Positions 1 to 64,000 are shown, numbered from the stretch's first letter. The stretch: 64,000 bases of DNA from Victivallis lenta (GCF_009695545.1 NZ_VUNS01000004.1:1-64000); one strand, 5' to 3'. The notes: generated by a model from the letters alone, not told the origin. Program-made: numbers and translations.

Positions 1-1
1 T

Positions 2-154
2 AAATGGAATCTCTCCGGTGTGGATTTTGTCACGCGCCTCAAGACCAATGCGACCTACGACATCCCGGAATACGACGTCAAGCAATATCCCGGAACCGTT
101 TTGAGCGATGAAGTCATTTTTCTGCGTAGTTCGCAAGTGCAAACTAAAACATAG
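2..154 (+). pseudogene. IS4-family transposase fragment
   Basis: An open frame enters from the left window edge and stops at TAG 152-154, giving about 50 residues. It contains a GVDFVTRLKTNA segment followed by a VLSDEVIFL segment. This is the pattern of the beta-strand region just before the last catalytic part of IS4-type DDE transposases. In the family the protein continues well past this point, with the rest of the catalytic core, so this is a 3'-truncated remnant. Its end overlaps the tail of the convergent terminase fragment by 11 bases, so the junction of the two elements lies around 130-155. The 5' part and the left terminal inverted repeat are outside the window. The family call rests on motif resemblance only. 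Confidence 0.6.
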
Positions 155-1385
155 AGGCTGATGTGGCCAGTCGCTTCTTTTCCTCAAAGTTTTCCGAAAA
201 CTGCACAGGGGGGCCGGCTATTCTCTTCCCGTTTTTTGCACAAAGTGCAGAAGAACCAAAATAATTTGAGTTGGGGTCCTCCCGAAGGGCCAGCAAATCG
301 CGCTGGAAGGCCTTCTCATCGGTCTCGGCGAATTTGGGTACTCTGACACGGGTCGCCTTGATGGACATCACTGTGATCGCCAGAGAGCGGCTTTTATCCA
401 GGGTGTAGTAGTACAGGTCCGATTCCCGCATCCCGGTATGGGGAACCATCACGTCACCGGCACGGGGCCTGACGTAGTTGATGGGAATGACGACCAGCCC
501 CGGTGTCTCCCGCAATCCCTGATGGTTCATGATCTCCAGACGGGCGAACCCGGCCCCGCCGTTGTCGTACGTGAAGGCGTCGGCCCCGGTTCCCCGTATC
601 CAGTCCATGATCTCGTTCGCTTCATCGGTAGGAGTGACGCCGTGCTTGATGCGCTTCCCGTACAGCACGTCGATCAGGTCCGAATCCCGCCGCAGCCCCA
701 GCACGGCATACGCGGTGTACGAATCGCTGACCATGGAACCGCCTGACCAGTCCACTGCAACCGTGATGTACGAGTACAGGTGCTTCAGTCCGCGCACATC
801 AGCCGGACGCTGCACGGAGATGTCGTGAGTGGCCTTCTGCAGGTCGGACATGGTCAATGGGCTGGTGGCTGCATCGTAGGGCCACCCGAACACTTCGTTG
901 TACAGCGCCAGCGGCGCATAGTTCTCGATCTTGTCCAGCAGCCTGTTCCACTTGGCCTGCGACAGGATGTGCAGCGGATGGACGGTCTGCGAGATGTGAT
1001 ATCCGGGAAACGACAACTGGCGTTCCGGTCTGGCGTGCACGTAGCCGCCGTTCTTCGGAAACACCGGCTGTCCGCACTTGGCGCATACCGGGCCGCGCTT
1101 GCCGATCATCTTCAGCAGGTCCTGTTCCGGGTTCGGGATGTTGAACTTGTTGCAGTGCTCGCAGCGGATCACCCACTCGGCCTGGCTGGAGCGGTTCCAC
1201 AGCAATGCTAATGTTGTGTCGGTGGTTTTGGGTGTGCCGGTGTACCGGGCGAAGCCCCAGAAAATCGAGGCCGACATCATCTCGTTACCGATGTCAAGGA
1301 ACTCGTACTCAATGTCCTGACTCTCGTATTTTGTTTTCTCTTGAAAAAATCCCCGCAGAGTAGTTCGGCTCTGCGGGGATGACAC
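144..1385 (-). pseudogene. phage terminase large subunit (GpA-like), 5'-truncated
   Basis: The frame covers about 413 residues and resembles the middle and C-terminal half of GpA-type terminase large subunits, the DNA-packaging motor and nuclease. Visible landmarks are a YTGTPKTTD segment, SSQAEW, a four-cysteine zinc ribbon (CEHC near residue 75 and CAKC near residue 101), and an acidic nuclease-like part with VAVDWSGG and FTYDNGG. The N-terminal ATPase with Walker A and B motifs is absent. No ribosome binding site precedes the GTG at 1385, which sits inside a terminator-like hairpin, and homology-like sequence seems to begin only near 1345. It is therefore best read as a 3' exon or remnant. 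The upstream neighbours on this strand are a homing endonuclease and an HTH gene, not the missing terminase half. Confidence 0.7.
1344..1380 (-). terminator. rho-independent terminator-like hairpin
   Basis: Perfect 12-bp arms at 1349-1360 and 1369-1380 enclose an 8-nt loop. On the minus strand the hairpin is followed by a run of six T (1344-1349). It lies just downstream of the homing endonuclease stop codon and would end that transcript. It also coincides with the apparent start of the terminase frame. Confidence 0.75.
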
Positions 1386-1404
1386 CGTTGCTCAGCGGCC
1401 AGAA

Positions 1405-2592
1405 TCAGCCCTGACTGCTCTCCGGCTTCTGCGGCTCGTTCGGCACATTGGCTGCGAGAGCGGCACGGAGAGCGGCCCGTCTTTTGCGCAGATAGGCGGC
1501 TTCCTTCGCTCTGACTTCAGGCCTCTTACGGCGTTCCCGGGCCATCGCCAATTTCTTCTGGTATCGTTCCGGGTCCGCCTTCTTCCGTTCGTAGTAACGC
1601 CTCCGTTCCTCTTTCAGCTTGGCTTCATGATCAGGATCACCTTTCAGCCTCTTACGGCGTTCCCGTCTATAGGCATTGATCCTTTCCCGGTTCTCTGCCC
1701 GGTAGCGGGCTGCATATTCATTCAGCTCCTGCCGCTTTTCCGGCGACAAAGTACGGTATGCTTCACGGGCTCTGGCATTGATCTCTTCGCGGTGGGCTTT
1801 TTTCCATTCCCGTGCTTTTTCACTGAAGTGCTCTTTATTCTTCAGCCAGTATTCGCGATTATGCTGTTTTCTGCCGACCTCCGCACACTCCGGGGAGCAC
1901 CAGTCGGAGTGCGTCATCGTGAATACCGTTCCGCAAACCGGGCAGGTCTTAGTGAGAATCTCAGTCTTGTAACGCATGGACTCATGAACATACGGAGTAA
2001 TCAAAGCGGAGAGCTTCAGAAACGCTTCCTTGTTGAAACGCAGCACCCGGCCCTCTTTACCCGTGCTGGAGTGATGAACCGTCTGGATGATGCCGACAAC
2101 GCCCCACTTCTCGGCCAGCCATTGCTGAAACAGTTCAACATCTTCCTTCGGGAAGGCGTGCATGGAGAGGTCGGCGGAATTGGTTCCCTTCTGTCGGCTG
2201 CCGTTGTCCATTATCATCCAGGCCAGCGCAATCGGATGCGTAATCAATTCCAGATACTCCGGAGTGATACGCTTCCGTTTGTCGGAATAACAGAGCTGCC
2301 GCAGCAGGAAATACAGATGCGTCGCCTTCAGAGAGAGGCAGCTCCATTCTTCTCCGTAACCGGGGTTGGGTTTCCGGCGCGGGAGATTGGTGGCGAATTT
2401 TTGCAGCGTTTCGTACTTGTGAAGACAGTATTCATGCTGTTTGCTGCTGTGGTTCCACTGAACACGGGCCGTCGTCGCCCCTGACGCGCCGATATATGCA
2501 TCGGCGAGTATCGTGCCGAGCAACGCGTTAAACTGGAGGTCCGACATGTTGATTTTCCGGCTTTCGTTTACAATTTCTTCTTGGATGCTCAT
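1405..2592 (-). CDS. LAGLIDADG-type homing endonuclease with zinc finger and basic C-terminal repeats
   Basis: 395 aa. The N-terminal ~210 residues match the LAGLIDADG_2 endonuclease pattern: first helix LLGTILADAYI (about residues 24-34), second LAWMIMDNGS (about 124-133), and the ending VHESMRYKT typical of this family. A zinc-finger-like CPVC...CSPEC segment follows (about residues 217-236). The rest is a long Lys/Arg/Glu-rich helical repeat region with recurring YRxENRERINAYRR-like units, probably DNA binding. Such enzymes cut an intronless allele so that their host intron or element is copied in. Its ATG overlaps the stop of the upstream HTH gene (ATGA), so the two are translationally coupled. 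The adjacent terminase lacks its 5' half, which suggests the element disrupted that gene. Confidence 0.8.
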   Translation of the reverse strand: MSIQEEIVNESRKINMSDLQFNALLGTILADAYIGASGATTARVQWNHSSKQHEYCLHKYETLQKFATNLPRRKPNPGYGEEWSCLSLKATHLYFLLRQLCYSDKRKRITPEYLELITHPIALAWMIMDNGSRQKGTNSADLSMHAFPKEDVELFQQWLAEKWGVVGIIQTVHHSSTGKEGRVLRFNKEAFLKLSALITPYVHESMRYKTEILTKTCPVCGTVFTMTHSDWCSPECAEVGRKQHNREYWLKNKEHFSEKAREWKKAHREEINARAREAYRTLSPEKRQELNEYAARYRAENRERINAYRRERRKRLKGDPDHEAKLKEERRRYYERKKADPERYQKKLAMARERRKRPEVRAKEAAYLRKRRAALRAALAANVPNEPQKPESSQG

Positions 2593-2885
2593 TTTTCAAA
2601 CTCCTTCGTGTTCATTCCATAGTTGGCAAGGTGTTCCACCTCTCCCCTGTCAAATCGTACCTTTCTGGCGGTGATGTTGATTTGATGCAGCAATCCCTGA
2701 TGGACATAAGAGCGCAGGGTTGGCCGGCTGATCTCCAACATTTTCATTGCTTCCCTGGCTGTGATGGGTGGCCCGGCCTTTGGGGGACGGCACGCTTTGA
2801 GAATCCGCTCCTTTTCCTCGGCAGTAATACCGGGATCTGAATTGAGAATCCCATTGATGGCGGTGATTAATTCAGTTCGAAGCAT
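2589..2885 (-). CDS. small HTH (excisionase/MerR-like) DNA-binding protein
   Basis: 98 aa. Residues ~40-90 form an excisionase-type winged helix (ITAREAMKMLEISRPTLRSYV, then a wing with KVRFDRGEVEHL). ATG 2885 follows a strong AAAGGAGG ribosome binding site. The last four bases overlap the homing endonuclease start, so this protein is either its regulator or its DNA-recognition partner. I cannot tell a true excisionase from a plain repressor; no integrase is visible nearby. The upstream sequence is AT-rich and carries a 25-bp palindrome at 3080-3104 that could be its operator. Confidence 0.75.
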   Translation of the reverse strand: MLRTELITAINGILNSDPGITAEEKERILKACRPPKAGPPITAREAMKMLEISRPTLRSYVHQGLLHQINITARKVRFDRGEVEHLANYGMNTKEFEK

Positions 2886-3002
2886 TTTACCTCCTTTTCT
2901 GAAGTTTTAATTGCCGGACCTATTTCCGGATCAATTTTTATGCTTCAAGAAAGCGGGAGCGGTAAAAATGAATAAAATTGAAAATAAAAGCTGCTATTAC
3001 AT

Positions 3003-3039
3003 AAAAAAAAGAGGAAGTTCTTGTGAAAAGAGCTTCCTC
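3003..3039 (-). terminator. rho-independent terminator
   Basis: The minus strand reads a GAGGAAG-type stem of about 12 bp with one mismatch (3011-3039), followed by eight T (3003-3010). No protein gene ends directly upstream of it; the DUF932 operon already has its own terminator at 3276-3320. Confidence 0.75.
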
Positions 3040-3079
3040 CCAAAAATCGCCTTGGTTTTTCGTCAATTTTTGGATTCCC

Positions 3080-3104
3080 AATTTTATACTTAAAGTATAA
3101 AATT
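3080..3104. promoter_or_regulatory. 25-bp palindrome, possible operator
   Basis: Perfect 12-bp arms (AATTTTATACTT and its complement) around a single central base. It lies about 195 bases upstream of the HTH gene and contains TATAAAAT-like promoter sequence on either strand. It could bind the HTH protein or another dimeric regulator. There is no T-run, so it is not a terminator. Confidence 0.4.
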
Positions 3105-3162
3105 GAATTTTCCTTATGACGTACCTTAAGTTTTCATGAGATAACTTCCCCGATTACCATTT

Positions 3163-3258
3163 TCAAATTCCCCCAAGCCAATCAGCCATAAATTCTATTA
3201 CATCCGGATAAGGATTTTGATTTATGCGTCCGAAGCGTCCGGGCCAAAAAGCAGCCAT
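3163..3258 (-). CDS. possible 31-aa peptide
   Basis: An ATG at 3258 opens a 31-codon frame whose translation looks protein-like (contains WPGRFGRI and PYPDVIEFMADW). It sits between two minus-strand terminators, which suggests that something short is transcribed here. There is no good ribosome binding site. It may be a real small peptide, the leftover of a longer gene, or chance. Confidence 0.2.
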   Translation of the reverse strand: MAAFWPGRFGRINQNPYPDVIEFMADWLGGI

Positions 3259-3275
3259 TACAGCTCTTCATATCT

Positions 3276-3320
3276 AAAAAAAAGAAAACCGGCGAAGAGG
3301 TTTTGATTTCTCTTCGCCGG
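3276..3320 (-). terminator. rho-independent terminator of the DUF932 operon
   Basis: Perfect 11-bp stem CCGGCGAAGAG (3289-3299) with its complement (3310-3320) and a 10-nt loop. On the minus strand it is followed by TTTTCTTTTTTTT. It lies about 95 bases after the stop codon at 3417. Confidence 0.85.
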
Positions 3321-3416
3321 GATGCTTTGTACCTCCGGGGGCGCATCACTTTCCCGGAGGGGCTTCCGTTTGTCGCGCCGTTCGGCGCGTGGTGAGCCCG
3401 GCTGCAAGTGCCGTAG

Positions 3417-4145
3417 TTATTTCCATAAGGTCGGCGGCTGGCCGTCGAGTCCGAAGAGGCGTGTCAGTCCACGATAACAGACGTCAGCGCGGGCGGGGCT
3501 GTATTTCTTGGCGTTTTCGGTGAACGCATTCAACAGACTCCAGCGGGTCGGCTCGGCGAACTCTTCATGCTGCGGTTCTTTGAACTCCCTGAAGATCGGC
3601 AGAATGTCCGAGGAGTTAACGGCCCCGGCTTCTGCTGCTTTCACGATAGCGATACGGGCAGCATCTTCCCGAACGTACAGACACTTCAAATCCTCGGCCA
3701 CAGTTTCAAGCGTCAGGAACTCCGTTTCGAGTTCTTCGACCGCTTCAAGGACAAGGCCGTTCAGCTCAATCCGCGAGGTATGCCGCCGCTTCAAAACCAT
3801 GCTGCCGCCCAGCATGAGGTTGCTGCACACTTTTACACAAAGCCCCGCCGCCAGTCCAACCGCGATACTCTGATCGTGCGAATTACGGATGCCGATACAC
3901 CGGCTCCATTCCGGCGAATGCGTTTTATTGATCCGCATGAATCCGAACATCCGCTGACCGTCACGGGCCAGGCCGTACTGTTCATCGAGAATCTGCCAGT
4001 TGTGCGCCTTGACCACATCGGTTACGGCGTCGATCACCTCACAGTGCGGTACCGGCTTCCAGCTCGCGGTAGCGGTCGGAGTCGGCACCAGTGCGATTTC
4101 GTCGCGCCCGACGAACTTTCCTTCACACATCGTCAATCCCATCAT
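3417..4145 (-). CDS. DUF932 phage/plasmid-type protein
   Basis: 242 aa. It resembles the DUF932 (phage/plasmid-like) family, whose molecular role is unclear but which occurs mainly on plasmids, phages and integrated elements. Seen in it: an N-terminal segment ending in PHCEVIDAVTDVV, a central FMRINKTHSPEWSRCIGIRNSHDQS typical of the family core, and a helical C-terminal half. ATG 4145 (or the ATG three bases on) follows GGAGGTGAG. It is the last gene of a three-gene operon with the nuclease gene, separated by one base, and is followed by a strong terminator. Confidence 0.75.
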   Translation of the reverse strand: MMGLTMCEGKFVGRDEIALVPTPTATASWKPVPHCEVIDAVTDVVKAHNWQILDEQYGLARDGQRMFGFMRINKTHSPEWSRCIGIRNSHDQSIAVGLAAGLCVKVCSNLMLGGSMVLKRRHTSRIELNGLVLEAVEELETEFLTLETVAEDLKCLYVREDAARIAIVKAAEAGAVNSSDILPIFREFKEPQHEEFAEPTRWSLLNAFTENAKKYSPARADVCYRGLTRLFGLDGQPPTLWK

Positions 4146-4146
4146 C

Positions 4147-4950
4147 TCACCTCCATTTCTTCAGATGCCACTGCCCGCAACGATCCCGATACGGACATTC
4201 GTTACAGGCGAACGATGTTTCATTCGGCAGGAACACGCCTTTGCTGATCGCGTACTGCGCCCGGTTCGCCAATGCCTCGAAGCGCCGGAAGTCATGAAAG
4301 CCGCGACTGGTGTAGTGGCTCTCACAACCCGGATTCTTTGTCTTGGTGATGACATCGAACCGAAAGAGCGGAGCCGTGCCGTTCTGCTTCTCATAGGCGT
4401 AGCTGAACACGGTCGCCTGCAAATCGCGATCGGCTTTCCCGGCAGGCCAGCGGCTCGCGGAGGTTTTCCAGTCCACGATACAGGCGTCCCGCCCATCCTG
4501 AACCACCAGATCGAACTCGCCGATCAGGGGCTTGTCCAAACCGGGAACGTCGATTCTGAACGCCTGGGCAACGCCCTTGATCGTGTAGTAATCCGACCAG
4601 TTCGCCAGCGCCGCATCCAGCATCTTCACGGCAAGATCGATCACCGTGTCGAAGTTCTCGCCTTCCTTGTAGATCAGGTTCGGCGTCGCCTCGGCTTCGA
4701 TTTTGAACGCCTCTTCAAACCGGTCAACGATTTCATCACGGGTCAGCGAGCCGCCCATCATGCACTCCCACGCCTGAGCGGTCAACGCTGAATGAAACGC
4801 CTTGCCGAATGGTAAGCAGACCGAAGTCCGTTCGACCTCGGCCTGATCCACGTACCGGTACATGAATTGCGCCTGACAGATGTTGAGATACGTATTCAAC
4901 GCCGAATACGACCAGTGCGGTTCCTGCCGCAGTTCATCGAGCGTCGCCAT
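4147..4950 (-). CDS. PD-(D/E)XK nuclease (RecB/Cas4-like) with probable 4Fe-4S site
   Basis: 267 aa from the ATG at 4950, chosen because GGAGGGCGGCG precedes it and it overlaps the upstream stop by one base. The nuclease core is visible as IGEFDLVV followed by ACIVDWKTS, the GxxD...DxK pattern of RecB-family exonucleases. One early cysteine (NICQAQFMYRY, about residue 25) and a C-terminal C-x2-C-x5-C (CNECPYRDRC) match the layout of Fe-S-cluster nucleases such as Cas4 and AddB. A QATVFSYAYE segment resembles the family's QxxxY motif. It is likely an element-encoded DNA-processing exonuclease. There are no CRISPR genes or arrays nearby, so a Cas4 role is unlikely. Confidence 0.8.
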   Translation of the reverse strand: MATLDELRQEPHWSYSALNTYLNICQAQFMYRYVDQAEVERTSVCLPFGKAFHSALTAQAWECMMGGSLTRDEIVDRFEEAFKIEAEATPNLIYKEGENFDTVIDLAVKMLDAALANWSDYYTIKGVAQAFRIDVPGLDKPLIGEFDLVVQDGRDACIVDWKTSASRWPAGKADRDLQATVFSYAYEKQNGTAPLFRFDVITKTKNPGCESHYTSRGFHDFRRFEALANRAQYAISKGVFLPNETSFACNECPYRDRCGQWHLKKWR

Positions 4951-5381
4951 TACGCCGCCCTCCATTCGTCGATCTGATCCGAACACTGCTGCCGGGTCAG
5001 ATGCTGGATGTCCGGCACCTGAAAACGGGCCGCGATCTGCTGCGGAGTGATGCCGCGCTGCCGGGCGAGATCAAGCAGATACGAAAGCTGTTTCGGGCTT
5101 GCCGGAACCTCGTTCTGACGTGCCCCTGACCTGCTGCGTTGAGAACCGTTTCGCGGTGCTCCGGCTGCCGGACGCCCGCCGTAATTCGCGGAAGTTTTTC
5201 CGTGCAATTCCGCTTCAACGGAGTTTCGTACCAAATCGAACGTTTCATGAATCCGGGTCTGCAACTGATCCGGGCTTAACCCGTCCGGCAGTTCCACTTC
5301 GACTGAAGCATGATAGCTCTGGCTGGAATATTCCTCTCCAGCCGGAACCTTCTTCGAATACGACGCATTGAGTTTCAACAT
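4950..5381 (-). CDS. small phage/plasmid protein of unknown function
   Basis: 143 aa from ATG 5381 (AGGAAA upstream); a longer upstream extension of the frame is low-complexity and unlikely. The N-terminal half is a compact alpha/beta segment (LKLNASYSKKVPAGEEYSSQ, then an amphipathic helix), a charged Gly/Arg/Ser linker follows, and the last ~50 residues form a helical module (SPKQLSYLLDLARQRGI...). Its position as first gene of an operon with a nuclease and a DUF932 protein suggests a DNA-metabolism or ssDNA-related role, but that is inference. Its promoter lies in the 66-base gap shared with the divergent brnT. Confidence 0.6.
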   Translation of the reverse strand: MLKLNASYSKKVPAGEEYSSQSYHASVEVELPDGLSPDQLQTRIHETFDLVRNSVEAELHGKTSANYGGRPAAGAPRNGSQRSRSGARQNEVPASPKQLSYLLDLARQRGITPQQIAARFQVPDIQHLTRQQCSDQIDEWRAA

Positions 5382-5397
5382 TTTTTTCGATTTCCTA

Positions 5398-5425
5398 TTG
5401 AAATATTTTGTATTTACGTTATATT
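5398..5425 (+). promoter_or_regulatory. sigma70-type promoter of brnTA
   Basis: TTGAAA at 5398-5403, 16-base spacer, TATATT at 5420-5425, 22 bases before the brnT ATG. Known BrnTA systems are autoregulated by BrnA binding at this kind of position. Confidence 0.55.
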
Positions 5426-5447
5426 GATACTGACGACGGAGGCGCGA

Positions 5448-5729
5448 ATGAATTTTGAATGGGATGAAAATAAGGCGGCAACCAATCAGCAAAAACATGG
5501 AATCACTTTTCAGGAAGCTGCAACGGTATTTCAGGATGAAGATGCGCTGCAGATTTTTGATCCCGACCATTCGGAGGATGAAGACCGTTTCATCCTGTTG
5601 GGAATGAGTTCCATTTTGCGGATTTTAGTGGTCTGCCACTGTTATCGCGCCAATGACGATGTGATCCGGATCATTTCCGCACGGAAAGCAACCCGGAATG
5701 AAAGTTCCACCTACAAGAGGAGGAAATGA
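5448..5729 (+). CDS. brnT: BrnT-type toxin (RelE-fold ribonuclease)
   Basis: 93 aa from ATG 5448 after GGAGGCG. Family hallmarks are visible: the start MNFEWDENKAATNQQKHGITF, FDPDHSEDEDRFILLG, and the ending IRIISARKATRNE. BrnT is a ribonuclease toxin of the RelE fold that halts translation and is neutralised by BrnA. The antitoxin gene starts two bases after this stop codon's first adenine region (one-base gap), as in known pairs. Within the mobile element it probably acts as a stability module. The length is normal, so it appears intact. Confidence 0.88.
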   Translation: MNFEWDENKAATNQQKHGITFQEAATVFQDEDALQIFDPDHSEDEDRFILLGMSSILRILVVCHCYRANDDVIRIISARKATRNESSTYKRRK

Positions 5730-5730
5730 A

Positions 5731-5940
5731 ATGAGAGCGGAATACGATTTTTCCAATGCAGTCAAAAACCCTTATGTGAAGCCCCGGAAAACAGCGGTGA
5801 CAATCCGGCTTGACCCGGCGACCGTGGAGTATTTCAAATCGCTGGCAAGCGAAGTGTCACTGCCGTACCAGACGCTTATCAATTCGTTTTTGACCGACTG
5901 CGCCAAACGCAAGGTAAAACCGAATATCAAATGGAGCTGA
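5731..5940 (+). CDS. brnA: BrnA-type antitoxin (ribbon-helix-helix)
   Basis: 69 aa from ATG 5731, preceded by AGAGGAGGAAATGAA; the ATG lies one base after the toxin stop. A ribbon-helix-helix core is visible: the beta strand KTAVTIRLDPATVEYF, then helices with SLPYQTLINSFLTDC. It should bind BrnT and repress the shared promoter. It is short compared with some BrnA proteins but complete around the RHH fold. It converges on the clamp-like gene with only six bases between the stops and no clear terminator. Confidence 0.85.
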   Translation: MRAEYDFSNAVKNPYVKPRKTAVTIRLDPATVEYFKSLASEVSLPYQTLINSFLTDCAKRKVKPNIKWS

Positions 5941-5946
5941 TGGACT

Positions 5947-7290
5947 TCAGATCGCCATTCTGATGCGTTCGATGGCGCGCTTTGCCTGAACGAACTCGCG
6001 CTCACGCTGCTTCTGCTGAAGCACGGCCTCTTTGACCTTGCGGGCCAGCAGCACCGATTCGTCGAGCAGCGTTCTGAGCTTGCCGCGCAGGTCCTCGATG
6101 GAGTGATTCAGCTCCTCCATCGGATTCATCGGCTCAGCAGCCTCCACGGATGCGGTTTCAGTGTGTTCGATGCGTTTGATGTTTTCCATTTTGCTTGTCT
6201 CCTTTTCAGGTTGATGTTTGGGCAATATGTGAATCGGCATGGCAAGATACCGGCCGCTGCCGCCCTCGGCGATGACCGGTATCCTGCCGTCCGAATGCGC
6301 CCGGAACTTCGTGTAGCCCTGCTGGAGCATCCGCAGCAGGATATACTTGTTGAGCGCCAGCACCGCGCGGGACTGAGCGCCGATCACCGTCGCCTTCAAC
6401 CGCAGCTCCATATCCGGGAAGTTGTTCGGGATCACGGTAACGCCGCCCGGAACCACGTTCAGCTCAATGGCGTGAAACGGCTCATGGTCAGGAACCGTTT
6501 TCAGGAAGCCGGTCAACTGCGCCGCCTGTTCCGGGGTGAATGCAATCGCATAATTGAGCGCCGACGCTTCGGGAATCACCTTCCGCCACTCCGGATAGCT
6601 GCCGGACACTGCTTTGCCGCTCCAGAGAAAACCGCCGACTTCGATCTTGAAAAACTGAATGTCCTTCAGCTTCCAGACCGTCAGCGTTCCGGGAACCTCC
6701 GGCTTCGCGGTCAGCAGCGCCAACGGAAACGGCAGCGTGACCGGACTCTTCAACGTCCAGTCCAACGGCAGATGCAAAAGCTGTTTGCCATCCGTTGCGG
6801 CGATCCCCTCCGGACAGAGGTGAATCCCGCGCAACTGGTGCCGCGCCTCGTTACGGTTTACGAGCGGAGCCGCTTCGGACAGCAGCGCCGTGAAGTTTTC
6901 CGGCAGCGCCACTGTTTCCGCTTCGGCAGGAGCTGCCTCGGCCTCCGGCCAGTCGATGTTCAGCACGGGCAGAGCGTGCGTAACGATCTTCCGCCGACAT
7001 TCGAGCTGTGCCGCAAAGCCGTCATTCAGTTCCATGAACGTAACTGTTCCGGCAGGATTCCGGGTGAGTTCCCGGAGCCTGGTGTAATGGACGGCATGCC
7101 TGAAGTCGACAGCGCCTTCCGCCGGGATCGTGACGGTAAGGCTCTCGTCCTGTGCGACCGTGCGCAAACTCAACTGCCCGTCGCGCGCTTCGAGCAATAC
7201 GGCTTGATGCAGTTCGACGGGGGAAGTGCGAGTGATCAATTTCCCCAAAGCACTCAATGCTTCGGCCAACTTTTTTCCGGTAATCTTCAT
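5947..7290 (-). CDS. DNA polymerase III beta-clamp (DnaN) homologue with coiled-coil extension
   Basis: 447 aa from ATG 7290, chosen over a TTG two codons upstream because AGGAGG is eight bases before it. The first ~360 residues follow the three-domain bacterial sliding-clamp plan: the start MKITGKKLAEALSAL, a domain-2 segment ending in GSYPEWRKVIP (clamps have G-x-[FY]-P-[DE]-[YW]-x-x-[LV]-[IV]P), and a C-terminal IPVIAEGG...RYLAMPIHI that parallels the clamp ending MPMRL. About 75 extra residues (MENIKRIEHTE onward) form a charged coiled coil absent from chromosomal DnaN. It is probably an element-borne clamp or clamp decoy. It is the last gene of an operon with two membrane-protein genes. 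Confidence 0.75.
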   Translation of the reverse strand: MKITGKKLAEALSALGKLITRTSPVELHQAVLLEARDGQLSLRTVAQDESLTVTIPAEGAVDFRHAVHYTRLRELTRNPAGTVTFMELNDGFAAQLECRRKIVTHALPVLNIDWPEAEAAPAEAETVALPENFTALLSEAAPLVNRNEARHQLRGIHLCPEGIAATDGKQLLHLPLDWTLKSPVTLPFPLALLTAKPEVPGTLTVWKLKDIQFFKIEVGGFLWSGKAVSGSYPEWRKVIPEASALNYAIAFTPEQAAQLTGFLKTVPDHEPFHAIELNVVPGGVTVIPNNFPDMELRLKATVIGAQSRAVLALNKYILLRMLQQGYTKFRAHSDGRIPVIAEGGSGRYLAMPIHILPKHQPEKETSKMENIKRIEHTETASVEAAEPMNPMEELNHSIEDLRGKLRTLLDESVLLARKVKEAVLQQKQREREFVQAKRAIERIRMAI

Positions 7291-7310
7291 GCTCAATTCC
7301 TCCTATATGG

Positions 7311-7646
7311 TTATCGTTTGTTCCTTCTAAAACACAGCCGGACAATCAGGATGACGCCGCTCCCGATCAAAATATAGAACGCCACCTGAAACGGAAGCCG
7401 CAGCGGCGTGACGCAACTTGCGAATGCGTCGGGATTCTTACGGGCCACCGTCTGCAAGCCATTCTCCATGCCGTTACCGACTTTACTGGCCACAATGACG
7501 GTCCCGGCTGCCGCGCCTCCCGCCGCAATGTTCTGCCACGGAGTTTTTCGGACAAGTTCCCGTATCAGCGGCAGACGGGGCCGGGCGCGTCCGGCATAGG
7601 TCGGCGGCATCAACACCGCCAGAGCCAGCAGCAGAATCAACTTCAT
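7311..7646 (-). CDS. small secreted/membrane protein, unknown
   Basis: 111 aa from ATG 7646 (GGAGGTGCGCCG upstream), overlapping the preceding gene's stop by four bases. It has a clear signal peptide (MKLILLLALAVLMPPTYAG), a glycine/alanine-rich hydrophobic stretch (IAAGGAAAGTVIVASKVG) and a C-terminal membrane segment (VAFYILIGSGVILIVRLCF) ending in basic residues. I do not recognise the family. Its position between another membrane protein and a clamp homologue on a mobile element is compatible with a conjugation- or phage-related envelope role, but nothing specific supports this. Confidence 0.6.
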   Translation of the reverse strand: MKLILLLALAVLMPPTYAGRARPRLPLIRELVRKTPWQNIAAGGAAAGTVIVASKVGNGMENGLQTVARKNPDAFASCVTPLRLPFQVAFYILIGSGVILIVRLCFRRNKR

Positions 7647-8359
7647 CGGCGCACCTCCTTCCGGCAGAGTTCCCGGCACTCCAAGATTGACTGATGAAGG
7701 ACGGCGCTCAACTCCTGTGGGAGAGTGATCCGGGCCTGCCAGAGCTCGTAACCACACATAACCGTTCCGCCCGCCGCCATCATAAGCCCGGCGATGTCGC
7801 AGATCAGGAGCGGACCGTCCAGCGCGGCGCAGGCGGCTCCGCTTCCCCAGGAACCGGCAAGCGCGGCACAGCTCCCCGTCACCCGGTGGAACGCCGCAAG
7901 CGTCGGCTTCAGGAACAGCGATTCCAAGACCAGCCCTCCGGCAGCCTGCAGCGAGGCGTCCGCATATTCAGCCCCGGAGTTTTTCAGGCCGGTCAGAAAC
8001 GCTGCCGTATTGAGGTCGAAGCCGTAGACCTGCGCACCGGCCCGGCAGGGCTGAAGGATGGGCCTCTCCAGTACCGTTTCCAGATACGGCTGCACCGATT
8101 CGGGCCGCCATACCATGAGGTACGCGAGGAAAGCCAGATTCCCTGCGCTGGAAAGTTCCTTCGCCGCCGCCGGGACGTTCGCGGCGGCCCGGTCGAAGTA
8201 CGGCTTCGCCAGCCGGTCCAGTTCTTCCGGGGATGGCTGCCGTTGTTTCTCTTCCGGCAGGTGCCGGGGAATGAGTGATGCGCCCGCAAGCACGAGCGCG
8301 GCGAGCAATCCGGCAAGGACAATGCCGAATCCGAAACGGTTAAGGGTAGCTGAAGTCAT
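7643..8359 (-). CDS. membrane protein, unknown
   Basis: 238 aa from ATG 8359, directly after AGGAGGCTCC. One strong N-terminal membrane segment (FGFGIVLAGLLAALVLAGASLI), an extracytoplasmic-looking helical region (EEKQRQPSPEELDRLAKPYF...), and further alanine/glycine-rich hydrophobic stretches near residues 125-215 are visible. It is first in a three-gene operon with a second membrane protein and the clamp homologue. No known family could be assigned by eye. An upstream in-frame start would lengthen it by about 20 residues but has no ribosome binding site. Confidence 0.6.
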   Translation of the reverse strand: MTSATLNRFGFGIVLAGLLAALVLAGASLIPRHLPEEKQRQPSPEELDRLAKPYFDRAAANVPAAAKELSSAGNLAFLAYLMVWRPESVQPYLETVLERPILQPCRAGAQVYGFDLNTAAFLTGLKNSGAEYADASLQAAGGLVLESLFLKPTLAAFHRVTGSCAALAGSWGSGAACAALDGPLLICDIAGLMMAAGGTVMCGYELWQARITLPQELSAVLHQSILECRELCRKEVRR

Positions 8360-8801
8360 GGAGCCTCCTGTTGGGGGGTTATGAATGGTAGTTTTCTCCT
8401 CCAACATATTGTGCCGCAAAAACGGCTGTTTTTAAGGAAAAATAACAGGGAAACGAGGGTGAATAGGATAATATCGATATAAAAAGCAATGTCGATACTC
8501 TGTTTATTCTTAATTTCCCCGGAAATTCCCGGGCTTAGGGCCTCAGCATTTCAAATGCGCAGCATTTGACTGATTGATCACCAAGATATTTATGATGCCG
8601 GAACGTTAGAGAGGATCAGCAGCAAATCGCAGATATCCTGACCTGGCAAAAGTTTCTCCTGACACATCAGGCGCCCCCTATTGGCGATATGCAGAATAGA
8701 ACGCAGCAGCCCATCTATTCCCCTCAAATTTTTATCCGGGAATTATCCGGGAATTCATGATGACACGAGGTGAAATGGAGTGAAATCAGGAAACCAGACA
8801 C
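8360..8801. other. intergenic boundary between mobile element and tRNA cluster
   Basis: About 440 bases without a coding frame. It is AT-rich near 8430-8520. A short inverted repeat (GCATTTCAAATGC) lies near 8546, and the direct repeat ATCCGGGAATT occurs twice at about 8737-8755. This is where an attachment site would be expected if the element integrated beside the tRNA genes, but I see no copy of a tRNA 3' end and no integrase. Confidence 0.5.
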
Positions 8802-8836
8802 AAAAAAACGAGCTACGATTTTTACTCGTAACTCGT
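8802..8836 (-). terminator. terminator of the tRNA operon
   Basis: Minus-strand stem of 11 bp with one mismatch (8808-8818 with 8826-8836) followed by a T7 run (8802-8808), 13 bases after the tRNA-Tyr 3' end. Confidence 0.85.
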
Positions 8837-8848
8837 TCATAATCAAGA

Positions 8849-8933
8849 TGGTGGTGGGAGATGGATTCGAACCATCGAAGTCGGTGACAGCAGATTTACA
8901 GTCTGCCCCCTTTGGCCACTCGGGAATCCCACC
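8849..8933 (-). tRNA. tRNA-Tyr (GUA)
   Basis: 85 nt including an encoded CCA. The acceptor stem GGTGGGA pairs with TCCCACC, the anticodon loop reads CTGTAAA, the variable arm is long (class II) as expected for bacterial tRNA-Tyr, and the T-arm carries GGTTCGAATCC. Last of three tRNAs read on the minus strand. Confidence 0.95.
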
Positions 8934-8939
8934 AGTGTT

Positions 8940-9013
8940 TGGAGCGGGTAACGGGGGTCGAACCCGTATAACCAGCTTGGAAGGCTGGTGCACAGCCGTT
9001 ATGCCATACCCGC
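8940..9013 (-). tRNA. tRNA-Gly (UCC)
   Basis: 74 nt including CCA. The acceptor stem GCGGGTA pairs with TACCCGC, the anticodon loop is CTTCCAA, and the T-arm carries GGGTTCGACCC. It is separated from tRNA-Tyr by six bases and so is co-transcribed. Confidence 0.95.
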
Positions 9014-9051
9014 ATACAGTCGACACGGCCGTTTTACCGTACCGAAAAAAA

Positions 9052-9137
9052 TGGTGCCGTCGGAGGGAGTTGAACCCTCACTCCGATGAAAGAACTAGGA
9101 CCTGAACCTAGCGCGTCTGCCATTCCGCCACGACGGC
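9052..9137 (-). tRNA. tRNA-Leu (CAG)
   Basis: 86 nt including CCA. The acceptor stem GCCGTCG pairs with CGACGGC, the anticodon loop TTCAGGT gives CAG, a long variable arm is present, and the T-arm carries GGTTCAACTCC. First gene of the tRNA operon; a TTGCAA-type -35 lies upstream on the minus strand near 9234-9239. Confidence 0.95.
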
Positions 9138-9338
9138 ACTGCAATCAACCTTCGAGCTTATCCCGCAGGAAAGGATCTTCCTTACTCGCAGTTCAGCTTC
9201 GATATAACCTAATGTACATGTATTTTTTTAAATTGCAACCCCCTCCCCTCAGAAAAAATCAAAAAAAGATTTTTTTATCTTGGACATATCCCCTTTTCGG
9301 CGCTATTGTATAAAATGAATTAATTCGGAAAGAGAAAC

Positions 9339-11048
9339 ATGGGTGTAAAAAATTGGAAACTTGCCGGGAATAATCTGGATCCTCTCGTCGATGCGATACA
9401 GCGCAAATTCGCTCTGCCTCGCCCGATCGCCCTCTTCTTTGCCGCACGAGGCATCAAGGAAGAGGAAGTCCAGGATTTTCTGAATCCGCGTCTCGCCAAC
9501 CTCAGCGACCCTTACCGGTTCCCCGGTATTCAGGATGCCGCCAAACGGTTGTGGGACGCCATCGCCAACAAAGAAACCATTCTGATCCACGGCGACTACG
9601 ACACTGACGGCATTACCGCCAGCGCTCTGCTCGCCCTCGTCCTGCGGCAGAACGGCGCAGATGTCCACTCGTTCATTCCGCACCGGTTCGACGACGGGTA
9701 CGGCTTCACGCCGGAATCGCTCCAGAAGGCGCTCGACACCTTCGGACCCGCCAGCGTGCTCGTCACCGTCGACTGCGGCATCACCAGCTGCAACGCCGTC
9801 GACGAGGCCGTGCGCCGCGGCATCGACGTCATCGTCACCGACCATCACGAGGCCGGACAGCAGCTGCCGAACGCCATCGCGATCATCAACCCGAAGGTCT
9901 ATCCCGAACTCGAAGACCTCCAGCTCCTCGCCGGAGCCGGAGCCGCCTTCAAGCTCTCTCACGCCTTCATCAAATACGGGCGCGAACACAATCTCGGCGG
10001 ATTCCAGACCCGGCTCGAAGAGGTGCTCGACTATGTCGCCCTCGGAACCGTCGCCGATATCGTTCCGCTCCTCGGCGAAAACCGGATCATGGTCAAATAC
10101 GGCATCGAAGCGCTGCGGCGGCAGATTCGCCCCGGTGTCCGGGCCCTGATCGAAAGTTCGAAGCTGCGCTCCGAGCTGACCCCGGCCGACATCACTTTCC
10201 GCATGGCGCCGCGCATCAACGCCGCCGGCAGGGTCGGCGATGCGAACGTCGCGCTGCAGCTGCTTGAATCCGAGCATATCGTCGACGCCTACAAGTGCGC
10301 CTCGCAGCTCGAGTCGTTCAACCGCATCCGGCAGGAGAAGGAGCAGGAGATCTACCAGGAAGCCTGCGAGCAGATCGAGCGCAACCTCGCCTGGCAGAGC
10401 GACTATTCGCTGCTTGTCGCCGGGCGCGACTGGCATCAGGGCGTCATCGGAATCGTCGCCTCGCGCCTGGCGCGCGACTACAATCGGCCGACCATCGTGC
10501 TGACCATTCAGGGCGACGTCGCCTACGGCTCCGGCCGCAGCGTCGCCTGCCTGAACCTCGTCGAAGTGCTGAGCCACACGGCGGATCTGCTCGACCGGTA
10601 CGGCGGCCACCCGATGGCGGTCGGAATCGGGCTCAAGGCCGACCGCATCGCGGATTTCTTCGACGCGATGGATCGGGAGATCCGCAAGCAGATCTCCTCG
10701 GCCGATCTCGAGGACGTGATCCGCTACGACGGAGAAGCCCAGCTGCATGAGCTGACTCCGGAATTCTTCAAATACCTGGCGCTGCTTTCGCCATTCGGCC
10801 ACAGCAACGTCAAACCGGTCTACCGGTTCAACGAGGTGCAGATCGTCCGCTGTTCGACGGTCGGCGGTTCGCACACCCGCGGGCTGCTGCGCAGCCGCAC
10901 CGGGCAGAGCGATTTCATCGCATTCAACCGCCCGAGCTCGAAATTCTACGGAAAAACCCTCGATATTCTCGCCACGCCGCAGCTCAACGTGCATCAGGGA
11001 GTCGAGATTCCGCAGCTCAACATCATCGACGTGCGCGAGGTGTACTGA
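9339..11048 (+). CDS. recJ: single-stranded-DNA exonuclease RecJ
   Basis: 569 aa, normal length. RecJ degrades single-stranded DNA 5' to 3' in recombination and mismatch/base-excision repair. The DHH phosphoesterase motifs are all present: HGDYDTDG (residues 84-91), VDCG (144-147), TDHHE (167-171) and a late GRVGDA. The DHHA1 part carries GSGRS and GGHPMAVG, and a C-terminal OB-like domain follows. Start ATG 9339 follows GAAAGAGAAAC with TATAAAAT at about 9310-9317, suggesting its own promoter. It stands alone, ended by a terminator, between the divergent tRNA operon and the TRAP operon. Confidence 0.95.
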   Translation: MGVKNWKLAGNNLDPLVDAIQRKFALPRPIALFFAARGIKEEEVQDFLNPRLANLSDPYRFPGIQDAAKRLWDAIANKETILIHGDYDTDGITASALLALVLRQNGADVHSFIPHRFDDGYGFTPESLQKALDTFGPASVLVTVDCGITSCNAVDEAVRRGIDVIVTDHHEAGQQLPNAIAIINPKVYPELEDLQLLAGAGAAFKLSHAFIKYGREHNLGGFQTRLEEVLDYVALGTVADIVPLLGENRIMVKYGIEALRRQIRPGVRALIESSKLRSELTPADITFRMAPRINAAGRVGDANVALQLLESEHIVDAYKCASQLESFNRIRQEKEQEIYQEACEQIERNLAWQSDYSLLVAGRDWHQGVIGIVASRLARDYNRPTIVLTIQGDVAYGSGRSVACLNLVEVLSHTADLLDRYGGHPMAVGIGLKADRIADFFDAMDREIRKQISSADLEDVIRYDGEAQLHELTPEFFKYLALLSPFGHSNVKPVYRFNEVQIVRCSTVGGSHTRGLLRSRTGQSDFIAFNRPSSKFYGKTLDILATPQLNVHQGVEIPQLNIIDVREVY

Positions 11049-11067
11049 GCAGAAAAGCACTTCAACG

Positions 11068-11105
11068 CGCCGCCTCTCCGCCTGCCGGAGAAGCGGCGTT
11101 TTTCG
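11068..11105 (+). terminator. terminator after recJ
   Basis: A CGCCGC-CTCTCCG stem with its complement (small internal asymmetry), loop CCTGC, then GTTTTTC, 20 bases after the recJ stop codon. Confidence 0.75.
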
Positions 11106-11157
11106 TGTCTCCAGGCTGAAAAAACGGCAAAACTGCGGAAATCTCCCGGATTCCCCG

Positions 11158-11187
11158 TTGACAAGGCGGCGCCGCTGCGGTTATATT
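11158..11187 (+). promoter_or_regulatory. sigma70-type promoter of the TRAP operon
   Basis: TTGACA at 11158-11163 (perfect -35) and TATATT at 11182-11187, spacer 18, about 60 bases before the dctP start. Confidence 0.7.
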
Positions 11188-11246
11188 AGAGAGGTAGTGA
11201 ACTGCGGCATGACCCCGGTCTGCCGGTCTCATGGAAGGAATCCGTT

Positions 11247-12266
11247 ATGTCCAGACCGTTTTCACCATTGACATCGCAACTGGTCGGGGGAACCCTGATC
11301 GCCGTGCTGCTGCTGTCGCTCGGTTATGCGTGGCACGTCCGTTCGTCCCTGCGCGGAACCGCAGACGGGAGCGCGCGAATCCTGAAGCTCGGGCACGGAC
11401 TTCCGACCGACCACCCGGTGCATATGGCGATGAGCCGGATGGCGGAACGGGTGCATGAACTCTCCGGCGGAAAACTCGAAATCCAGATTTATCCGTCCGG
11501 CATGATCGGTTCCGAGGCCGAGTGCCTCAAACAGGTGCAGAACAACCAGATCGACCTCTCCAAAACCTCGACGGCCGTGCTGGAGTCGAGTGTGCCGGAG
11601 ATCGTCGCCTTCAGCGTACCGTATCTTTTCCGCGACGGGGAACACTTCTGGAAGGTTATGAACGGGCCGATCGGGCGCAAAGTCGGCGACATGCTCCCCG
11701 GCATGCGCGGACTCGCCTACTACGACGCGGGGCTGCGCAGCTTCTACACCACCCGCAAACCCATCCGCAAGGCCGACGATGTGAAAGGGCTGAAGATCCG
11801 GACTCAGCAGAGCCGCTGCGCGATGGATATGGTCAGCAGTTTCGGCGGCGCGCCGACGCCGATTCCGTGGGGCGAGCTTTACACCGCCCTCTCGCAGGGA
11901 ACCGTGGACGGAGCCGAAAACAACCTGCCGAGCTTCGATACCGGGCGCCATATGGAGGTCTGCAGATACTTCACCTTCAGCGAACACTCCCGCGTGCCGG
12001 ACATGCTGGTCATCAGCCGGGCGACCTGGGAGTCGCTGACGCCGCAGCAGCAGGAGTGGATCGAAAAGGCCGCCGCGGAATCCAGCCTCTACCAGCGCGA
12101 ACTCTGGATCGAATCCGAAAAGCAGGCGCGCCGCAAAGCCGAAGAGCTCGGCGTCGAATTCATCGACGTCGACCGGAAGGAGTTCGCGGAAAAGATGAAA
12201 CCGCTCTACGACGGGCTCCCGCCGGAAACCGCGGCGCTGGTCCGTGAAATCGAAGAGGTGAAATAA
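11247..12266 (+). CDS. dctP: TRAP transporter substrate-binding protein (DctP family)
   Basis: 339 aa. Periplasmic solute receptor of a tripartite ATP-independent transporter. An N-terminal hydrophobic segment (LIAVLLLSLGYAW, residues ~18-30) is the signal or anchor. Family features: LKLGHGLPTDHPVH, LEIQIYPSGMIGSE, the LKIRTQQS segment with the arginine that grips the substrate carboxylate, and GTVDGAENN. The overall pattern resembles DctP proteins that bind uronates and similar sugar acids; that ligand is inference. Its TAA shares one base with the dctQ start, so the three genes form one operon under the promoter at 11158. Confidence 0.92.
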   Translation: MSRPFSPLTSQLVGGTLIAVLLLSLGYAWHVRSSLRGTADGSARILKLGHGLPTDHPVHMAMSRMAERVHELSGGKLEIQIYPSGMIGSEAECLKQVQNNQIDLSKTSTAVLESSVPEIVAFSVPYLFRDGEHFWKVMNGPIGRKVGDMLPGMRGLAYYDAGLRSFYTTRKPIRKADDVKGLKIRTQQSRCAMDMVSSFGGAPTPIPWGELYTALSQGTVDGAENNLPSFDTGRHMEVCRYFTFSEHSRVPDMLVISRATWESLTPQQQEWIEKAAAESSLYQRELWIESEKQARRKAEELGVEFIDVDRKEFAEKMKPLYDGLPPETAALVREIEEVK

Positions 12267-12751
12267 TGCTGCGAACCATGAAGAAACATGCGCTGCGGCT
12301 GCTGAATTTCCTGCTGGCGGCTGCGGTCGGCGCGCTTGTGATCGACGTGCTGCTCGGCGTTGCGTCGCGCTACCTCTGGGGCGCGCAGATCAAGTGGACC
12401 GAAGAGCTTGCGACCGTTCTCCTGGTCTGGGTCAGCTTTCTCGGCATCGCCGCGGCGTTCGAGGCGCGCGCTCATCTCGGGATCGACATCCTGGCCGAGC
12501 GCTTTTCGGGCGGAGTGAAACCGAAAATGACGCTGTTCATCCATATCGTAACGCTGCTCTTCGTGCTGATCGTCTTCGAAGTCGGCGGAATCAAGCTGGT
12601 GCTGCAGGCGATCCGGCACTGGAACGTGCTTCCGGCGCTTCAGGTGTCGGACGTGGTCCAGTTCCTGCCGCTGCCGGTCAGCGGGCTCTTCATTCTTCTC
12701 TTCGAATGCTGCAACCTGAAAGACGACCTCAGGAGGAAATCAGATGAGTGA
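12266..12751 (+). CDS. dctQ: TRAP transporter small permease (DctQ)
   Basis: 161 aa with four predicted membrane helices (about residues 10-30, 50-65, 88-108, 128-148), the size and topology of DctQ. The segment WTEELATVLLVWVSFLGIAAAFEARAHLGIDIL carries the conserved EE...W...FLG and H-x-G-x-D pattern of this family. It couples to DctM in the inner membrane for sodium- or proton-driven uptake. The start codon overlaps the dctP stop by one base, and its end overlaps dctM by eight bases. Confidence 0.92.
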   Translation: MLRTMKKHALRLLNFLLAAAVGALVIDVLLGVASRYLWGAQIKWTEELATVLLVWVSFLGIAAAFEARAHLGIDILAERFSGGVKPKMTLFIHIVTLLFVLIVFEVGGIKLVLQAIRHWNVLPALQVSDVVQFLPLPVSGLFILLFECCNLKDDLRRKSDE

Positions 12752-14045
12752 TGTCGCCATTGTCCTTGTCGTCGTATTCCTGACGCTTCTGCTGAGCAAC
12801 GTTCCCGTCGCGGTGGCGATCGGAACCGCGACGCTCGCGGCGGTTTTCGCCAACGGCGGCATGGCTTCGAGCGAAATGATCGTGGCGGACCGCATGGTCA
12901 ACGGCGTAAGCTCGTTTTCCCTGCTGGCAATTCCGTTCTTCGTGCTCTCCGGCATCCTGATGGGACGCGGCGGAATGGCGCGGCGGCTCATTGATTTCGC
13001 CGGGGCACTGGTCGGCCGCTTTCCGGGCGGGCTAGCCTATGTGAACACGCTGACCTGCATGCTGTTCGGCTCGATTTCGGGCTCGGCCACAGCCGCGGTG
13101 TCAAGCGTCGGCGGTTTTATGATTCCGGAGATGAACCGCAAAGGCTACAACCGCGAATTCAACGTGGCGGTCACCACAACCGCCGCCACGACCGGACTCA
13201 TCATCCCGCCGTCGAACATCATGATCGTCTATGCGGTGGCCTGCGGCACGGTCTCCATCGCCGCAATCTTCATCGCCGGGGTGATTCCGGGCATTCTGAT
13301 GGGGCTCTGCATCATGGCGGTCTGCGTCGTCTACGCGCTCCGGCACGGCTACCGGGGCGGAGACAAAGCGCCGTTCGCCGTGATCTGGCTGACCTTCCGC
13401 CGCGCTTTCCTGAGCTTATTCCTGATGGTGGTCATCATCGGCGGCATTCTCGGCGGCATCTTCACCGCGACCGAGGCCGCCGCCGTGGCGGTCGCCTACT
13501 CGCTCGTCCTCGCACTCTTCGTCTACCGGGAGGTGAAATTCCGCGACCTGCCGGAAATCCTGCGCCAGACGGGCGTCACGACCGCGGTCGTCATGTTCCT
13601 GATCGCAGTGAGCTCCGCCATGAGCTGGATCATGACCATCTCCAACATTCCGCAGACGATCAGCTCCGGGCTGGTGGCAATCACGGAAAACCGGATCGTG
13701 CTGCTGCTGATCATCAATCTGCTGCTGCTGTTCGTCGGAACCTTCATGGACATGACGCCGGCGGTCCTGATCTTCACGCCGATCTTCCTGCCGGTGGTAC
13801 GGAATCTCGGCATGAGCGACATCCAGTTCGGCATCATGATGATCGCGAATCTCTGCATCGGATTATGCACGCCGCCGGTCGGTTCCTGCCTGTTCCTCGG
13901 CTGCGGCATCGGCAAGACTTCCATCACCGCGGTAACCCGCCCGATGCTGCCGTTCTTCGGCGCAATGCTTTTCGCGCTGCTGCTGATCACCTTCATTCCG
14001 GCCCTCTCGATGTGGCTCCCGGATATCGCGGGACTGCTGAAATAA
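12744..14045 (+). CDS. dctM: TRAP transporter large permease (DctM)
   Basis: 433 aa, normal length for DctM, with about 12 hydrophobic helices. Family marks are FFVLSGILMGRGGMARRLIDFAGALVGR-like segments near residues 70-95, the FGSISGSATAAVSSVGGFMIPEM region (about 112-135), IIPPSNIMIVYA, and NLCIGLCTPPVGSCLF near residue 375. It forms the translocation channel with DctQ. It is last in the operon; the 248 bases to the convergent speE show only small hairpins and no clear T-run terminator. Confidence 0.93.
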   Translation: MSDVAIVLVVVFLTLLLSNVPVAVAIGTATLAAVFANGGMASSEMIVADRMVNGVSSFSLLAIPFFVLSGILMGRGGMARRLIDFAGALVGRFPGGLAYVNTLTCMLFGSISGSATAAVSSVGGFMIPEMNRKGYNREFNVAVTTTAATTGLIIPPSNIMIVYAVACGTVSIAAIFIAGVIPGILMGLCIMAVCVVYALRHGYRGGDKAPFAVIWLTFRRAFLSLFLMVVIIGGILGGIFTATEAAAVAVAYSLVLALFVYREVKFRDLPEILRQTGVTTAVVMFLIAVSSAMSWIMTISNIPQTISSGLVAITENRIVLLLIINLLLLFVGTFMDMTPAVLIFTPIFLPVVRNLGMSDIQFGIMMIANLCIGLCTPPVGSCLFLGCGIGKTSITAVTRPMLPFFGAMLFALLLITFIPALSMWLPDIAGLLK

Positions 14046-14293
14046 CCGGAAACGCGCAAAGAGCAGCGAAATGAGCCTCGAAACCCGCTTGCAGCTCCCC
14101 CGTAGCAGTCTTCCGATGGAAGAGACGTTGCTGGAACGCATCAGGCGGAAATTCCGCTTGTTCCCGACGAATTCAAGGGCCGTCCGGCACCGAAGCGGGA
14201 CAGAAAGCGCCGGCGGAACTCCGGGGACACTGCCGCCGCCCGCCGGATGTGACCGGCGCATCCGGCCCTGTCCGAATACGCCGTCCGCGCAAA

Positions 14294-15127
14294 TCAGTCG
14301 AAGAGCCGTTTCACGAAAGACGGATTCGCGAACGCGGCCTCGTGAATCTTCGAGTTGTAATACCTGAGCTTCGCGGCCAACTCCGGCGGAACCGGGCGCG
14401 CCGGCGACGCGATGTCGTCGCGGTCGCCCGCCACGCAGGCGCCGATGGTTCCGGTCGGATAGGTCGGCACGAGGATCGACGCATAGCCGACCGACCGGAA
14501 CACCTGCTCCGACACCTTATAGAGCCGCTGCACGATATCCGGCAGCAGATACGGCGATTCCGCCTGCGTCGCAATCACGCCGCCCGGACGCAGCGCTTTC
14601 TTCATGTCGCGGTAGAACTGCTCGCCGAACAGCGGCGCACCGGGACCGCCCGGATCGGTCGAATCGACGATGATCACGTCGTAATAGCCCGGCCTGTCCT
14701 TGATGAATTCGCTGCCGTCGGCGATATGAACCGCAACGCGCGGGTCGTCGTAGCCGCAGGAGACGTTCGGAAAAAACTTCTTCGCGGTCTCGATGACCTC
14801 CGCATCGATTTCGCAGATGTCCATGACCTCGAGCTCCGGATGCTTCCCCGCCTCACGCAGCACGCCGCCGTCGCCGCCGCCGACCACCAGCAGCCGCTTC
14901 GGATTCTCATGCGCGAAGAGCGGAATGTGGGCCAGCATCTCATGATAGGCGAACTCATCGAATTCGGTCAGCTGGATGATGCCGTCCAGCAGCAGCATGC
15001 GGCCGAGCTTCGAAGTCTGATAGACGTCGATCTTCTGGAATTCGGACCGCTTGCTGCACAACTCCTCCGTCACCTGAACCGTCATGCCGAAGCCGTTCAT
15101 CGCCTCGGTCACCCAGAAATCAGCCAT
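14294..15127 (-). CDS. speE: polyamine aminopropyltransferase (spermidine synthase)
   Basis: 277 aa. It transfers the aminopropyl group of decarboxylated S-adenosylmethionine to putrescine or a related diamine. Visible motifs: LLLDGIIQLTEFDEFAYHEML (residues ~45-65), the nucleotide-binding VVGGGDGGVLRE (81-92, with D86), CEIDAEVI, and the catalytic VDSTDPGG (154-161, D155). The length is typical. ATG 15127 lies 15 bases after the purF-like stop, on the same strand, so the two are probably co-transcribed, although their pathways are not directly linked. Whether the product is spermidine or a homologue cannot be told. Confidence 0.93.
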   Translation of the reverse strand: MADFWVTEAMNGFGMTVQVTEELCSKRSEFQKIDVYQTSKLGRMLLLDGIIQLTEFDEFAYHEMLAHIPLFAHENPKRLLVVGGGDGGVLREAGKHPELEVMDICEIDAEVIETAKKFFPNVSCGYDDPRVAVHIADGSEFIKDRPGYYDVIIVDSTDPGGPGAPLFGEQFYRDMKKALRPGGVIATQAESPYLLPDIVQRLYKVSEQVFRSVGYASILVPTYPTGTIGACVAGDRDDIASPARPVPPELAAKLRYYNSKIHEAAFANPSFVKRLFD

Positions 15128-15142
15128 CTCGCGCCTCCTCTT

Positions 15143-16591
15143 CTATTCGAATTTCTCCGTGCTCATTTCAACATCGCGGCCGTTCCAGCAGTAGGTGCAG
15201 ACCTTCGAGGGATCGACGCCGATCGCCTCGATCAGTTTTTCGAGCTTCTGGAACTTCAGCGTGTTCAGATTCAGCTCCTTGCGGATCTCCTCGACCATCG
15301 CGTAATACTTCGGCGAGCCGAACTCGAGATACCCCTCGATGATCTCGTCGGTGAGCTCGCGCTCCTCGAGCTTCGCAATCGCGCGCCGCGCCGCCAGGTC
15401 GAGCTCGCAGCGCGAACGCGAAAAGTTCAGGAATTTACAGCCGAACAGCAGCGGCGGGCAGGCCGAACGCATATGGACCGCCTTCGCACCGCGCTCGTAC
15501 AGACGGATCACGGTATCCTTCAGCTGGGTGCCGCGCACGATCGAATCGTCGCAGAACAGCATGCGCTTGTTCTGGATCTCGGTCTGCACCGGGATCAGTT
15601 TCATGCGCGCAATCAGGTCGCGGACCGACTGGTTCTGCGGCATGAAGCTCCGCGGCCAGGTCGGAGTGTATTTGACGAAGCTGCGGCGATACGGCTTGCC
15701 GGCCGCGTTCGAGTAGCCGATCGCATGGGCGATGCCGGAATCCGGAATGCCGCAGACCGAATCGATCTCAGGAATCGTGTCATCCCTGTCGTCGGCCGCC
15801 ATGCTTTCACCGTTGCGGTAGCGGGCCGACTCGGTGTTGATGCCTTCGTAGCTGCTGGACGGATATCCGTAGTAAACCCAGAAGAATGTGCAGATTTTCG
15901 TCGTGTCGCCCGGCGCGTGCTTCTGGATGACGCCCCCTTCGGTGATTTCGACGATCTCGCCGGGACCGAGCTCATGTTTCAGATGGTAATCGAGGTTCGG
16001 CAGCGCGGTCGTTTCCATGGTGACCGCGTATGCGCCGGTCTTTTCGCCGATCATGACCGGCGTGCGTCCGAAGCGGTCCCGGGCGGCGTAAACGCGCCCT
16101 TCGATCAGGACCAGGATCGAACACGACCCGTCGATCATGTGCTGCGCATACCGGATGCCTTCAACCAGCGTCTCCTTCCGGTTGATCAGCATGGCGACGA
16201 TCTCGGTCGGATTCAGCTCTCCGTCGTTCGACTCCGAAAAATGGCTGACGCCGGACCGGAAGGCGGCGTCGGCGATCTCGTCGATATTGTTGATCTTCCC
16301 CACGGTCACGATCGCGAAATTGCCGAATTTGCTCGAAATGATGAGCGGCTGGTCTTCGTAATCGCTGATGATGCCGATCCCGGCGCGGCCGATGAACTTA
16401 TCGATGTCGTCATCGAATTTCGAGCGGAACTGCGCATTCGTGATGTCGTGAATTCTGCGGGTGATGCGCCCTTCGCGGTCGCACACGGCAAGCCCGCCGC
16501 GTTTGGTTCCCAGGTGAGAGTGGTAGTCCGTTCCGTAGAAAAGGTCGCACACACAGTCATGGTCCGCGACGACGCCGAAAAATCCGCCCAT
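15143..16591 (-). CDS. PurF-like amidophosphoribosyltransferase lacking the catalytic cysteine
   Basis: 482 aa. PurF makes 5-phosphoribosylamine from PRPP and glutamine. The C-terminal phosphoribosyltransferase half is intact, with the PRPP loop CDDSIVRGT (347-355) and SRSRCELDLAARRAI. The N-terminal Ntn glutaminase half is recognisable (YHSHLGTKRGGLAV, residues 23-36), but the protein begins MGGFFGVV where active PurF has cysteine as first residue after processing. Here it is glycine, and no in-frame cysteine lies just upstream. It could be ammonia-dependent or regulatory, or another enzyme may supply the glutaminase. I recall related cysteine-less PurF-like proteins in other anaerobes, so it is a known variant rather than an error. 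It is upstream of speE, 15 bases apart. Confidence 0.88.
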   Translation of the reverse strand: MGGFFGVVADHDCVCDLFYGTDYHSHLGTKRGGLAVCDREGRITRRIHDITNAQFRSKFDDDIDKFIGRAGIGIISDYEDQPLIISSKFGNFAIVTVGKINNIDEIADAAFRSGVSHFSESNDGELNPTEIVAMLINRKETLVEGIRYAQHMIDGSCSILVLIEGRVYAARDRFGRTPVMIGEKTGAYAVTMETTALPNLDYHLKHELGPGEIVEITEGGVIQKHAPGDTTKICTFFWVYYGYPSSSYEGINTESARYRNGESMAADDRDDTIPEIDSVCGIPDSGIAHAIGYSNAAGKPYRRSFVKYTPTWPRSFMPQNQSVRDLIARMKLIPVQTEIQNKRMLFCDDSIVRGTQLKDTVIRLYERGAKAVHMRSACPPLLFGCKFLNFSRSRCELDLAARRAIAKLEERELTDEIIEGYLEFGSPKYYAMVEEIRKELNLNTLKFQKLEKLIEAIGVDPSKVCTYCWNGRDVEMSTEKFE

Positions 16592-17118
16592 GGTTAATCC
16601 CCGAAGCTTATGTTTTGATGATATTGCATGATTTCCATTTTCTCAAAAAACGATTCCATGAAACGGTTCCACCTCGGTTCATCCACAAAAAAACATATTC
16701 TTTCCGCATGGGAAACGGCGAAACCGCGCAAAATGCCAAACCGGACCGAATCGCGGCCGACAACAACGGCCATGTATTTAATTTACAGGCTGAAACCGTT
16801 TAAGTCAATCGAAAACCCGAAAAGGAACGACGGATTTTCTCCGGAACATGAAAAAATCGAAAAAAAACGGGGAAAACAGTCCGGAAACCTTGCATTTTCC
16901 GCCATGCGGAGATATTTTAAGAAATCAAAAATTATGCTGGAGCGTTTCCATATCGCATATTCCACCGCTCGTGGAGGCGTGACCGGCGAAAAGGTTGCAG
17001 GCTCGGCACCGCGGACCTCCTTCCGATAACGGCGAAACCGGAACTCGGGAGTGGGAAAGGGTACCTTGTTTGCGTTTTGTCGTATTTGGTATATGCTTCA
17101 AAAGTGGGGTAACGAGTT
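16592..17118. other. intergenic region between purF-like gene and ribosomal operon
   Basis: 527 AT-rich bases with no convincing gene; short frames here have no ribosome binding sites. It must hold the divergent promoters. A plausible one for the ribosomal operon is TTGTTT near 17067 with TATATG near 17091. No leader-peptide autoregulatory structure could be identified by eye. Confidence 0.5.
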
Positions 17119-17235
17119 ATGAAAGTCAGGGCATCGGTGAAGCGCAGATGCGAATTCTGCCAGATCATCAAGCGCAACGGCACGATCCGGGTCATCTGCT
17201 CCCGCGACGCGCGTCACAAGCAGCGTCAGGGCTGA
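17119..17235 (+). CDS. rpmJ: 50S ribosomal protein L36
   Basis: 38 aa from ATG 17119, stop at 17233-17235. It has the usual [15 protein letters not shown] start and the zinc-binding pattern C11-x2-C14...C27...H33 with a basic tail ending KQRQG. It is the first gene of the alpha operon, 41 bases before rpsM. L36 stabilises 23S rRNA near the peptidyl transferase region. This is the zinc-containing form, normal in length. Confidence 0.95.
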
Positions 17236-17276
17236 ATTTTAAAAGCGTCAATTTTAACGGATAGGAATAGACAGTT

Positions 17277-17675
17277 ATGCCTCGTATCATTGGTGTTGAC
17301 ATCCCGGGCAACAAGCGCATCGCGTTCTCGCTGCGCTATCTCTACGGCATCGGGCCGGCCAAAGCGCTCGAAATCATCGAGAGGGTCCAGATTCCGGAAG
17401 ACCTGAAGGCGAAAGACCTGACTCCGGATCAGATCGCCGCGATCACGAAAATCCTTCAGGACGACATCGTCGTGGAAGGCGATCTGCGCCGCATGCTGGC
17501 CGCGGACATCCGCCGCCTGCAGCAGATCAACTGCTACCGCGGCGTGCGCCACCGCCGCAGCCTGCCGGTCCGCGGCCAGCGCACGAAGACCAATGCGCGT
17601 ACCCGCAAAGGCAAGAAGATCACGATCGGCGCGATCCGCGACAAAACCCAGCGCCGCCTGGCCGCCAAGGGCTGA
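17277..17675 (+). CDS. rpsM: 30S ribosomal protein S13
   Basis: 132 aa. Start MPRIIGVDIPGNKRIAFSLRYLYGIG and the late RGVRHRRSLPVRGQRTKTNARTRKG are hallmark S13 sequence. The protein contacts tRNA and helps bridge the subunits at the head of the 30S. The last ~10 residues (GAIRDKTQRRLAAKG) extend slightly beyond the common end. It is followed by 102 bases before rpsK. Confidence 0.97.
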   Translation: MPRIIGVDIPGNKRIAFSLRYLYGIGPAKALEIIERVQIPEDLKAKDLTPDQIAAITKILQDDIVVEGDLRRMLAADIRRLQQINCYRGVRHRRSLPVRGQRTKTNARTRKGKKITIGAIRDKTQRRLAAKG

Positions 17676-17777
17676 GGAAGCCGTTCTCCGGGAGGCGGGC
17701 CGCATGAAACAAGCGGCCTGAGCACCGGACAGGTTCGATGAATTAGAGATCATTTTTAATCAGGAAAAATACAGAAT

Positions 17778-18224
17778 ATGGCTGAAGAAGTGAAAAACAC
17801 CGAGGCTGCGGAAGTCGCGGCCGAAGCGCCGGTTGCCGCCGCGCCGGTCATCAAGCAGCGCGGCAAGAGCGGCCGCTTCATTCCGAGCGGTATCGCCTAT
17901 GTGCTGGCGACGTTCAACAATACGAAAGTGACCTTCACCGATCTGCACGGCAACGTGCTCTGCTGGTCCACCGGCGGCAAGAACGGCTTCAAGGGCTCGC
18001 GCAAGAGCACGGCCTATGCCGCGCAGGTCATCGCCGGCGATGCGGCGAAGAAGGCTCAGCTCCTCGGCATGAAGGAAGTCGAAGTCCGGATCAAGGGACC
18101 GGGCGCGGGCCGCGAATCCGCGGTCCGCGGCATTGCGGCCGCCGGGCTTGAAATCAGCACGATCAAAGACATCACCCCTGTGCCGCACAACGGCTGCCGT
18201 CCTCCGAAACGCCGCCGGGTCTGA
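17778..18224 (+). CDS. rpsK: 30S ribosomal protein S11
   Basis: 148 aa. The core from about residue 38 ([22 protein letters not shown]) to the end [13 protein letters not shown] is classic S11, with [18 protein letters not shown]. The first ~30 residues ([22 protein letters not shown]) are an alanine/glutamate-rich extension longer than in E. coli. S11 sits on the platform of the 30S subunit near the mRNA exit. In many bacteria rpsD follows; here rpoA follows after 159 bases. Confidence 0.97.
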
Positions 18225-18383
18225 CCCGATGGGTTCGGATGGGAGTTCCGGCCTGCGGCCTGAGGTTGCAGCACGGTTTCCCACCGTGCGGATGAATTGG
18301 AATCAGCCGCATTGCCGGACCTCTCCGGTGGTTCGTTATATTGATAAAGATGCCTGCAGGCATAATCAAGTTGGAGGAAAAAT

Positions 18384-19400
18384 ATGACTGCTGCGATCGG
18401 TTTTCCGATGCCTAAGTCGATCATCGTCGATGATGCGAGCTCGACCGAGAATTACGCCAAGTTCATCGCGGCGCCGTTTCAGCGCGGATACGGTCATACG
18501 CTCGGAAATTCGCTGCGGCGGGTTCTGCTCTCTTCTCTGGAGGGAGCGGCGATCTGCTCGGTGCGCATTGACGGCGCGAAGCATGAATTCGACGCGCTGG
18601 ACAACGTGCTCGAGGATGTCACGGAGATCGTGCTGAATCTGAAGTGCGTCCGGCTGAATCTTCACGCCGACGGGCCGAAGACGCTCGAGATCCGCAAGGA
18701 CAAGGCCGGTGCGGTGACTGCCGCGGACATCGTCTGCGACAGCACGGTCGAGGTGCTCAATCCCGAGCAGCTGATCTGCACGCTGGACAAGTCCCTGCCC
18801 TTCCGCGCCGAGATCGAGGTGATCAAGGGCAAAGGTTACCTGCCCGCTGAAAAGAATACCGCTCCGCGGGCGATCGGAACGATTCCGGTCGACTGCCTGT
18901 TCAGCCCGGTCACCCGGGTCAACTATCAGGTCGGCGCGGCGCGCGTCGGCGAAGAGACCGAAATGGACAGCCTCGAACTCGAGATCTGGACCGACGGGCG
19001 GATCACTCCGCAGGCGGCCCTCGAAGAAGCGGCCCGGATTCTGCGCGACCATCTGCAGCCCTTCATGGGCAATCAGGTCGTCGAAAAGGATGTGGTCCTG
19101 ACCGAGGAAGAGTCCAAGATGTTCAAGCTCCTGTCGCACGACGTCGAGATCCTGGATCTGTCGGTCCGGGCGATGAACTGCCTCAACAGTGCGAACATCA
19201 AGCTGATCGGCGAGCTTTGCACCAAGTCGGAGAGCCGGATGCTCAAATACCGGAACTTCGGCAAGAAATCGCTGGATGAAATCAAAGAAAAAATCGAAAA
19301 ACTCGGGCTTGAGCTGGGGATGACCTTCAGCGATCGGCTGATGACCGCTCTCGAAGCGGAATCGGTTCGGGTCCGTTCCGAAGCTGAGGAGAGCAAGTAA
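18384..19400 (+). CDS. rpoA: DNA-directed RNA polymerase subunit alpha
   Basis: 338 aa. The N-terminal assembly domain shows FIAAPFQRGYGHTLGNSLRRVLLSSLEGAAI (residues ~28-58) and GAKHEFDALDNVLEDV. The C-terminal domain has LDLSVRAMNCLNSANIKLIGEL, the part that binds UP elements and activators. ATG 18384 follows TTGGAGG. The 159-base gap upstream contains a palindrome (TGCCTGCAGGCA) and a TATATT sequence, so a secondary promoter is possible. It is followed two bases later by rplQ. Confidence 0.98.
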   Translation: MTAAIGFPMPKSIIVDDASSTENYAKFIAAPFQRGYGHTLGNSLRRVLLSSLEGAAICSVRIDGAKHEFDALDNVLEDVTEIVLNLKCVRLNLHADGPKTLEIRKDKAGAVTAADIVCDSTVEVLNPEQLICTLDKSLPFRAEIEVIKGKGYLPAEKNTAPRAIGTIPVDCLFSPVTRVNYQVGAARVGEETEMDSLELEIWTDGRITPQAALEEAARILRDHLQPFMGNQVVEKDVVLTEEESKMFKLLSHDVEILDLSVRAMNCLNSANIKLIGELCTKSESRMLKYRNFGKKSLDEIKEKIEKLGLELGMTFSDRLMTALEAESVRVRSEAEESK

Positions 19401-19402
19401 TT

Positions 19403-19954
19403 ATGCGTCATAGAGTTCATACGTTCAAGGTCGGCCGTTCGAGCGCTCATCGCCGTGCGATGCTGGCCAACATGGTCAGCAGCCTCTTCACCAACGGCCA
19501 GATTCAGACGACGCTGGTCAAGGCCAAAGAGGCGCGCCGCTTCGCCGAGAAGCTGATCACGATCGGCAAGAAGGGCGACCTGCACCGCCGCCGCATCGCG
19601 GTTGCGAAGCTGCGCGACAAGGATGCCGTCAAGCTCCTGTTCGATGAGATCGCCCCGTCCTACGAGGGCCGCAACGGCGGCTATACCCGGATTCTGAAGC
19701 TCGGCGTGCGTCGCGGCGATGCGACCGAAATGTGCCTCCTTCAGCTGGTCGAAAAGGCCAAAGTGAAGGAAGAGAAGGCCGGAAAGAAAGAAACCGCCAA
19801 GAAGGCGCCGAAGTCCAAGAAGGCCGAAGCCAAGCTCGAAGAAGTCGCGGCGGAAACCGTCAAGGCCGAAGAGGCCAAGGCGGAAGAGCTGAAGCCGGAA
19901 GTGAAGGCCGAAGAGGCCGAAGCCAAGGCGATGGAAGCTCCGAAAGCCGAATAA
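19403..19954 (+). CDS. rplQ: 50S ribosomal protein L17 with charged C-terminal tail
   Basis: 183 aa. Residues 1-117 are L17: MRHRVHTFKVGRSSAHRRAMLANMVSSLF, KAKEARRFAEKLITIGKKG, and the GGYTRILKLGVRRGDATEMCLLQLVE end. The remaining ~65 residues are a low-complexity Lys/Glu/Ala tail (KKAPKSKKAEAKLEE..., EVKAEEAEAKAM). E. coli L17 has 127 residues; acidic/alanine tails of this kind occur in several phyla. It is the last gene of the operon, followed by a clear terminator. Confidence 0.96.
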   Translation: MRHRVHTFKVGRSSAHRRAMLANMVSSLFTNGQIQTTLVKAKEARRFAEKLITIGKKGDLHRRRIAVAKLRDKDAVKLLFDEIAPSYEGRNGGYTRILKLGVRRGDATEMCLLQLVEKAKVKEEKAGKKETAKKAPKSKKAEAKLEEVAAETVKAEEAKAEELKPEVKAEEAEAKAMEAPKAE

Positions 19955-19980
19955 CCGGTTTCACCGGTTCCCTTCAGAAC

Positions 19981-20013
19981 GACTCCGGAAGAGATTCCGG
20001 AGTCTGTTTTTTT
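19981..20013 (+). terminator. terminator of the alpha operon
   Basis: Perfect 10-bp stem GACTCCGGAA (19981-19990) and TTCCGGAGTC (19995-20004), four-base loop, then TG and seven T. It lies 26 bases after the rplQ stop. Confidence 0.92.
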
Positions 20014-20054
20014 GTCCGCCGCCCGCCTTCCGGCGTATCGAAGCGGGAAACGGG

Positions 20055-20309
20055 TCACTCCGTCAGGAATCCCCGCCGGCGCAGCTGCGCCAGGAAGGTC
20101 CGCAGATCGGCCGGCGCCTCCGGCGGCAGCCGGGTGCTGCGGGCGAGTGAGTTCAGAAGTTCAGCCTCGTCCCGTTCCCCGGCCGCGATCAGTTCGCAGA
20201 TCGCGGCAGCCGTGGGGTTCAGAGCGAATACTTCACCGGTATCGGGGTGAAACAGCAGCCCGCTGCCGTCAAACTCCCTGCGGAACACGATTTGCGGATT
20301 CAGAAACAT
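20055..20309 (-). CDS. PqqD-like peptide-binding protein (RRE)
   Basis: 84 aa. It has the PqqD-family winged-helix pattern: VFRREFDGSGLLFHPDTGEVFALNPTAAAICELI, then a helix pair ending FLAQLRRRGFLTE. In RiPP systems this domain (RiPP recognition element) grips the leader of the precursor peptide and presents it to the modifying enzyme. Here it is the last gene of the operon, 12 bases after the kinase-like gene, with AAGGAATTCC before the ATG. Its likely partner leader is the YEKPEL motif of the peptide at 22222-22362. PqqD-like proteins are also found with HPr-kinase-related proteins in other genomes. Confidence 0.85.
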   Translation of the reverse strand: MFLNPQIVFRREFDGSGLLFHPDTGEVFALNPTAAAICELIAAGERDEAELLNSLARSTRLPPEAPADLRTFLAQLRRRGFLTE

Positions 20310-20321
20310 GAGAGGAATTCC

Positions 20322-21197
20322 TTATCGGTTGCGCCGGGAGACGACCGCATCCAGAACGCTCCCGGGAATGTCGTTGAGATCGGCGTAATATGCCAGCGGA
20401 AAAAAGCTTCGGGCCAGCCGGCCGATCAGCGCCGCATTGCCGAGCCTGATCTTCCTGCCCGTCTCCTGCGGCAGCAGCCGCAGCGGCTGCCAGGAGGCGT
20501 GCTCGGCCGAATTCAGCAATGCAGCTTTCCATTCGGCGGCCGGAATGGCTCCGGCATAGCCGACACCCCGTTCCGAACGCGACAATACCAGCAGCCATCT
20601 GACCGGCAGACCGTGCTCCGCCGGAAAACGACGGTCGCAGAGACGGCCGTATTCGCTCCAGGTCGGCAGCGGGTACGCGGCAAATGCCTCTCCGTCTTCG
20701 CACAACAGAAGCCAGTCATCGGCGCAGCCGCCTCCGCCGTGCAGCCGATGACGGCGCAGGGTCGTGCTTTTTCCGGTTCCTCCGGGCGCCAGCAGGACGG
20801 CTGCGCTGCCGGAGTGCTCCAGCAGCGCGCCGTGCAGGAGCAGAAAACGCCTCCTTCCTCCCGGCCCCAGCAACCCTGCGGCCAGCAGAAACTTGCAGCA
20901 ATTCGCCCAGGCGACTCGGCTCTCTGCCGCTCTCGGGTCGGTCTGCAGGATATACGCCCCGGCCTCCCCTCCCTCGAAGAGGCGAAAGCCGTGTTCCGCC
21001 GCGATGAATTTTCCGTCTCCGGGCGCAGGAGAAGGGGGAGAGATCAACACGGCAGTTGCGGGTACGGCCGGAACCGGTTCCGGCCGCAACTCCAAAACCG
21101 CCGCCAATTTTCCCAGGATCGAAGCGGCGGCATCCCCACGGGCCTCCCAGCTGACCGCACCGGAAGCAATGCGCAAATTAAGAAAACAGCTCTTCAC
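20322..21197 (-). CDS. HPr kinase-related P-loop protein (RiPP-associated)
   Basis: 291 aa from GTG 21197. This start overlaps the radical SAM stop (GTGA) and has AAGGA seven bases upstream; the longer frame would run ~100 bases into the previous gene. The central part reads LLLHGALLEHSG..AVLLAPGGTGKSTT, an HprK-type P-loop (residues ~139-145), followed by a CADDW segment (the family's Asp before the second metal-binding region) and YPLPTWS. HprK-related proteins next to PqqD-like proteins are known in peptide-modification loci. In some lasso-peptide clusters such kinases phosphorylate the peptide. The substrate here is unknown; the precursor has few Ser/Thr (S7, S18, S25, T39). Confidence 0.72.
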   Translation of the reverse strand: MKSCFLNLRIASGAVSWEARGDAAASILGKLAAVLELRPEPVPAVPATAVLISPPSPAPGDGKFIAAEHGFRLFEGGEAGAYILQTDPRAAESRVAWANCCKFLLAAGLLGPGGRRRFLLLHGALLEHSGSAAVLLAPGGTGKSTTLRRHRLHGGGGCADDWLLLCEDGEAFAAYPLPTWSEYGRLCDRRFPAEHGLPVRWLLVLSRSERGVGYAGAIPAAEWKAALLNSAEHASWQPLRLLPQETGRKIRLGNAALIGRLARSFFPLAYYADLNDIPGSVLDAVVSRRNR

Positions 21198-22225
21198 AGC
21201 AGATCCTTCAGCAGTTTTTTCAACTCCTTCCGGCAAATGCGCCCTCCCGCGCCGGACGGACAATACTGGCGGCAGTACCAGGCAAACTCGCACCCGGCAT
21301 CGCAGGAGGGTTCAGGCAGCTCCGCCCTTCCCGTTCCGATCTGCCAGAGCAGGGCTTTGCGTTCGGCCGAATTCCGCCAGATTCGGGCGACGGAGTCGGC
21401 ATTGATCCGGCCCAGCACCTTCCGATCACAGGCCCGGCATGGAATCATGACTCCGTCAGCCCGGACGGCAAGCGTGTTCCACACTTCGCCGCATCTGCGG
21501 GCCGGAGAGCCGCCGGCGGCTCCCCGCCGTATTTCATTCAGGAAGCGGTAGACGAAAGAACCGGGGAGAACCTTGGGCAGCTCTTTCCGATCCCGTTCGA
21601 ACTGCCGGATCAGCCGTGCCGTCTCCGGGATGGTGAGCGGACGCAGGCGCTCCGGCCACTCCCGGCCGACAGCCGAAACCCGGCTGAAGATGATCCGGTC
21701 GATATACTCCTGCCGGTTCAGGAAATGAGCCAGTCCGACAGCCTCGGCGGAATTGAATGCGCCGACCGTCACATTGACCGTGACGGGAACGCCGTACCGG
21801 TGCAGCAAAGCGGCTCCGGCCAGCGCCTTCTTCCACATGCCGCGCCCCCGGACCGAATCGTGGGTCGCTTCGAAGCCGTCGATCGAAAGCTGAACCCGGT
21901 CGCACCGGCCGGAGCGGCCGAGATATCCGGCCTGCTCGCGCGTGATCAAAACGCCGTTGCTGTAAATGCAGAACCGCATCCGGTTTGCCCGGACCCGTTC
22001 CAGCAGGCGCAACAGGTCCGGGCGGCAGAAAGGTTCTCCGCCGAGAATGTCGACCCGGAAGACCTTCTCCCGGCCGAGCTCATCCAGAAACCGGAGCCAC
22101 TCCGCCGCCGGGAGATCGGGTTCCCGATTCCCGGCAAACTCGCGACAGTAGCAGAACGGGCAATTCAGGTTGCACCGGCTGGTTATATACAGAACGGCTT
22201 TGTCGGGGGCCGAACTGCTGTTCAC
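21194..22225 (-). CDS. radical SAM/SPASM peptide-modifying enzyme
   Basis: 343 aa from GTG 22225, which overlaps the stop of the 46-aa peptide gene by four bases. The radical SAM cluster motif is C18-x3-C22-x2-C25 (CNLNCPFC), followed by the GGEP motif at 62-65 and the VQLSIDG strand. A SPASM domain with eight cysteines occupies the C-terminus (C245, C263, C266, C308, C312, C318, C322, C331), for two auxiliary Fe-S clusters. Such enzymes make thioether, C-C or other crosslinks in ribosomal peptides. The immediate upstream gene encodes a 46-aa peptide with two cysteines, the probable substrate, and the next two genes encode a kinase-like protein and a PqqD-like protein. Confidence 0.9.
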   Translation of the reverse strand: MNSSSAPDKAVLYITSRCNLNCPFCYCREFAGNREPDLPAAEWLRFLDELGREKVFRVDILGGEPFCRPDLLRLLERVRANRMRFCIYSNGVLITREQAGYLGRSGRCDRVQLSIDGFEATHDSVRGRGMWKKALAGAALLHRYGVPVTVNVTVGAFNSAEAVGLAHFLNRQEYIDRIIFSRVSAVGREWPERLRPLTIPETARLIRQFERDRKELPKVLPGSFVYRFLNEIRRGAAGGSPARRCGEVWNTLAVRADGVMIPCRACDRKVLGRINADSVARIWRNSAERKALLWQIGTGRAELPEPSCDAGCEFAWYCRQYCPSGAGGRICRKELKKLLKDLL

Positions 22226-22362
22226 TGAAACTCCGGCGCAAAATCGGTATCGCAGCCGGCATCCTCATTCACGATCCCGTTCAGACAGCTCTCTCCGCGG
22301 ACAATTCCCGACTCCGGCAGAACCAGCTCCGGCTTCTCATACGAAAACAACTCTTCTTCCAT
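22222..22362 (-). CDS. candidate RiPP precursor peptide
   Basis: 46 aa from ATG 22362, 27 bases after the large beta-solenoid gene and overlapping the radical SAM gene by GTGA. It starts MEEELFSYEKPELVLPESG: Y8-x-x-P11-x-L13 matches the YxxPxL leader motif that PqqD-like RREs bind in lasso and other RiPPs. The rest is acidic with C26 and C37 separated by ten residues and several glycines (G19, G23, G29, G36), a plausible core for a radical SAM crosslink. It has no signal peptide and does not resemble a structural protein. Assignment rests on size, composition, leader motif and position; no mature product is known. Confidence 0.72.
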   Translation of the reverse strand: MEEELFSYEKPELVLPESGIVRGESCLNGIVNEDAGCDTDFAPEFQ

Positions 22363-22389
22363 TTTTCAACTGTTCCATTCCCTGATTGA

Positions 22390-25314
22390 TTATGCAAGCT
22401 GCCTGGTGAGCCTGAGATCGTTATCGTCCCCGGCGGAAAGCCTGAATCCGCCGGCGCACCAGGCGCCCTCCTTCCACTCGGCCTCGACGCCGTTGAACCA
22501 TACGGAGGCGTCCGCCAGATTCGTGAACCAGCCGGCGTCTCCGGCATCGATCACCGTCCAGCCGGAGCCGGAAATCGCCTCTTCCTCGAAGGTGAGCCTG
22601 ATCGTGTCCCCGGAAAAGTCGTTTCCGGCGAACAGGTCGGCCGTCAGCGATGCCCGGGAGGGATCGCCGAGTTCGAACTCCCAGTCCGTTACATCGCTCA
22701 GATTCCGCTCCATCGCAGTCCACCGGACGCTGCTGCCGGAGATGACGATGCGGTCGAATCCCGCGATGCTGACGGCATTGAAATTCCCGGTGAAACGGTC
22801 GAACACCAGCGAAGAACTCCCCTCCACAAAGCTGATCATGGTCGTCGCCGCGGAGGAGTCACCGACCACATATCCGGAAAAATCCAGATTGTTTCCGTCG
22901 CCGGAAAACGTGACCGTCGCATCCCCGGAAACGCTGCCTTTGCCGTACGAACAGGCATAGATATTCAAGTCGCCGATATTGACGAGGCTGCCGCCGCAGT
23001 CGATGGATACCGATGTATTCCCCAGAATATGCGTCTGCGCGGCATATCCGAAACTCGTCGCCATGGCGCCGCCGTAGATATCCCCGGTGAAGCTGCCGCC
23101 GCGGATCTCCACAGCCGAATTTCCGACCAGCTGATAGTACCCCCCGAAACTCGCCCCGGCTCCGGAAACAGTGCCGAAGGCGGAGCCGGGAGCGTCGATC
23201 GTCACGCTCGTGTCTCCGGTCCGCTTCACCGTCGCCGCACCCGTCGCGGACGAATAAGCGACATAATCGCCGATGACGGAAACCTTGCCGCTTCCGGCGC
23301 CGAGAATCGCAATCCGGCTCGACCCCTCCACCTCCAGAGTACCGTTCCGGACGACTCCGCCGCGGACCGATGTGACGCTGCCGGTCGTATTCAAGGTCAG
23401 AACGGTTTCGCCGGTATGATAAACCATGCGGGAAGTGTCGATTTCAAACCCGGCATACACCTGGCCGGCCGAGGTCGCGCCAGAAACCGTCAGAGCCAGG
23501 TCGCCGGTGAAATCGGCCATGGACTTGCCCGTGACCGCGCCGCCGCCGAAAATCTGTTGGAGATTGGTGAAAACGACACTGTCCAGCACGACGTCAGATG
23601 CAATGTCATGGCCTGCCGCCGAATATGCGGCATTCTCCCAGAGGCTGCCGCCGTACAGATTGGATTCCCCGGAAAATTCGACCGCAAGATGGTCCAGCGT
23701 CACCCAATGGCTGCCGAGATAGAGGCTGCCGGCCGCAGTCAGCACCGCACCTTCCTCCCCCTCGCCGGAAATCCGGCAGTTCTTGATGACATCATCCGCC
23801 TCGAGGACATGTCTGCCGGTCTCCACGCTGATCAGCGCGGGCTGTTCGACGATGCCGGCTTCGTACGACATATCCTTAATCGCGATCATGGCGTCGGAAA
23901 TCGTCGCGTAGTTGCTCGCCACAACGACATGCTCCCTGACCCCTTCGACGACGAGGTAAAGATCGTTATCGCTCACGGCCAGTACGCCGTGTGAACCGGC
24001 GAAACGAAAATCGCCGTAATCCACTGCCGCATCCGGGGAGCCGGTATAATCGATGACTCTGATCCGGACCCACTCCACATCCGCCAGACTGCCGTCGAAC
24101 GTGACGATGATCGTTCCGCCGGCGGAATTATCCAGCCGGTCAAGTTTCAGGACGGCATAATTGTCCGCGATATTCTGAATTGCATCCCGGCGCGCCTCCG
24201 AGTCCGCCGGGAGCTCCATCCCCGGCGCAACGGGATCGGAAACGGCGAGATTCAACGAATCTCCGCTCCCGTCGAATATCAGAGAGCCCACCTCCATCAC
24301 CGCTCCGGAAACCCGGATCTCGTCGAAGCCCTTGAGCTCCCCGCCGACGGAGAGGTTTCCCTGCACCTGAATGGAGTCGAAGCCGGAGAGCACGCCGCCG
24401 ACCGAAAGGGTGCCGCCGACATTCAGCACGGTCGCACCGTTCACCGTCACATTCTGAAAACTTGAATCGCTTCTCCCGATCAGCCTCTCCGCAATCACGG
24501 CATGGCCGTCCTTCTCGATATTTACGGTCAGGCCGTCATCGACGGTGCAGTTATAACCGGCCGCATACAGATTTGACATGGTCACGGAGGAAAAAGTCAG
24601 GGAAATGCCGCCGTGAACATCGCCGTTGTAGCCGCCCCCGTAAAAATCCCTGTACTGAACGCCGCCCGGAATGGAGATGTCGATGCTTTCCGCCGTGGAG
24701 GTGTTCCGGCCGATCACATAGTGATCCTGCGGCTCCAGCGATGCGGCCCCGGCGGAACCGGCAGGCGGAACGGCCGGTTCCGGAGCGGCGTCGGGAACCA
24801 TGACTTCCGCCGCCTCCCCCTCCGGAGTTTCCTCCGCGCCCTCCGAAAGAACCGCCTTTTTCCCGAATGCGGGATTGAATGCCGCGGTTTCGGCCATATC
24901 CTCAGGCGTTTCAACGTTCGCGGCCATATGCAAAGTTTCCGCAGAAGATATCTCCGCATCAGTCCGGCCCGCGACCGGCAGGAGCCGGGAGAACCCCGCA
25001 TCGATTCCTGCCTGGACAGTCAGTTCCGGCGCCGGCACAGGTTCCGCAGCGTTACGGCCCGTATCCGCAACTTCATACCCGATCCAGCTCCAAGCGGCTT
25101 GAATGCCAGCCGGTTCGGCGGAAACGGGCTCGGCGGAAACGGGTTCGACGGCGGCAACCGCCGTCCTCTCCGCCCGCTCCAGCCACCCCCCGGCAGCTTC
25201 AGCTCTTCCGTTCCCGGCGGCAATCCGCCTCGAATCATCCCCGGACTCATCTTCCCCGGCGTTCCCGGCGGTAATTTCACCCCATTTTCTGCGTTTCCAG
25301 ATCAATTGACTCAT
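22390..25314 (-). CDS. large glycine-rich beta-solenoid-like protein in the RiPP operon
   Basis: 974 aa, strongly acidic. There is no signal peptide: it starts MSQLIWKRRKWGEITAGNAG. Residues ~50-200 are low-complexity and alanine/glutamate-rich, with VSAEPVSAEPAG repeats. From ~200 on there are recurring short strands with IYGGG/FYGGG turns, alternating hydrophobic residues and phrases such as LSVGGVLSGFDSI repeated as LSVGGELKGFDEI, the look of a right-handed beta-helix of the kind found in surface proteins. No autotransporter barrel or LPxTG is visible; the C-terminus ends RLTRQLA. It ends 27 bases before the precursor gene, so it is transcribed with it. It may be the carrier, target or scaffold of the modification system. 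Family unknown. Confidence 0.7.
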   Translation of the reverse strand: MSQLIWKRRKWGEITAGNAGEDESGDDSRRIAAGNGRAEAAGGWLERAERTAVAAVEPVSAEPVSAEPAGIQAAWSWIGYEVADTGRNAAEPVPAPELTVQAGIDAGFSRLLPVAGRTDAEISSAETLHMAANVETPEDMAETAAFNPAFGKKAVLSEGAEETPEGEAAEVMVPDAAPEPAVPPAGSAGAASLEPQDHYVIGRNTSTAESIDISIPGGVQYRDFYGGGYNGDVHGGISLTFSSVTMSNLYAAGYNCTVDDGLTVNIEKDGHAVIAERLIGRSDSSFQNVTVNGATVLNVGGTLSVGGVLSGFDSIQVQGNLSVGGELKGFDEIRVSGAVMEVGSLIFDGSGDSLNLAVSDPVAPGMELPADSEARRDAIQNIADNYAVLKLDRLDNSAGGTIIVTFDGSLADVEWVRIRVIDYTGSPDAAVDYGDFRFAGSHGVLAVSDNDLYLVVEGVREHVVVASNYATISDAMIAIKDMSYEAGIVEQPALISVETGRHVLEADDVIKNCRISGEGEEGAVLTAAGSLYLGSHWVTLDHLAVEFSGESNLYGGSLWENAAYSAAGHDIASDVVLDSVVFTNLQQIFGGGAVTGKSMADFTGDLALTVSGATSAGQVYAGFEIDTSRMVYHTGETVLTLNTTGSVTSVRGGVVRNGTLEVEGSSRIAILGAGSGKVSVIGDYVAYSSATGAATVKRTGDTSVTIDAPGSAFGTVSGAGASFGGYYQLVGNSAVEIRGGSFTGDIYGGAMATSFGYAAQTHILGNTSVSIDCGGSLVNIGDLNIYACSYGKGSVSGDATVTFSGDGNNLDFSGYVVGDSSAATTMISFVEGSSSLVFDRFTGNFNAVSIAGFDRIVISGSSVRWTAMERNLSDVTDWEFELGDPSRASLTADLFAGNDFSGDTIRLTFEEEAISGSGWTVIDAGDAGWFTNLADASVWFNGVEAEWKEGAWCAGGFRLSAGDDNDLRLTRQLA

Positions 25315-25907
25315 CTCGACACCTTTGAATTAGATTCTCCCACATTTTCATCAGCGATAAATCCCAACCGAAATGCCGCCGCCTCGCCCGGCTGCGTCCG
25401 GATGGCGAAAAAACGTCCCCTGCATCGAAATGCCGAAAACAGCATAAAGATTTAAGCTGTCCCGCCGGCGCGGACACATAAAAAACGGAAACGCTAACCA
25501 ATTAAAAGAAAATATGATACATTATCCGCACCAGGAAAGTGAATAAAATCATCACCTTTCCTGATTTTATGATAAAGTCATATTCTCACGAAATAATATT
25601 ATGTCATTTTTCAATTTAAATGTCAACTCTTTCCAAACAGAAAATTGTACTTTTTCTCTTCCTGCCGCGATTCGGCCAATCGTCCGGATATGGAAAAGCG
25701 GTCCCGCGGGGATACCCCGCGGGACCGCTGTATCGTGTTGCAGAAAAGCCGTTTTCCCTGCCGATGCGCCGACTCCCGGAATTCAAAACCGGGAACTTTC
25801 GTCACCGGATGTTTCCGGCTTCTCCGGAGAATATCCGGACTCATCCCGCAAGGAAGCGGGCGGAGCCGGGATCATGGACAGGCTGCCATCCGGCATCAAC
25901 CGCGGCG
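25315..25907. other. AT-rich intergenic region upstream of the RiPP operon
   Basis: 593 bases without a credible gene. It contains the terminator of the 999-aa gene (25692-25729) and an AT-rich stretch (25490-25640) that must carry the RiPP operon promoter on the minus strand. An imperfect inverted repeat CAGGAAAG...CTTTCCTG at about 25531-25562 could be an operator. Confidence 0.5.
25692..25729 (-). terminator. strong terminator hairpin after the 999-aa gene
   Basis: Perfect 15-bp G+C-rich arms (25697-25711 and 25715-25729) around a three-base loop; on the minus strand TTTTCC follows. It lies about 180 bases after the stop at 25908. Confidence 0.75.
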
Positions 25908-28907
25908 TCACTCCTTCCGGCGGCCGCGAACCGGGTCGAACTGCCGGAGCTCCTTCAGGTAGTCGCGGTAGTAGGCGAGATAGAAGGCGAGCGGACGCGT
26001 GAAGTTCCTGCCGACCAGCCCGGCCAGAAACATCTTTGAAATGCTCTTTTCGCGCTTGAGAATATCCTGCGACTTGACGAACTGCAGCCGCTCCTCCGGA
26101 CTCAGCCGCGACATGATGATCCGCATCGCCGTGACCGCCTGCGGCTGCCGCATCCAGATATACATGATGTCCAGCGCATTGACGTAGAAGAGTTTCATAA
26201 GATTGTTCCGCTTGAGCTCCGAAAGCCCGGGGAATGCGTCGTGCGCTTTCATGAGCTCCGGCAGATCCGCCTCCGGCAGCAGGAGCTCGAGCTTCGAAAT
26301 CAGCGCGAAGAGTTCGCGCAGCTTGGTGCGGATATCCGCGAGCCGCGCCGTGATGTTGCGCGTCCGGTCGGCCCGGGCCTCGATGACGCCGCCGATCACG
26401 TCCGACGCGAGTTTCGAGAGGATCGCCGCCCACTGCTGCAGAATCATTTCAATCCCCCGCACGCCGAGCAGGCCGAGCACGCCCCCCAGCAAGAAGTTGA
26501 AAAGCAGCGCCAGCGGAATCGACAACGGAGCCCGCAGCCAGTTCCCCCAGACCGCCGCCTTCGGAAATGCGCGCAGCAGATTATGCCCCATGATATAGAA
26601 GCCGTTCGCAAACGCAATGCCGGTGAACACCAGGACCGGCTGCGACTCCGCTGTCCAGCCGAGCCAGTTGTTCAGGATCACCGTTTTGACCAGCCAATCC
26701 AGGATCGGCACCGAAAGCCCGGTGTAGAAGAGCGAATCCGCCACCCGCTGCCACGAGATGAAATCGTTCCACTTGAGCAGCGGAGAACTCCGCAGCCCGC
26801 CGCCGGCCAGCACCGACTGGATAATGTTCCGCACTCCCGTGATGCCGAGCCAGATCACCGCACCGAAATAGGTCAGGAACCACCAGTCGTAGGAACCGTA
26901 ATAGAAAGTCAGGAACGCCGCCAGAAACCCGATCAGGATCTTGACCGCGATCTTGATGTTGCTGTTCAGGTAGTGCCAGTATTCGCCGAGCGTCGCGACC
27001 GGGCGCGTCAGCGGACTCTCGGGAGGCGGGGACGCGAAGCCTCCCAGCGTCGCAAGATTCCCGACGCCGCGGTCGATGGTCTGCGCCGGGTCCGGACACT
27101 CCCACTTCACCCGGACGTCGTAACCGAACCCGAAACAGCGGCCGACCCGGTTCCAGAAGCCGTGCCCCTCGCGCGGCAGGCAGCTGAGCTGCCGGTAGAC
27201 CGATGAAACGACCTCGAGCAGCTTCAGCTCCGGCAGCATCCCGTGCCGGATCGCCCGCCGCACCGGTCCTGAAAGCGTGTCGACCACCACAAACCCCATG
27301 CCGTGCACCTGCCGCGACGGACGGCTGGCCGAATCGCTGCCGAGCGACGCATCGAGCGGAGCGCGCAGATAGAACTCGAGGAATCCCGACATGTCGCGCA
27401 GAATCTGCCGCAGCTTTTCGACCCGTCCGGTCCGGTCGCTCCGGTCCGAATCGGTCACCCGGTTGATCGCGCGCCGGATCAGGTTCTTGAGCTTGAAGAC
27501 GCTTCCGCTGTTCAGAGCGTGCCGCAGCTGGTTGATGAGGTCGTCGTCCGGGCGCTCTCCGGCGACGTCGTCCTTCAGGTTGAAAATTTCGAGCGTCGTG
27601 ATTTCCCCGCGGCAGTCGTAAAGAATTTCGATCACGTCCTCAAGATGGAGTCCGCTCAGATTCAACGTCATGCGAAATCCGGAGGCAACCTTGTGCAGTT
27701 CGGTGATGAGCTCGTACGGGCTGCTGCGGTTGATCTCGGGCAGGTCGTCCATTTTCGCAGGCGGCAGATCCCAGCGGGTCCGGTCGATATACCGGGCGCG
27801 CAGCAGTTCGCCGGAGAGCGCGCCGAGCCGGGCGCGCAGCTCGCTCAGCCGGGATTCCTCGCCGCTCTTGCGCTCCTTTTCGGCTTCGAGCGCCTCCAGC
27901 CGGGTCAGCAGCTGCCTGCGCACCAGCGTCACCAGCAGCTCCCCGATATGTTCGATCGACGGCTGCCCGTACTGCACGGACGCGAGAAACTCCTCCTTCG
28001 AAACCGGCGGGAGGTCGATGCCGTAAAAAGCGTTGAGCCGGCCCCTCCCCTCGCGGTTGAATTCGTCGAGAATGTCGAGCACGACCTTGCGGCGGAAGTT
28101 CGCGGCCTTGCGGCACTTCCGCGTGAATTCCTCGGTTTTCGGCCGGTCGAGGAACTTCAGATAATCGTTGACGCCCGAAAATCCGCGCGGCGCCCAGATC
28201 ATCTCGATGAACCGGCCGCGGAACAGCGAACGGAATTCAACCCCGATGCGGACGTCGACATTCATGATCCGCGCCGCCCGCAGCAGCTCTTCGGCCGCCT
28301 CGCGCGGAACGTAGTTGTAGTAGATGACCTGCAGCTTGACGATGCCCTTGATCCACGCATCCATGATAAGGTGGGTCGGCGACTTGCGCCCCTTCGTATT
28401 CGCGTCGTGCACATGCTGGTCAAAGGTGACCGGCGTCCAGTTCTCCGGCATTTCGACCAGATGGTACCGGCGCAGCAGCCGGCGGATGAACAGCGGATTG
28501 CCGAGCATCGCCGTGCGCATGTCGTGCGCGAGGCGCAGTCTCCGCAACGGATCGACCCGCTCGCGGACCAGGTCCTTGATGACCTGCAGAAGCGCGCGGG
28601 CCGTGTTGTAGCGCAGCAGCACGTCGAGCCCCTCGATGACCTCGTCGCGGAGCGCCTGCAGCGCGGCGAGACGCTCCTCCATGGCCGGAACGCCGGCCTC
28701 GAAGGTGTCGAGCAGCCGCAGCATGGTCCGGGTCATCCGGACCGCGCGCGGCTCCGCAAGCTCCCGGATGCCGCGCGGATGCAGATCCTGCGCGAATTCG
28801 GGCGGGCGGCCGCCGCGCGCGCGATAACCGGCCACGGCCTCATCCACGGCGCGCACCAGCTCGTAGTCGGCGGCGTCAAACAGCAATTTCGGTTCCCGGA
28901 ACTCCAT
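25908..28907 (-). CDS. large membrane protein with degenerate PHP-like N-terminal region
   Basis: 999 aa. Residues ~155-245 resemble a PHP phosphoesterase: FDQHVHDAN (163-171) where PHP enzymes have D-x-HxH, then YYNYVPREAAEELL where they have TDHN, and DVRIGVEFR where they have GxE. Several metal ligands are changed, so activity is doubtful. Residues ~330-600 are mostly helical with a leucine-rich-like segment (MTLNLSGLHLEDVIEIL). Four or five membrane helices follow at ~650-690, 725-745, 765-785 and 800-830, then a helical tail. It stands alone, with its own terminator. Function unknown; a membrane-tethered PHP-like signalling or hydrolase protein is a guess. Confidence 0.65.
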   Translation of the reverse strand: MEFREPKLLFDAADYELVRAVDEAVAGYRARGGRPPEFAQDLHPRGIRELAEPRAVRMTRTMLRLLDTFEAGVPAMEERLAALQALRDEVIEGLDVLLRYNTARALLQVIKDLVRERVDPLRRLRLAHDMRTAMLGNPLFIRRLLRRYHLVEMPENWTPVTFDQHVHDANTKGRKSPTHLIMDAWIKGIVKLQVIYYNYVPREAAEELLRAARIMNVDVRIGVEFRSLFRGRFIEMIWAPRGFSGVNDYLKFLDRPKTEEFTRKCRKAANFRRKVVLDILDEFNREGRGRLNAFYGIDLPPVSKEEFLASVQYGQPSIEHIGELLVTLVRRQLLTRLEALEAEKERKSGEESRLSELRARLGALSGELLRARYIDRTRWDLPPAKMDDLPEINRSSPYELITELHKVASGFRMTLNLSGLHLEDVIEILYDCRGEITTLEIFNLKDDVAGERPDDDLINQLRHALNSGSVFKLKNLIRRAINRVTDSDRSDRTGRVEKLRQILRDMSGFLEFYLRAPLDASLGSDSASRPSRQVHGMGFVVVDTLSGPVRRAIRHGMLPELKLLEVVSSVYRQLSCLPREGHGFWNRVGRCFGFGYDVRVKWECPDPAQTIDRGVGNLATLGGFASPPPESPLTRPVATLGEYWHYLNSNIKIAVKILIGFLAAFLTFYYGSYDWWFLTYFGAVIWLGITGVRNIIQSVLAGGGLRSSPLLKWNDFISWQRVADSLFYTGLSVPILDWLVKTVILNNWLGWTAESQPVLVFTGIAFANGFYIMGHNLLRAFPKAAVWGNWLRAPLSIPLALLFNFLLGGVLGLLGVRGIEMILQQWAAILSKLASDVIGGVIEARADRTRNITARLADIRTKLRELFALISKLELLLPEADLPELMKAHDAFPGLSELKRNNLMKLFYVNALDIMYIWMRQPQAVTAMRIIMSRLSPEERLQFVKSQDILKREKSISKMFLAGLVGRNFTRPLAFYLAYYRDYLKELRQFDPVRGRRKE

Positions 28908-28991
28908 ACTCCCCCCGCAACGCGGATTTTCCGCTGAGTAAACTATCAGGTAAACAATCTATCACACTTCGAACAAAAATGCAAATTCAAG

Positions 28992-29020
28992 TTGCGAAAA
29001 CCGGGATGCGGTGATATTAT
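28992..29020 (+). promoter_or_regulatory. sigma70-type promoter
   Basis: TTGCGA at 28992-28997, 17-base spacer, TATTAT at 29015-29020, 48 bases before the ATG of the secreted protein. Confidence 0.55.
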
Positions 29021-29068
29021 GTAATAGCGGGGCAGAACGCTCCGCAGGCTTAACGGGAGACCATCATC

Positions 29069-29620
29069 ATGAAAAAATTTCTTTTCGCCATTCTCGCCGG
29101 CTGTTCGCTGCTGGCGGCGCAGGCCAACGCCGACGCGCTCTCGATCCTTCAGAACACCCGCATCAAGGCACAGCAGACGGTCAGCCTCAGCAACCTGAGC
29201 AATATTTTCCTGACCGCGGCCCGCTACCTGGGCGACAACCGGAAATATCCGACGCTCTCCGAACTGAATTTGCCGGTCAGAACGCTGGCGAATCCGTACC
29301 ACGGGCTCGGCGCCGAGCAGCAGATCCCGGATAAAATCACCGATGCGAACAGCGGCTACGCCTATTTCGGCGCCGCGCTGAACGGCACCGGCGCCGTCGC
29401 CGCCCCGACCACGACTCCGCTCGCATTCGAAAAACCGTCGATCCGGCCGGACGGAAAGGTGGCCGTACTCTTCGTCAGCGGCAAGGTCCAGGTCGTCGAC
29501 CTGAAGGCCGAAAACTGCGCCGGCGTCATCGAGGCCCTGAAGAAAGAGGTCAAGAATCCGAACGCGGCGATCTGGGACAAACTCGCCGCCGCCGCCAAAG
29601 CGATTGACGAAGCCAAGTAG
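29069..29620 (+). CDS. secreted protein of unknown function
   Basis: 183 aa. Clear signal peptide with cleavage expected after residue ~21 (MKKFLFAILAGCSLLAAQANA). The mature part has a helix with LSNIFLTAARYLGDNRKYPTLSELN and a C-terminal KVAVLFVSGKVQVVDL strand. This recalls the globular head of type II pseudopilin-like proteins (a date/size field followed by a display strand), but the prepilin cleavage motif is absent. ATG 29069 is preceded by an AACGGGAGA ribosome binding site. The DUF362 gene starts four bases after the stop, so they are probably co-transcribed. Confidence 0.65.
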   Translation: MKKFLFAILAGCSLLAAQANADALSILQNTRIKAQQTVSLSNLSNIFLTAARYLGDNRKYPTLSELNLPVRTLANPYHGLGAEQQIPDKITDANSGYAYFGAALNGTGAVAAPTTTPLAFEKPSIRPDGKVAVLFVSGKVQVVDLKAENCAGVIEALKKEVKNPNAAIWDKLAAAAKAIDEAK

Positions 29621-29623
29621 CCG

Positions 29624-30808
29624 ATGGCCGCTCTCGTTTCGGTCCGCAAAGTCCTCTCCTACGAATCCGGTCTCACCGCCGAACTGCGCGAGCTGCTCGC
29701 ACCGCTCGGCGGCATGGAAGCGTTCGTCAGCCCCGGGGAAAAGGTCCTGCTGAAGCCGAATCTGCTCGGGCCGTTTCCGCCCGACGCCGCGGTGACCACC
29801 CATCCCGCCGTGGTGGAAGCGGCCGCCCGGCTCGTGCTCGAAGCCGGCGGACGCTGCTTCGTCGGCGACAGTTCCGGCTGCGGCTCGCGCGAAGCGGTGC
29901 TCAGGACGACCGGAATCGGAGAAGTGATCAGCCGCCTCAACCTCGAATGGGCCGACCTCGACACGCCGGCCGGCTGTGAATTCCCGCAGGCCCGCGTCGC
30001 GCGCCGGATTCAGCTCGGCGCCCCGCTCGCCGGAATGGACAAGATCATCAACCTGCCGAAAGCCAAAACCCACGTCCAGATGGTTGCGACCGGCGCAGTC
30101 AAGAATCTCTACGGCTACCTGCCGGGAACAAGCAAGAGCGAATACCACTACCGGCTCAGGACCCGCGAATGGCTGGCCGAACTCCAGCTCGACCTCGCCG
30201 TCTGCCTGCCCCCCGCACTGAACATCATGGACGCCGTGGTGGGCATGGAGGGCGAAGGTCCCTCCGGCGGAACGCCGCGCCGCCTCGGTTTCCTCGCCGC
30301 CTCAGCCGAAACCGTTGCGCTCGACATGGTGACTTTCCGCGCCATGAATCTCGACACCGGCACGGTCCCGCTGCTCACCGCCGCGCGGAAGCGCGGTTTC
30401 GGCACAACCGATTTCCGGGAGATCACTCTCGCCGGCGCAACGCACGAAGAGCTGCTCTGTGCCGATTTCAAGTCGATCCGGCAGCTCGACAGTCCGCTCC
30501 GGCTGCTGCCGCTGCCGCGGAAATGCCTCGACTTCGTTCAGCGCCACTGGAAGGCGGTGCCGCATATCGACCGGGCGAAATGCGTCAAATGCATGCGCTG
30601 CCGCGACGGCTGCCCGGTCCGGCCGCCGGCCATCGACCCGGCAAAGGCCGCGGTCGCAAACCCGGCCGTCTGCATCAAGTGCTACTGCTGTCACGAGTTC
30701 TGTCCGGTCAAGGCGATCAGCGTGAATCCGACCTTTCTCGAACGGTTCATCCTGACGCCGCGCCTCCGCACACTGGCGGCGCGCCTGGCGGGAGCCGTCA
30801 AAAGGTAG
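29624..30808 (+). CDS. DUF362 domain protein with 2[4Fe-4S] ferredoxin domain
   Basis: 394 aa. Residues 1-300 form a DUF362 domain ([47 protein letters not shown]). The C-terminus has two ferredoxin clusters, C-x2-C-x2-C-x3-CP ([12 protein letters not shown]) and [15 protein letters not shown]362-ferredoxin proteins are common in anaerobes, probably as Fe-S redox partners, but no reaction is established. Start ATG 29624 is four bases after the previous stop. The cytoplasmic location follows from the lack of signal sequence. Confidence 0.88.
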
Positions 30809-30816
30809 GAGCGAAA

Positions 30817-30860
30817 GCGGTTATTTCAATTGATTCGTCTCCGCCGATTGAAATATCCGC
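30817..30860. promoter_or_regulatory. 14-bp inverted repeat before the rfb operon
   Basis: GCGGTTATTTCAAT (30817-30830) and ATTGAAATATCCGC (30847-30860) pair with one mismatch around a 16-base loop. No T-run follows. The right arm overlaps the TTGAAA -35 of the rfb promoter, so it could be a repressor site. Confidence 0.5.
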
Positions 30861-30876
30861 AATCCGGAATTATGTT
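30848..30876 (+). promoter_or_regulatory. promoter of rfbBACD
   Basis: TTGAAA at 30848-30853 and TATGTT at 30871-30876, spacer 17, about 55 bases before the rfbB ATG. It overlaps the inverted repeat at 30817-30860. Confidence 0.5.
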
Positions 30877-30930
30877 ATACAGTTGAATAGGAATCACGGA
30901 AACAGGAAATTGTCCCGGGAACATCAGCTC

Positions 30931-32004
30931 ATGAAAAAAATCATCGTAACCGGAGGAGCCGGTTTCATCGGTTCGGCAGTGGTCCGATCCATCATCGGCA
31001 ATACCGCCGACGCCGTGTGCGTGATTGACAAGCTAACCTACGCCGGCAACCTCGAATCGCTGGCGGAAGTCTCCGCCGATCCGCGTTACCGCTTCGAACA
31101 GGCCGATATCTGCGACCGCAGGGCGCTGGACCGGATCTTCACGGATTTCCGGCCCGACATCGTCATGCATCTCGCCGCCGAATCGCACGTCGACCGTTCG
31201 ATCGACGGCCCCGGCGAATTCATCCAGACCAACATCGTCGGAACCTATACGCTGCTCGAGGCGGCCCGGAGTTATTTCGATACGCTCTCCGAAGAGGCGA
31301 AACGGGAGTTCCGTTTCCACCACATCTCGACGGACGAGGTTTACGGCGACCTTGAGGGGCCGGAGGATTTCTTCCGCGAAAGCACGCCATACGCTCCGTC
31401 GTCGCCCTATTCGGCCAGCAAGGCGGCCAGCGACCATCTGGTCCGGGCCTGGAAACGCACTTTCCGGCTGCCGACGATCGTGACGAACTGCTCCAACAAC
31501 TACGGCCCTTACCACTTCCCCGAAAAGCTCATTCCGCTCGTGATTCTGAATGCCCTCGACGGAAAACCGCTGCCGGTCTACGGAACCGGAGCGCAGATCC
31601 GCGACTGGCTCTATGTGGAGGACCACGCCCGCGCCCTCTATCTCGTGGCGACGCGCGGCGTTCCGGGCGAAACCTACAACATCGGCGGCCACAACGAAAA
31701 GAAGAACATCGAGGTGGTCGAAACCATCTGCGCACTGCTCGACGAACTGCGTCCCCGCGACGACGGCAGGTCCTACCGTGAACAGATCACCTTCGTGGCC
31801 GACCGGCCCGGGCATGATCTGCGCTACGCGATCGATGCCGCCAAAATCGGCCGCGAGCTCGGCTGGAAGCCGCAGGAGACCTTCGACAGCGGCATCCGCA
31901 AAACCGTGGAGTGGTACCTGGCCAACAAAGACGGCTGGTGCAGACGCGTGCAGGACGGCTCCTACTCCCGCGAACGGCTCGGCCTGGGAGGGAAAGGACG
32001 ATGA
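30931..32004 (+). CDS. rfbB: dTDP-glucose 4,6-dehydratase
   Basis: 357 aa from ATG 30931. It converts dTDP-glucose to dTDP-4-keto-6-deoxyglucose. The NAD-binding start is TGGAGFIGS (residues 8-16). Further marks are [15 protein letters not shown], the catalytic region [27 protein letters not shown] and [15 protein letters not shown]. The length is typical of RmlB. The frame is open upstream into the DUF362 gene in another frame, but the ATG at 30931 is the family start. First of four rhamnose genes; its TGA overlaps the rfbA ATG (ATGA). Confidence 0.97.
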
Positions 32005-32867
32005 AGGGAATCGTTCTGGCCGGGGGCGCCGGCTCGCGCCTCCACCCGGTGACGCTCGGCGTCTCCAAACAGCTGCTGCCGGTTTACGACAAGCCGATGA
32101 TCTACTATCCGCTGTCGGTGCTGATGCTGGCGCAGATCCGCGACATCCTCATCATCACCACGCCGGAGGACCAGGCCGGATTCATCCGGCTGCTCGGAGA
32201 CGGTTCGCGGTTCGGCATCAATCTGACCTATGCGGTGCAGCCGTCTCCGGACGGTCTGGCCCAGGCCTTCCTGATCGGCAAGAAATTCATCGGGAAGGAT
32301 TCCGTGGCGCTTGTGCTCGGAGACAATATCTTCCACGGCGCCAACCTGCAGGACCTCCTGCTCAAGGCCGTGCGCAGGGAGTGCGGAGCAACCGTCTTCG
32401 GCTATTACGTCTCCGACCCGGAGCGGTTCGGCGTGGTTGAATTCGACGGCAACGGACAGGCCGTTTCGATCGAGGAGAAACCCGCGAAGCCGAAATCGAA
32501 CTACGCGGTGACCGGACTTTATTTTTACGACAACAACGTCATTTCGATTGCGGAGAGCATCCGGCCCTCCGCGCGCGGCGAACTCGAAATCACGAGCGTC
32601 AATTCAGCTTATCTCGAAGCGGGCACGCTCCATGTCGAGCGGCTCGGGCGCGGCTACGCCTGGCTCGACACCGGCACGCACGAAAGCCTGCTCGACGCCG
32701 GCAACTTTATCCGGACCATCGAATTGCGGCAGGGGCTTCAGGTCGCCTGCCTCGAGGAAATCGCGTGGGACAACCACTGGCTCAGCACGGACGAAGTACT
32801 CGAAAGCGCCCGTGATTTAATGAAAACGGATTACGGGCAGTATCTGGCCCGGATCATCAAAGGCTGA
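32001..32867 (+). CDS. rfbA: glucose-1-phosphate thymidylyltransferase
   Basis: 288 aa from ATG 32001, overlapping the rfbB stop. It makes dTDP-glucose from dTTP and glucose 1-phosphate, the first step of the pathway. The nucleotidyl-transfer motif [43 protein letters not shown] and the [11 protein letters not shown] segment are all RmlA. The length is normal. Four bases separate it from rfbC. Confidence 0.97.
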
Positions 32868-32871
32868 CTCC

Positions 32872-33417
32872 ATGAACATCATCGAAACTCCAATCGAAGG
32901 CGTGAAAATCATCGAACCGAAGGTGTTCGGCGATGCGCGCGGATATTTCTTCGAATCCTGGAACAAAGCGGCATTCGCCGCAGCCGGAATCGAAGCCGAC
33001 TTTGTCCAGGACAATGAATCGTTCTCGACCTACGGCGTATTGCGCGGACTCCACTATCAGATGCCGCCCTACACGCAGGCGAAGCTTGTGCGGGTCATCG
33101 AGGGGACCGTGCTCGACATCGTCGTCGACATCCGCAAAGGGTCGCCAACCTTCGGCCGGAATGTCGCAGTCGAGCTTTCGGGCGAAAACAAGCGCCAGCT
33201 TTTCGCGCCGCGCGGCATGGCGCACGGATTCGCCGTGCTGTCGGCGACGGCGACCTTCGCATACAAGTGCGACAACATCTACGCGCCGACGCATGAACGT
33301 TCGATCCGGTTCGACGATCCGAAACTCGGCATCGACTGGCAGATTCCGCCGGAAAATTACCTGTTGTCGGAGAAGGACCGCAAAGGCGTCCCGTTCGACG
33401 AAGCCGAATATCTGTAA
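32872..33417 (+). CDS. rfbC: dTDP-4-dehydrorhamnose 3,5-epimerase
   Basis: 181 aa. It epimerises dTDP-4-keto-6-deoxyglucose at C3 and C5. Family marks: EPKVFGDARGYFFESW, the active-site QDNESFSTYGVLRGLHYQ with the catalytic histidine, and FAPRGMAHGFAVLS. Cupin fold, normal length. Third gene of the operon; its TAA is followed by the rfbD start region at once. Confidence 0.97.
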   Translation: MNIIETPIEGVKIIEPKVFGDARGYFFESWNKAAFAAAGIEADFVQDNESFSTYGVLRGLHYQMPPYTQAKLVRVIEGTVLDIVVDIRKGSPTFGRNVAVELSGENKRQLFAPRGMAHGFAVLSATATFAYKCDNIYAPTHERSIRFDDPKLGIDWQIPPENYLLSEKDRKGVPFDEAEYL

Positions 33418-33434
33418 TGGGGAAAACTGACACA

Positions 33435-34280
33435 ATGCGGATTCTGATCACAGGAGCAAACGGAATGCTCGGCCGGACCCTGCAGCGCAAGCTCGCCGGC
33501 TTCACCCTGATTCCGACCGACCTGCCGGAAGGCGACATCACCGACGAAACGAAATTCGACGCTCTGATGGCGAAGGAGAAGCCTGACGCGGTCATTCACT
33601 GCGCGGCCATGACCGCCGTCGACAACTGCGAGAGCAATCAGGATCTCGCCTTCAAGCTCAATGCGCTCGGCTCCGCCAACGTGGCGGCGGCCTGCAGCCG
33701 GTATCATGCCCGGCTGATCGCAATTTCGACCGACTACGTGTTCGACGGGGCAAGCCCGCGGCCGTACCATGAATTCGACCTCCCGACCGGGGGAGCGACC
33801 GTTTACGGGCAAAGCAAATTCGCCGGGGAAGAGCTGATCCGGCACTGCTGCCCGAACCATGTGATCTGCCGGATCAGCTGGCTCTACGGTCCCGGCGGCC
33901 CGAGCTTCGTGCATGCGATGCTGAAGCTGGCCGACGGCAGCCGCCCGGAACTGAAGGTTGTCGATGACCAGCGCGGCAACCCGACCAGCACGCTCGCCGT
34001 GGCCGACGCGCTGCGCGGAATTCTCGAACGGCCGCTGCTGGCCGGAACCTTTCACCTGACCTGCGAAGGAGAGGCGAGCTGGTATGATTTCGCCCGCGAA
34101 ATCTTCCGGCAGCGCGGAATCGAGCAGAAAGTAACTCCATGCACGACCGCGGAGTTTCCGCGCCCGGCCCCGAGGCCGGCGAATTCGCGGCTGGAAAAAC
34201 GGATGCTGCGATTGTGCGGGCTGCCTCCGATGCCGGAATGGCGTGAAGCGCTGGCGGAGTTCCTGAAATCCGGTCTTTGA
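33435..34280 (+). CDS. rfbD: dTDP-4-dehydrorhamnose reductase
   Basis: 281 aa from ATG 33435, chosen because GGGGAAAA lies about nine bases upstream and the family starts MRILITGANGMLG. An alternative ATG at 33417 overlaps the rfbC stop and would add six residues. It makes dTDP-L-rhamnose with NAD(P)H. Visible: the glycine-rich start, CAAMTAVDNCESN, STDYVFDGA and YGQSKFAGEE (the catalytic YxxxK). It ends the pathway. L-rhamnose of the cell surface is the likely use, consistent with neighbouring envelope genes. Confidence 0.95.
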   Translation: MRILITGANGMLGRTLQRKLAGFTLIPTDLPEGDITDETKFDALMAKEKPDAVIHCAAMTAVDNCESNQDLAFKLNALGSANVAAACSRYHARLIAISTDYVFDGASPRPYHEFDLPTGGATVYGQSKFAGEELIRHCCPNHVICRISWLYGPGGPSFVHAMLKLADGSRPELKVVDDQRGNPTSTLAVADALRGILERPLLAGTFHLTCEGEASWYDFAREIFRQRGIEQKVTPCTTAEFPRPAPRPANSRLEKRMLRLCGLPPMPEWREALAEFLKSGL

Positions 34281-34320
34281 AAATTCCCCTGACAACCGAT
34301 CCCATGCCAAAGGAGGAAAA

Positions 34321-36150
34321 ATGACATTGAAATCATATGTCCTGATGTGCGCATTGGCGTTCTCCGCCGTTCTCTCGGCCAATCCGCTCGCCCTGCCGGA
34401 ATACACACGCGAAGTCAAGCTGACTTTCGCAACGCCGGAGGCGGCAAAAGAGGCAAAACTCACTCTTCTCCCGCTCCCGGCAGGAAAGCATTTCGCGTTT
34501 TCGACCCGCTGGGACGACAGCAATCCGAAACATGCGAGAATGGCCGAGCTGCTTGCGAAGCACGGTTTCAAGGGGACCTTCTTCCTCGTCGCCCGGGATG
34601 ACAAATTCTATGACGAGACCCTGCCGCTGCTGACCCGGAAGGGGCACTCGGTCGGCAACCATACCCTGAACCATCCGAATCTGGCCACGCTGATTCCGAA
34701 CGAAGTTTCGCGCCAGATCCTGCAGAACCGGGCCGAATACGAAGCCCGGACCAACCAGCCGGTCAACGCCTTCGTCCTGCCGTACTGCGCCTATAAAAAC
34801 GGCAGCGACAGCCTGAGCCCGCTGCGGATCGGTGAAGCGCTGTACCGCTCCGGCGAACTCGGCTCCCCCGAATATTTCCCGAATCTTGAGGAGGAATACG
34901 GGCTCCCGGCCGGCAGCTGGTCGGTCAGCAGCCTGTTCTCGATCGACGACCGTCACCCCTCGGCGGAAAGGTTCGACAGCGAGATCGAAAAACGGCTCAA
35001 GAGCATGAAGCCCGGCGATTATTTCCACGCGACGCTCGGACTGCACACCTGGCAGGACGACAAAGGGTTTGAAACACTCGACGGGATTTTTGCGAAATAT
35101 GCGAACCGTCCCGACTGGTGGTACTGCAATGAAAACGAATACAACGCCTACCGTTACGCGGCGCAGCATACGCGAATTGAGAAGCGTGTGGAAGGCAACC
35201 GCGCAATCTTCCTTCTGGCCGGGCCGACTCCGGCCGCGCTCGGTTCCGATACGCCGCTCTGGGCGGCGGTGACGCCGGCCACGGCGGACGGGAAAACCCG
35301 GGTCAGACTGCCGCACACGCTCGCCATGCCGGAGAAGATCGACCTGGTCGTCACCAACGGCAGCGACCTGGTCAAGCCGAAAAAATTCCCGGCCGTCGCG
35401 GTCTCGCTGCAGATGAATCTCGAAGAAGAGAGAGTCACGCTGACGCTGGCCAACCAGGGCAAGCTCCCGCTCACGAACGTCACGGTCGCTTTCCGGCTGC
35501 CGCTGCTGATCACGACCGACGAACGGGTTCCGCGAAAAAGCGCCGAGCTGATCGCCCCGGGCTCGACCGTCACCTACTCGGTCAATTTCACGGAACAGCG
35601 GAAAACCGCGCTGTACCAGTGCGGCAGGCTGTTCGCCGCGGCGGAAGTGGACTTCGAACTCGATGAAAAACCGCAGCGGCTCTGGGTCGCCACGACCGAC
35701 GAGCTGCCGCAGTTCGCCGAAGCGGTTCCGCGCGACACGGCGCTTGCCCTCGGCCCCCTTCCCCCGGAATCCTTCACGCCGGAGCTGCTCGCCGCGGCCT
35801 CGAATCCGCAGGAATCGCTCTCCAACTGGGAACCGCTCAAAGCCGGCGAATGGAATCTGCCGTACCTCGTGCAGATCCCGAAGAAGGAGAAGGAGCAGGT
35901 CGCCGTCGCCCTCACCTTCCGGGCGGAGGCCGCGATCGACGGCTGGAAACTCCACGTCGGCTCCCGGGATGTTCTGGGTGTCTATTTGAACGGCAGCAGG
36001 ATTGAAGTCAAATCGCTGCCGGAACGGATCAAGGCCCTGAAAGGGCTGAACCGTCTCGTCGTGCTCTACAAGGCGAACGGCGGGCCGCACATGATTTCGG
36101 TCTCCAAGGGCAGCAATCCGAATCTCCCGGTCGAATTCGTGCAGCAATAA
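34321..36150 (+). CDS. secreted polysaccharide deacetylase-like protein (CE4 N-terminal domain)
   Basis: 609 aa. A signal peptide (MTLKSYVLMCALAFSAVLSA) is followed by a NodB-like domain: FSTRWDDSNPKHARM (DD at 65-66), FKGTFFLV, and VGNHTLNHPNL with H114-x3-H118, the Asp and metal-binding histidines of CE4 deacetylases. From ~residue 300 on there is a large region of beta-rich repeats with no family I recognise (VAVSLQMNLEEERVTLTLANQG). AAAGGAGGAAAA precedes the ATG. It lies 40 bases after rfbD, so it may be in the same transcript. Substrate unknown; a host or plant polysaccharide or the cell's own glycan is possible. Confidence 0.75.
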   Translation: MTLKSYVLMCALAFSAVLSANPLALPEYTREVKLTFATPEAAKEAKLTLLPLPAGKHFAFSTRWDDSNPKHARMAELLAKHGFKGTFFLVARDDKFYDETLPLLTRKGHSVGNHTLNHPNLATLIPNEVSRQILQNRAEYEARTNQPVNAFVLPYCAYKNGSDSLSPLRIGEALYRSGELGSPEYFPNLEEEYGLPAGSWSVSSLFSIDDRHPSAERFDSEIEKRLKSMKPGDYFHATLGLHTWQDDKGFETLDGIFAKYANRPDWWYCNENEYNAYRYAAQHTRIEKRVEGNRAIFLLAGPTPAALGSDTPLWAAVTPATADGKTRVRLPHTLAMPEKIDLVVTNGSDLVKPKKFPAVAVSLQMNLEEERVTLTLANQGKLPLTNVTVAFRLPLLITTDERVPRKSAELIAPGSTVTYSVNFTEQRKTALYQCGRLFAAAEVDFELDEKPQRLWVATTDELPQFAEAVPRDTALALGPLPPESFTPELLAAASNPQESLSNWEPLKAGEWNLPYLVQIPKKEKEQVAVALTFRAEAAIDGWKLHVGSRDVLGVYLNGSRIEVKSLPERIKALKGLNRLVVLYKANGGPHMISVSKGSNPNLPVEFVQQ

Positions 36151-36178
36151 GGACGGATACGCTTTTTTCATCCTCCGC

Positions 36179-36207
36179 TTGCAAACCCTCCTCTGCCGGC
36201 TTATATT
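36179..36207 (+). promoter_or_regulatory. sigma70-type promoter
   Basis: TTGCAA at 36179-36184, 17-base spacer, TATATT at 36202-36207. It would drive the small frame at 36225 and the zinc-ribbon gene at 36384. Confidence 0.6.
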
Positions 36208-36224
36208 GAAACGGCCGGAGGGGG

Positions 36225-36374
36225 GTGGCATGTGTGGTTCGAAATGCGGAAGAAAACCTGAAGGCGGGCGGAAATTCCGGTAACGCTGTTCTGCTGCCGG
36301 CCCTTCAACACTGCGGCGAGCATATTCGCGGCATCGGCCAGCTGTTCATTCTGATCATCCTCAATTCCAAGTAA
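36225..36374 (+). CDS. possible 49-aa small membrane protein
   Basis: A GTG at 36225 just after GGAGGGG opens a 49-codon frame ending at TAA 36372-36374, nine bases before the next gene's ATG. The N-terminal half is mixed (MACVVRNAEENLKAGGNSGN); the C-terminal third is hydrophobic (IRGIGQLFILIILNSK) and could be a short membrane helix. The promoter at 36179 and the tight spacing to the zinc-ribbon gene support a real gene; the codon pattern is not strong. No family is known to me. Confidence 0.35.
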   Translation: MACVVRNAEENLKAGGNSGNAVLLPALQHCGEHIRGIGQLFILIILNSK

Positions 36375-36383
36375 GGAGCGGAA

Positions 36384-36758
36384 ATGTTTTGTTCGAAATG
36401 CGGAACCAGACTCGAAGAGGCGGCCCGGTCCTGCCCGCTCTGCGGAGAACCCTGCCGGCGGCAGTCAACGCCGCCGGTCTCCTTCGACAGCGGCCTCGTG
36501 TGGGCGATCCTCACCACGGTCTGCTGCTGTCAGCCCTTCGGCATCGCGGCAATCGTCCTGGCCTGCCAGGCCTCCAGCTACGCGGCGGCCGGCAACTTCG
36601 ACGCGGCGGAGAAAGCGGCGAAAAGCTCAAAGCGTTTTTCCCTGATCGCGTGTCTGGTCTTCGCCGGACTGATCATGCTGGTCATCCTGTCCCAGCTTCT
36701 CATGTTCTTCGTTCCGTTCCTGCTCCTGCTGTTTGCCGGAGCCGCGTCGAACCCATAG
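36384..36758 (+). CDS. zinc-ribbon CD225/dispanin-like membrane protein
   Basis: 124 aa. The first 30 residues form a zinc ribbon (CSKC and CPLC). Two membrane helices follow with the bacterial CD225/dispanin look: VWAILTTVCCCQPFGIAAIVLACQASSYAAAGNFDAAEKAAKSSKRFSLIACLVF. The last ~30 residues are hydrophobic. ATG 36384 follows AAGGAGCGG. Function of bacterial members is unknown. It follows the small 49-aa frame and may be co-transcribed with it. Confidence 0.8.
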   Translation: MFCSKCGTRLEEAARSCPLCGEPCRRQSTPPVSFDSGLVWAILTTVCCCQPFGIAAIVLACQASSYAAAGNFDAAEKAAKSSKRFSLIACLVFAGLIMLVILSQLLMFFVPFLLLLFAGAASNP

Positions 36759-36803
36759 AAAGCCGGAAGGAGAAAAGCGCGGCAATTGAACGACCGCCGC
36801 CTT

Positions 36804-37748
36804 TTACGCATCCGTCAGCGGCTGCGGGCTTCCTCCCTTCTTCGGATGCCCCGCCGCATAAAGCGTAAAAACGACCAGCCCCGCCGTCATGCCCGCCGCA
36901 ATCGCAATCATCGCAATCCGGCTGGCCTCCCGGCAGCCCGTCACGTTCAGCAGCGTGCTCACGAACATCGTCCCGGCCACAATCGAAAAACTCTTGTGGA
37001 TGTACTGCGCATATCCGGTATCAAACGCGATCCGGTGCATCCGCACCCCGAGCGGAAACCCGACGAAACCGCCAGCCGCCACCAGCATTGCTCCCCAAAG
37101 CACCTGCCATGCCACCGCATCGGCGTGGAACAGATAAGTCAATCCGCCTGAAAGAGTGGTCAGCGTCACCATGAGTCGCACAATCCGGCTCGTGTAATGT
37201 TCCGGAACCCGGAACACCGAAGTCAGAAGCGGACGCATCAGGATTCCGCCGCCGAGTCCGAGCATCGACGACAAAACCCCCGTCGCCACCCCGGTTCCGA
37301 ACACGCCGAACCGTTTCTTCGGCGGAAACGCCCCGAATTCATCGGCGTAGACCCGGGTGGTGGAACAGGCGGTCTGCACACCGATCAACAGGATGAAACC
37401 GGCCAGCATCCATTGCAGCACATCCGGGCTGCCGAAAAAGCGGAACAATTCCTCATTCAGCAGCTTGCCGAAAAACGAAGCGCCGATCGCGCCGGCCGCC
37501 AGCGGAATCACCACAAGCCGCCCCGGCTGATCCTTCTTCCAGCCGATCTCCGGAAACTGCCGAACCACGGTCGGGATTGTGGCCGGAACCATCTGAAGCA
37601 GGCTGATGCCGACCGCATCGAACGGTTCAAACCCGAGGATCAGCATGGCCGGAACCACAATCCAGCCGCAGCCGACTCCCCAGAAGCCGCCCGACATCAT
37701 GCCGACCAGCCCGATCAGCGGGCCGGCGATCCACAGCAGCTGGTTCAT
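36804..37748 (-). CDS. TauE/SafE-family sulfite/anion exporter
   Basis: 314 aa, about eight membrane helices in two halves. Each half has the family's glycine-rich start: GPLIGLVGMMSGGFWGVGCGWIVVPAML near residue 10 and GVATGVLSSMLGLGGGILMRPLLTS near residue 155. These proteins move sulfite, organosulfonates or related anions. ATG 37748 overlaps the stop of the esterase gene (ATGA), so they form an operon transcribed from 38527. The substrate is not predictable. Confidence 0.88.
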   Translation of the reverse strand: MNQLLWIAGPLIGLVGMMSGGFWGVGCGWIVVPAMLILGFEPFDAVGISLLQMVPATIPTVVRQFPEIGWKKDQPGRLVVIPLAAGAIGASFFGKLLNEELFRFFGSPDVLQWMLAGFILLIGVQTACSTTRVYADEFGAFPPKKRFGVFGTGVATGVLSSMLGLGGGILMRPLLTSVFRVPEHYTSRIVRLMVTLTTLSGGLTYLFHADAVAWQVLWGAMLVAAGGFVGFPLGVRMHRIAFDTGYAQYIHKSFSIVAGTMFVSTLLNVTGCREASRIAMIAIAAGMTAGLVVFTLYAAGHPKKGGSPQPLTDA

Positions 37749-38527
37749 CGGCGCGCCTCCGACGCTTCGGCGATGAAATCAGTCAGGAACGGTTCGCAGC
37801 GGTCGAACGCGCCGCCGTGGTCGGCTCCGGCGATGTGGAAACAGCGAACCAGCGGATGCCCGAGCGCCGCGAGGCTCGCCGCCATCAGCGCGTTCTCCTC
37901 CGGCCTCCCCGGCATGTCGAGCCCGGATTCGCCGGTCACCAGCAGGATCGGCGGCAACTCCGGCGACAGATGGCCGAGCGGCGCATAGCGGTCGATCACC
38001 GGCTCAAACTGGCTCTGCGGATAGTGCAGGTCGATTTTAAGCTGAAAATGAGTGGTCATCTGTCCGCTGACCAGCAGCAGCCCGGCCAGTTTGCGCGAAT
38101 CGATGCCGTATGCGGCCAGGTACGACCGGTCCATTCCGGTCATGGCGGCGAGCCACGCCCCCGCCGACATGCCGCCGACGAACACCCGCTCCGGATCGAT
38201 GCCGCGCGCTTCGGCGCGTTTCAGCGTCCAGGCCGTCGCCGCGACCGCATCGGCCAATGCCGCCGGAGCCGGAAACTCGGGGCTCAGCCGGTATCGCGCC
38301 TCAATTACCGCCATCCGGCCGTCGAAAAGCGCATCCGGCACTTCCCGGCCGCCGCCGGTCAGCCCCCCGCCGTGGAACCAGACCACCGCCGGAAACGCCG
38401 TCCCCCGCTTCGGAATCCGGAGATACAGCTGCTGATCCGTTCGTCCGCGCCCGCCGAAGTCCGCCGTTTCAACCGGATGGTAGGCATCCTCATTCGGAAT
38501 CCCGAGATCGTCCCATTCGCTTCTCAT
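37745..38527 (-). CDS. alpha/beta hydrolase (carboxylesterase-like)
   Basis: 260 aa from ATG 38527, which has GGAGGG seven bases upstream; a TTG nine codons earlier lacks one. Esterase marks: oxyanion-hole HGGG (WFHGGGLTGGG), RYRLSPEFPAPAAL, the nucleophile elbow GMSAGAW, LLVTGESGLDMP with the acid, and AGADHGGAF with the catalytic histidine. This is the hormone-sensitive-lipase/BD-FAE type often acting on acetylated or feruloylated sugars; the true substrate is unknown. Upstream lies a 15-bp palindrome at 38575-38589 inside the probable promoter. It shares an operon with the TauE/SafE exporter. Confidence 0.88.
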   Translation of the reverse strand: MRSEWDDLGIPNEDAYHPVETADFGGRGRTDQQLYLRIPKRGTAFPAVVWFHGGGLTGGGREVPDALFDGRMAVIEARYRLSPEFPAPAALADAVAATAWTLKRAEARGIDPERVFVGGMSAGAWLAAMTGMDRSYLAAYGIDSRKLAGLLLVSGQMTTHFQLKIDLHYPQSQFEPVIDRYAPLGHLSPELPPILLVTGESGLDMPGRPEENALMAASLAALGHPLVRCFHIAGADHGGAFDRCEPFLTDFIAEASEARR

Positions 38528-38574
38528 GGCTGTTTTCCCTCCATCGGGTTGCAAGATTCAAAAAAGCATATTAT

Positions 38575-38589
38575 TGTATACAGTATACA
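38575..38589. promoter_or_regulatory. TGTATAC-A-GTATACA palindrome, probable operator
   Basis: Perfect 7-bp arms around one base, 48 bases upstream of the esterase ATG and overlapping TATACT/TACAAT -10-like sequence on the minus strand. Sites of this form are typical of GntR-type (FCD) regulators; a gene for one lies at 39983-40627. Confidence 0.6.
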
Positions 38590-38839
38590 TTATTTGAGAA
38601 AACGCAAATGAAAAACAGGATTTTCCGCAGAATTCGGTTCGGAAAACCCGGACAAACCGGCTTTTTCAGGTTTCCTCCGCCGATGCGATTGACATTCCGG
38701 CGGAAAGCGGGTATTGTAACAATGCGGCCGGACACGGCCGCTGCATGAGGAGGAAAACGAACCTGAAACCTTGAGGCCTACAGCCGAGAGGGCAACTTTT
38801 CGGGGAATCCAGGAGATGGTATGTTAATGCCATCGAAAC

Positions 38840-38916
38840 ATTAACAATGCCTTTCTCGGAGGTGTGAGTACGGCGGAGCCGCACGGAACACCGTAGAGCG
38901 GGGCCCCCGAAAAGTA
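38840..38916 (+). repeat. 77-bp direct repeat, copy 1
   Basis: Identical over 77 bases to 39009-39085. It ends in CCCCGAAAAGTA, which is the complement of the ACTTTTCGGGG block at 38795-38805, so an 11-bp inverted repeat closes a ~120-base module. Confidence 0.9.
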
Positions 38917-39008
38917 TCATCCGTCGCGCAAGCGCTGTGGATGACAAGCCCGACTTGTCCTCCGCAGCCTCGGCGAAGGAGGAAGGGGGGCAACTTTTTG
39001 GGAAAAAT

Positions 39009-39085
39009 ATTAACAATGCCTTTCTCGGAGGTGTGAGTACGGCGGAGCCGCACGGAACACCGTAGAGCGGGGCCCCCGAAAAGTA
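39009..39085 (+). repeat. 77-bp direct repeat, copy 2
   Basis: Identical to copy 1 and 169 bases away. It is followed by the third CAACTTTTTGGGG block at 39142-39154, directly before the ribosome binding site of the nitroreductase gene. Confidence 0.9.
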
Positions 39086-39171
39086 CCCGAAGCTTTTGGG
39101 CATTCGGCCCAAAAGACCCGAGGCCCGTGGCCGAAGGGGGGCAACTTTTTGGGGAACTTAGGAGAACAATT

Positions 39172-39981
39172 ATGAGCCAGAATTTCATCGAGGTCGATTC
39201 CGGGAAATGCGTCAGGTGCGGGTTCTGCATCATCGACTGCCCGACCTGCGTGCTTGAGATGGGCGACAACGGCCCGCAGGTCCGCGAAGACCAGTGCATC
39301 GAGTGCGGTCACTGCGTGGCGGTCTGCCCGACCGAGGCGCTCGACAACACCCGGACCCCGCGCGCCGAACAAAAGCCGTTCGACCCGGCCGAACTGCCGA
39401 CGCCGGAGCAGGCCGCCTGTTTCCTGCGCACGCGCCGCTCCATCCGCGGCTTCCTGGATAAACCCGTGCCGCGTGAAACGATCGACAAGCTGCTGGATAT
39501 CGCCCGCATCGCTCCGACGGGAGGCAACACGCAGGGCGTCCGCTTCCACATCATCCACAACAAGGAGAGGCTCCGGGAAATCACCGCCGCCGCCATGGCC
39601 TGGGCCGAACAGCGGCTGGATCTCGCCCCGCACCTCGCATCGATGGTCGCCTACCACCGCGCCACCGGCAAGGACAACGTGCTGCGCAACGCGCCGTACC
39701 TGATCCTGACGCTGATGGACGAAGCCACCAAGCCGATGTTCCGCCAGAACGGCCGCTTCATGCTGACCTATGCCGAACTCTACGCGCCGATGCTCGGGCT
39801 CGGCAGCTGCTGGGCCGGCTGGGCGGAAGCCGCCGCGATCTCCGGCGATCCGCAGACGCTCGGGCTTCTCGCGCTACCGAAGGGGAAGGTCGTCACCGGG
39901 GCGATCGTGGTCGGCATTCCGCGTTACCGCCACAAGCGCATCCCGACCCGGCATCCGCTCGAAGTGACCTGGGTGGAGTGA
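39172..39981 (+). CDS. ferredoxin-nitroreductase fusion protein
   Basis: 269 aa from ATG 39172 (AGGAGAACAATT upstream). Residues 1-60 are a 2[4Fe-4S] ferredoxin: CVRCGFCIIDCPTC and CIECGHCVAVCP. Residues ~85-265 are a nitroreductase-fold FMN domain starting RTRRSIRGFLDKPVPRE with IAPTGGNTQGVRFH and GSCWAGWAEAA. Such fusions reduce quinones, nitro compounds or other small molecules with ferredoxin electrons in anaerobes. The GntR gene starts two bases after the stop, so the two are co-transcribed. The 5' untranslated region is built from the repeat module upstream. Confidence 0.9.
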   Translation: MSQNFIEVDSGKCVRCGFCIIDCPTCVLEMGDNGPQVREDQCIECGHCVAVCPTEALDNTRTPRAEQKPFDPAELPTPEQAACFLRTRRSIRGFLDKPVPRETIDKLLDIARIAPTGGNTQGVRFHIIHNKERLREITAAAMAWAEQRLDLAPHLASMVAYHRATGKDNVLRNAPYLILTLMDEATKPMFRQNGRFMLTYAELYAPMLGLGSCWAGWAEAAAISGDPQTLGLLALPKGKVVTGAIVVGIPRYRHKRIPTRHPLEVTWVE

Positions 39982-39982
39982 A

Positions 39983-40627
39983 ATGGCGCTGGAGAAAACC
40001 AATCTCAGCGAACAGGCCTACCGGCTGCTGACCGAACGAATCCTGAACGGGAAATATCCGGCCGGCACGCGGCTGACCGAAGAGGCGCTCGCCGCCGAAT
40101 TCGGCATCAGCCGCACGCCGTTGCGTGAAGCGCTGCGGCGGCTGACCACGGAGGGGCTGCTTGAAGCGCTGCCGAAACGCGGGCTGCGCGTCACCAGTCC
40201 CACCGAAGCGGAGATCGCGGAACTCTTCGAATGCCGCAGCATGATCGAGCCGCCGGCGCTCGCCGCGACGCTGCCCCGGATTCCGCAAGACGAGATCCGC
40301 TCCCTGCTCGACCGGCTCGAAAGCGCCGCGCCGGAGGAGTCCCTCGCCGTCGATGAAGCAATGCACCGGCTTGTAGCGGAGTACTGCGGCAACCGTTTCC
40401 TGCGCGAAATCATCCTGAACCTGATCCGGCGGAGCGCCCCGTTCCGCACGATGCGGACCTACTCGACGCCGGAAGAGCCGAAGGCCGAACGCACGGCACT
40501 CCTCGCCGCCATGCTTGAAGGGGACGAAGAGAAAAGCGCCCGGCTGCTGGCGGAACATTTTCACTTCCGCAGCTTCCGGGCGGACGGCGCCGGTATCGCG
40601 CCGCCGGCACAGCCGCCCGGGAGCTGA
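39983..40627 (+). CDS. GntR-family regulator (FCD type)
   Basis: 214 aa. An N-terminal winged helix (LSEQAYRLLTERILNGKYPAGTRLTEEALAAEFGISRTPLREALRRL) is followed by a helical FCD ligand-binding domain with FECRSMIEPPALAA and MHRLVAEYCGN. FCD regulators usually sense organic acids and bind TNTATACANTA-like palindromes; such a site, TGTATACAGTATACA, lies at 38575-38589 before the esterase operon. It is co-transcribed with the nitroreductase gene (one-base gap). Confidence 0.9.
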   Translation: MALEKTNLSEQAYRLLTERILNGKYPAGTRLTEEALAAEFGISRTPLREALRRLTTEGLLEALPKRGLRVTSPTEAEIAELFECRSMIEPPALAATLPRIPQDEIRSLLDRLESAAPEESLAVDEAMHRLVAEYCGNRFLREIILNLIRRSAPFRTMRTYSTPEEPKAERTALLAAMLEGDEEKSARLLAEHFHFRSFRADGAGIAPPAQPPGS

Positions 40628-40707
40628 CCTGTTCAGGAGAGGCGAACGCCCGCTCTTTCCGGCGTTATCCCCCCTCCGGATTCAGCCGTATCAGCGTGAA
40701 CGTCGCA

Positions 40708-41388
40708 CTATTCTGCCCCGGAATACCGGGTCGGATCGGGAACCCCGGCCTCTCTGAACCCGGCGATCCGCAGAGCGCACGAGTCGCACTTCCCGCAGCT
40801 CCGGCCTTCGGAGTCGGGATTGTAACAGCTCGTGGTCAGAGCGTAATCGACGCCGAGGCGGGTGCCGGTTTCGATGATCTGCGCCTTGCTCAGATTCTGA
40901 AGCGGAGCATTGATCCGGTAGCTCCATCCTTCATCCACGGCGCAGGTGCCGAGCCGGGCGGTTTCGCGGAACGACTCGATGAATGCGGGGCGGCAGTCCG
41001 GATACCCTGAATAATCGACGCTGTTGACGCCGATGAAAATATCGCGGGCGCCGAGCACCTCCGCCCATGCGGTCGCGAACGACAGAAAGATCAGGTTCCG
41101 GGCCGGAACGTAGGTGATCGGGACGCCGGGCGACGCCGATGCCTCCGGCACCTCCAGCGCATCGTCGGTCAGGGCGGAGCCGCCCCAGAGCCGCAGGTCG
41201 ATCTTCACGGTATTGTGCTTTGCCGCGCCGAGCTGCTTCGCCACCTTTTCCGCCGCTTCGAGTTCGCAGAAATGGCGCTGCCCGTAGTCGAACGAGAGCG
41301 CATAACATTCGAAATTTTCCGATTTCGCAATCGCCAGAACAGTGGCGGAGTCGAGTCCGCCGCTTAAAAGAACTACAGCCTTCTTCAT
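40708..41388 (-). CDS. queC: 7-cyano-7-deazaguanine synthase QueC
   Basis: 226 aa from ATG 41388 (GGAATCAAG upstream); the frame extends far upstream without a start signal. It makes preQ0 from 7-carboxy-7-deazaguanine with ATP and ammonia, for queuosine. The PP-loop [15 protein letters not shown] (residues 5-19), [33 protein letters not shown], and the zinc site C-x7-C-x2-C-x2-C at the end ([18 protein letters not shown]) are all present. It stands alone on the minus strand; other queuosine genes are not in the window. Confidence 0.97.
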
Positions 41389-41485
41389 CTTGATTCCTTT
41401 CCGATGCGATAATATACACCCGTTCCGGCCGGGGGTCAACAGACGCACGGTGCACAAATGCGGAAAGGCCCGTAAGGGCTCTTCC

Positions 41486-42229
41486 TCACTCCCACGCCTC
41501 GGCCGCCAGCGCGTCGAAAACCGCCTGCAGATCGTCGTAACGAAGGGCGGCGTAACGGTCGAGCGGAGTCGGCTGGGCATTGACGATCACGATTTTTCCG
41601 CCGCCGCGGCAGGTCGCCAGCGGCAAGGAGGCGGCGGGCTGGACCGTGAGACTGCTGCCGAGAACCAGCAGCAGCCGGGCCCTCCCCAACTCGGCAAAAG
41701 CCCGGTCGAGCAGGGCTTCGTCGAGATTTTCCCCGTAAAAGACGATATCCGGCTTGATCAGGCCGCCGCATTCACAACGCGGAATCCGGTCGTCCAGCAC
41801 CAGCGGAGCGATCTCGCGGTAGCTGAACATCCTGCTGCACCGGAGGCAGTGATGCTGCGCGGGACTGCCGTGAAGTTCAAAAACGCGGCGGCTCCCGGCC
41901 TTCCTGTGCAGCAGGTCGATATTCTGGGTGTAAACCGAGTCGAGCCTTCCGGCCTCCTCAAGCCGGGCCAGAACACGGTGGACGGCGGCGGGATGGAAAT
42001 CGTCCAGCCGGTAAATGAACTCCTTCGCCCAGCCGTAGAACAGCTGCGGTTCGGCGAGGAAGCAGTCGAGCGACAGGATCTCCTCCACCGGTTTTCCGTG
42101 CCACGGTTCGAGATAAACGCCGTTTTTGCCGCGAAAGTCGCGGATGCCGGAGAGGGTCGATATCCCGGCGCCGGTGAAGGCGACGGTGTGCTCCGATTCC
42201 CGGAGCAGCCGTTTCAATTCCTCATACAT
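41486..42229 (-). CDS. cobB: NAD-dependent protein deacylase (sirtuin)
   Basis: 247 aa from ATG 42229; an ATG six codons earlier (42247) lacks a ribosome binding site. Sirtuin marks: [14 protein letters not shown] (NAD binding), TQNIDLLH, the catalytic FELHGS, a zinc site built from HHCLRC and the later CEC segment, and VLGSSLTV. It removes acyl groups from lysines using NAD. The zinc site is C-x2-C...C-x1-C rather than C-x2-C twice, which is common in bacterial members. It follows the GT39-like gene by 40 bases but runs in the same direction. Confidence 0.93.
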
Positions 42230-42268
42230 GATGACTCGCTTTCCCATCGCCCGGCACGCCGGGGAGCA

Positions 42269-43951
42269 TCACGGGGCGGAGACGGGGGAAAGGGGGGAGG
42301 CAGCCTCCTCCTCCTCTTCCTCCTCTTCCTGCGGCCGCAGTTCCCCCTTCCAGAGTCCGAGCCGATGTTTTTTGTAGGTGTAACCGGGCGGAAGCAGATT
42401 GGTCCAGATCCGGTCGGGACGCTGCGGAAACTCGGTGCCGAGCAGATAGACGACCCTCTCTCCGGCCGGAAGGCGGAACGGCTCCTGCAGCTTGCGCACC
42501 TCTTTGCCGGAATAGAACAGCTCCCCGTACAGATCGAGAATATTGCTTTTGTAAAGGAGGCCGGAGGACTCCGCCTTCATCGCTTCCGCGATGGTTCGGC
42601 CGAACTCCCGCTTTTCGCGGTCCTGCGCCCGGTACGGCTGCAGAACAACCCAGAAGAAGATTCCCACCGCGACCGACGTGCAAAGCAGCATGAGCCAGAC
42701 CGGGCGGGTCCGGCGCCCCCAGTGCAGATAGGCGGCCAGCAGCAGCAGCAGGGCCGAAGCGCCCACCGCGATCACCCGGTAGTGGAACGAATCGCTGAAA
42801 TCGGAGGTGTGGGTCAAACTCATGAAACTGCTCAGAAACTCCTCCGGCGCGAAGCAGCCGACCGCGATGGCGACCGCCGCGCCGACCGCGAAATATTCGC
42901 AGAGGATCAGCCATTTCCGGAACGTATGCCCGTACCGGCGCATTGCGAGCTCGTAGTTGATGCCGACCAGAATCGACAACGGCCCGAGCAGGAACAGAAA
43001 GTCGCGCGGATCGTTGTCCGGCAGCAGCCAGAGCAGCCCGAAGGTCGCGATCGTCAGCGTCCGCAGATAGCGGCTGAAAATCGGCGTTTCGTCCAGCGCC
43101 TGGAGCGCCACGCAGAACGGGACCCAGGCGATCAGCGTCCACGGCAGCAGCCGGACGGCGAACTCGACCGGAAAGCAGAGAAGCTTCAGCAGATATTCGA
43201 GAAAAGAATTTTCCGCCCACCAGAGCGATTCGAGCGGCACCGTATGCGACATCACCCAGTACGGCAGCCCCCAGAGCAGAACCGTTCCGGCCAGAATCGC
43301 AACGCCGATCGGGAAACCGGCCTTGCGGAACTTCGACTTGACCGACAACGGCCGCCGGAAGAAGAACATCGGAAATACGAACAGCAGGATCACCCAGAAG
43401 CCGCCGGCCAGAAATCCGAGCGCCAGCAGCCCGAGCGCACAGATCCACCCCATGCTCCAGTTCGTCCGGCGCACACCGAACTGGAAAAAGACCAGCTGGG
43501 CCGCCAGCAGCAGAAACATGCTCATCGTCGCCGGATCGCCGTCGATCCCCTTCTCGAGAATCAGGTTCGACCCGAGAAACATCGCCGCCGCCGCGAAACC
43601 CGCCCGCGAAGAGCGTTCGCTCGCCGCCGCGATAAAGACCACCGCCGCCGAAGCAGCCACCATCACGACCGAAAGCAGCCGCAGCGCCAACTCCATCTCC
43701 AGCCCGAACCCGCGGTTCAGCAGCGCCGTCAGAGCCGGATAGAGCGGATACGCGTTGCGGATCGCCACGCCGTGCGCCGTCACGATCGAAGATGACGGCG
43801 AAAACTCCGCCGCCTGCACGGCATAGAATCCCTCGAGCCGGAACAGCTCCCGGATTCCGAGGAACCAGGGCTCGAACAGGATCAGGAAGGCGACGGCCAG
43901 CGTCAGGATGCCGAGCCAGCGCGGTATGTTCGTTTCGCGGTACACGCCCAT
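42269..43951 (-). CDS. GT39/ArnT-like membrane glycosyltransferase
   Basis: 560 aa with 11-12 membrane helices. N-terminal EPWFLGIRELFRLEGFYAVQAAEF has the acidic-loop look of the polyprenyl-phosphate-sugar-dependent (GT-C) transferases (ArnT, PMT, GT83), where an early E/R pair binds the lipid-linked sugar. A soluble C-terminal part (about residues 430-545) contains YLLGTEFPQRPDRIW. It probably moves a sugar from a lipid carrier to a lipid, protein or glycan. A Glu-rich tail (EEEEEEEE-type) precedes the end. The symporter gene lies 13 bases upstream on the same strand, so they could be co-transcribed. Confidence 0.75.
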   Translation of the reverse strand: MGVYRETNIPRWLGILTLAVAFLILFEPWFLGIRELFRLEGFYAVQAAEFSPSSSIVTAHGVAIRNAYPLYPALTALLNRGFGLEMELALRLLSVVMVAASAAVVFIAAASERSSRAGFAAAAMFLGSNLILEKGIDGDPATMSMFLLLAAQLVFFQFGVRRTNWSMGWICALGLLALGFLAGGFWVILLFVFPMFFFRRPLSVKSKFRKAGFPIGVAILAGTVLLWGLPYWVMSHTVPLESLWWAENSFLEYLLKLLCFPVEFAVRLLPWTLIAWVPFCVALQALDETPIFSRYLRTLTIATFGLLWLLPDNDPRDFLFLLGPLSILVGINYELAMRRYGHTFRKWLILCEYFAVGAAVAIAVGCFAPEEFLSSFMSLTHTSDFSDSFHYRVIAVGASALLLLLAAYLHWGRRTRPVWLMLLCTSVAVGIFFWVVLQPYRAQDREKREFGRTIAEAMKAESSGLLYKSNILDLYGELFYSGKEVRKLQEPFRLPAGERVVYLLGTEFPQRPDRIWTNLLPPGYTYKKHRLGLWKGELRPQEEEEEEEEAASPLSPVSAP

Positions 43952-43964
43952 TTGCAGATGACCT

Positions 43965-45482
43965 TTATTCCGTCCGGAACGCCTTGATTTCGGCGACCAT
44001 GGTTTCGAACTCCCTTTCCGTCTCCGGATTCTTCAGCCCGGCGAAACGGTCCACGATAAGGATCGTCAGGATGTTCGCGATGAACCCCGGCACGATCTCG
44101 TACATCATCGCGTTCCAGTGGAACGCCTTCCAGACCAGCAGCACGACGAGTCCGGCCACCATGCCGCTGAAGACCGGCAGCCAGGTCATCCGCTTCGAGT
44201 AGAGCGCAAAGAGAACCGCCGGACCGAAAATCGCGCCGAAGCCGCCCCAGGCGAAAGTCACGAGATCGAAGATCGAGCTGTCGCGGTCGAAGGCCAGCGC
44301 GCAGGCGACCACGGTGATGACGATCACCGAAAAGCGGCTGACCCAGAGTTCCTCCCTCTCACCGCATTGCGGCCGCAGCAGGTGTTTGTAAACGTCGTCG
44401 GTCAGGCTCGAAGAGGAGACCAGCAGCTGCGAGTCGATCGTCGACATGATCGCCGCGAGGATCGCCGCCAGCAGGATTCCGCCCGGCAGCGGATGGAACA
44501 GCCGCCCGATCATATAGATGAAGACATTTTCGGAATTGACCTTGTCAAGTCCCGGAAACATCGGGGCCGCCAGCGCGCCGATCCAGACCGCCCCGGCCAG
44601 CGAAATCACGACCCACACCATCGCGATGGCGGTCGCGCGCGGAAACAGCCGGACCGATCTGATCCCCATGAAACGCACGAGGATGTGCGGCTGCCCGAAA
44701 TAGCCGAGCCCCCACGCCGCGAGCGACACGACCGCCAGCAGCGCGGCCGGAGTCGTCTGCTCCGGCGGCAGCAGTGAAAACGAGATGTCCCGCGCCGCAA
44801 ACGCCTGCTCGATACTGCCGGCCGGGAGCGTCGTGTACGCGTAAATCGGCAGAACCACAATCGCGAGGAACATCAGGATTCCCTGGAACAGGTCGGTCCA
44901 GCAGACCGCAAGAAAGCCGCCGAGCAGCGTATAGAAGATCATGACTCCCGCCCCGATCAGCACGGCGGCGACATAGTCGATGCCGAACATCGTTTCGAAG
45001 AGCTTCCCGGCGCTGACCAGGCCGGCCGCGGCGTAGACCGTGAAGAAGAAGAGCGTGAAAACCGCCCCGGCGATGCGGATCAGGTTCTTCGGCGCCCGGA
45101 AACGGCGGTCCAGGAAGCTGTTGAGCGTCAGCGAATCCATCATGCCGGTGTAGACCCGCAGCCGCGGCGCGACGATGAGCCAGTTCAGCAGCGTCCCGCC
45201 CAGCAGGCCGACCGCGATCCACATCTGGTTGATGCCGAAAAAGTAGACCGCTCCGGGCAGCCCCATCAGCAGCCAGCCGGACATGTCGCTGGCCTGCGCC
45301 GAAAGTGCCGTGACCCAGCTGCCGAGCCCGCGGCCGCCGAGCAGGTAATCCTCGAGATTGTTGTTCGCGCGCCAGCAGAAATAGAGACCGGTACCGATCA
45401 TGAGCAGCAGATAAAGTCCGAACGTGAGATAGGTCTGCCAGGTCATCTGGTAGGGCGTCATCGCAAAAATCGGCGTATACAA
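43965..45482 (-). CDS. putP: sodium/proline symporter (PutP-type SSS transporter)
   Basis: 505 aa. Start taken at TTG 45482 (AGGAGA seven bases upstream); ATG 45461 is an alternative. The segment YLLGGRGLGSWVTALSAQASDMSGWLLMGLPGAVY (residues ~38-72) is the diagnostic PutP pattern, and the LNSFLDRRF and LGGFLAVCWTDLFQG segments also match. About 13 helices. It should take up proline, or a close analogue, with sodium. It is transcribed between the GntR/LacI-type regulator and the GT39-like gene, 107 bases after the regulator. Confidence 0.88.
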   Translation of the reverse strand: MYTPIFAMTPYQMTWQTYLTFGLYLLLMIGTGLYFCWRANNNLEDYLLGGRGLGSWVTALSAQASDMSGWLLMGLPGAVYFFGINQMWIAVGLLGGTLLNWLIVAPRLRVYTGMMDSLTLNSFLDRRFRAPKNLIRIAGAVFTLFFFTVYAAAGLVSAGKLFETMFGIDYVAAVLIGAGVMIFYTLLGGFLAVCWTDLFQGILMFLAIVVLPIYAYTTLPAGSIEQAFAARDISFSLLPPEQTTPAALLAVVSLAAWGLGYFGQPHILVRFMGIRSVRLFPRATAIAMVWVVISLAGAVWIGALAAPMFPGLDKVNSENVFIYMIGRLFHPLPGGILLAAILAAIMSTIDSQLLVSSSSLTDDVYKHLLRPQCGEREELWVSRFSVIVITVVACALAFDRDSSIFDLVTFAWGGFGAIFGPAVLFALYSKRMTWLPVFSGMVAGLVVLLVWKAFHWNAMMYEIVPGFIANILTILIVDRFAGLKNPETEREFETMVAEIKAFRTE

Positions 45483-45588
45483 AACAACATCTCCTGTAAT
45501 AGACTCGACGGTGAAACAGCAGTAAGGCGATAATGTACCATCGCAAGCCGGGTTTGTCAATGCACCGCGGAACGGAAACCGGGAAAGA

Positions 45589-46671
45589 TCACGCCTCCGG
45601 CGCACCGTCGTTCCGGGAGATGCGGATCGAAAGCTCCCCCTGCCGCGGCGCGCGCCCCTCGAAACCGTCGATCAGCTTGCCGACCAGCAGCCGGACCAGC
45701 TCCGCGATGCTCTGTTCGACGAGCATGCAGTCGAACGGAAAGATCACCGGGTTTTCGACCGTGCGGTGCACCACGAGCTTCAGGTCGCCCGGCACGCGCA
45801 GCCCGCGGGCGTAAAGTCCCATGGTGACCCCCGCGACAAGATCGTCCGAAAAGAGCATGACCGCTTCGGGGCGCTGCGGAGACGACAGGGTCCTGCCGAT
45901 GCCGACATAGCCGAAGTGGTCGATGTCGAGAATATCGGCGCCGTAGTCGTCGCGCCCGAAGATCCAGCCGGGCCGGATCTCGATGCCGGAAGCCTCCGCC
46001 GCCGTCCGGAGCCGCCGGTAAAACGGCGCGAGGTAGGACTCCCCGCCGCCGGGGTGGATGATGCCGGCCGTGCGGCACCCCTGCCGCTTCACCCCCTCGA
46101 CCATCGCATCGGCCAGCCGTTCCGTGAAAAAGGAGACGCCGCCGGGAATGCCGAGCGCGGTGATCGCCGTGAACGGGACCGGCAGCCGCGCGAACCGGTC
46201 GAGCTCCCCGCCGGTCATGCTGCGGACCACAACGCCCTGAATGCGGCGCGACGCGGCCAGCCGCGAAAGGAGCTTCCATCCCTCCCCGGAGGCGGTGTCG
46301 TAGATCACCTGGCACTCCGGAATCCCCTGCGCCGCGAGCTCGCGCTCAAGCAGCTCCGCAAGCGGCCGCGTGAACCGTTCGCCGCGGCGCGTATAAAGTT
46401 CGGGCAGAAAAAACGCCACCCGGTGCATCCGGGTGCGGCCGATCACGATCGACCCGACCTTCGGGCGGCGGACGATCAGCCCCTCCCGCGCCAGCTGGGC
46501 GATCGCATAATGCACATTCGCCTCGGCCGTCCCGACTTCGGCGGCGAGCTTCCGCGCCGGCGGCAGCACCGCCCCCTCCGACAGCCGCCCGGAACGGATC
46601 GCCTCGCGGTAGAACTCCAGCACCTGCGAGCGGATGCTCGCACCCGGAACAATTGTCAACCTGTCATCCAT
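45589..46671 (-). CDS. GntR-type HTH regulator with LacI-like sensor domain
   Basis: 360 aa. The N-terminal 75 residues form a GntR winged helix (REAIRSGRLSEGAVLPPARKLAAEVGTAEANVHYAIAQLAREGLIV). The rest (from MHRVAFFLPELY) is a LacI/GalR-type periplasmic-binding fold, with VMLFSDDLVAGVTMGLYARGLRVPGD near the end. Such AraR-like proteins repress sugar catabolic operons until the sugar binds. It is divergent from the GH39-like operon across a 134-base gap containing direct TAATCCC repeats and a strong promoter, so it most likely controls that operon. Confidence 0.88.
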   Translation of the reverse strand: MDDRLTIVPGASIRSQVLEFYREAIRSGRLSEGAVLPPARKLAAEVGTAEANVHYAIAQLAREGLIVRRPKVGSIVIGRTRMHRVAFFLPELYTRRGERFTRPLAELLERELAAQGIPECQVIYDTASGEGWKLLSRLAASRRIQGVVVRSMTGGELDRFARLPVPFTAITALGIPGGVSFFTERLADAMVEGVKRQGCRTAGIIHPGGGESYLAPFYRRLRTAAEASGIEIRPGWIFGRDDYGADILDIDHFGYVGIGRTLSSPQRPEAVMLFSDDLVAGVTMGLYARGLRVPGDLKLVVHRTVENPVIFPFDCMLVEQSIAELVRLLVGKLIDGFEGRAPRQGELSIRISRNDGAPEA

Positions 46672-46748
46672 AATCCCTTATTATAATCCCGGAAGTCGCG
46701 GATTACAAGAAAAAGCGACAAATAATCACTATAATCATCAATCAACTG
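46672..46748. promoter_or_regulatory. direct repeats, possible operators of the GntR/LacI-type regulator
   Basis: TAATCCC occurs at 46671-46677 and 46684-46690 (period 13), and ATAATCA at 46722-46728 and 46731-46737. The sites lie between the regulator start and the -35 of the divergent GH operon, as expected for autoregulation plus repression. Confidence 0.4.
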
Positions 46749-46777
46749 TTGACATTTGCGGCAAGTTCGGGTATAAT
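46749..46777 (+). promoter_or_regulatory. consensus sigma70 promoter of the glycoside hydrolase operon
   Basis: TTGACA at 46749-46754, exactly 17 bases, TATAAT at 46772-46777. Both hexamers are perfect. The ATG of the first gene is 29 bases downstream, with GGGAGA before it. Confidence 0.9.
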
Positions 46778-46805
46778 ATACGGAAATCCAATCCGGGAGA
46801 TTACG

Positions 46806-48107
46806 ATGGAACATCAGATGAAGCTCACGATCGATTACACGCGGAAAGCCGGTACGGTGCGCCGGCTGAACGGAGTCAACCTCGCCCCGCCGCCGATTGC
46901 GGAGAAAGCCTCGCGCGATCTGTCGGCGGACTTCGCCGCGCTGCGCGCGCCGTATGCGCGGCTGCACGACGCGTCGCTCGAAAACGGCAACATGCGTCTC
47001 GTGGACGTGCCGTTCCTCTTCGGCAACTGCGACGCGGACGCCGCCGACAAGGCGAACTACTATTTCCGGCAGACCGACGACTACCTGGCGACCTGCCGCC
47101 GCTGCGGAAGCGATATCATCTACCGGCTCGGCGTCAGCATCGAACACGGAATCGGGCGCTATTACGCATTCCCGCCGGAGGATTTCGAAAAGTGGAGCGA
47201 CATCTGCGTCAACATCGTGCGCCACTACAACGAAGGGTGGAACGACGGATTCGCCTGGAACATCCGCTACTGGGAAATCTGGAACGAGCCCGACCTCGCC
47301 GGCAACATGTGGAATGCGCCGCTCGAACGCTACTTCGAACTCTACGCCCTGACCGCGAAAAAGCTCAAGGCACGTTTCCCCGGCGTCAGGGTCGGCGGCC
47401 CGGCCTATGCCTGCAGCGACCCCGGACGGATCAACGCCTTTCTCGACGCCTGCCGCGCCGCCGACGCGCCGCTCGACTTCTTCAGCTGGCACTGCTACAC
47501 GGCCGACCCGGCCGAAATCGCCGCCCAGCCGGCCCGGGTGCGCGCCCTGCTCGACGCGAAGGGCTTCACCGGCACCGAGCTGCACCTGAACGAATGGCAT
47601 TACTTCAACGCCGACTGGAAAAAACTCCGCAGCGACGCCCGCTACTGCCGGGAGGTTCATACCGGAGCGGACGGCATCAACGGCATCGATGCGGCGGCCT
47701 TCGCCGTCTCCGTCCTCACCCGCTGGCAGGATACGCCGCTCGACCTCGGCAACTATTATACGGCCACCGTGATGCAGGGCTGGGGGCTCTTCGACAACTA
47801 CGGAATCCCGTTCAAAACCTACCATGCGCTGAAGGCGTTCGGCGAACTGGCCGGCGGCGCCCGGTTCCGCGCGGCCTCGCCGTCGCCGGAGGTCACGGTG
47901 CTGGCCGGCGACGGCGCCGTGCTCGTCTCGCGTTTCAAAAGCACGAAGCCGGTCTCCGTCGTCTTCGAGGGGGGCATGCCGGAACGGATGCAGGTGCATC
48001 TGCTCGACCGGGAGCACGACCTCGAACCGGTCGCCGCCGAACCCGCCGGAAACGTCCTCGCGCTCCCGGGCGAAGGCTCCGCCGTCTGGCTCATCGCCAC
48101 AGCCTGA
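46806..48107 (+). CDS. GH39-like glycoside hydrolase, paralogue A
   Basis: 433 aa, no signal peptide, so cytoplasmic. A clan GH-A barrel is indicated by IRYWEIWNEPDL with the acid/base at E161, and by TELHLNEWHYF with the probable nucleophile E263, the spacing seen in GH39 (beta-xylosidase, alpha-iduronidase). A small beta-sandwich follows (AVLVSRFKSTKPVSVVF). It should cleave a short imported oligosaccharide. First gene of the operon under a perfect promoter. About half of its residues match the paralogue at 51418-52737, so duplication is likely. The exact substrate is unknown; uronate- or xylose-containing oligomers are guesses. Confidence 0.8.
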   Translation: MEHQMKLTIDYTRKAGTVRRLNGVNLAPPPIAEKASRDLSADFAALRAPYARLHDASLENGNMRLVDVPFLFGNCDADAADKANYYFRQTDDYLATCRRCGSDIIYRLGVSIEHGIGRYYAFPPEDFEKWSDICVNIVRHYNEGWNDGFAWNIRYWEIWNEPDLAGNMWNAPLERYFELYALTAKKLKARFPGVRVGGPAYACSDPGRINAFLDACRAADAPLDFFSWHCYTADPAEIAAQPARVRALLDAKGFTGTELHLNEWHYFNADWKKLRSDARYCREVHTGADGINGIDAAAFAVSVLTRWQDTPLDLGNYYTATVMQGWGLFDNYGIPFKTYHALKAFGELAGGARFRAASPSPEVTVLAGDGAVLVSRFKSTKPVSVVFEGGMPERMQVHLLDREHDLEPVAAEPAGNVLALPGEGSAVWLIATA

Positions 48108-48121
48108 AAGGAAGCCGTATC

Positions 48122-50068
48122 ATGAGCGGGAAATCTCCTCTTGAGCTCCTGAATATCGTGCCGATGCTGCCGGAACACCGCGAAGAGCTCGCCGCCGACA
48201 CGCTCGACCTCCTCCGGCGCGGCTGCATCAACCGGACCGCGTTCATCCTGACGCTCGTGCCGGAGGGGAATCCGCCGGCGGATAAAGCGAAGGTCCTCGG
48301 CGAACGCTTCGAACAGTTCCGCGCCGCACTCGGCAAAACCGACATGCCGGTCGGAATCCTGATCCAGGCGACCATCGGCCACGGATGGGTGCCGAACACG
48401 CCTTCGGAATTCCAGCGCATCGTTCTTCCCGACGGAGAGCGGCCGTATATGTTCTGCCCGCTCGACGAAGCGTTCCGCGCCTGCATCGGGGACGCGGTCC
48501 GCCGCCTCGCGGCGCTGCGGCCGGATTTCCTGATGGTCGATGACGACTTCCGGCTGCTGACCGGCCGGGACGGCTGCTTCTGCCCGCTGCACCTCGCGCG
48601 CTTCAACCGCGAACAGGGCACGGCTTACGACCGGGAGACGCTGGCCGCCGCTCTCGGGAAGGATGCGGCGCTCGCGGCGAAATACGATGCGCTGCTCAAA
48701 CAGTCGCTCATCGAACTCGCCGGAGTCATCCGCCGCGCCGTCGACGAGACCGACCCGGAGATGCCGTGCAGCTTCTGCGCCTGCAGCCGGGATATGCGCC
48801 ACGCGCCGGCGATCGCCCGGATACTCGCCGCGCCCGGCGAACCGCTGACGATCCGGATCAACAACGCCCGTTACCTGAACGAATCGCTGCGCACGGTGCC
48901 GGAGTGGCTCATGTTCACCGCCCGCCAGATCGCGGCCTGCCCGCCCGGAAGCCGGCTGCTGGCCGAACCGGACACCTTTCCGCACAACCGTTATTCGACC
49001 AGCGCGGCCATGATGCACCTGCAGCTGACCTGCTCGATCCTCGAGGGGTGCCGCGGCGGAAAATTCTGGCTGAGCCGGAGCGGCTGCTGGGAGCCGGAAA
49101 GCGGCCGGCTCTACCGCGACACCCTCGCCCGGAACGTCCGTTTCTATCAGGCGCTGGCCGAACTGCCGGTCGAATGGACCGGCGCAGCGACCGTCCTGCC
49201 GGAAACGCCGCCGTTGAACTTCCCGCTCGCGTCCCGGAGCGACTCGAACCGGACGTGGAGCACGCAAGTCCTCGGCAAAATGGGCATCCCGTTCCACTTC
49301 ACGACCTCTCCCGGCGGCATCGTCACGCTGGCCGGCAGCGACTGCGACGCATTGAGCGATGCGCAGCTGAACGAGCTCTTCTCCCGGCACAACTGCCTGC
49401 TGGACGGCCCGGCCGCCGTCGCCGCCTGCGAACGCGGCTTCGGCCCCGCCATCGGCGTCGCGGCCGAGGCGTGGAACGGCAAGCCGGTCACGTTCGAGCT
49501 GACGCGGGACGGGAACCGGATCCCCGCCGCGGCGACCAACGACCGGGAAGCCCGTTTTGCGAAACTGACCCCGCTGCCGGGAACCGAGGAGCTCTCGAAA
49601 TTCTACCATACCTCCTCCGGCGTCAGTCCGGAGAAGGAGTATATGATGCCGGGCGCGACCTTTCGCCGAATCCCCGGCGGCGGCCGCATCGCCGTGATCG
49701 CCTCGCCGGTCACGCAGTACGGCTTCGCCGCATTCAGCATGCTGAACCAGAGCCGCAAGGCGCAGCTGCTGGAGATTTTCGAGCGGTTCGGCGGCCTGCC
49801 GTGGCATTTTCCCGGCGACGACGAAATCCTGCTCAAAACCGGCAAGGCGGAAGGATACGAGATCGCACTCCTGATCGATCTTTCGCTCGACGACGTGCCG
49901 GAAGTGCAGCTGGCCGGCCCCGCGGAAAAAGCCGCCTCGGTCGAAACGCTGCTGCCGGACGGAAAGTGGGAACCGGCGCAGTTCGTCCGCGACGGCGGAG
50001 AACTGCGCATTTCCCGTGCGCTGCGGCCGCTGCGGCCGCTGGTGCTGCGGATCAAACTGAATCAATAA
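48122..50068 (+). CDS. unknown protein of the glycan operon (TIM-barrel-like)
   Basis: 648 aa from ATG 48122 (AAAGGAAGCCGTATC upstream), 14 bases after the previous stop. It lacks a signal peptide. The N-terminal ~400 residues alternate strands and helices and contain FLMVDDDFRLL, GCFCPLHLARFNREQG, and a late LTCSILEGCRGGKFWL, resembling a glycoside-hydrolase-type barrel in which a strand end carries acidic residues. A C-terminal beta-rich part follows (residues ~420-648). I cannot name the family with confidence. Its place between two GH39-like genes and a GH28 gene implies a role in degrading the same glycan. Confidence 0.6.
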   Translation: MSGKSPLELLNIVPMLPEHREELAADTLDLLRRGCINRTAFILTLVPEGNPPADKAKVLGERFEQFRAALGKTDMPVGILIQATIGHGWVPNTPSEFQRIVLPDGERPYMFCPLDEAFRACIGDAVRRLAALRPDFLMVDDDFRLLTGRDGCFCPLHLARFNREQGTAYDRETLAAALGKDAALAAKYDALLKQSLIELAGVIRRAVDETDPEMPCSFCACSRDMRHAPAIARILAAPGEPLTIRINNARYLNESLRTVPEWLMFTARQIAACPPGSRLLAEPDTFPHNRYSTSAAMMHLQLTCSILEGCRGGKFWLSRSGCWEPESGRLYRDTLARNVRFYQALAELPVEWTGAATVLPETPPLNFPLASRSDSNRTWSTQVLGKMGIPFHFTTSPGGIVTLAGSDCDALSDAQLNELFSRHNCLLDGPAAVAACERGFGPAIGVAAEAWNGKPVTFELTRDGNRIPAAATNDREARFAKLTPLPGTEELSKFYHTSSGVSPEKEYMMPGATFRRIPGGGRIAVIASPVTQYGFAAFSMLNQSRKAQLLEIFERFGGLPWHFPGDDEILLKTGKAEGYEIALLIDLSLDDVPEVQLAGPAEKAASVETLLPDGKWEPAQFVRDGGELRISRALRPLRPLVLRIKLNQ

Positions 50069-50102
50069 AGGACAAGTTCCACCAATCAAGCGAGGATCTA
50101 TG

Positions 50103-51404
50103 ATGTATAACGATGTGAAGGAATTCGGAGCTGTCGGAGATGGTGTAACAAAGGATACACAGGCGATTCAGGCTGCCCTCGATGCCGGCGGGCTGGTATT
50201 CTTTCCGCCAGGAACCTATCTCTCAGGAACTCTCCACCTGAGAAGCGGGGGCGGACTTCTGCTTTCTCCCGGCGCAACCCTGCTTGCCAGCCCCGATCCC
50301 GAGGATTATAACAAAGATGATTTCTGTCCGCAAAATCGTGTATTCCAAACGGAGATCGTGAGCGGCAGACACCTGATAGCAGCCGTGGAAGTAAAAGATA
50401 TCGCCATCTGCGGCGGAGGGCGCATCTGTGGTAACGACTCGGCATGGTTGACCGAACCGGATCATACGCTCGGCGTGACTCCTCCGTTTCTGAAGCGCCG
50501 ACCGGACCGGCCGGGGCAGATGCTTTTCTTCTGCGAGTGCAGCAATATTACGATTCATGATGTGGAGTTGACCGGGGCTACCTATTGGCACTGTTTCCTG
50601 CACGGTTGCGAAAATGTCGGCATTCACGGGATCCGGATCCATTCCAACCCCAGGGTTATAAACAACGACGGAATTGATATCGACTGCTGCCGTCAGGTAA
50701 CGATCAGCGACTGCATCATCGAAACGGGCGATGACTGCATCACCCTGCGCGGAAACAGCGAACCGCTCAAAACAATGCACGCATGTGAATACGTGACTGT
50801 TTCGAATTGTATCCTCAGCAGTTATTTTGCGAATGCAATCCGGGTGGGAGTCGGAGGCGGAGAGATCCGGCACTGCTGCTTCAACGGCATTTCGATCTTC
50901 CGGACACGAACAGCAATCTGCCTGGTCTCCCGCTATTCTTCGGTAAGCCGCGGGGTGGATATCTCCGATATCGATTTCTGCAATATGCAGCTTCACGCAA
51001 AACGCCCGTTCAACATCAAGCTTGACAATGCCGAGGACGAACCGTCACCATGTCGGCGAACCATTCGGGACATCCGTTTCTCAAATGTGTCGGGAACTGC
51101 ACAGTTGACCGGCTTTATCAGCGGAACGACAGAAGGAAAAATCGAACGTCTGCGTTTTCAGAACATTTCCCTTATCTATGGCGGTTGTGGCACACGGCCG
51201 GACCGCGATGAAAACGGTCACTGGGGATGTAGATCCACCTGCAACGCCATCGAGCTCACTCATACATCCGATATCGTATTCTCAGATGTCTCGATCAATT
51301 ATGACGAAACCGCATCCGGCTGGAAACACGATATTTCCGCCCGCAACTGCAACGTCCTCACCTTCAACCGTTGTCATTTTTCCAACGAAACGGATGAACA
51401 ATAA
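50103..51404 (+). CDS. GH28 polygalacturonase-like enzyme
   Basis: 433 aa from ATG 50103 (GAGGATCTATG upstream; an ATG three bases earlier is equally possible). The parallel beta-helix start FGAVGDGVTKDTQAIQAAL and the catalytic set NNDGIDID (D189) and TGDDCIT (D210, D211) are GH28. The usual [S/G]HG histidine region is replaced by YFANAIRVGVGGGE, so the enzyme is unusual. No signal peptide. It probably trims galacturonate or rhamnogalacturonan oligomers inside the cell. Codon and base composition are clearly more AT-rich than the flanking genes, suggesting separate acquisition. Confidence 0.85.
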   Translation: MYNDVKEFGAVGDGVTKDTQAIQAALDAGGLVFFPPGTYLSGTLHLRSGGGLLLSPGATLLASPDPEDYNKDDFCPQNRVFQTEIVSGRHLIAAVEVKDIAICGGGRICGNDSAWLTEPDHTLGVTPPFLKRRPDRPGQMLFFCECSNITIHDVELTGATYWHCFLHGCENVGIHGIRIHSNPRVINNDGIDIDCCRQVTISDCIIETGDDCITLRGNSEPLKTMHACEYVTVSNCILSSYFANAIRVGVGGGEIRHCCFNGISIFRTRTAICLVSRYSSVSRGVDISDIDFCNMQLHAKRPFNIKLDNAEDEPSPCRRTIRDIRFSNVSGTAQLTGFISGTTEGKIERLRFQNISLIYGGCGTRPDRDENGHWGCRSTCNAIELTHTSDIVFSDVSINYDETASGWKHDISARNCNVLTFNRCHFSNETDEQ

Positions 51405-51417
51405 CAGGAAACCTGCC

Positions 51418-52737
51418 ATGATACACGCATACGCCGATTTTTCCAGGGAAGCCGGCACCATCCGCAAAGTAAACGGAGCGAACCTCGCGCCGCCGGTCTC
51501 GAACTTCACCGCCCACGGCAACCTCAACGACGCCTACCGGGCAATGAAGCTGCCCTATGCGCGGCTGCACGATTCGCCGCTCGACAATCCGGGCATGCGC
51601 CTCGTCGACATTCAGCAGATCTTCTGCAACGCCGGGGCCGACGCGGACGATCCTTCCAGCTACTATTTCCGGCAGACCGACGACTACATCGCGAACTGCC
51701 GCCGCTGCGGAACCGACATCATCTACCGGCTCGGCACCAGCATCGAACACTCGAACGAACGCTATTACAGCTATCCGCCCGACGATTACGAAAAGTGGGC
51801 CGACATCTGCATCCACATCATCCGCCACTACAACGAGGGGTGGAACAACGGCTTCAACTGGAACATCCGTTACTGGGAGATCTGGAACGAGCCCGATCTG
51901 CACGACAATATGTGGAACGCCGACCTCGAGGAGTTCATCCGGTTCTACGGCATCGTCGCCGCGCGGATCAAGCGGCGTTTCCCGAAGCTCATGATCGGCG
52001 GCCCCGCCTTCTGCGGGCTCAACGAACACCAGCTGCGGCTCCTGGCCGCCGAGTGCCGCAGAACCGGCGCGCCGCTCGACTTCTTCAGCTGGCACAGCTA
52101 TACGGCCGATATCGGCTGGATGCTTGAACAGCCCCGCATCGCGCGGCGCGTGCTCGACGAATGCGGCTTTCCGGGAACCGAACTGCACCTGAACGAATGG
52201 CATTATTTCAATGCGGACTGGCGCCAATACCGGAACGACCGGCTCTACTGCCGCGAAGCCAATCGCGCGATGGACGGCCTGCACGGCATCGACTCCGCCG
52301 CGTTCCTGACCTCGGTGATGACCGGCTGGCAGGACGGTCCGATCACAATGGGCTGCTATTACACCGCCGGCCTCTGCTGGGGCGTCTTCGACAAATACGC
52401 GGTTCCGTACAAGACCTACTACGCGCTGAAGGCGTTCGGAGACCTGACCGATTTCCCGCAGCGCCGCCGGACCGGTTCGGACCGGGAGAACGTCCGGCTG
52501 CTGGCCGGATGCGATCCGGGCGGAAACGCGGCGCTCCTGGTCAGTTCCTTCAAAAATGCGGAACCGATCGAACTCGGCATCTCCGGCGCCGACCTCTCCG
52601 CAATGCGGCTTCTGCGCCTCGATTGCGAACTTGATCTCGAACCGGTTGAACCGGAGTTCCGGGACGGCAAGCTGATCCTGACGCCGACCGCAAGCTCGAA
52701 CGTCTGGTTTCTCCCGGGGATTGCAGCCGGAAAATGA
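51418..52737 (+). CDS. GH39-like glycoside hydrolase, paralogue B
   Basis: 439 aa from ATG 51418 (AGGAAACCTGCC upstream), 13 bases after the GH28 stop. Same architecture as paralogue A: IRYWEIWNEPDL with acid/base E158 and TELHLNEWHYF with probable nucleophile E260, then a beta-sandwich. Long stretches such as YYFRQTDDY, CRRCG, DIIYRLG and HYNEGWN are shared with paralogue A. No signal peptide. Its last four bases overlap the start of the transporter gene (ATGA). The two copies may act on related linkages of one polymer. Confidence 0.8.
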   Translation: MIHAYADFSREAGTIRKVNGANLAPPVSNFTAHGNLNDAYRAMKLPYARLHDSPLDNPGMRLVDIQQIFCNAGADADDPSSYYFRQTDDYIANCRRCGTDIIYRLGTSIEHSNERYYSYPPDDYEKWADICIHIIRHYNEGWNNGFNWNIRYWEIWNEPDLHDNMWNADLEEFIRFYGIVAARIKRRFPKLMIGGPAFCGLNEHQLRLLAAECRRTGAPLDFFSWHSYTADIGWMLEQPRIARRVLDECGFPGTELHLNEWHYFNADWRQYRNDRLYCREANRAMDGLHGIDSAAFLTSVMTGWQDGPITMGCYYTAGLCWGVFDKYAVPYKTYYALKAFGDLTDFPQRRRTGSDRENVRLLAGCDPGGNAALLVSSFKNAEPIELGISGADLSAMRLLRLDCELDLEPVEPEFRDGKLILTPTASSNVWFLPGIAAGK

Positions 52738-53630
52738 TCCTCGGAATCATTCTGCTGGCCATCACCGGCGCCTGCTGGGTCATCATCGGCGCGGTGGCGG
52801 GACACGCCGCGCGCCGGAATCTTCCGGTCGGAACGGTGCAGGCGTGTTCGGCCGTGCTGTCGGTGCTGATCAGCAGCGCGGTGCTGTACTGCCGTCCCGA
52901 TCCTGAATGCGCGTTTTCAATCCGATTCTGGACGATGGCGTCGATTTTCGGCTCGGGATTCTTCAACTACTTCGTCATCCAGCTGATGAGCCGGGCGATG
53001 AAAACCGGGCCGAACGGGATCGTCTGGGCGACGATTCAGTCCGCGCTGATCTTTCCGTTCCTGGTCGGCGTGCTCTGTTTCGGCGTGGCGCTGACCATAC
53101 CGCGCCTCGGCGGACTGGCGGCGATCGTGACGGCGCTCGCGCTCTTCGGACTGGCCCGCGACAACCGCGTGCAGGGGAGCGGCTGGAAATGGGCTGCGGT
53201 CGGTTCGCTGCTGCTGGCCGGAATCAATCAGAATCTGTCGAATCTGCCGAGCTACTTTCCGGAAGCGGCGGCGGTCGGCAGCGTGAGCCGCTCCCTGGCG
53301 GCGTCGCTCGGGACGCTGACCGCGTTCCTGATCGCCGACTGGCGGACGCTGCCGGCCCGGACGGCAGCGCTGAAGAATCCGCTGATGTGGCGTTACATTG
53401 CATGCCTCTCCGGAAGCGGGCTGGTCACAGGGTATCTGCTGATGTACCGCGGGCTGAATCTGGTAGCTGAAGCGGGAGCGGGAGCGATCAGTTATCCGGT
53501 TCTGGTGTCGAGCTGCATCGTCTCATTCACGCTGTACAGCATCTTCGTTCTGAAGGAGAAACCGAAGCCTCTGCAGCTCGGCGGCCTCGGCCTCGCGCTT
53601 TGCGGCATCGTGCTGATCTCGCTGAAGTAA
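52734..53630 (+). CDS. DMT-superfamily (EamA-like) transporter
   Basis: 298 aa with about ten membrane helices in the 5+5 arrangement of EamA proteins. The start overlaps the upstream GH39-like stop (ATGA), and a short C-terminal GLGLALCGIVLISLK is the typical end. Early MSRAMKTGPNGIVWATIQSALIFPF and late EAGAGAISYPVLVSSCIVSFTLYSIFVLKEKPK match the family. It probably imports or exports the sugar products handled by the operon; the substrate cannot be read from sequence. Confidence 0.85.
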   Translation: MILGIILLAITGACWVIIGAVAGHAARRNLPVGTVQACSAVLSVLISSAVLYCRPDPECAFSIRFWTMASIFGSGFFNYFVIQLMSRAMKTGPNGIVWATIQSALIFPFLVGVLCFGVALTIPRLGGLAAIVTALALFGLARDNRVQGSGWKWAAVGSLLLAGINQNLSNLPSYFPEAAAVGSVSRSLAASLGTLTAFLIADWRTLPARTAALKNPLMWRYIACLSGSGLVTGYLLMYRGLNLVAEAGAGAISYPVLVSSCIVSFTLYSIFVLKEKPKPLQLGGLGLALCGIVLISLK

Positions 53631-53725
53631 CGCCGCCGAAGGCGCGTCGGCGGTACGCACGGCGTTGTCTGCGGACTGGCATACATTCCGGAATGCCGAT
53701 CTCGCCCAGATAATATAGTTGAAGA

Positions 53726-53784
53726 CGTCGCCCCCGGACCCCCGACCGGCAAGGTGCCGGGGCCGCCGGCGGCTACGCCGCCTT
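53726..53784 (+). repeat. 59-bp direct repeat, copy 1
   Basis: Matches 54012-54070 at 57 of 59 positions. It contains CCGGCAAGGTGCCGG, a hairpin, and GGCGGC-type inverted repeats. Probably a dispersed intergenic repeat. Confidence 0.85.
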
Positions 53785-54011
53785 GACGGGAGTGCAGGCA
53801 GATCGGCCCACTTCACGCAACTGCGGCTGGGGATAGCTCATCACGTTAAACTGCGCCCGGTCAATATCATGCTTTGGGGAGGCGCGCCCCTTCCGGGGCG
53901 CGGTCTTTCTGCGCATCCGCGCAGCAGACCGTGCGGGCTCCCCGTCCGAATCTTCGATTCGGTTTGTGAGCCGGTCGGGCAGACCGCAGTTCGCCTCCGG
54001 CGGCCGGGGCG

Positions 54012-54070
54012 CGTCGCCCCCGGACCCCCGACCGGCAAGGTGCCGGAGCCGCCGGCGGCTCCGCCGCCTT
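54012..54070 (+). repeat. 59-bp direct repeat, copy 2
   Basis: Second copy, two substitutions relative to copy 1 (a G to A after the hairpin and an A to C near the end), 286 bases downstream, followed by the murC 3' end. Confidence 0.85.
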
Positions 54071-54123
54071 TATGCGTGTACAGGCGGCCGCACAAAAAAG
54101 CGTCGGAACCGCAAAATGTTCCG

Positions 54124-55392
54124 TCACTCTCCGCCGGGCAGATATTCAAAGATGTGTTCGATGTCGCCGGCTCCGATCACGGCAAGCAGCAGCGGCCGCG
54201 TCCCCCGGTAATCGAGCGCCGCTTCCGCAATCGCTTTCCACTCCGCATCGAGATAGCGCGCTCCCGCTCCGGCGGCGGCAGCCAGCTCGGCACCTCCGAC
54301 CGGACCCGATTCGCACCAGGCGGCGAACACCGGAACCACGATGGCCGAATCGGCCTTCGCCAGCTCCGCCGCGAGCTGCGGCAGATATTTCCGCAGCCGC
54401 GCATAACGGTGCGGCTGAAAAACCACCCGGAGATGATGCCCCGGATATCCGGCCCGTAGCGTCCCGATCGAACTGGCCAGCTCGGTCGGATGGTGTGCGT
54501 AATCCTCGATAACCGTCACCCTTTCCGACTGGAACCGGGTCGCCATGCGGCGTGCTACGCCGCCGAAACTCTCAAGCGCCTTCTCCGCCTCCGCCGCATC
54601 GACGCCGAGCAAAACCGCCGCCCGGATCGCCAGATGCGCATTCCAGGCCTGATAGCCGATCCACCGTCTGCCGAAGCTGCCGGGAAGCGGGTATTCAAGA
54701 CGGAGCGCATCCGGGTGCGATGCAAACAATTCATCGGTATGGAGTCCGGCATAGTAGACCAGGTGTTTGCACTGCGACGCGAAGCGGCGGAAATTCGCAA
54801 ACAGCTGCGCCTCGCCGCCGACGCTCCAACTGTGGTCGTCCTCGACGTTCGGCACAACGCCGAGATACGGATGCACGAGCGTGTGAGTCCCGTCCGACTC
54901 ATCCACTTCCGTCACGAAAAGGTCGTCCCCCTCTCCGGCCGAAGCCGAAGGGGCGCCCTTCACCGCCGCCCCGATCAGGAACCCCGGCCTGCGCCCGGCA
55001 TGGACGAGGATATGGGTCAGCATCGCGGAAATGCTGGTCTTGCCGTGGGAACCGGAGACGGCGACCGGCCGCCGGTATTGCGCCGCGAGCCGGGCCAGAA
55101 ATTCGCCGCGGCGGATCTGTGGGATGCCGAGCTCCGCCGCGCGCATCCGTTCCGGATTCTCCGGGGTCACCGCCGAAGAGTAGACCAGAAGCCCCGCATC
55201 AGGCGGCAGGAAGCCGGCGGAATGTCCTTCCCGGACAGCCGCGCCGCGTGCCGCAAGCAGTGCGGTCTTCGCGTTCAACTCCCGGTCCGAACCGCTGACC
55301 GCCGCGCCGCGCGACAGCATGATTTCGGCCAGCGGCGCCATTCCGGCTCCGCCGATCCCGACGAAATGAATCTTCTGCGCCAGGTCACTCAT
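54124..55392 (-). CDS. murC: UDP-N-acetylmuramate-L-alanine ligase (Mur ligase)
   Basis: 422 aa from ATG 55392; this start overlaps the ABC transporter stop by eight bases, and a TTG just before it is less likely. N-terminal FVGIGGAGMAPLAEIML (UDP binding), the ATP motif SGSHGKTSISAML, DESDGTH, and VIEDYAHHPTELASSI are Mur-ligase marks of MurC/Mpl. It adds L-alanine to UDP-MurNAc in peptidoglycan synthesis. It is shorter than E. coli MurC (491 aa), closer to Mpl, so Mpl is an alternative. Last of a three-gene run with the ABC exporter and DegT genes. Confidence 0.85.
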   Translation of the reverse strand: MSDLAQKIHFVGIGGAGMAPLAEIMLSRGAAVSGSDRELNAKTALLAARGAAVREGHSAGFLPPDAGLLVYSSAVTPENPERMRAAELGIPQIRRGEFLARLAAQYRRPVAVSGSHGKTSISAMLTHILVHAGRRPGFLIGAAVKGAPSASAGEGDDLFVTEVDESDGTHTLVHPYLGVVPNVEDDHSWSVGGEAQLFANFRRFASQCKHLVYYAGLHTDELFASHPDALRLEYPLPGSFGRRWIGYQAWNAHLAIRAAVLLGVDAAEAEKALESFGGVARRMATRFQSERVTVIEDYAHHPTELASSIGTLRAGYPGHHLRVVFQPHRYARLRKYLPQLAAELAKADSAIVVPVFAAWCESGPVGGAELAAAAGAGARYLDAEWKAIAEAALDYRGTRPLLLAVIGAGDIEHIFEYLPGGE

Positions 55393-57421
55393 CAAGCTGA
55401 AACTGCGTATTGTAAAGTTTGCAGTAAATTCCGTGTTTCGCCATCAGCTCGTCATGCGTCCCCGCCTCGGCGATTCGGCCGTTCTCGAGCACGATGATGC
55501 GGTTCGCGTTGCGGATCGTCGAAAGACGGTGCGCAATGGCGAAAACCGTACGGTTCGCCATCACCCGATTCAGCGCCTCCTGCACGAGCTTTTCAGTCAC
55601 CGTATCGAGCGCGCTCGTCGCTTCGTCGAGAATCAGGATCGGCGGATTCTTGAGGATCGCCCGCGCGATCGCCACACGCTGCTTCTCGCCGCCGGAGAGC
55701 CGGAATCCCTTGTCGCCGACCTCGGTGTCGTAACCGTCGGAATGGCGCCCGTCCACAATGAAGTGATGCGCATTCGCAAGCTTTGACGCCTCGATGATCT
55801 CCTCGCGCGTCGCATCCGGGCAGCCGTAGGCGATATTGTTCGCGATCGTGTCGTTAAAGAGGATCGCATCCTGATTCACAACGCCGATGATCCGGCGCAG
55901 CGACGCGATTTCATAGTCGCGCACATCGACGCCGTCGATCTTCACCGCACCGCCGGTCACGTCGTAGAAGCGCGCGATGAGATTGGCAATCGTCGTTTTG
56001 CCGGAACCGGTCTCACCGACCACGGCGACCATTTCGCCCTTCGGAATCTCGAAGCTCACGCCGTCGATGATCTTGCGTTCATCGTAGGAGAATTCGGTGT
56101 CGACGAGCTCGATTTTATCCTTGAACTCATCAAGCCTGACGGCGTCGGGCTTCTCCGGCAGCGACGTGTCGGTATCGATCAGCTCGAAATAACGGTCCGC
56201 GGCGGCCATCGACCGCTGGATCGAGGTCACGACCTTCGACAGATCCTTGATCGGCCGGTACGCCATGAAAGCCGGCGCCAGCAGCGCCGCGATCTCGGTG
56301 AGCGAGATGCCCTGGCTGTACGAATAGACGAAGAAGACCAGCGTCGAAATCACCGCCACAACCTCCATTGCGGGCGAGAGCAGCAGCTGCAGCCGCAGCG
56401 CCCGGACCACCTGCTTGAAGTAACGGCGGTTTTCGTTGTGAAACCGCGCACTTTCCGCCTTTTCGGTGTTGTACGCCTTGACCACCCGGATTCCGGTGAA
56501 AACCTCGTGCATGCGCGAAAACACCTCCGCGATGCGGGCGAAACTTTTCTTGTAAACCCGCCGGATCTTGCGGCCGAGGAAGTGGATCGGCAGGAAAATC
56601 GCGGGCACGCCGACGAGCAGAATCACGACCAGCGAATAGCTGTCGTACTCCCGGCACGCCATGAGGATGGCGACCAGGCAGGCGAAAATCTGGATCGGCG
56701 CGCTCGTGAGGTCCGCAACGGAGTTCGACACGGCGTTTTCGATTGCGGACGTGTCATTCGTCGAGCGGCTGATCAGATGGCCGATGTCGATCTTGCCGTA
56801 ATACTGCAGCGACTGGTTCACGAGCTTGTCGAACACCTTGTCGCGCAGGTCCGAAACGACTTTCGCGCCGACCCAGCGCGTATAATAGTTGCTGATGAAG
56901 GTCGCGAGGTTCTTCACGGTCCAGGCAAGCACGAAAACGAGCACGTAGACGGCAAAAATCTGCCACGCGAGGCGACCGCCGGGCCCGATCGCCTCGAACC
57001 GGAACGAAACCGGCCAGCTGACGACGATTTCACGGCCCTCCACCGAAAACGGCAATCCGTATTTCTCCGCCGCCCGGCGCGCTTCGTTCAGGATTTTAGT
57101 CAGCTGCGGGTCGTTGTCGACCGGGTGCAGGAGCTCCTGCACGGCTTTCTCCTTCTCCGCGCGAGTCAGCTCCGGCTTCTCCAGAACCTGGACGACGTTC
57201 CGGGCTTCGGCTTCGAAAGCCGCAGTGTCTCCCCCGGCGCCCGGCTCGACCGCGCCGACCAGACGCGGGATCATCAGCAGACTCACAAGCAGCGAGCCGC
57301 CGACGAGAATGCCCGATACGATTCCGACCGTGAGCCGGAACCAGTAAGGCCGGGCATAGCGCAGCAGCCGGAAATAGCTCTGCGCCTTGAATTCGCCCTC
57401 GTTGCCGCTTTTGCGTCCCAT
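55385..57421 (-). CDS. MsbA-like lipid/peptide ABC exporter
   Basis: 678 aa half-transporter. An N-terminal membrane domain holds six helices, with an unusually long loop or insert at residues ~65-135. The C-terminal ATPase has Walker A GETGSGKTT, signature LSGGEKQ, Walker B ILILDEATSALD and the H-loop IAHRLSTI. It resembles MsbA, which flips lipid A core or other lipids across the inner membrane. The ATG is nine bases after the DegT stop; its last eight bases overlap murC, so it sits in an envelope operon. Confidence 0.9.
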   Translation of the reverse strand: MGRKSGNEGEFKAQSYFRLLRYARPYWFRLTVGIVSGILVGGSLLVSLLMIPRLVGAVEPGAGGDTAAFEAEARNVVQVLEKPELTRAEKEKAVQELLHPVDNDPQLTKILNEARRAAEKYGLPFSVEGREIVVSWPVSFRFEAIGPGGRLAWQIFAVYVLVFVLAWTVKNLATFISNYYTRWVGAKVVSDLRDKVFDKLVNQSLQYYGKIDIGHLISRSTNDTSAIENAVSNSVADLTSAPIQIFACLVAILMACREYDSYSLVVILLVGVPAIFLPIHFLGRKIRRVYKKSFARIAEVFSRMHEVFTGIRVVKAYNTEKAESARFHNENRRYFKQVVRALRLQLLLSPAMEVVAVISTLVFFVYSYSQGISLTEIAALLAPAFMAYRPIKDLSKVVTSIQRSMAAADRYFELIDTDTSLPEKPDAVRLDEFKDKIELVDTEFSYDERKIIDGVSFEIPKGEMVAVVGETGSGKTTIANLIARFYDVTGGAVKIDGVDVRDYEIASLRRIIGVVNQDAILFNDTIANNIAYGCPDATREEIIEASKLANAHHFIVDGRHSDGYDTEVGDKGFRLSGGEKQRVAIARAILKNPPILILDEATSALDTVTEKLVQEALNRVMANRTVFAIAHRLSTIRNANRIIVLENGRIAEAGTHDELMAKHGIYCKLYNTQFQLDE

Positions 57422-57430
57422 GCCGCGCCC

Positions 57431-58552
57431 TTATTTCAGGAAAGCCGCAATCGCGTCGACGACGCTCCTGCGCTGTTCCGCCGTCGACTCCGGGTAGATC
57501 GGCAGCGCCATGATTCTGCCGCTCGCCGCTTCGCTGACCGGATAGTCGCCCGGCTTGCCGCCGAGATCCGCAAAGCATTTCTGCAGATGCAGCGACAGCG
57601 GATAGTAGATCGCGCAGCCGATGCCGATTTCACGCAGATGGGCGACCAGCGCGTCGCGCCTGCCGCCGGCGACTTCGATGCAGTACTGGTTGTAGATGTG
57701 GCGGACCGGATAAGCCGCCTTCTTCGGCAGCGAGACCTTTCCGTCGAGCCCGGCCGCGGCGAACAGTTCGTCGTATTCGGCCGCATTGTGCTGGCGCGCT
57801 TCGCTCCAGCCGTCGAGATACGGCAGCTTGACCGACAAAATGCCGGCCTGCAGCGCGTCGAGACGGAAATTCCCGCCGACATACTCGTGCATGTAGGTGC
57901 CGCTCTGGCCGTGGTTGCGGAAAATCTTCAGCAGCTTCGCCTTTTCGGGGTCGTTGCAGGTGACCATGCCGCCGTCGCCGAAACAGCCGAGGTTCTTGCT
58001 CGGAAAAAACGAGAAGCAGCCGTAATCGCCGATCGAACCGACCCGGCGCCCCTTGTACTCGGAACCGATCGCCTGACAGGCGTCTTCGATCACGACCAGA
58101 TTGTGCTTTTTCGCAATCTCCATGATCGGGTCCATATCGGCCGGCTGGCCGAAGAGGTGCACCGGGATGATCGCCTTCGTGCGCGGCGTGACCTTTTCCG
58201 CGACCTTCACCGGATCGATGTTGTAGGTCACCGGGTCGATATCCGCAAATACCGGAGTCGCCCCGACGCGGACGACCGCGCCGGCCGTCGCAAAAAAGGT
58301 GAAAGGCGGAATGATGACCTCATCGCCGGGGCCGATGCCTTCGACCATCAGCGCGATGATGAGCGCATCGGAACCGCTGGTGACGCCGACCGCGAAATTG
58401 CTGGCGCAATACGCAGCGACCTCTTTTTCGAGCTTCTCGACCTTCGGGCCGAGAATGAAATACTGAGAATCGGAAATCTCCGAAATCTCCTTGAGAATTT
58501 CCTCCTTGATCGACGCGTACTGCGCCTTCAGGTCAAGCAACGGAACCGCCAT
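57431..58552 (-). CDS. DegT/DnrJ/EryC1-family sugar aminotransferase
   Basis: 373 aa. PLP-dependent enzyme that aminates a nucleotide-linked keto sugar. The catalytic lysine is K186 in FFPSKNLG, with the usual upstream EDACQAIGSEYKGRR and the early TSGSDALIIALM. Typical length. It starts the operon before the ABC exporter, so it likely makes an amino sugar for a surface glycan that the exporter or lipid pathway uses. The divergent gene starts 181 bases away; the gap is poly-A/T rich. Confidence 0.93.
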   Translation of the reverse strand: MAVPLLDLKAQYASIKEEILKEISEISDSQYFILGPKVEKLEKEVAAYCASNFAVGVTSGSDALIIALMVEGIGPGDEVIIPPFTFFATAGAVVRVGATPVFADIDPVTYNIDPVKVAEKVTPRTKAIIPVHLFGQPADMDPIMEIAKKHNLVVIEDACQAIGSEYKGRRVGSIGDYGCFSFFPSKNLGCFGDGGMVTCNDPEKAKLLKIFRNHGQSGTYMHEYVGGNFRLDALQAGILSVKLPYLDGWSEARQHNAAEYDELFAAAGLDGKVSLPKKAAYPVRHIYNQYCIEVAGGRRDALVAHLREIGIGCAIYYPLSLHLQKCFADLGGKPGDYPVSEAASGRIMALPIYPESTAEQRRSVVDAIAAFLK

Positions 58553-58733
58553 ATTGTTCTCTCCTTATACTCTCTCACCGAATGGGGCATGAGTCCCCCG
58601 GCCGGAACAGCCGCAAAAGACTTCTTCTAATATAACCCTCCATCTGCAATCTTTCACCTTTTTTTTACTTTTTTTTCGCAATTTACTTTGGCCGCGAGTA
58701 TATTATACCGCAAAAAACGGAAATGAGACAACT

Positions 58734-59933
58734 ATGCGGACCGGAACTGAATTCCAGTGTGAGATCGAAACATGCGCCCTCGGCGGCGACGGCATCGCCC
58801 GCGTCGACGGAGAAGTCGTCTTTCTTCCCGGCACGCTGCCGGGAGAGAAGCTGATCGGGCGGATCACCGCCGAGAAGAAAAATTTTTCGCGGGCGGAAAT
58901 CGTCCGCTTCGGCGCGACGAGCCCGCACCGGGTCGAACCCGGCTGTCCGTACTTCGGCCGCTGTCCCGGCTGCCGGTATCTGCACGCCGACTATGCGTAT
59001 GAAACCGCCCTCAAGCAGCGGCAGCTGCTCGACCATATGAAAGCGGCGGGCTTCGAATGCGCTCCCGAAGCGGTCGCGGAGCCGTTCGCGCCGAAGCCGG
59101 AGCTCGGCTACCGCAACAAGATCGTTCTGCACACCCACAAAGTCAAGGGAGAAACCTTTTTCGGCTATGTCATGGCCGACAACACGACCGTCACCGATAT
59201 CGCGAACTGCCCGCTGGCGAATCCGGCCATCAACGCGGAGCTTGCCGGACTGCGCGGCGACAAGGGGTTCCTCCACTCGCTGCACGAGGGGATGGACGTG
59301 ACCTTCCGCCATACGGAGCACGACGGCGTCAAATTCTGGCGCAACGCTCCGGCGAAGAACCTGACATGGCTGCGCGAAGAGACTCCGGCCGGAACGCTGT
59401 CGGTGCCGTGCGGCAGCTTTTTTCAGGTCAACCCGGCCGGGGGCGCGCATCTGGTGAAGCGCTTCATGGAGACGGTGAAACGTCTGGAGCCGTCCCGGGT
59501 GATCGACCTCTACGCCGGAGCCGGGCTCTTCGGCTGCGCGGCGGCCGCATGCGGCGTAAGCGATATCCTCGCCGTCGAATCCGACGCCGCCGCCGCCGAA
59601 GCGGCCAGGTTCAACCTCGCCCGCCGCACCGCCAATGCCAGGGTCGCGGCCGGAGACGCCGGAGACGCACTGAAGGAGCTCGGGCGGGAGGATGCCGCGC
59701 ACACGCTGCTCATCGTCGACCCTCCCCGCAACGGGCTCGCCTTCGCCGCGATGCAGGCGCTGACCCGCAGCACGCTCGGGCAGCTGGTCTATGTCTCCTG
59801 CAACCCGGCGACCTGGACGCGGGACGCGATCCGGCTCGGCAAGGGCGGCTTCCGCCTCCGCCGCCTCGAACTGGTCAATATGTTCCCGAGAACCGAACAC
59901 TTCGAACTCTTCAGCGAATGGGTACGCGACTGA
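58734..59933 (+). CDS. SAM-dependent RNA 5-methyluridine methyltransferase (TrmA/RlmD-like)
   Basis: 399 aa. An N-terminal TRAM-type segment (ETCALGGDGIARVDGEVVFLPGTLPGE) precedes an Fe-S cysteine set (CPYFGRCPGC plus a later NCPLAN cysteine) as in RlmD/RumA. The methyltransferase domain shows VIDLYAGAGLFG, VDPPRNGL and the catalytic-cysteine motif VYVSCNPATWTRD. It should methylate a uridine in tRNA or 23S rRNA; which one is not clear. The radC gene begins directly after its stop codon, with no gap. Confidence 0.92.
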   Translation: MRTGTEFQCEIETCALGGDGIARVDGEVVFLPGTLPGEKLIGRITAEKKNFSRAEIVRFGATSPHRVEPGCPYFGRCPGCRYLHADYAYETALKQRQLLDHMKAAGFECAPEAVAEPFAPKPELGYRNKIVLHTHKVKGETFFGYVMADNTTVTDIANCPLANPAINAELAGLRGDKGFLHSLHEGMDVTFRHTEHDGVKFWRNAPAKNLTWLREETPAGTLSVPCGSFFQVNPAGGAHLVKRFMETVKRLEPSRVIDLYAGAGLFGCAAAACGVSDILAVESDAAAAEAARFNLARRTANARVAAGDAGDALKELGREDAAHTLLIVDPPRNGLAFAAMQALTRSTLGQLVYVSCNPATWTRDAIRLGKGGFRLRRLELVNMFPRTEHFELFSEWVRD

Positions 59934-60620
59934 ATGGCCGGTCCGCAGAAAAATCATGCCGACGGACACCGTCAGCGGCTGCGCGAACGTTTTCTGCGCG
60001 CCGGCCTTGACGGCCTCCTGGATTACGAGGCGATCGAACTTCTGCTGACCTATGCGGTTCCGCGCCGCGACATGAAGCCGCTCGCCAAGGAACTGCTCGA
60101 AGCTTACGGCTCCATCGAGAAGCTGCTCGACGCCACTCCGGCCGACCTGCTCGACCGCCACGGCGTCGGCGCTTCGGGCGCGACACTGATCCTGCTGCTC
60201 CGCCAGCTCTGTGCGAAGTATCTCGAGCAGAAGGCGCGCAACGTCGACCTGATCGATTCGATCGAGAAGGCGGAAAACTTCGCCCGCATGAAAATCGGCG
60301 GCGGCCGAAAAGAGACCTTCATGGTGATGTACCTGAACAGCCGGAACCAGCTCATCGAACATCAGCAGTTCTCCGGAACCGTCGACCGGGCTGCGGTTTA
60401 TCCGCGCGAAATTGCGGAATTCTGCCTGCGCGTCGGCGCAACCGCAGTCATTCTCATCCACAATCACCCGAGCGGACTATGCATGCCGTCCGACAACGAC
60501 CTGCTGACCACCAACCGGGTTCTGGAGGCGCTCAAGACGGTCCATGTCCGCCTTGTCGATCACCTGATCGTGACTCCGGGCGCCTGCATGAGCTTCCGCG
60601 CCCGGAATCTGCTGAAGTAA
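59934..60620 (+). CDS. radC: RadC-family JAB-domain protein
   Basis: 228 aa. An N-terminal helix-hairpin-helix region (GHRQRLRERFLRAGLDGLLDYEAIELLLTYAVPRRD) is followed by the JAMM metal motif ILIHNHPSGLCMPSDND (residues ~175-191). RadC proteins are common; a role in DNA repair is disputed and in mobile elements some may be antirestriction-like. Adjacent to the RNA methyltransferase and translated without a gap. Confidence 0.93.
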   Translation: MAGPQKNHADGHRQRLRERFLRAGLDGLLDYEAIELLLTYAVPRRDMKPLAKELLEAYGSIEKLLDATPADLLDRHGVGASGATLILLLRQLCAKYLEQKARNVDLIDSIEKAENFARMKIGGGRKETFMVMYLNSRNQLIEHQQFSGTVDRAAVYPREIAEFCLRVGATAVILIHNHPSGLCMPSDNDLLTTNRVLEALKTVHVRLVDHLIVTPGACMSFRARNLLK

Positions 60621-60645
60621 CCATCGATCATCTTCCTTCCGGGAT

Positions 60646-60674
60646 TTGCATAATCCCGCATCCGGTGGTATAGT
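60646..60674 (+). promoter_or_regulatory. sigma70-type promoter of the wrbA-like gene
   Basis: TTGCAT at 60646-60651, 17 bases, TATAGT at 60669-60674, 36 bases before the ATG. Confidence 0.65.
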
Positions 60675-60709
60675 GAACCATCAACTCTTAAGGAAGAAGG
60701 AGGTTGCGT

Positions 60710-61300
60710 ATGTCAAACATCAAAATCGCGATCGTGTACTTTTCGAAGTACGGACACACCAGACTGCAGGCGGAGGCCGTCCGTGACGGGGCCGCGTCGT
60801 TCAAGGGGAGCGACGTCCTCCTGCTCGACGCCGCCGAAGCCGTCAGACGCATCGACGAGCTCGACGCATATGACGCCATCGTCTTCGGCAGCGCCACCTA
60901 CATGGGCAACATGGCCGCCGGGATGAAAAGCTTTCTCGAGGCGACCGTGACGAAGTGGGGGTCCGGCAAGTGGAAAAATAAAATCGCCGGCGGATTCACG
61001 AACTCCAGCAACTTCTCGGGCGACAAGCTCAACACCCTGCAGGGGATGATGATCGCCGCCATGCAGCTCGGCATGATCTGGGTCGGCGTCGGCGACATCG
61101 TCGGCAGCAATGAGCCGGGCGCCGAATCGACGGTGGACGGTCCCGGTCCGGACAGCCTGAACCGCAACAGCGCCTCCATCGGCCCCATGGCCAGCAGCTT
61201 CGGCGTCAGAACGCCCGACGCGCCGCCGGCAGGCGACCTGAAAACCGCCTGGAATTACGGCTGCCGCATCGCCGAAATCACCGCGCGCTTCAACCCGTAA
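60710..61300 (+). CDS. wrbA: WrbA-like flavodoxin-family quinone reductase
   Basis: 196 aa from ATG 60710 (AAGGAGGT upstream). Flavodoxin fold: KIAIVYFSKYGHTRLQAEAV (phosphate loop) and YDAIVFGSATYMGNMAAGMKSFLEAT, GGFTNSSNFSGDKLNTLQ. WrbA enzymes reduce quinones with NAD(P)H using FMN. It is followed by a hairpin shared with the convergent biotin operon. The exact quinone activity is inferred from family. Confidence 0.88.
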   Translation: MSNIKIAIVYFSKYGHTRLQAEAVRDGAASFKGSDVLLLDAAEAVRRIDELDAYDAIVFGSATYMGNMAAGMKSFLEATVTKWGSGKWKNKIAGGFTNSSNFSGDKLNTLQGMMIAAMQLGMIWVGVGDIVGSNEPGAESTVDGPGPDSLNRNSASIGPMASSFGVRTPDAPPAGDLKTAWNYGCRIAEITARFNP

Positions 61301-61314
61301 CAGTGCATGGCGGA

Positions 61315-61349
61315 AGTTCCGGAGACGGGCGGGCCGCACCTCCGGAACT
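61315..61349. terminator. hairpin between convergent wrbA and bioA
   Basis: AGTTCCGGAG at 61315-61324 pairs perfectly with 61340-61349 around a 15-base loop. There is no T-run on either side, so its role as a bidirectional terminator is only likely. Confidence 0.5.
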
Positions 61350-62621
61350 CTACTCCAACATGCGCCCCATGGCCCCGGTTACGGCGGCGACCTCCTCCGG
61401 CGGCGTGACGAACGGCGGCATTGCATAGACCCACGGCCCGAACGGCCGCAGCCAGACGCCCGTCTCCCGCACAAGCTGCTGCACCCGCACCGGCGACGGC
61501 GGCGTCCGGAGCTCCAGCACCCCGATCGCTCCCAGGACGCGCACATCCGTCACATTCGGGTGTTCGCGGTACGGTTCGAGTTCGCGTTTCAGCTGTGTTT
61601 CGATCGCGGCCACCTTCGCGCGCCAGTCGTATTTCTCAAAAAGACGCAGCGAGGCGACTCCCGCCGCGCAGGCGATCGGGTTCGCCATGAACGTCGGCCC
61701 ATGCATGAATTTCCCGGGCGACGTTGCGGAGATGGCTTCCGCCACATGCGTCGACGCGACCGCCGCGGCAAGCGTGATCGCTCCGCCGGTCAGCCCCTTG
61801 CCGACACACATGATGTCCGGCACGATTCCGGCATATTCGCCCGCGAAATAACGCCCGATCCGGCCGAAACCGGTCGCGATTTCATCGAGAATCAGCAGGA
61901 TGCCGCGTTCGCTGCACGCTTCGCGCAACCGCTTCATGTACATCGGATGATAAAAACGCATCGCGTTTCCGCCCTGAAAAACCGGTTCGATGAAAACCCC
62001 CGCGATCTCGTCCGCATGACGGTCGAGCAGCTCCGCCATCGGCGCAAATTCCGATTCGTCCCACGCATCGTCGAAACCGAGACGCGGCTGCGGCAGAAAC
62101 ACATTCCGCTGAAGATAGCCGTGAAAGACCTGATGCATGCCGTCCGGGTCGCAGAGCGCCATCGCGCCTGCCGTATCGCCGTGATAGCCGCCGCGCAGCG
62201 CGGCGAGCCGGCAGCGCCCCGGCTTCCCGGCGGCGAACTGGTACTGAACTGCCATCTTCGCCGCACACTCGACCGCAACGGAGCCGGAATCCGCGTAGAA
62301 CACCTTATCCACTCCGGCCGGCGTATGTTTCACCAGCTCCGCCGCAAGCTCGATTGCGGGCTCGTGCGTGAACCCGGCAAACATGACCTGCGCGAACTTT
62401 CCGGCCTGTTCGCGGATCGCCGCGACGATATCGGGGTGGTTGTGCCCGTGCGCCATGCACCACCAGCTTGAAATTCCGTCGATGAGCTCGAGCCCGTCGT
62501 CGAGACGGATGTGCGTCCCCTTTGCCGCGACGGCGAGATTCACGGGCGGCGGCGCGGAGATCGACGCATACGGGTGCCAGAGGTGCTTGCGGTCGAAGGC
62601 GAGCAGTTCTTCCCGGTTCAT
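61350..62621 (-). CDS. bioA: adenosylmethionine-8-amino-7-oxononanoate aminotransferase
   Basis: 423 aa. It forms 7,8-diaminopelargonic acid in biotin synthesis. The WHPYASISAPPP start (residues 15-26), SSWWCMAHGHNHPDI, FYADSGSVAVECA, RGGYHGDTAGAM and the PLP lysine K275 in CVGKGLTGG are all BioA. The ATG overlaps the bioD stop (ATGA). Last of the biotin genes on this strand. Confidence 0.97.
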   Translation of the reverse strand: MNREELLAFDRKHLWHPYASISAPPPVNLAVAAKGTHIRLDDGLELIDGISSWWCMAHGHNHPDIVAAIREQAGKFAQVMFAGFTHEPAIELAAELVKHTPAGVDKVFYADSGSVAVECAAKMAVQYQFAAGKPGRCRLAALRGGYHGDTAGAMALCDPDGMHQVFHGYLQRNVFLPQPRLGFDDAWDESEFAPMAELLDRHADEIAGVFIEPVFQGGNAMRFYHPMYMKRLREACSERGILLILDEIATGFGRIGRYFAGEYAGIVPDIMCVGKGLTGGAITLAAAVASTHVAEAISATSPGKFMHGPTFMANPIACAAGVASLRLFEKYDWRAKVAAIETQLKRELEPYREHPNVTDVRVLGAIGVLELRTPPSPVRVQQLVRETGVWLRPFGPWVYAMPPFVTPPEEVAAVTGAMGRMLE

Positions 62622-63304
62622 TGCGCAGTCTCCCCGAAGATCGCCGAGAAGTCGACGTCCGGCAGCGGCTCTCCGACCTTCGGCAGCTCGACCAGGACTT
62701 CCGGCATACGGTGCCGCTTCAGGTATTTGCGGATCATGCGCGGCGAATCCGCATCGATGGTCGGGTCAGCGGCCGGATAACGGTTGTAAACGGTTCCCGC
62801 GACGACCATCCCGCGGCTCGCGGCCGCTTCGATCGACAGGATCGTATGGTTCAAACTGCCGAGCCGTCCGGAAGTCACGAGGATCAGCGGACAGCCGAGT
62901 TCCGCCGCGAAATCGACGGTCAGCAGCTCCTCGGTCAGCGGAACAGCGAGGCCGCCCGCCCCTTCAAGCAGGACCACGTCGTAACGCTTCGACACCTCCG
63001 TCACCGCACGGCGGATCGCGTCAAGGTCGAGTTCGCGCTTTTCGAGCAGCGCCGCCAGATGCGGCGAAGCCGGAAAGCGGAAGATCTGCGGCGCAGTCAG
63101 CCCGGCTTTGTCCTCCGGAAACGGAGGCACTCCCATCATGGCCCGATGCTTGTCGAGATCCTCGGAGAATCCGTCGTTGCCGGTCTGGACAAGCTTCATG
63201 GTGATGACCCGCACGCCGCGCCGGTGGAGGTCGCGCGCCATCATGCCGACCGCGACGCTTTTGCCGATGTCGGTATCGATTCCGGAGATGAAATAGACGC
63301 TCAT
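62618..63304 (-). CDS. bioD: dethiobiotin synthetase
   Basis: 228 aa from ATG 63304, one base after the bioC stop. It closes the ureido ring with CO2 and ATP. The P-loop appears as GIDTDIGKS (residues 7-15), with LLEGAGGLAVPL and GRLGSLNHTILSIEAA. The family usually has GTDTxVGKT; here the first T is I and the last T is S. Overlaps bioA by four bases. Confidence 0.95.
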   Translation of the reverse strand: MSVYFISGIDTDIGKSVAVGMMARDLHRRGVRVITMKLVQTGNDGFSEDLDKHRAMMGVPPFPEDKAGLTAPQIFRFPASPHLAALLEKRELDLDAIRRAVTEVSKRYDVVLLEGAGGLAVPLTEELLTVDFAAELGCPLILVTSGRLGSLNHTILSIEAAASRGMVVAGTVYNRYPAADPTIDADSPRMIRKYLKRHRMPEVLVELPKVGEPLPDVDFSAIFGETAQ

Positions 63305-63305
63305 G

Positions 63306-64000
63306 TCACTGCTTCTTTCCCGCCACAAGGGCGATCGGATGATAGGTCAGCGGTACTTTTCCGTTCGGAAGCCGGAAGTTCCCGGTATATGCTTCGCTGA
63401 ATGCCGCCAGCCGCCGGCGGCTCCACGGTTCGGCCGGGGAGACGGCGGTGACCCCGGTCGCCTTCAGGCTCTTCAATACGTCGAGCGGGGAATCGAACTC
63501 CGGGGTCAGCAGCTCTTCGCGCGCCGCGAGAACCTCGAAGCCGTTCGCTTCGAGCAGGACGTTCAGCTCCTTCGCGGTCCGGTAGGCGAGCCCGCCGCCG
63601 GTCAGGGCGGAAACCTCGCGCAGCGTCTCCGGCCCGAAGGTCGTGAAGGCGAGGTATCCGCCGCGGTTCAGCTTCTCCGCGATCCGCCCGAAGAGCCGGC
63701 CCGGATCGGCCGCCCACTGAAAAACCGCGTTCGAAAGAAAAAGGCCGGATTCCGGCAGGTCGATTTCCTCGATATCACCCGCCAGAAAATGCGCGTTCGA
63801 CCGGTGTTCGTGAAATTGCGCGCACTCCGGCACGAGGTCGATCAGGGTCAGCCGGGCGTAATCGAACCGCTCCGGGATGAGGTCGGTCAGGATTCCTGCG
63901 CCGCAGCCGAGTTCGGTGATTTCCGCGAACTGCCGTTCAAGCGTCGCCGAGGTAAAGAGATCGAGCAGCGTCCCGGCCATTTCACGCTGAACCGCGGCCG
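63306..64000 (-). CDS. bioC: malonyl-ACP O-methyltransferase BioC (partial)
   Basis: The frame is open to the right window edge, so the 5' end is missing. The visible part includes AAVQREMAGTLLDLF and the SAM-binding LGCGAGILTDLI, then LFLSNAVFQWAADP and LAFTTFGPETLREV, all typical of BioC. It methylates malonyl-ACP to start the pimeloyl chain of biotin. It is first of bioC-bioD-bioA here; bioF, bioB and any upstream genes lie outside the window. The apparent ATG at 63980 is inside the domain and is not the real start. Confidence 0.9.
   Translation of the reverse strand, partial: AAVQREMAGTLLDLFTSATLERQFAEITELGCGAGILTDLIPERFDYARLTLIDLVPECAQFHEHRSNAHFLAGDIEEIDLPESGLFLSNAVFQWAADPGRLFGRIAEKLNRGGYLAFTTFGPETLREVSALTGGGLAYRTAKELNVLLEANGFEVLAAREELLTPEFDSPLDVLKSLKATGVTAVSPAEPWSRRRLAAFSEAYTGNFRLPNGKVPLTYHPIALVAGKKQ

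Follow-up and report, generated by a model that had tools for sequence, protein, structure and literature searches.

Among described RiPP systems, the closest to the locus analysed here are the linear polyphosphorylated peptides (LPP) encoded by LppA/K/B/S/N/D in Paenibacillus alginolyticus (PMC13381572). The LPP leader reads YxxPxVLxHQxIxFETxxS, its YxxP being bound by the RiPP recognition element (RRE) LppB; LppK adds phosphates at core Ser3, and the leader is removed, with the help of the RRE, by LppS, a SpI-like homologue of archaeal-type signal peptidases (PMC13381572). LPPs are described as restricted to Bacillota, the clusters for LPP and for paeninodin lie in capsule loci and have no known physical partners, and the biological role of these phosphorylated RiPPs is stated to be unknown (PMC13381572). 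A second relative is the SynChlorMet (SCM) cassette, represented by the profiles TIGR04248-04251; a literature search for that name found no papers. Here we describe, in a 64,000-nucleotide stretch of Victivallis lenta (GCF_009695545.1 NZ_VUNS01000004.1:1-64000, hereafter the window), an operon in which an LPP-like enzyme set is joined by a radical SAM enzyme, in genomes absent from the LPP paper (PMC13381572), and in which the precursor gene stands behind the gene of a large beta-solenoid protein.

Five minus-strand ORFs were confirmed by ORF calling between positions 20055 and 25314, in the order and with the spacing that the first-pass annotation had given: a 27-base gap, GTGA overlaps at 22222-22225 and 21194-21197, and a 12-base gap. 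The leading gene (22390-25314) encodes a 974-aa protein ending in ...RQLA, to which a C-terminal beta-solenoid domain is assigned from the ORF, six paralogues and an AF2 model. It is followed by a 46-aa RiPP-type precursor, MEEELFSYEKPELVLPESGIVRGESCLNGIVNEDAGCDTDFAPEFQ (22222-22362), which belongs to a conserved peptide family and displays Y8, P11 and L13 in its leader, a predicted cleavage/phosphorylation region at G23-E24-S25, and two cysteines, C26 and C37. Neither this peptide nor the 974-aa protein has a match in Pfam. Next come an ScmE-like radical SAM/SPASM peptide maturase of 343 aa (21194-22225), the GTG start of which overlaps the peptide stop, and an HprK-like Ser kinase of 291 aa (ScmC/LppK-like, 20322-21197), recognised by profile and fold and starting at the GTG at 21197, since a longer ORF from the GTG at 21293 would run into the radical SAM gene. 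The last gene (20055-20309) encodes a discrete RRE of 84 aa, PqqD-like by profile (ScmD/LppB/lasso B1-like). The layout is not due to chance, because it recurs twice more in the genome and because a peptide is found behind related solenoid genes far more often than behind controls. Upstream of the solenoid gene, a 999-aa protein (25908-28907, minus strand) has no NCBIfam match and a single weak Pfam match, below the cut-off. At the opposite end, an inverted repeat (19981-20004) with a plus-strand T-run after it lies between the end of the cassette and a plus-strand gene ending at 19954, and is interpreted as a putative terminator of the genes on the plus strand.

The assignments made earlier for the three enzyme genes were upheld, with different degrees of support. 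The radical SAM/SPASM enzyme matches PF04055 (E 9.5e-27) and PF13186 (SPASM, E 8.4e-7) and scores 193.5 bits against TIGR04250 (ScmE, cut-off 400); in a tree of 41 radical SAM proteins, in which ScmE and ScmF each form one clade, separate from the other, enzymes of the window class group with ScmE (support 94/93) yet outside the ScmE clade. The HprK relationship of the P-loop protein is weak by sequence (48.9 bits against TIGR04249, ScmC, cut-off 125) and is supported by fold, the AF2 model (16-row alignment, pLDDT 86, pTM 0.85) having as its best PDB matches HPr kinase/phosphatase (1knx/1ko7, E 7e-5), followed by PEP carboxykinase; TM-scores over the whole chain are low. In an alignment of 16 sequences the P-loop GK, a DD pair and a PTWS motif are invariant; both the alignment and the model were built from a 287-aa version of the kinase, against a true length of 291 aa. 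The PqqD-like protein matches PF05402 (E 5.3e-13), exceeds the cut-off of TIGR04353 (49.5 bits, cut-off 35) and stays below that of TIGR04248 (ScmD, 48.8 bits, cut-off 100), and a profile of 10 relatives matches the RREs of lasso peptide systems, TbiB1 (5v1u, E 2.4e-10) and TfuB1 (6jx3). Judged from these comparisons, the enzymes are diverged relatives of ScmC, ScmD and ScmE, below the curated cut-offs, and no new kind.

Fuller cassettes in related genomes bring the locus closer to LPP. In L155 the solenoid, kinase, RRE, signal-peptidase-like, NTP transferase and ABC exporter genes lie in a row, the transferase matching NTP_transf_5 and the exporter having MsbA as its best NCBIfam match, below the cut-off. 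L152 has the same order up to the NTP transferase, the exporter being absent from the fetched stretch, and L188 presents solenoid, peptide, kinase, RRE, ABC exporter and a peptidase that scores 51.8 bits against TIGR02228 (archaeal signal peptidase I, cut-off 51.85). A signal-peptidase-like gene is also present in the genome of V. lenta, beside the C33 cassette. The first-pass annotation had called the whole an undescribed RiPP system; of this, the link to the solenoid stands and is what is new. The enzyme part of that claim falls, an undescribed enzyme set being ruled out by the SCM relatives and by the match of the fuller cassettes to the LPP gene set (PMC13381572).

The precursors share the consensus Y-E-K-P-E-L-x-[E/D]-F-x-x-W, followed by G-x-[S/T]. 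Positions outside the pattern used in the search are conserved among 29 peptides (E+1 in 19, K+2 in 16, E+4 in 19, F+8 in 18 and W+11 in 14), and, with one near-copy excluded, 23 of 31 peptides have G-x-[S/T] after the leader, compared with 5.1 +/- 2.0 in shuffled tails, where none of 2000 shuffles reached 23. This last feature had escaped the first-pass annotation. In the window peptide S25 lies 17 residues past Y8, and the Ser of the LPP leader motif 18 residues past the Tyr; owing to this near-coincidence, S25 is proposed as the phosphosite and G23 as the residue after which cleavage would occur. Many of the cores are short, acidic and Gly/Pro-rich. The conservation suggested earlier for Y8, P11 and L13 (L or I) was recovered, that of C26 and C37 as individual positions was not: the cysteines track the presence of the radical SAM enzyme. 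All nine peptides directly beside a radical SAM gene of the window class have a core Cys, as opposed to none of the six beside a kinase without radical SAM (Fisher p 2e-4); where neither gene is adjacent, some peptides have core cysteines and others do not. Cysteines are thus ruled out as a signature of the family, being consistent only in the radical-SAM-linked cores, where the pairing of a Cys-containing core with a SPASM enzyme is that of sacti- and ranthipeptides, and the linkage supports an action of the enzyme on Cys-containing cores. A YxxPxL-type frame, as anticipated, is found directly upstream of the related radical SAM genes examined (nine listed), and it is found behind many solenoid genes too.

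The pairing of solenoid and peptide is complete in the genome of V. lenta itself. A search with the window protein retrieved six solenoid genes, which have the C-terminal ~280 aa in common, and each of the six (the window, L016, L017, L037, L038 and L039) has a short YxxPx[L/I] peptide encoded behind it, in agreement with the earlier proposal that the cassette is of the RiPP type and that its peptide goes together with the giant protein. In L016 (C3) a solenoid of 1923 aa precedes peptide, radical SAM, kinase and PqqD-like genes, and in L017 (C15) one of 1984 aa precedes peptide, radical SAM and kinase genes; in L037 the genes after solenoid and peptide encode a kinase, a PqqD-like protein and a signal-peptidase-like enzyme, with no radical SAM gene among them, and in L038 and L039 none of these enzyme genes was seen directly adjacent. 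The solenoid N-termini of L016, L038 and L039 contain an HExGHLxGxxH-like metalloprotease motif, and the N-terminal region of the L016 protein has weak matches to Peptidase_M54 and matrixin, below the cut-off.

Outside this genome, the profile of the solenoid C-terminus matches 14 of 61 related genomes. Forty loci were retrieved, and the solenoid ORFs of V. lenta and its relatives were examined for an ORF of 30-90 aa on the same strand that begins no more than 300 nt away and carries Y..P.[LIVM] close to its N-terminus. Such an ORF was present for 24/48 solenoid ORFs and for 4/205 other long ORFs of the same loci taken as controls (Fisher p ~2e-16). The L190 match looks spurious by eye, leaving a convincing peptide within 300 nt in 23 of the 48, and the L016 peptide was missed by the script because of its gap of 313 nt, so that the corrected total is again 24/48; near-copies within this count are L188/L191 and the two L030 pairs. 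A phylum-wide search of new loci added four pairs, in the same family (L232), in another family of the order (L217 and L219) and in another family of the class (L214); no peptide was found at L213, L216, L218 and L220, and at L221 and L225 little sequence was available downstream. No description of the pairing was found in the papers searched, a search for RiPP precursors with type I secretion adhesins returned nothing, and the one paper retrieved for RiPPs and radical SAM enzymes in Lentisphaerae was, judged by its title, on another subject. At L153, an ScmE-like radical SAM frame with an internal stop (4031-4357, minus strand; G029:C13:18390-19350) lies a few kb from a solenoid gene with a Cys-containing peptide behind it.

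Concerning the solenoid itself, AF2 models the C-terminal 311 aa as an all-beta solenoid (pLDDT 90, pTM 0.91), which bears out the fold proposed earlier for that part of the protein; similarity to PDB structures is weak (best E 0.02), with the autotransporter passenger helices of pertactin and Ag43 in the lead. No clear Sec-like start was seen in the solenoids with a full N-terminus, the most hydrophobic being that of L017 (1.74 over residues 19-30), and the window protein has no hydrophobic N-terminus. HlyD (TIGR01843, over the cut-off) occurs in 14/14 genomes with solenoids versus 25/47 of the others (p 0.001), a difference confounded by phylogeny. The V. lenta exporter at L198 is HlyB-type, with a score marginally under the cut-off, and the C39 Cys expected in the T1SS ABC exporter appears to be replaced. 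Such replacement is known from exporters of large proteins with C-terminal signals. The 974-aa protein thus combines the lack of a Sec signal with an exporter in the genome, as looked for in type I substrates, and is presumed to be one. At L198 an RRE gene directly precedes the exporter and HlyD genes, and in G034 (L018) exporter, HlyD, RRE, signal-peptidase-like and radical SAM genes are consecutive on one strand; these are the only two T1SS loci with an RRE gene among those inspected. At L203 (8599-14408, minus strand), an HlyD-like gene and a T1SS exporter gene adjoin an ABC exporter close to the type found in solenoid cassettes.

Taken together, we hypothesize, with a probability of about 0.6, that a phosphorylated and sometimes radical-SAM-modified RiPP is the partner of a giant beta-solenoid protein secreted by a type I system; the individual chemical reactions, the route of export and any physical contact between peptide and solenoid are what we infer from the data above. 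The PqqD-like protein would bind the 46-aa peptide at its YEKPEL leader, the kinase would phosphorylate S25, just past the leader, and the radical SAM/SPASM enzyme would modify C26 and C37 of the core, most likely by a thioether crosslink, a bond type suggested by analogy with related SPASM peptide maturases. The archaeal-type signal-peptidase-like enzyme of the C33 cassette may then cut the leader, probably after the Gly, and an HlyB/HlyD type I system would export the 974-aa solenoid, the modified peptide leaving with or beside it and acting, at the cell surface, upon the solenoid or jointly with it. In the window peptide itself, S25 and the cysteines need not be modified. That the RiPP product is physically joined to the secreted solenoid, or displayed on it, is a further step which we consider rather doubtful; if true, phosphorylated, radical-SAM-crosslinked peptides would serve as dedicated accessories to a structure on the cell surface.

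The locus could also be read as an ordinary, diverged SCM/LPP cluster making a stand-alone secreted peptide, the solenoid being merely co-regulated with it in a surface or competition regulon and no physical partner. The setting of LPP and paeninodin clusters in capsule loci is in line with this, as are the classical SCM cassettes, beside which no solenoid match was found, and the radical SAM plus peptide loci L021, L023, L028 and L029, where no solenoid was recognised adjacent. Likewise, the similarity of the peptides does not follow that of the solenoid C-terminal domains (Mantel r 0.06, 531 of 2000 permutations being as high); no cognate co-variation was found, nor any sign of cognate sequence matching. 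Since, in addition, half of the solenoid family lacks a peptide gene immediately downstream, with many of these cases in G029, the partnership rests on gene pairing and not on sequence co-evolution. Nevertheless, orphan pairs with none of the searched maturation genes adjacent (L038, L154, L157, L165 and L175) hold together, and at L030 an apparent tandem duplication copied solenoid plus peptide, so that we regard mere co-regulation as unlikely, if a reading to be reckoned with.

A different role, in which the peptide serves the secretion or assembly of the solenoid (for instance as a phosphorylated plug, chaperone or timer of type I export) and is not a released product, would suit the single peptide gene placed immediately after a solenoid gene, the nature of many of the cores, and the RRE genes found with T1SS genes in V. 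lenta and G034. The MsbA-like exporter and leader peptidase of the fuller cassettes, however, point to a cleaved and exported peptide, and many solenoids of the same family have none, which makes such a role improbable. It is hardly credible that the small frame is no gene and that the pattern reflects the composition of high-GC downstream regions: the search pattern is indeed loose, as its few control matches illustrate, but the conserved leader positions outside it, the excess of G-x-[S/T] over shuffles, the linkage of Cys with radical SAM and the GTGA coupling to the radical SAM gene all argue against this. A partnership of RiPP and secreted solenoid thus remains the preferred reading. In it, the precursor recurs in association with one large protein, probably a secreted one, which offers a way to ask what these peptides do, and, as the gene pairs persist without adjacent enzyme genes, phosphorylated RiPPs gain a concrete partner to test.

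Compared with known systems, the solenoid resembles HlyB/HlyD type I substrates in being a giant repeat protein without Sec signal, with an HlyB-type exporter in the genome that is apparently devoid of the C39 Cys; it differs from them in that Pfam reports no RTX repeats in the window protein and in that the exporter is not beside it. The operon shares with paeninodin-type lasso peptides a lasso B1-type RRE (TbiB1), a YxxPxL leader and an HprK-like kinase, but no macrolactam synthase (C) or B2 cysteine protease is found among its genes. Among named families, ScmC, ScmD and ScmE match its enzymes best or nearly so, and several classical SCM precursors likewise begin with YxxPxL; those seen have Cys/Gly repeats, unlike the window peptide. 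Classical SCM-type cassettes occur at L042-L059 in genomes of Anaerolineae, Syntrophaceae, Methanospirillum, Chlorobiaceae and Aminicenantes, with YxxPxL starts and Cys/Gly-rich cores at L044 and L045. Classical SCM membership is ruled out by the scores below every cut-off, by the single radical SAM gene of the window, L016 and L017, with no ScmF in the window operon, and by the lack of a solenoid match at classical loci. With LPP the operon has in common a YxxP leader with a discrete RRE, an HprK-like kinase and a Ser at about Y+18, and cassettes of its relatives carry the SpI-like leader peptidase, NTP transferase and MsbA-like exporter; its leader, YEKPELxEFxxW, departs from that of LPP in the remaining positions, a solenoid gene is paired with the peptide and an ScmE-like radical SAM enzyme is added. 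Because the window copy consists of kinase, RRE and radical SAM enzyme only, without peptidase, NTP transferase or exporter, we name it LPP-like and SCM-related and place it in neither family.
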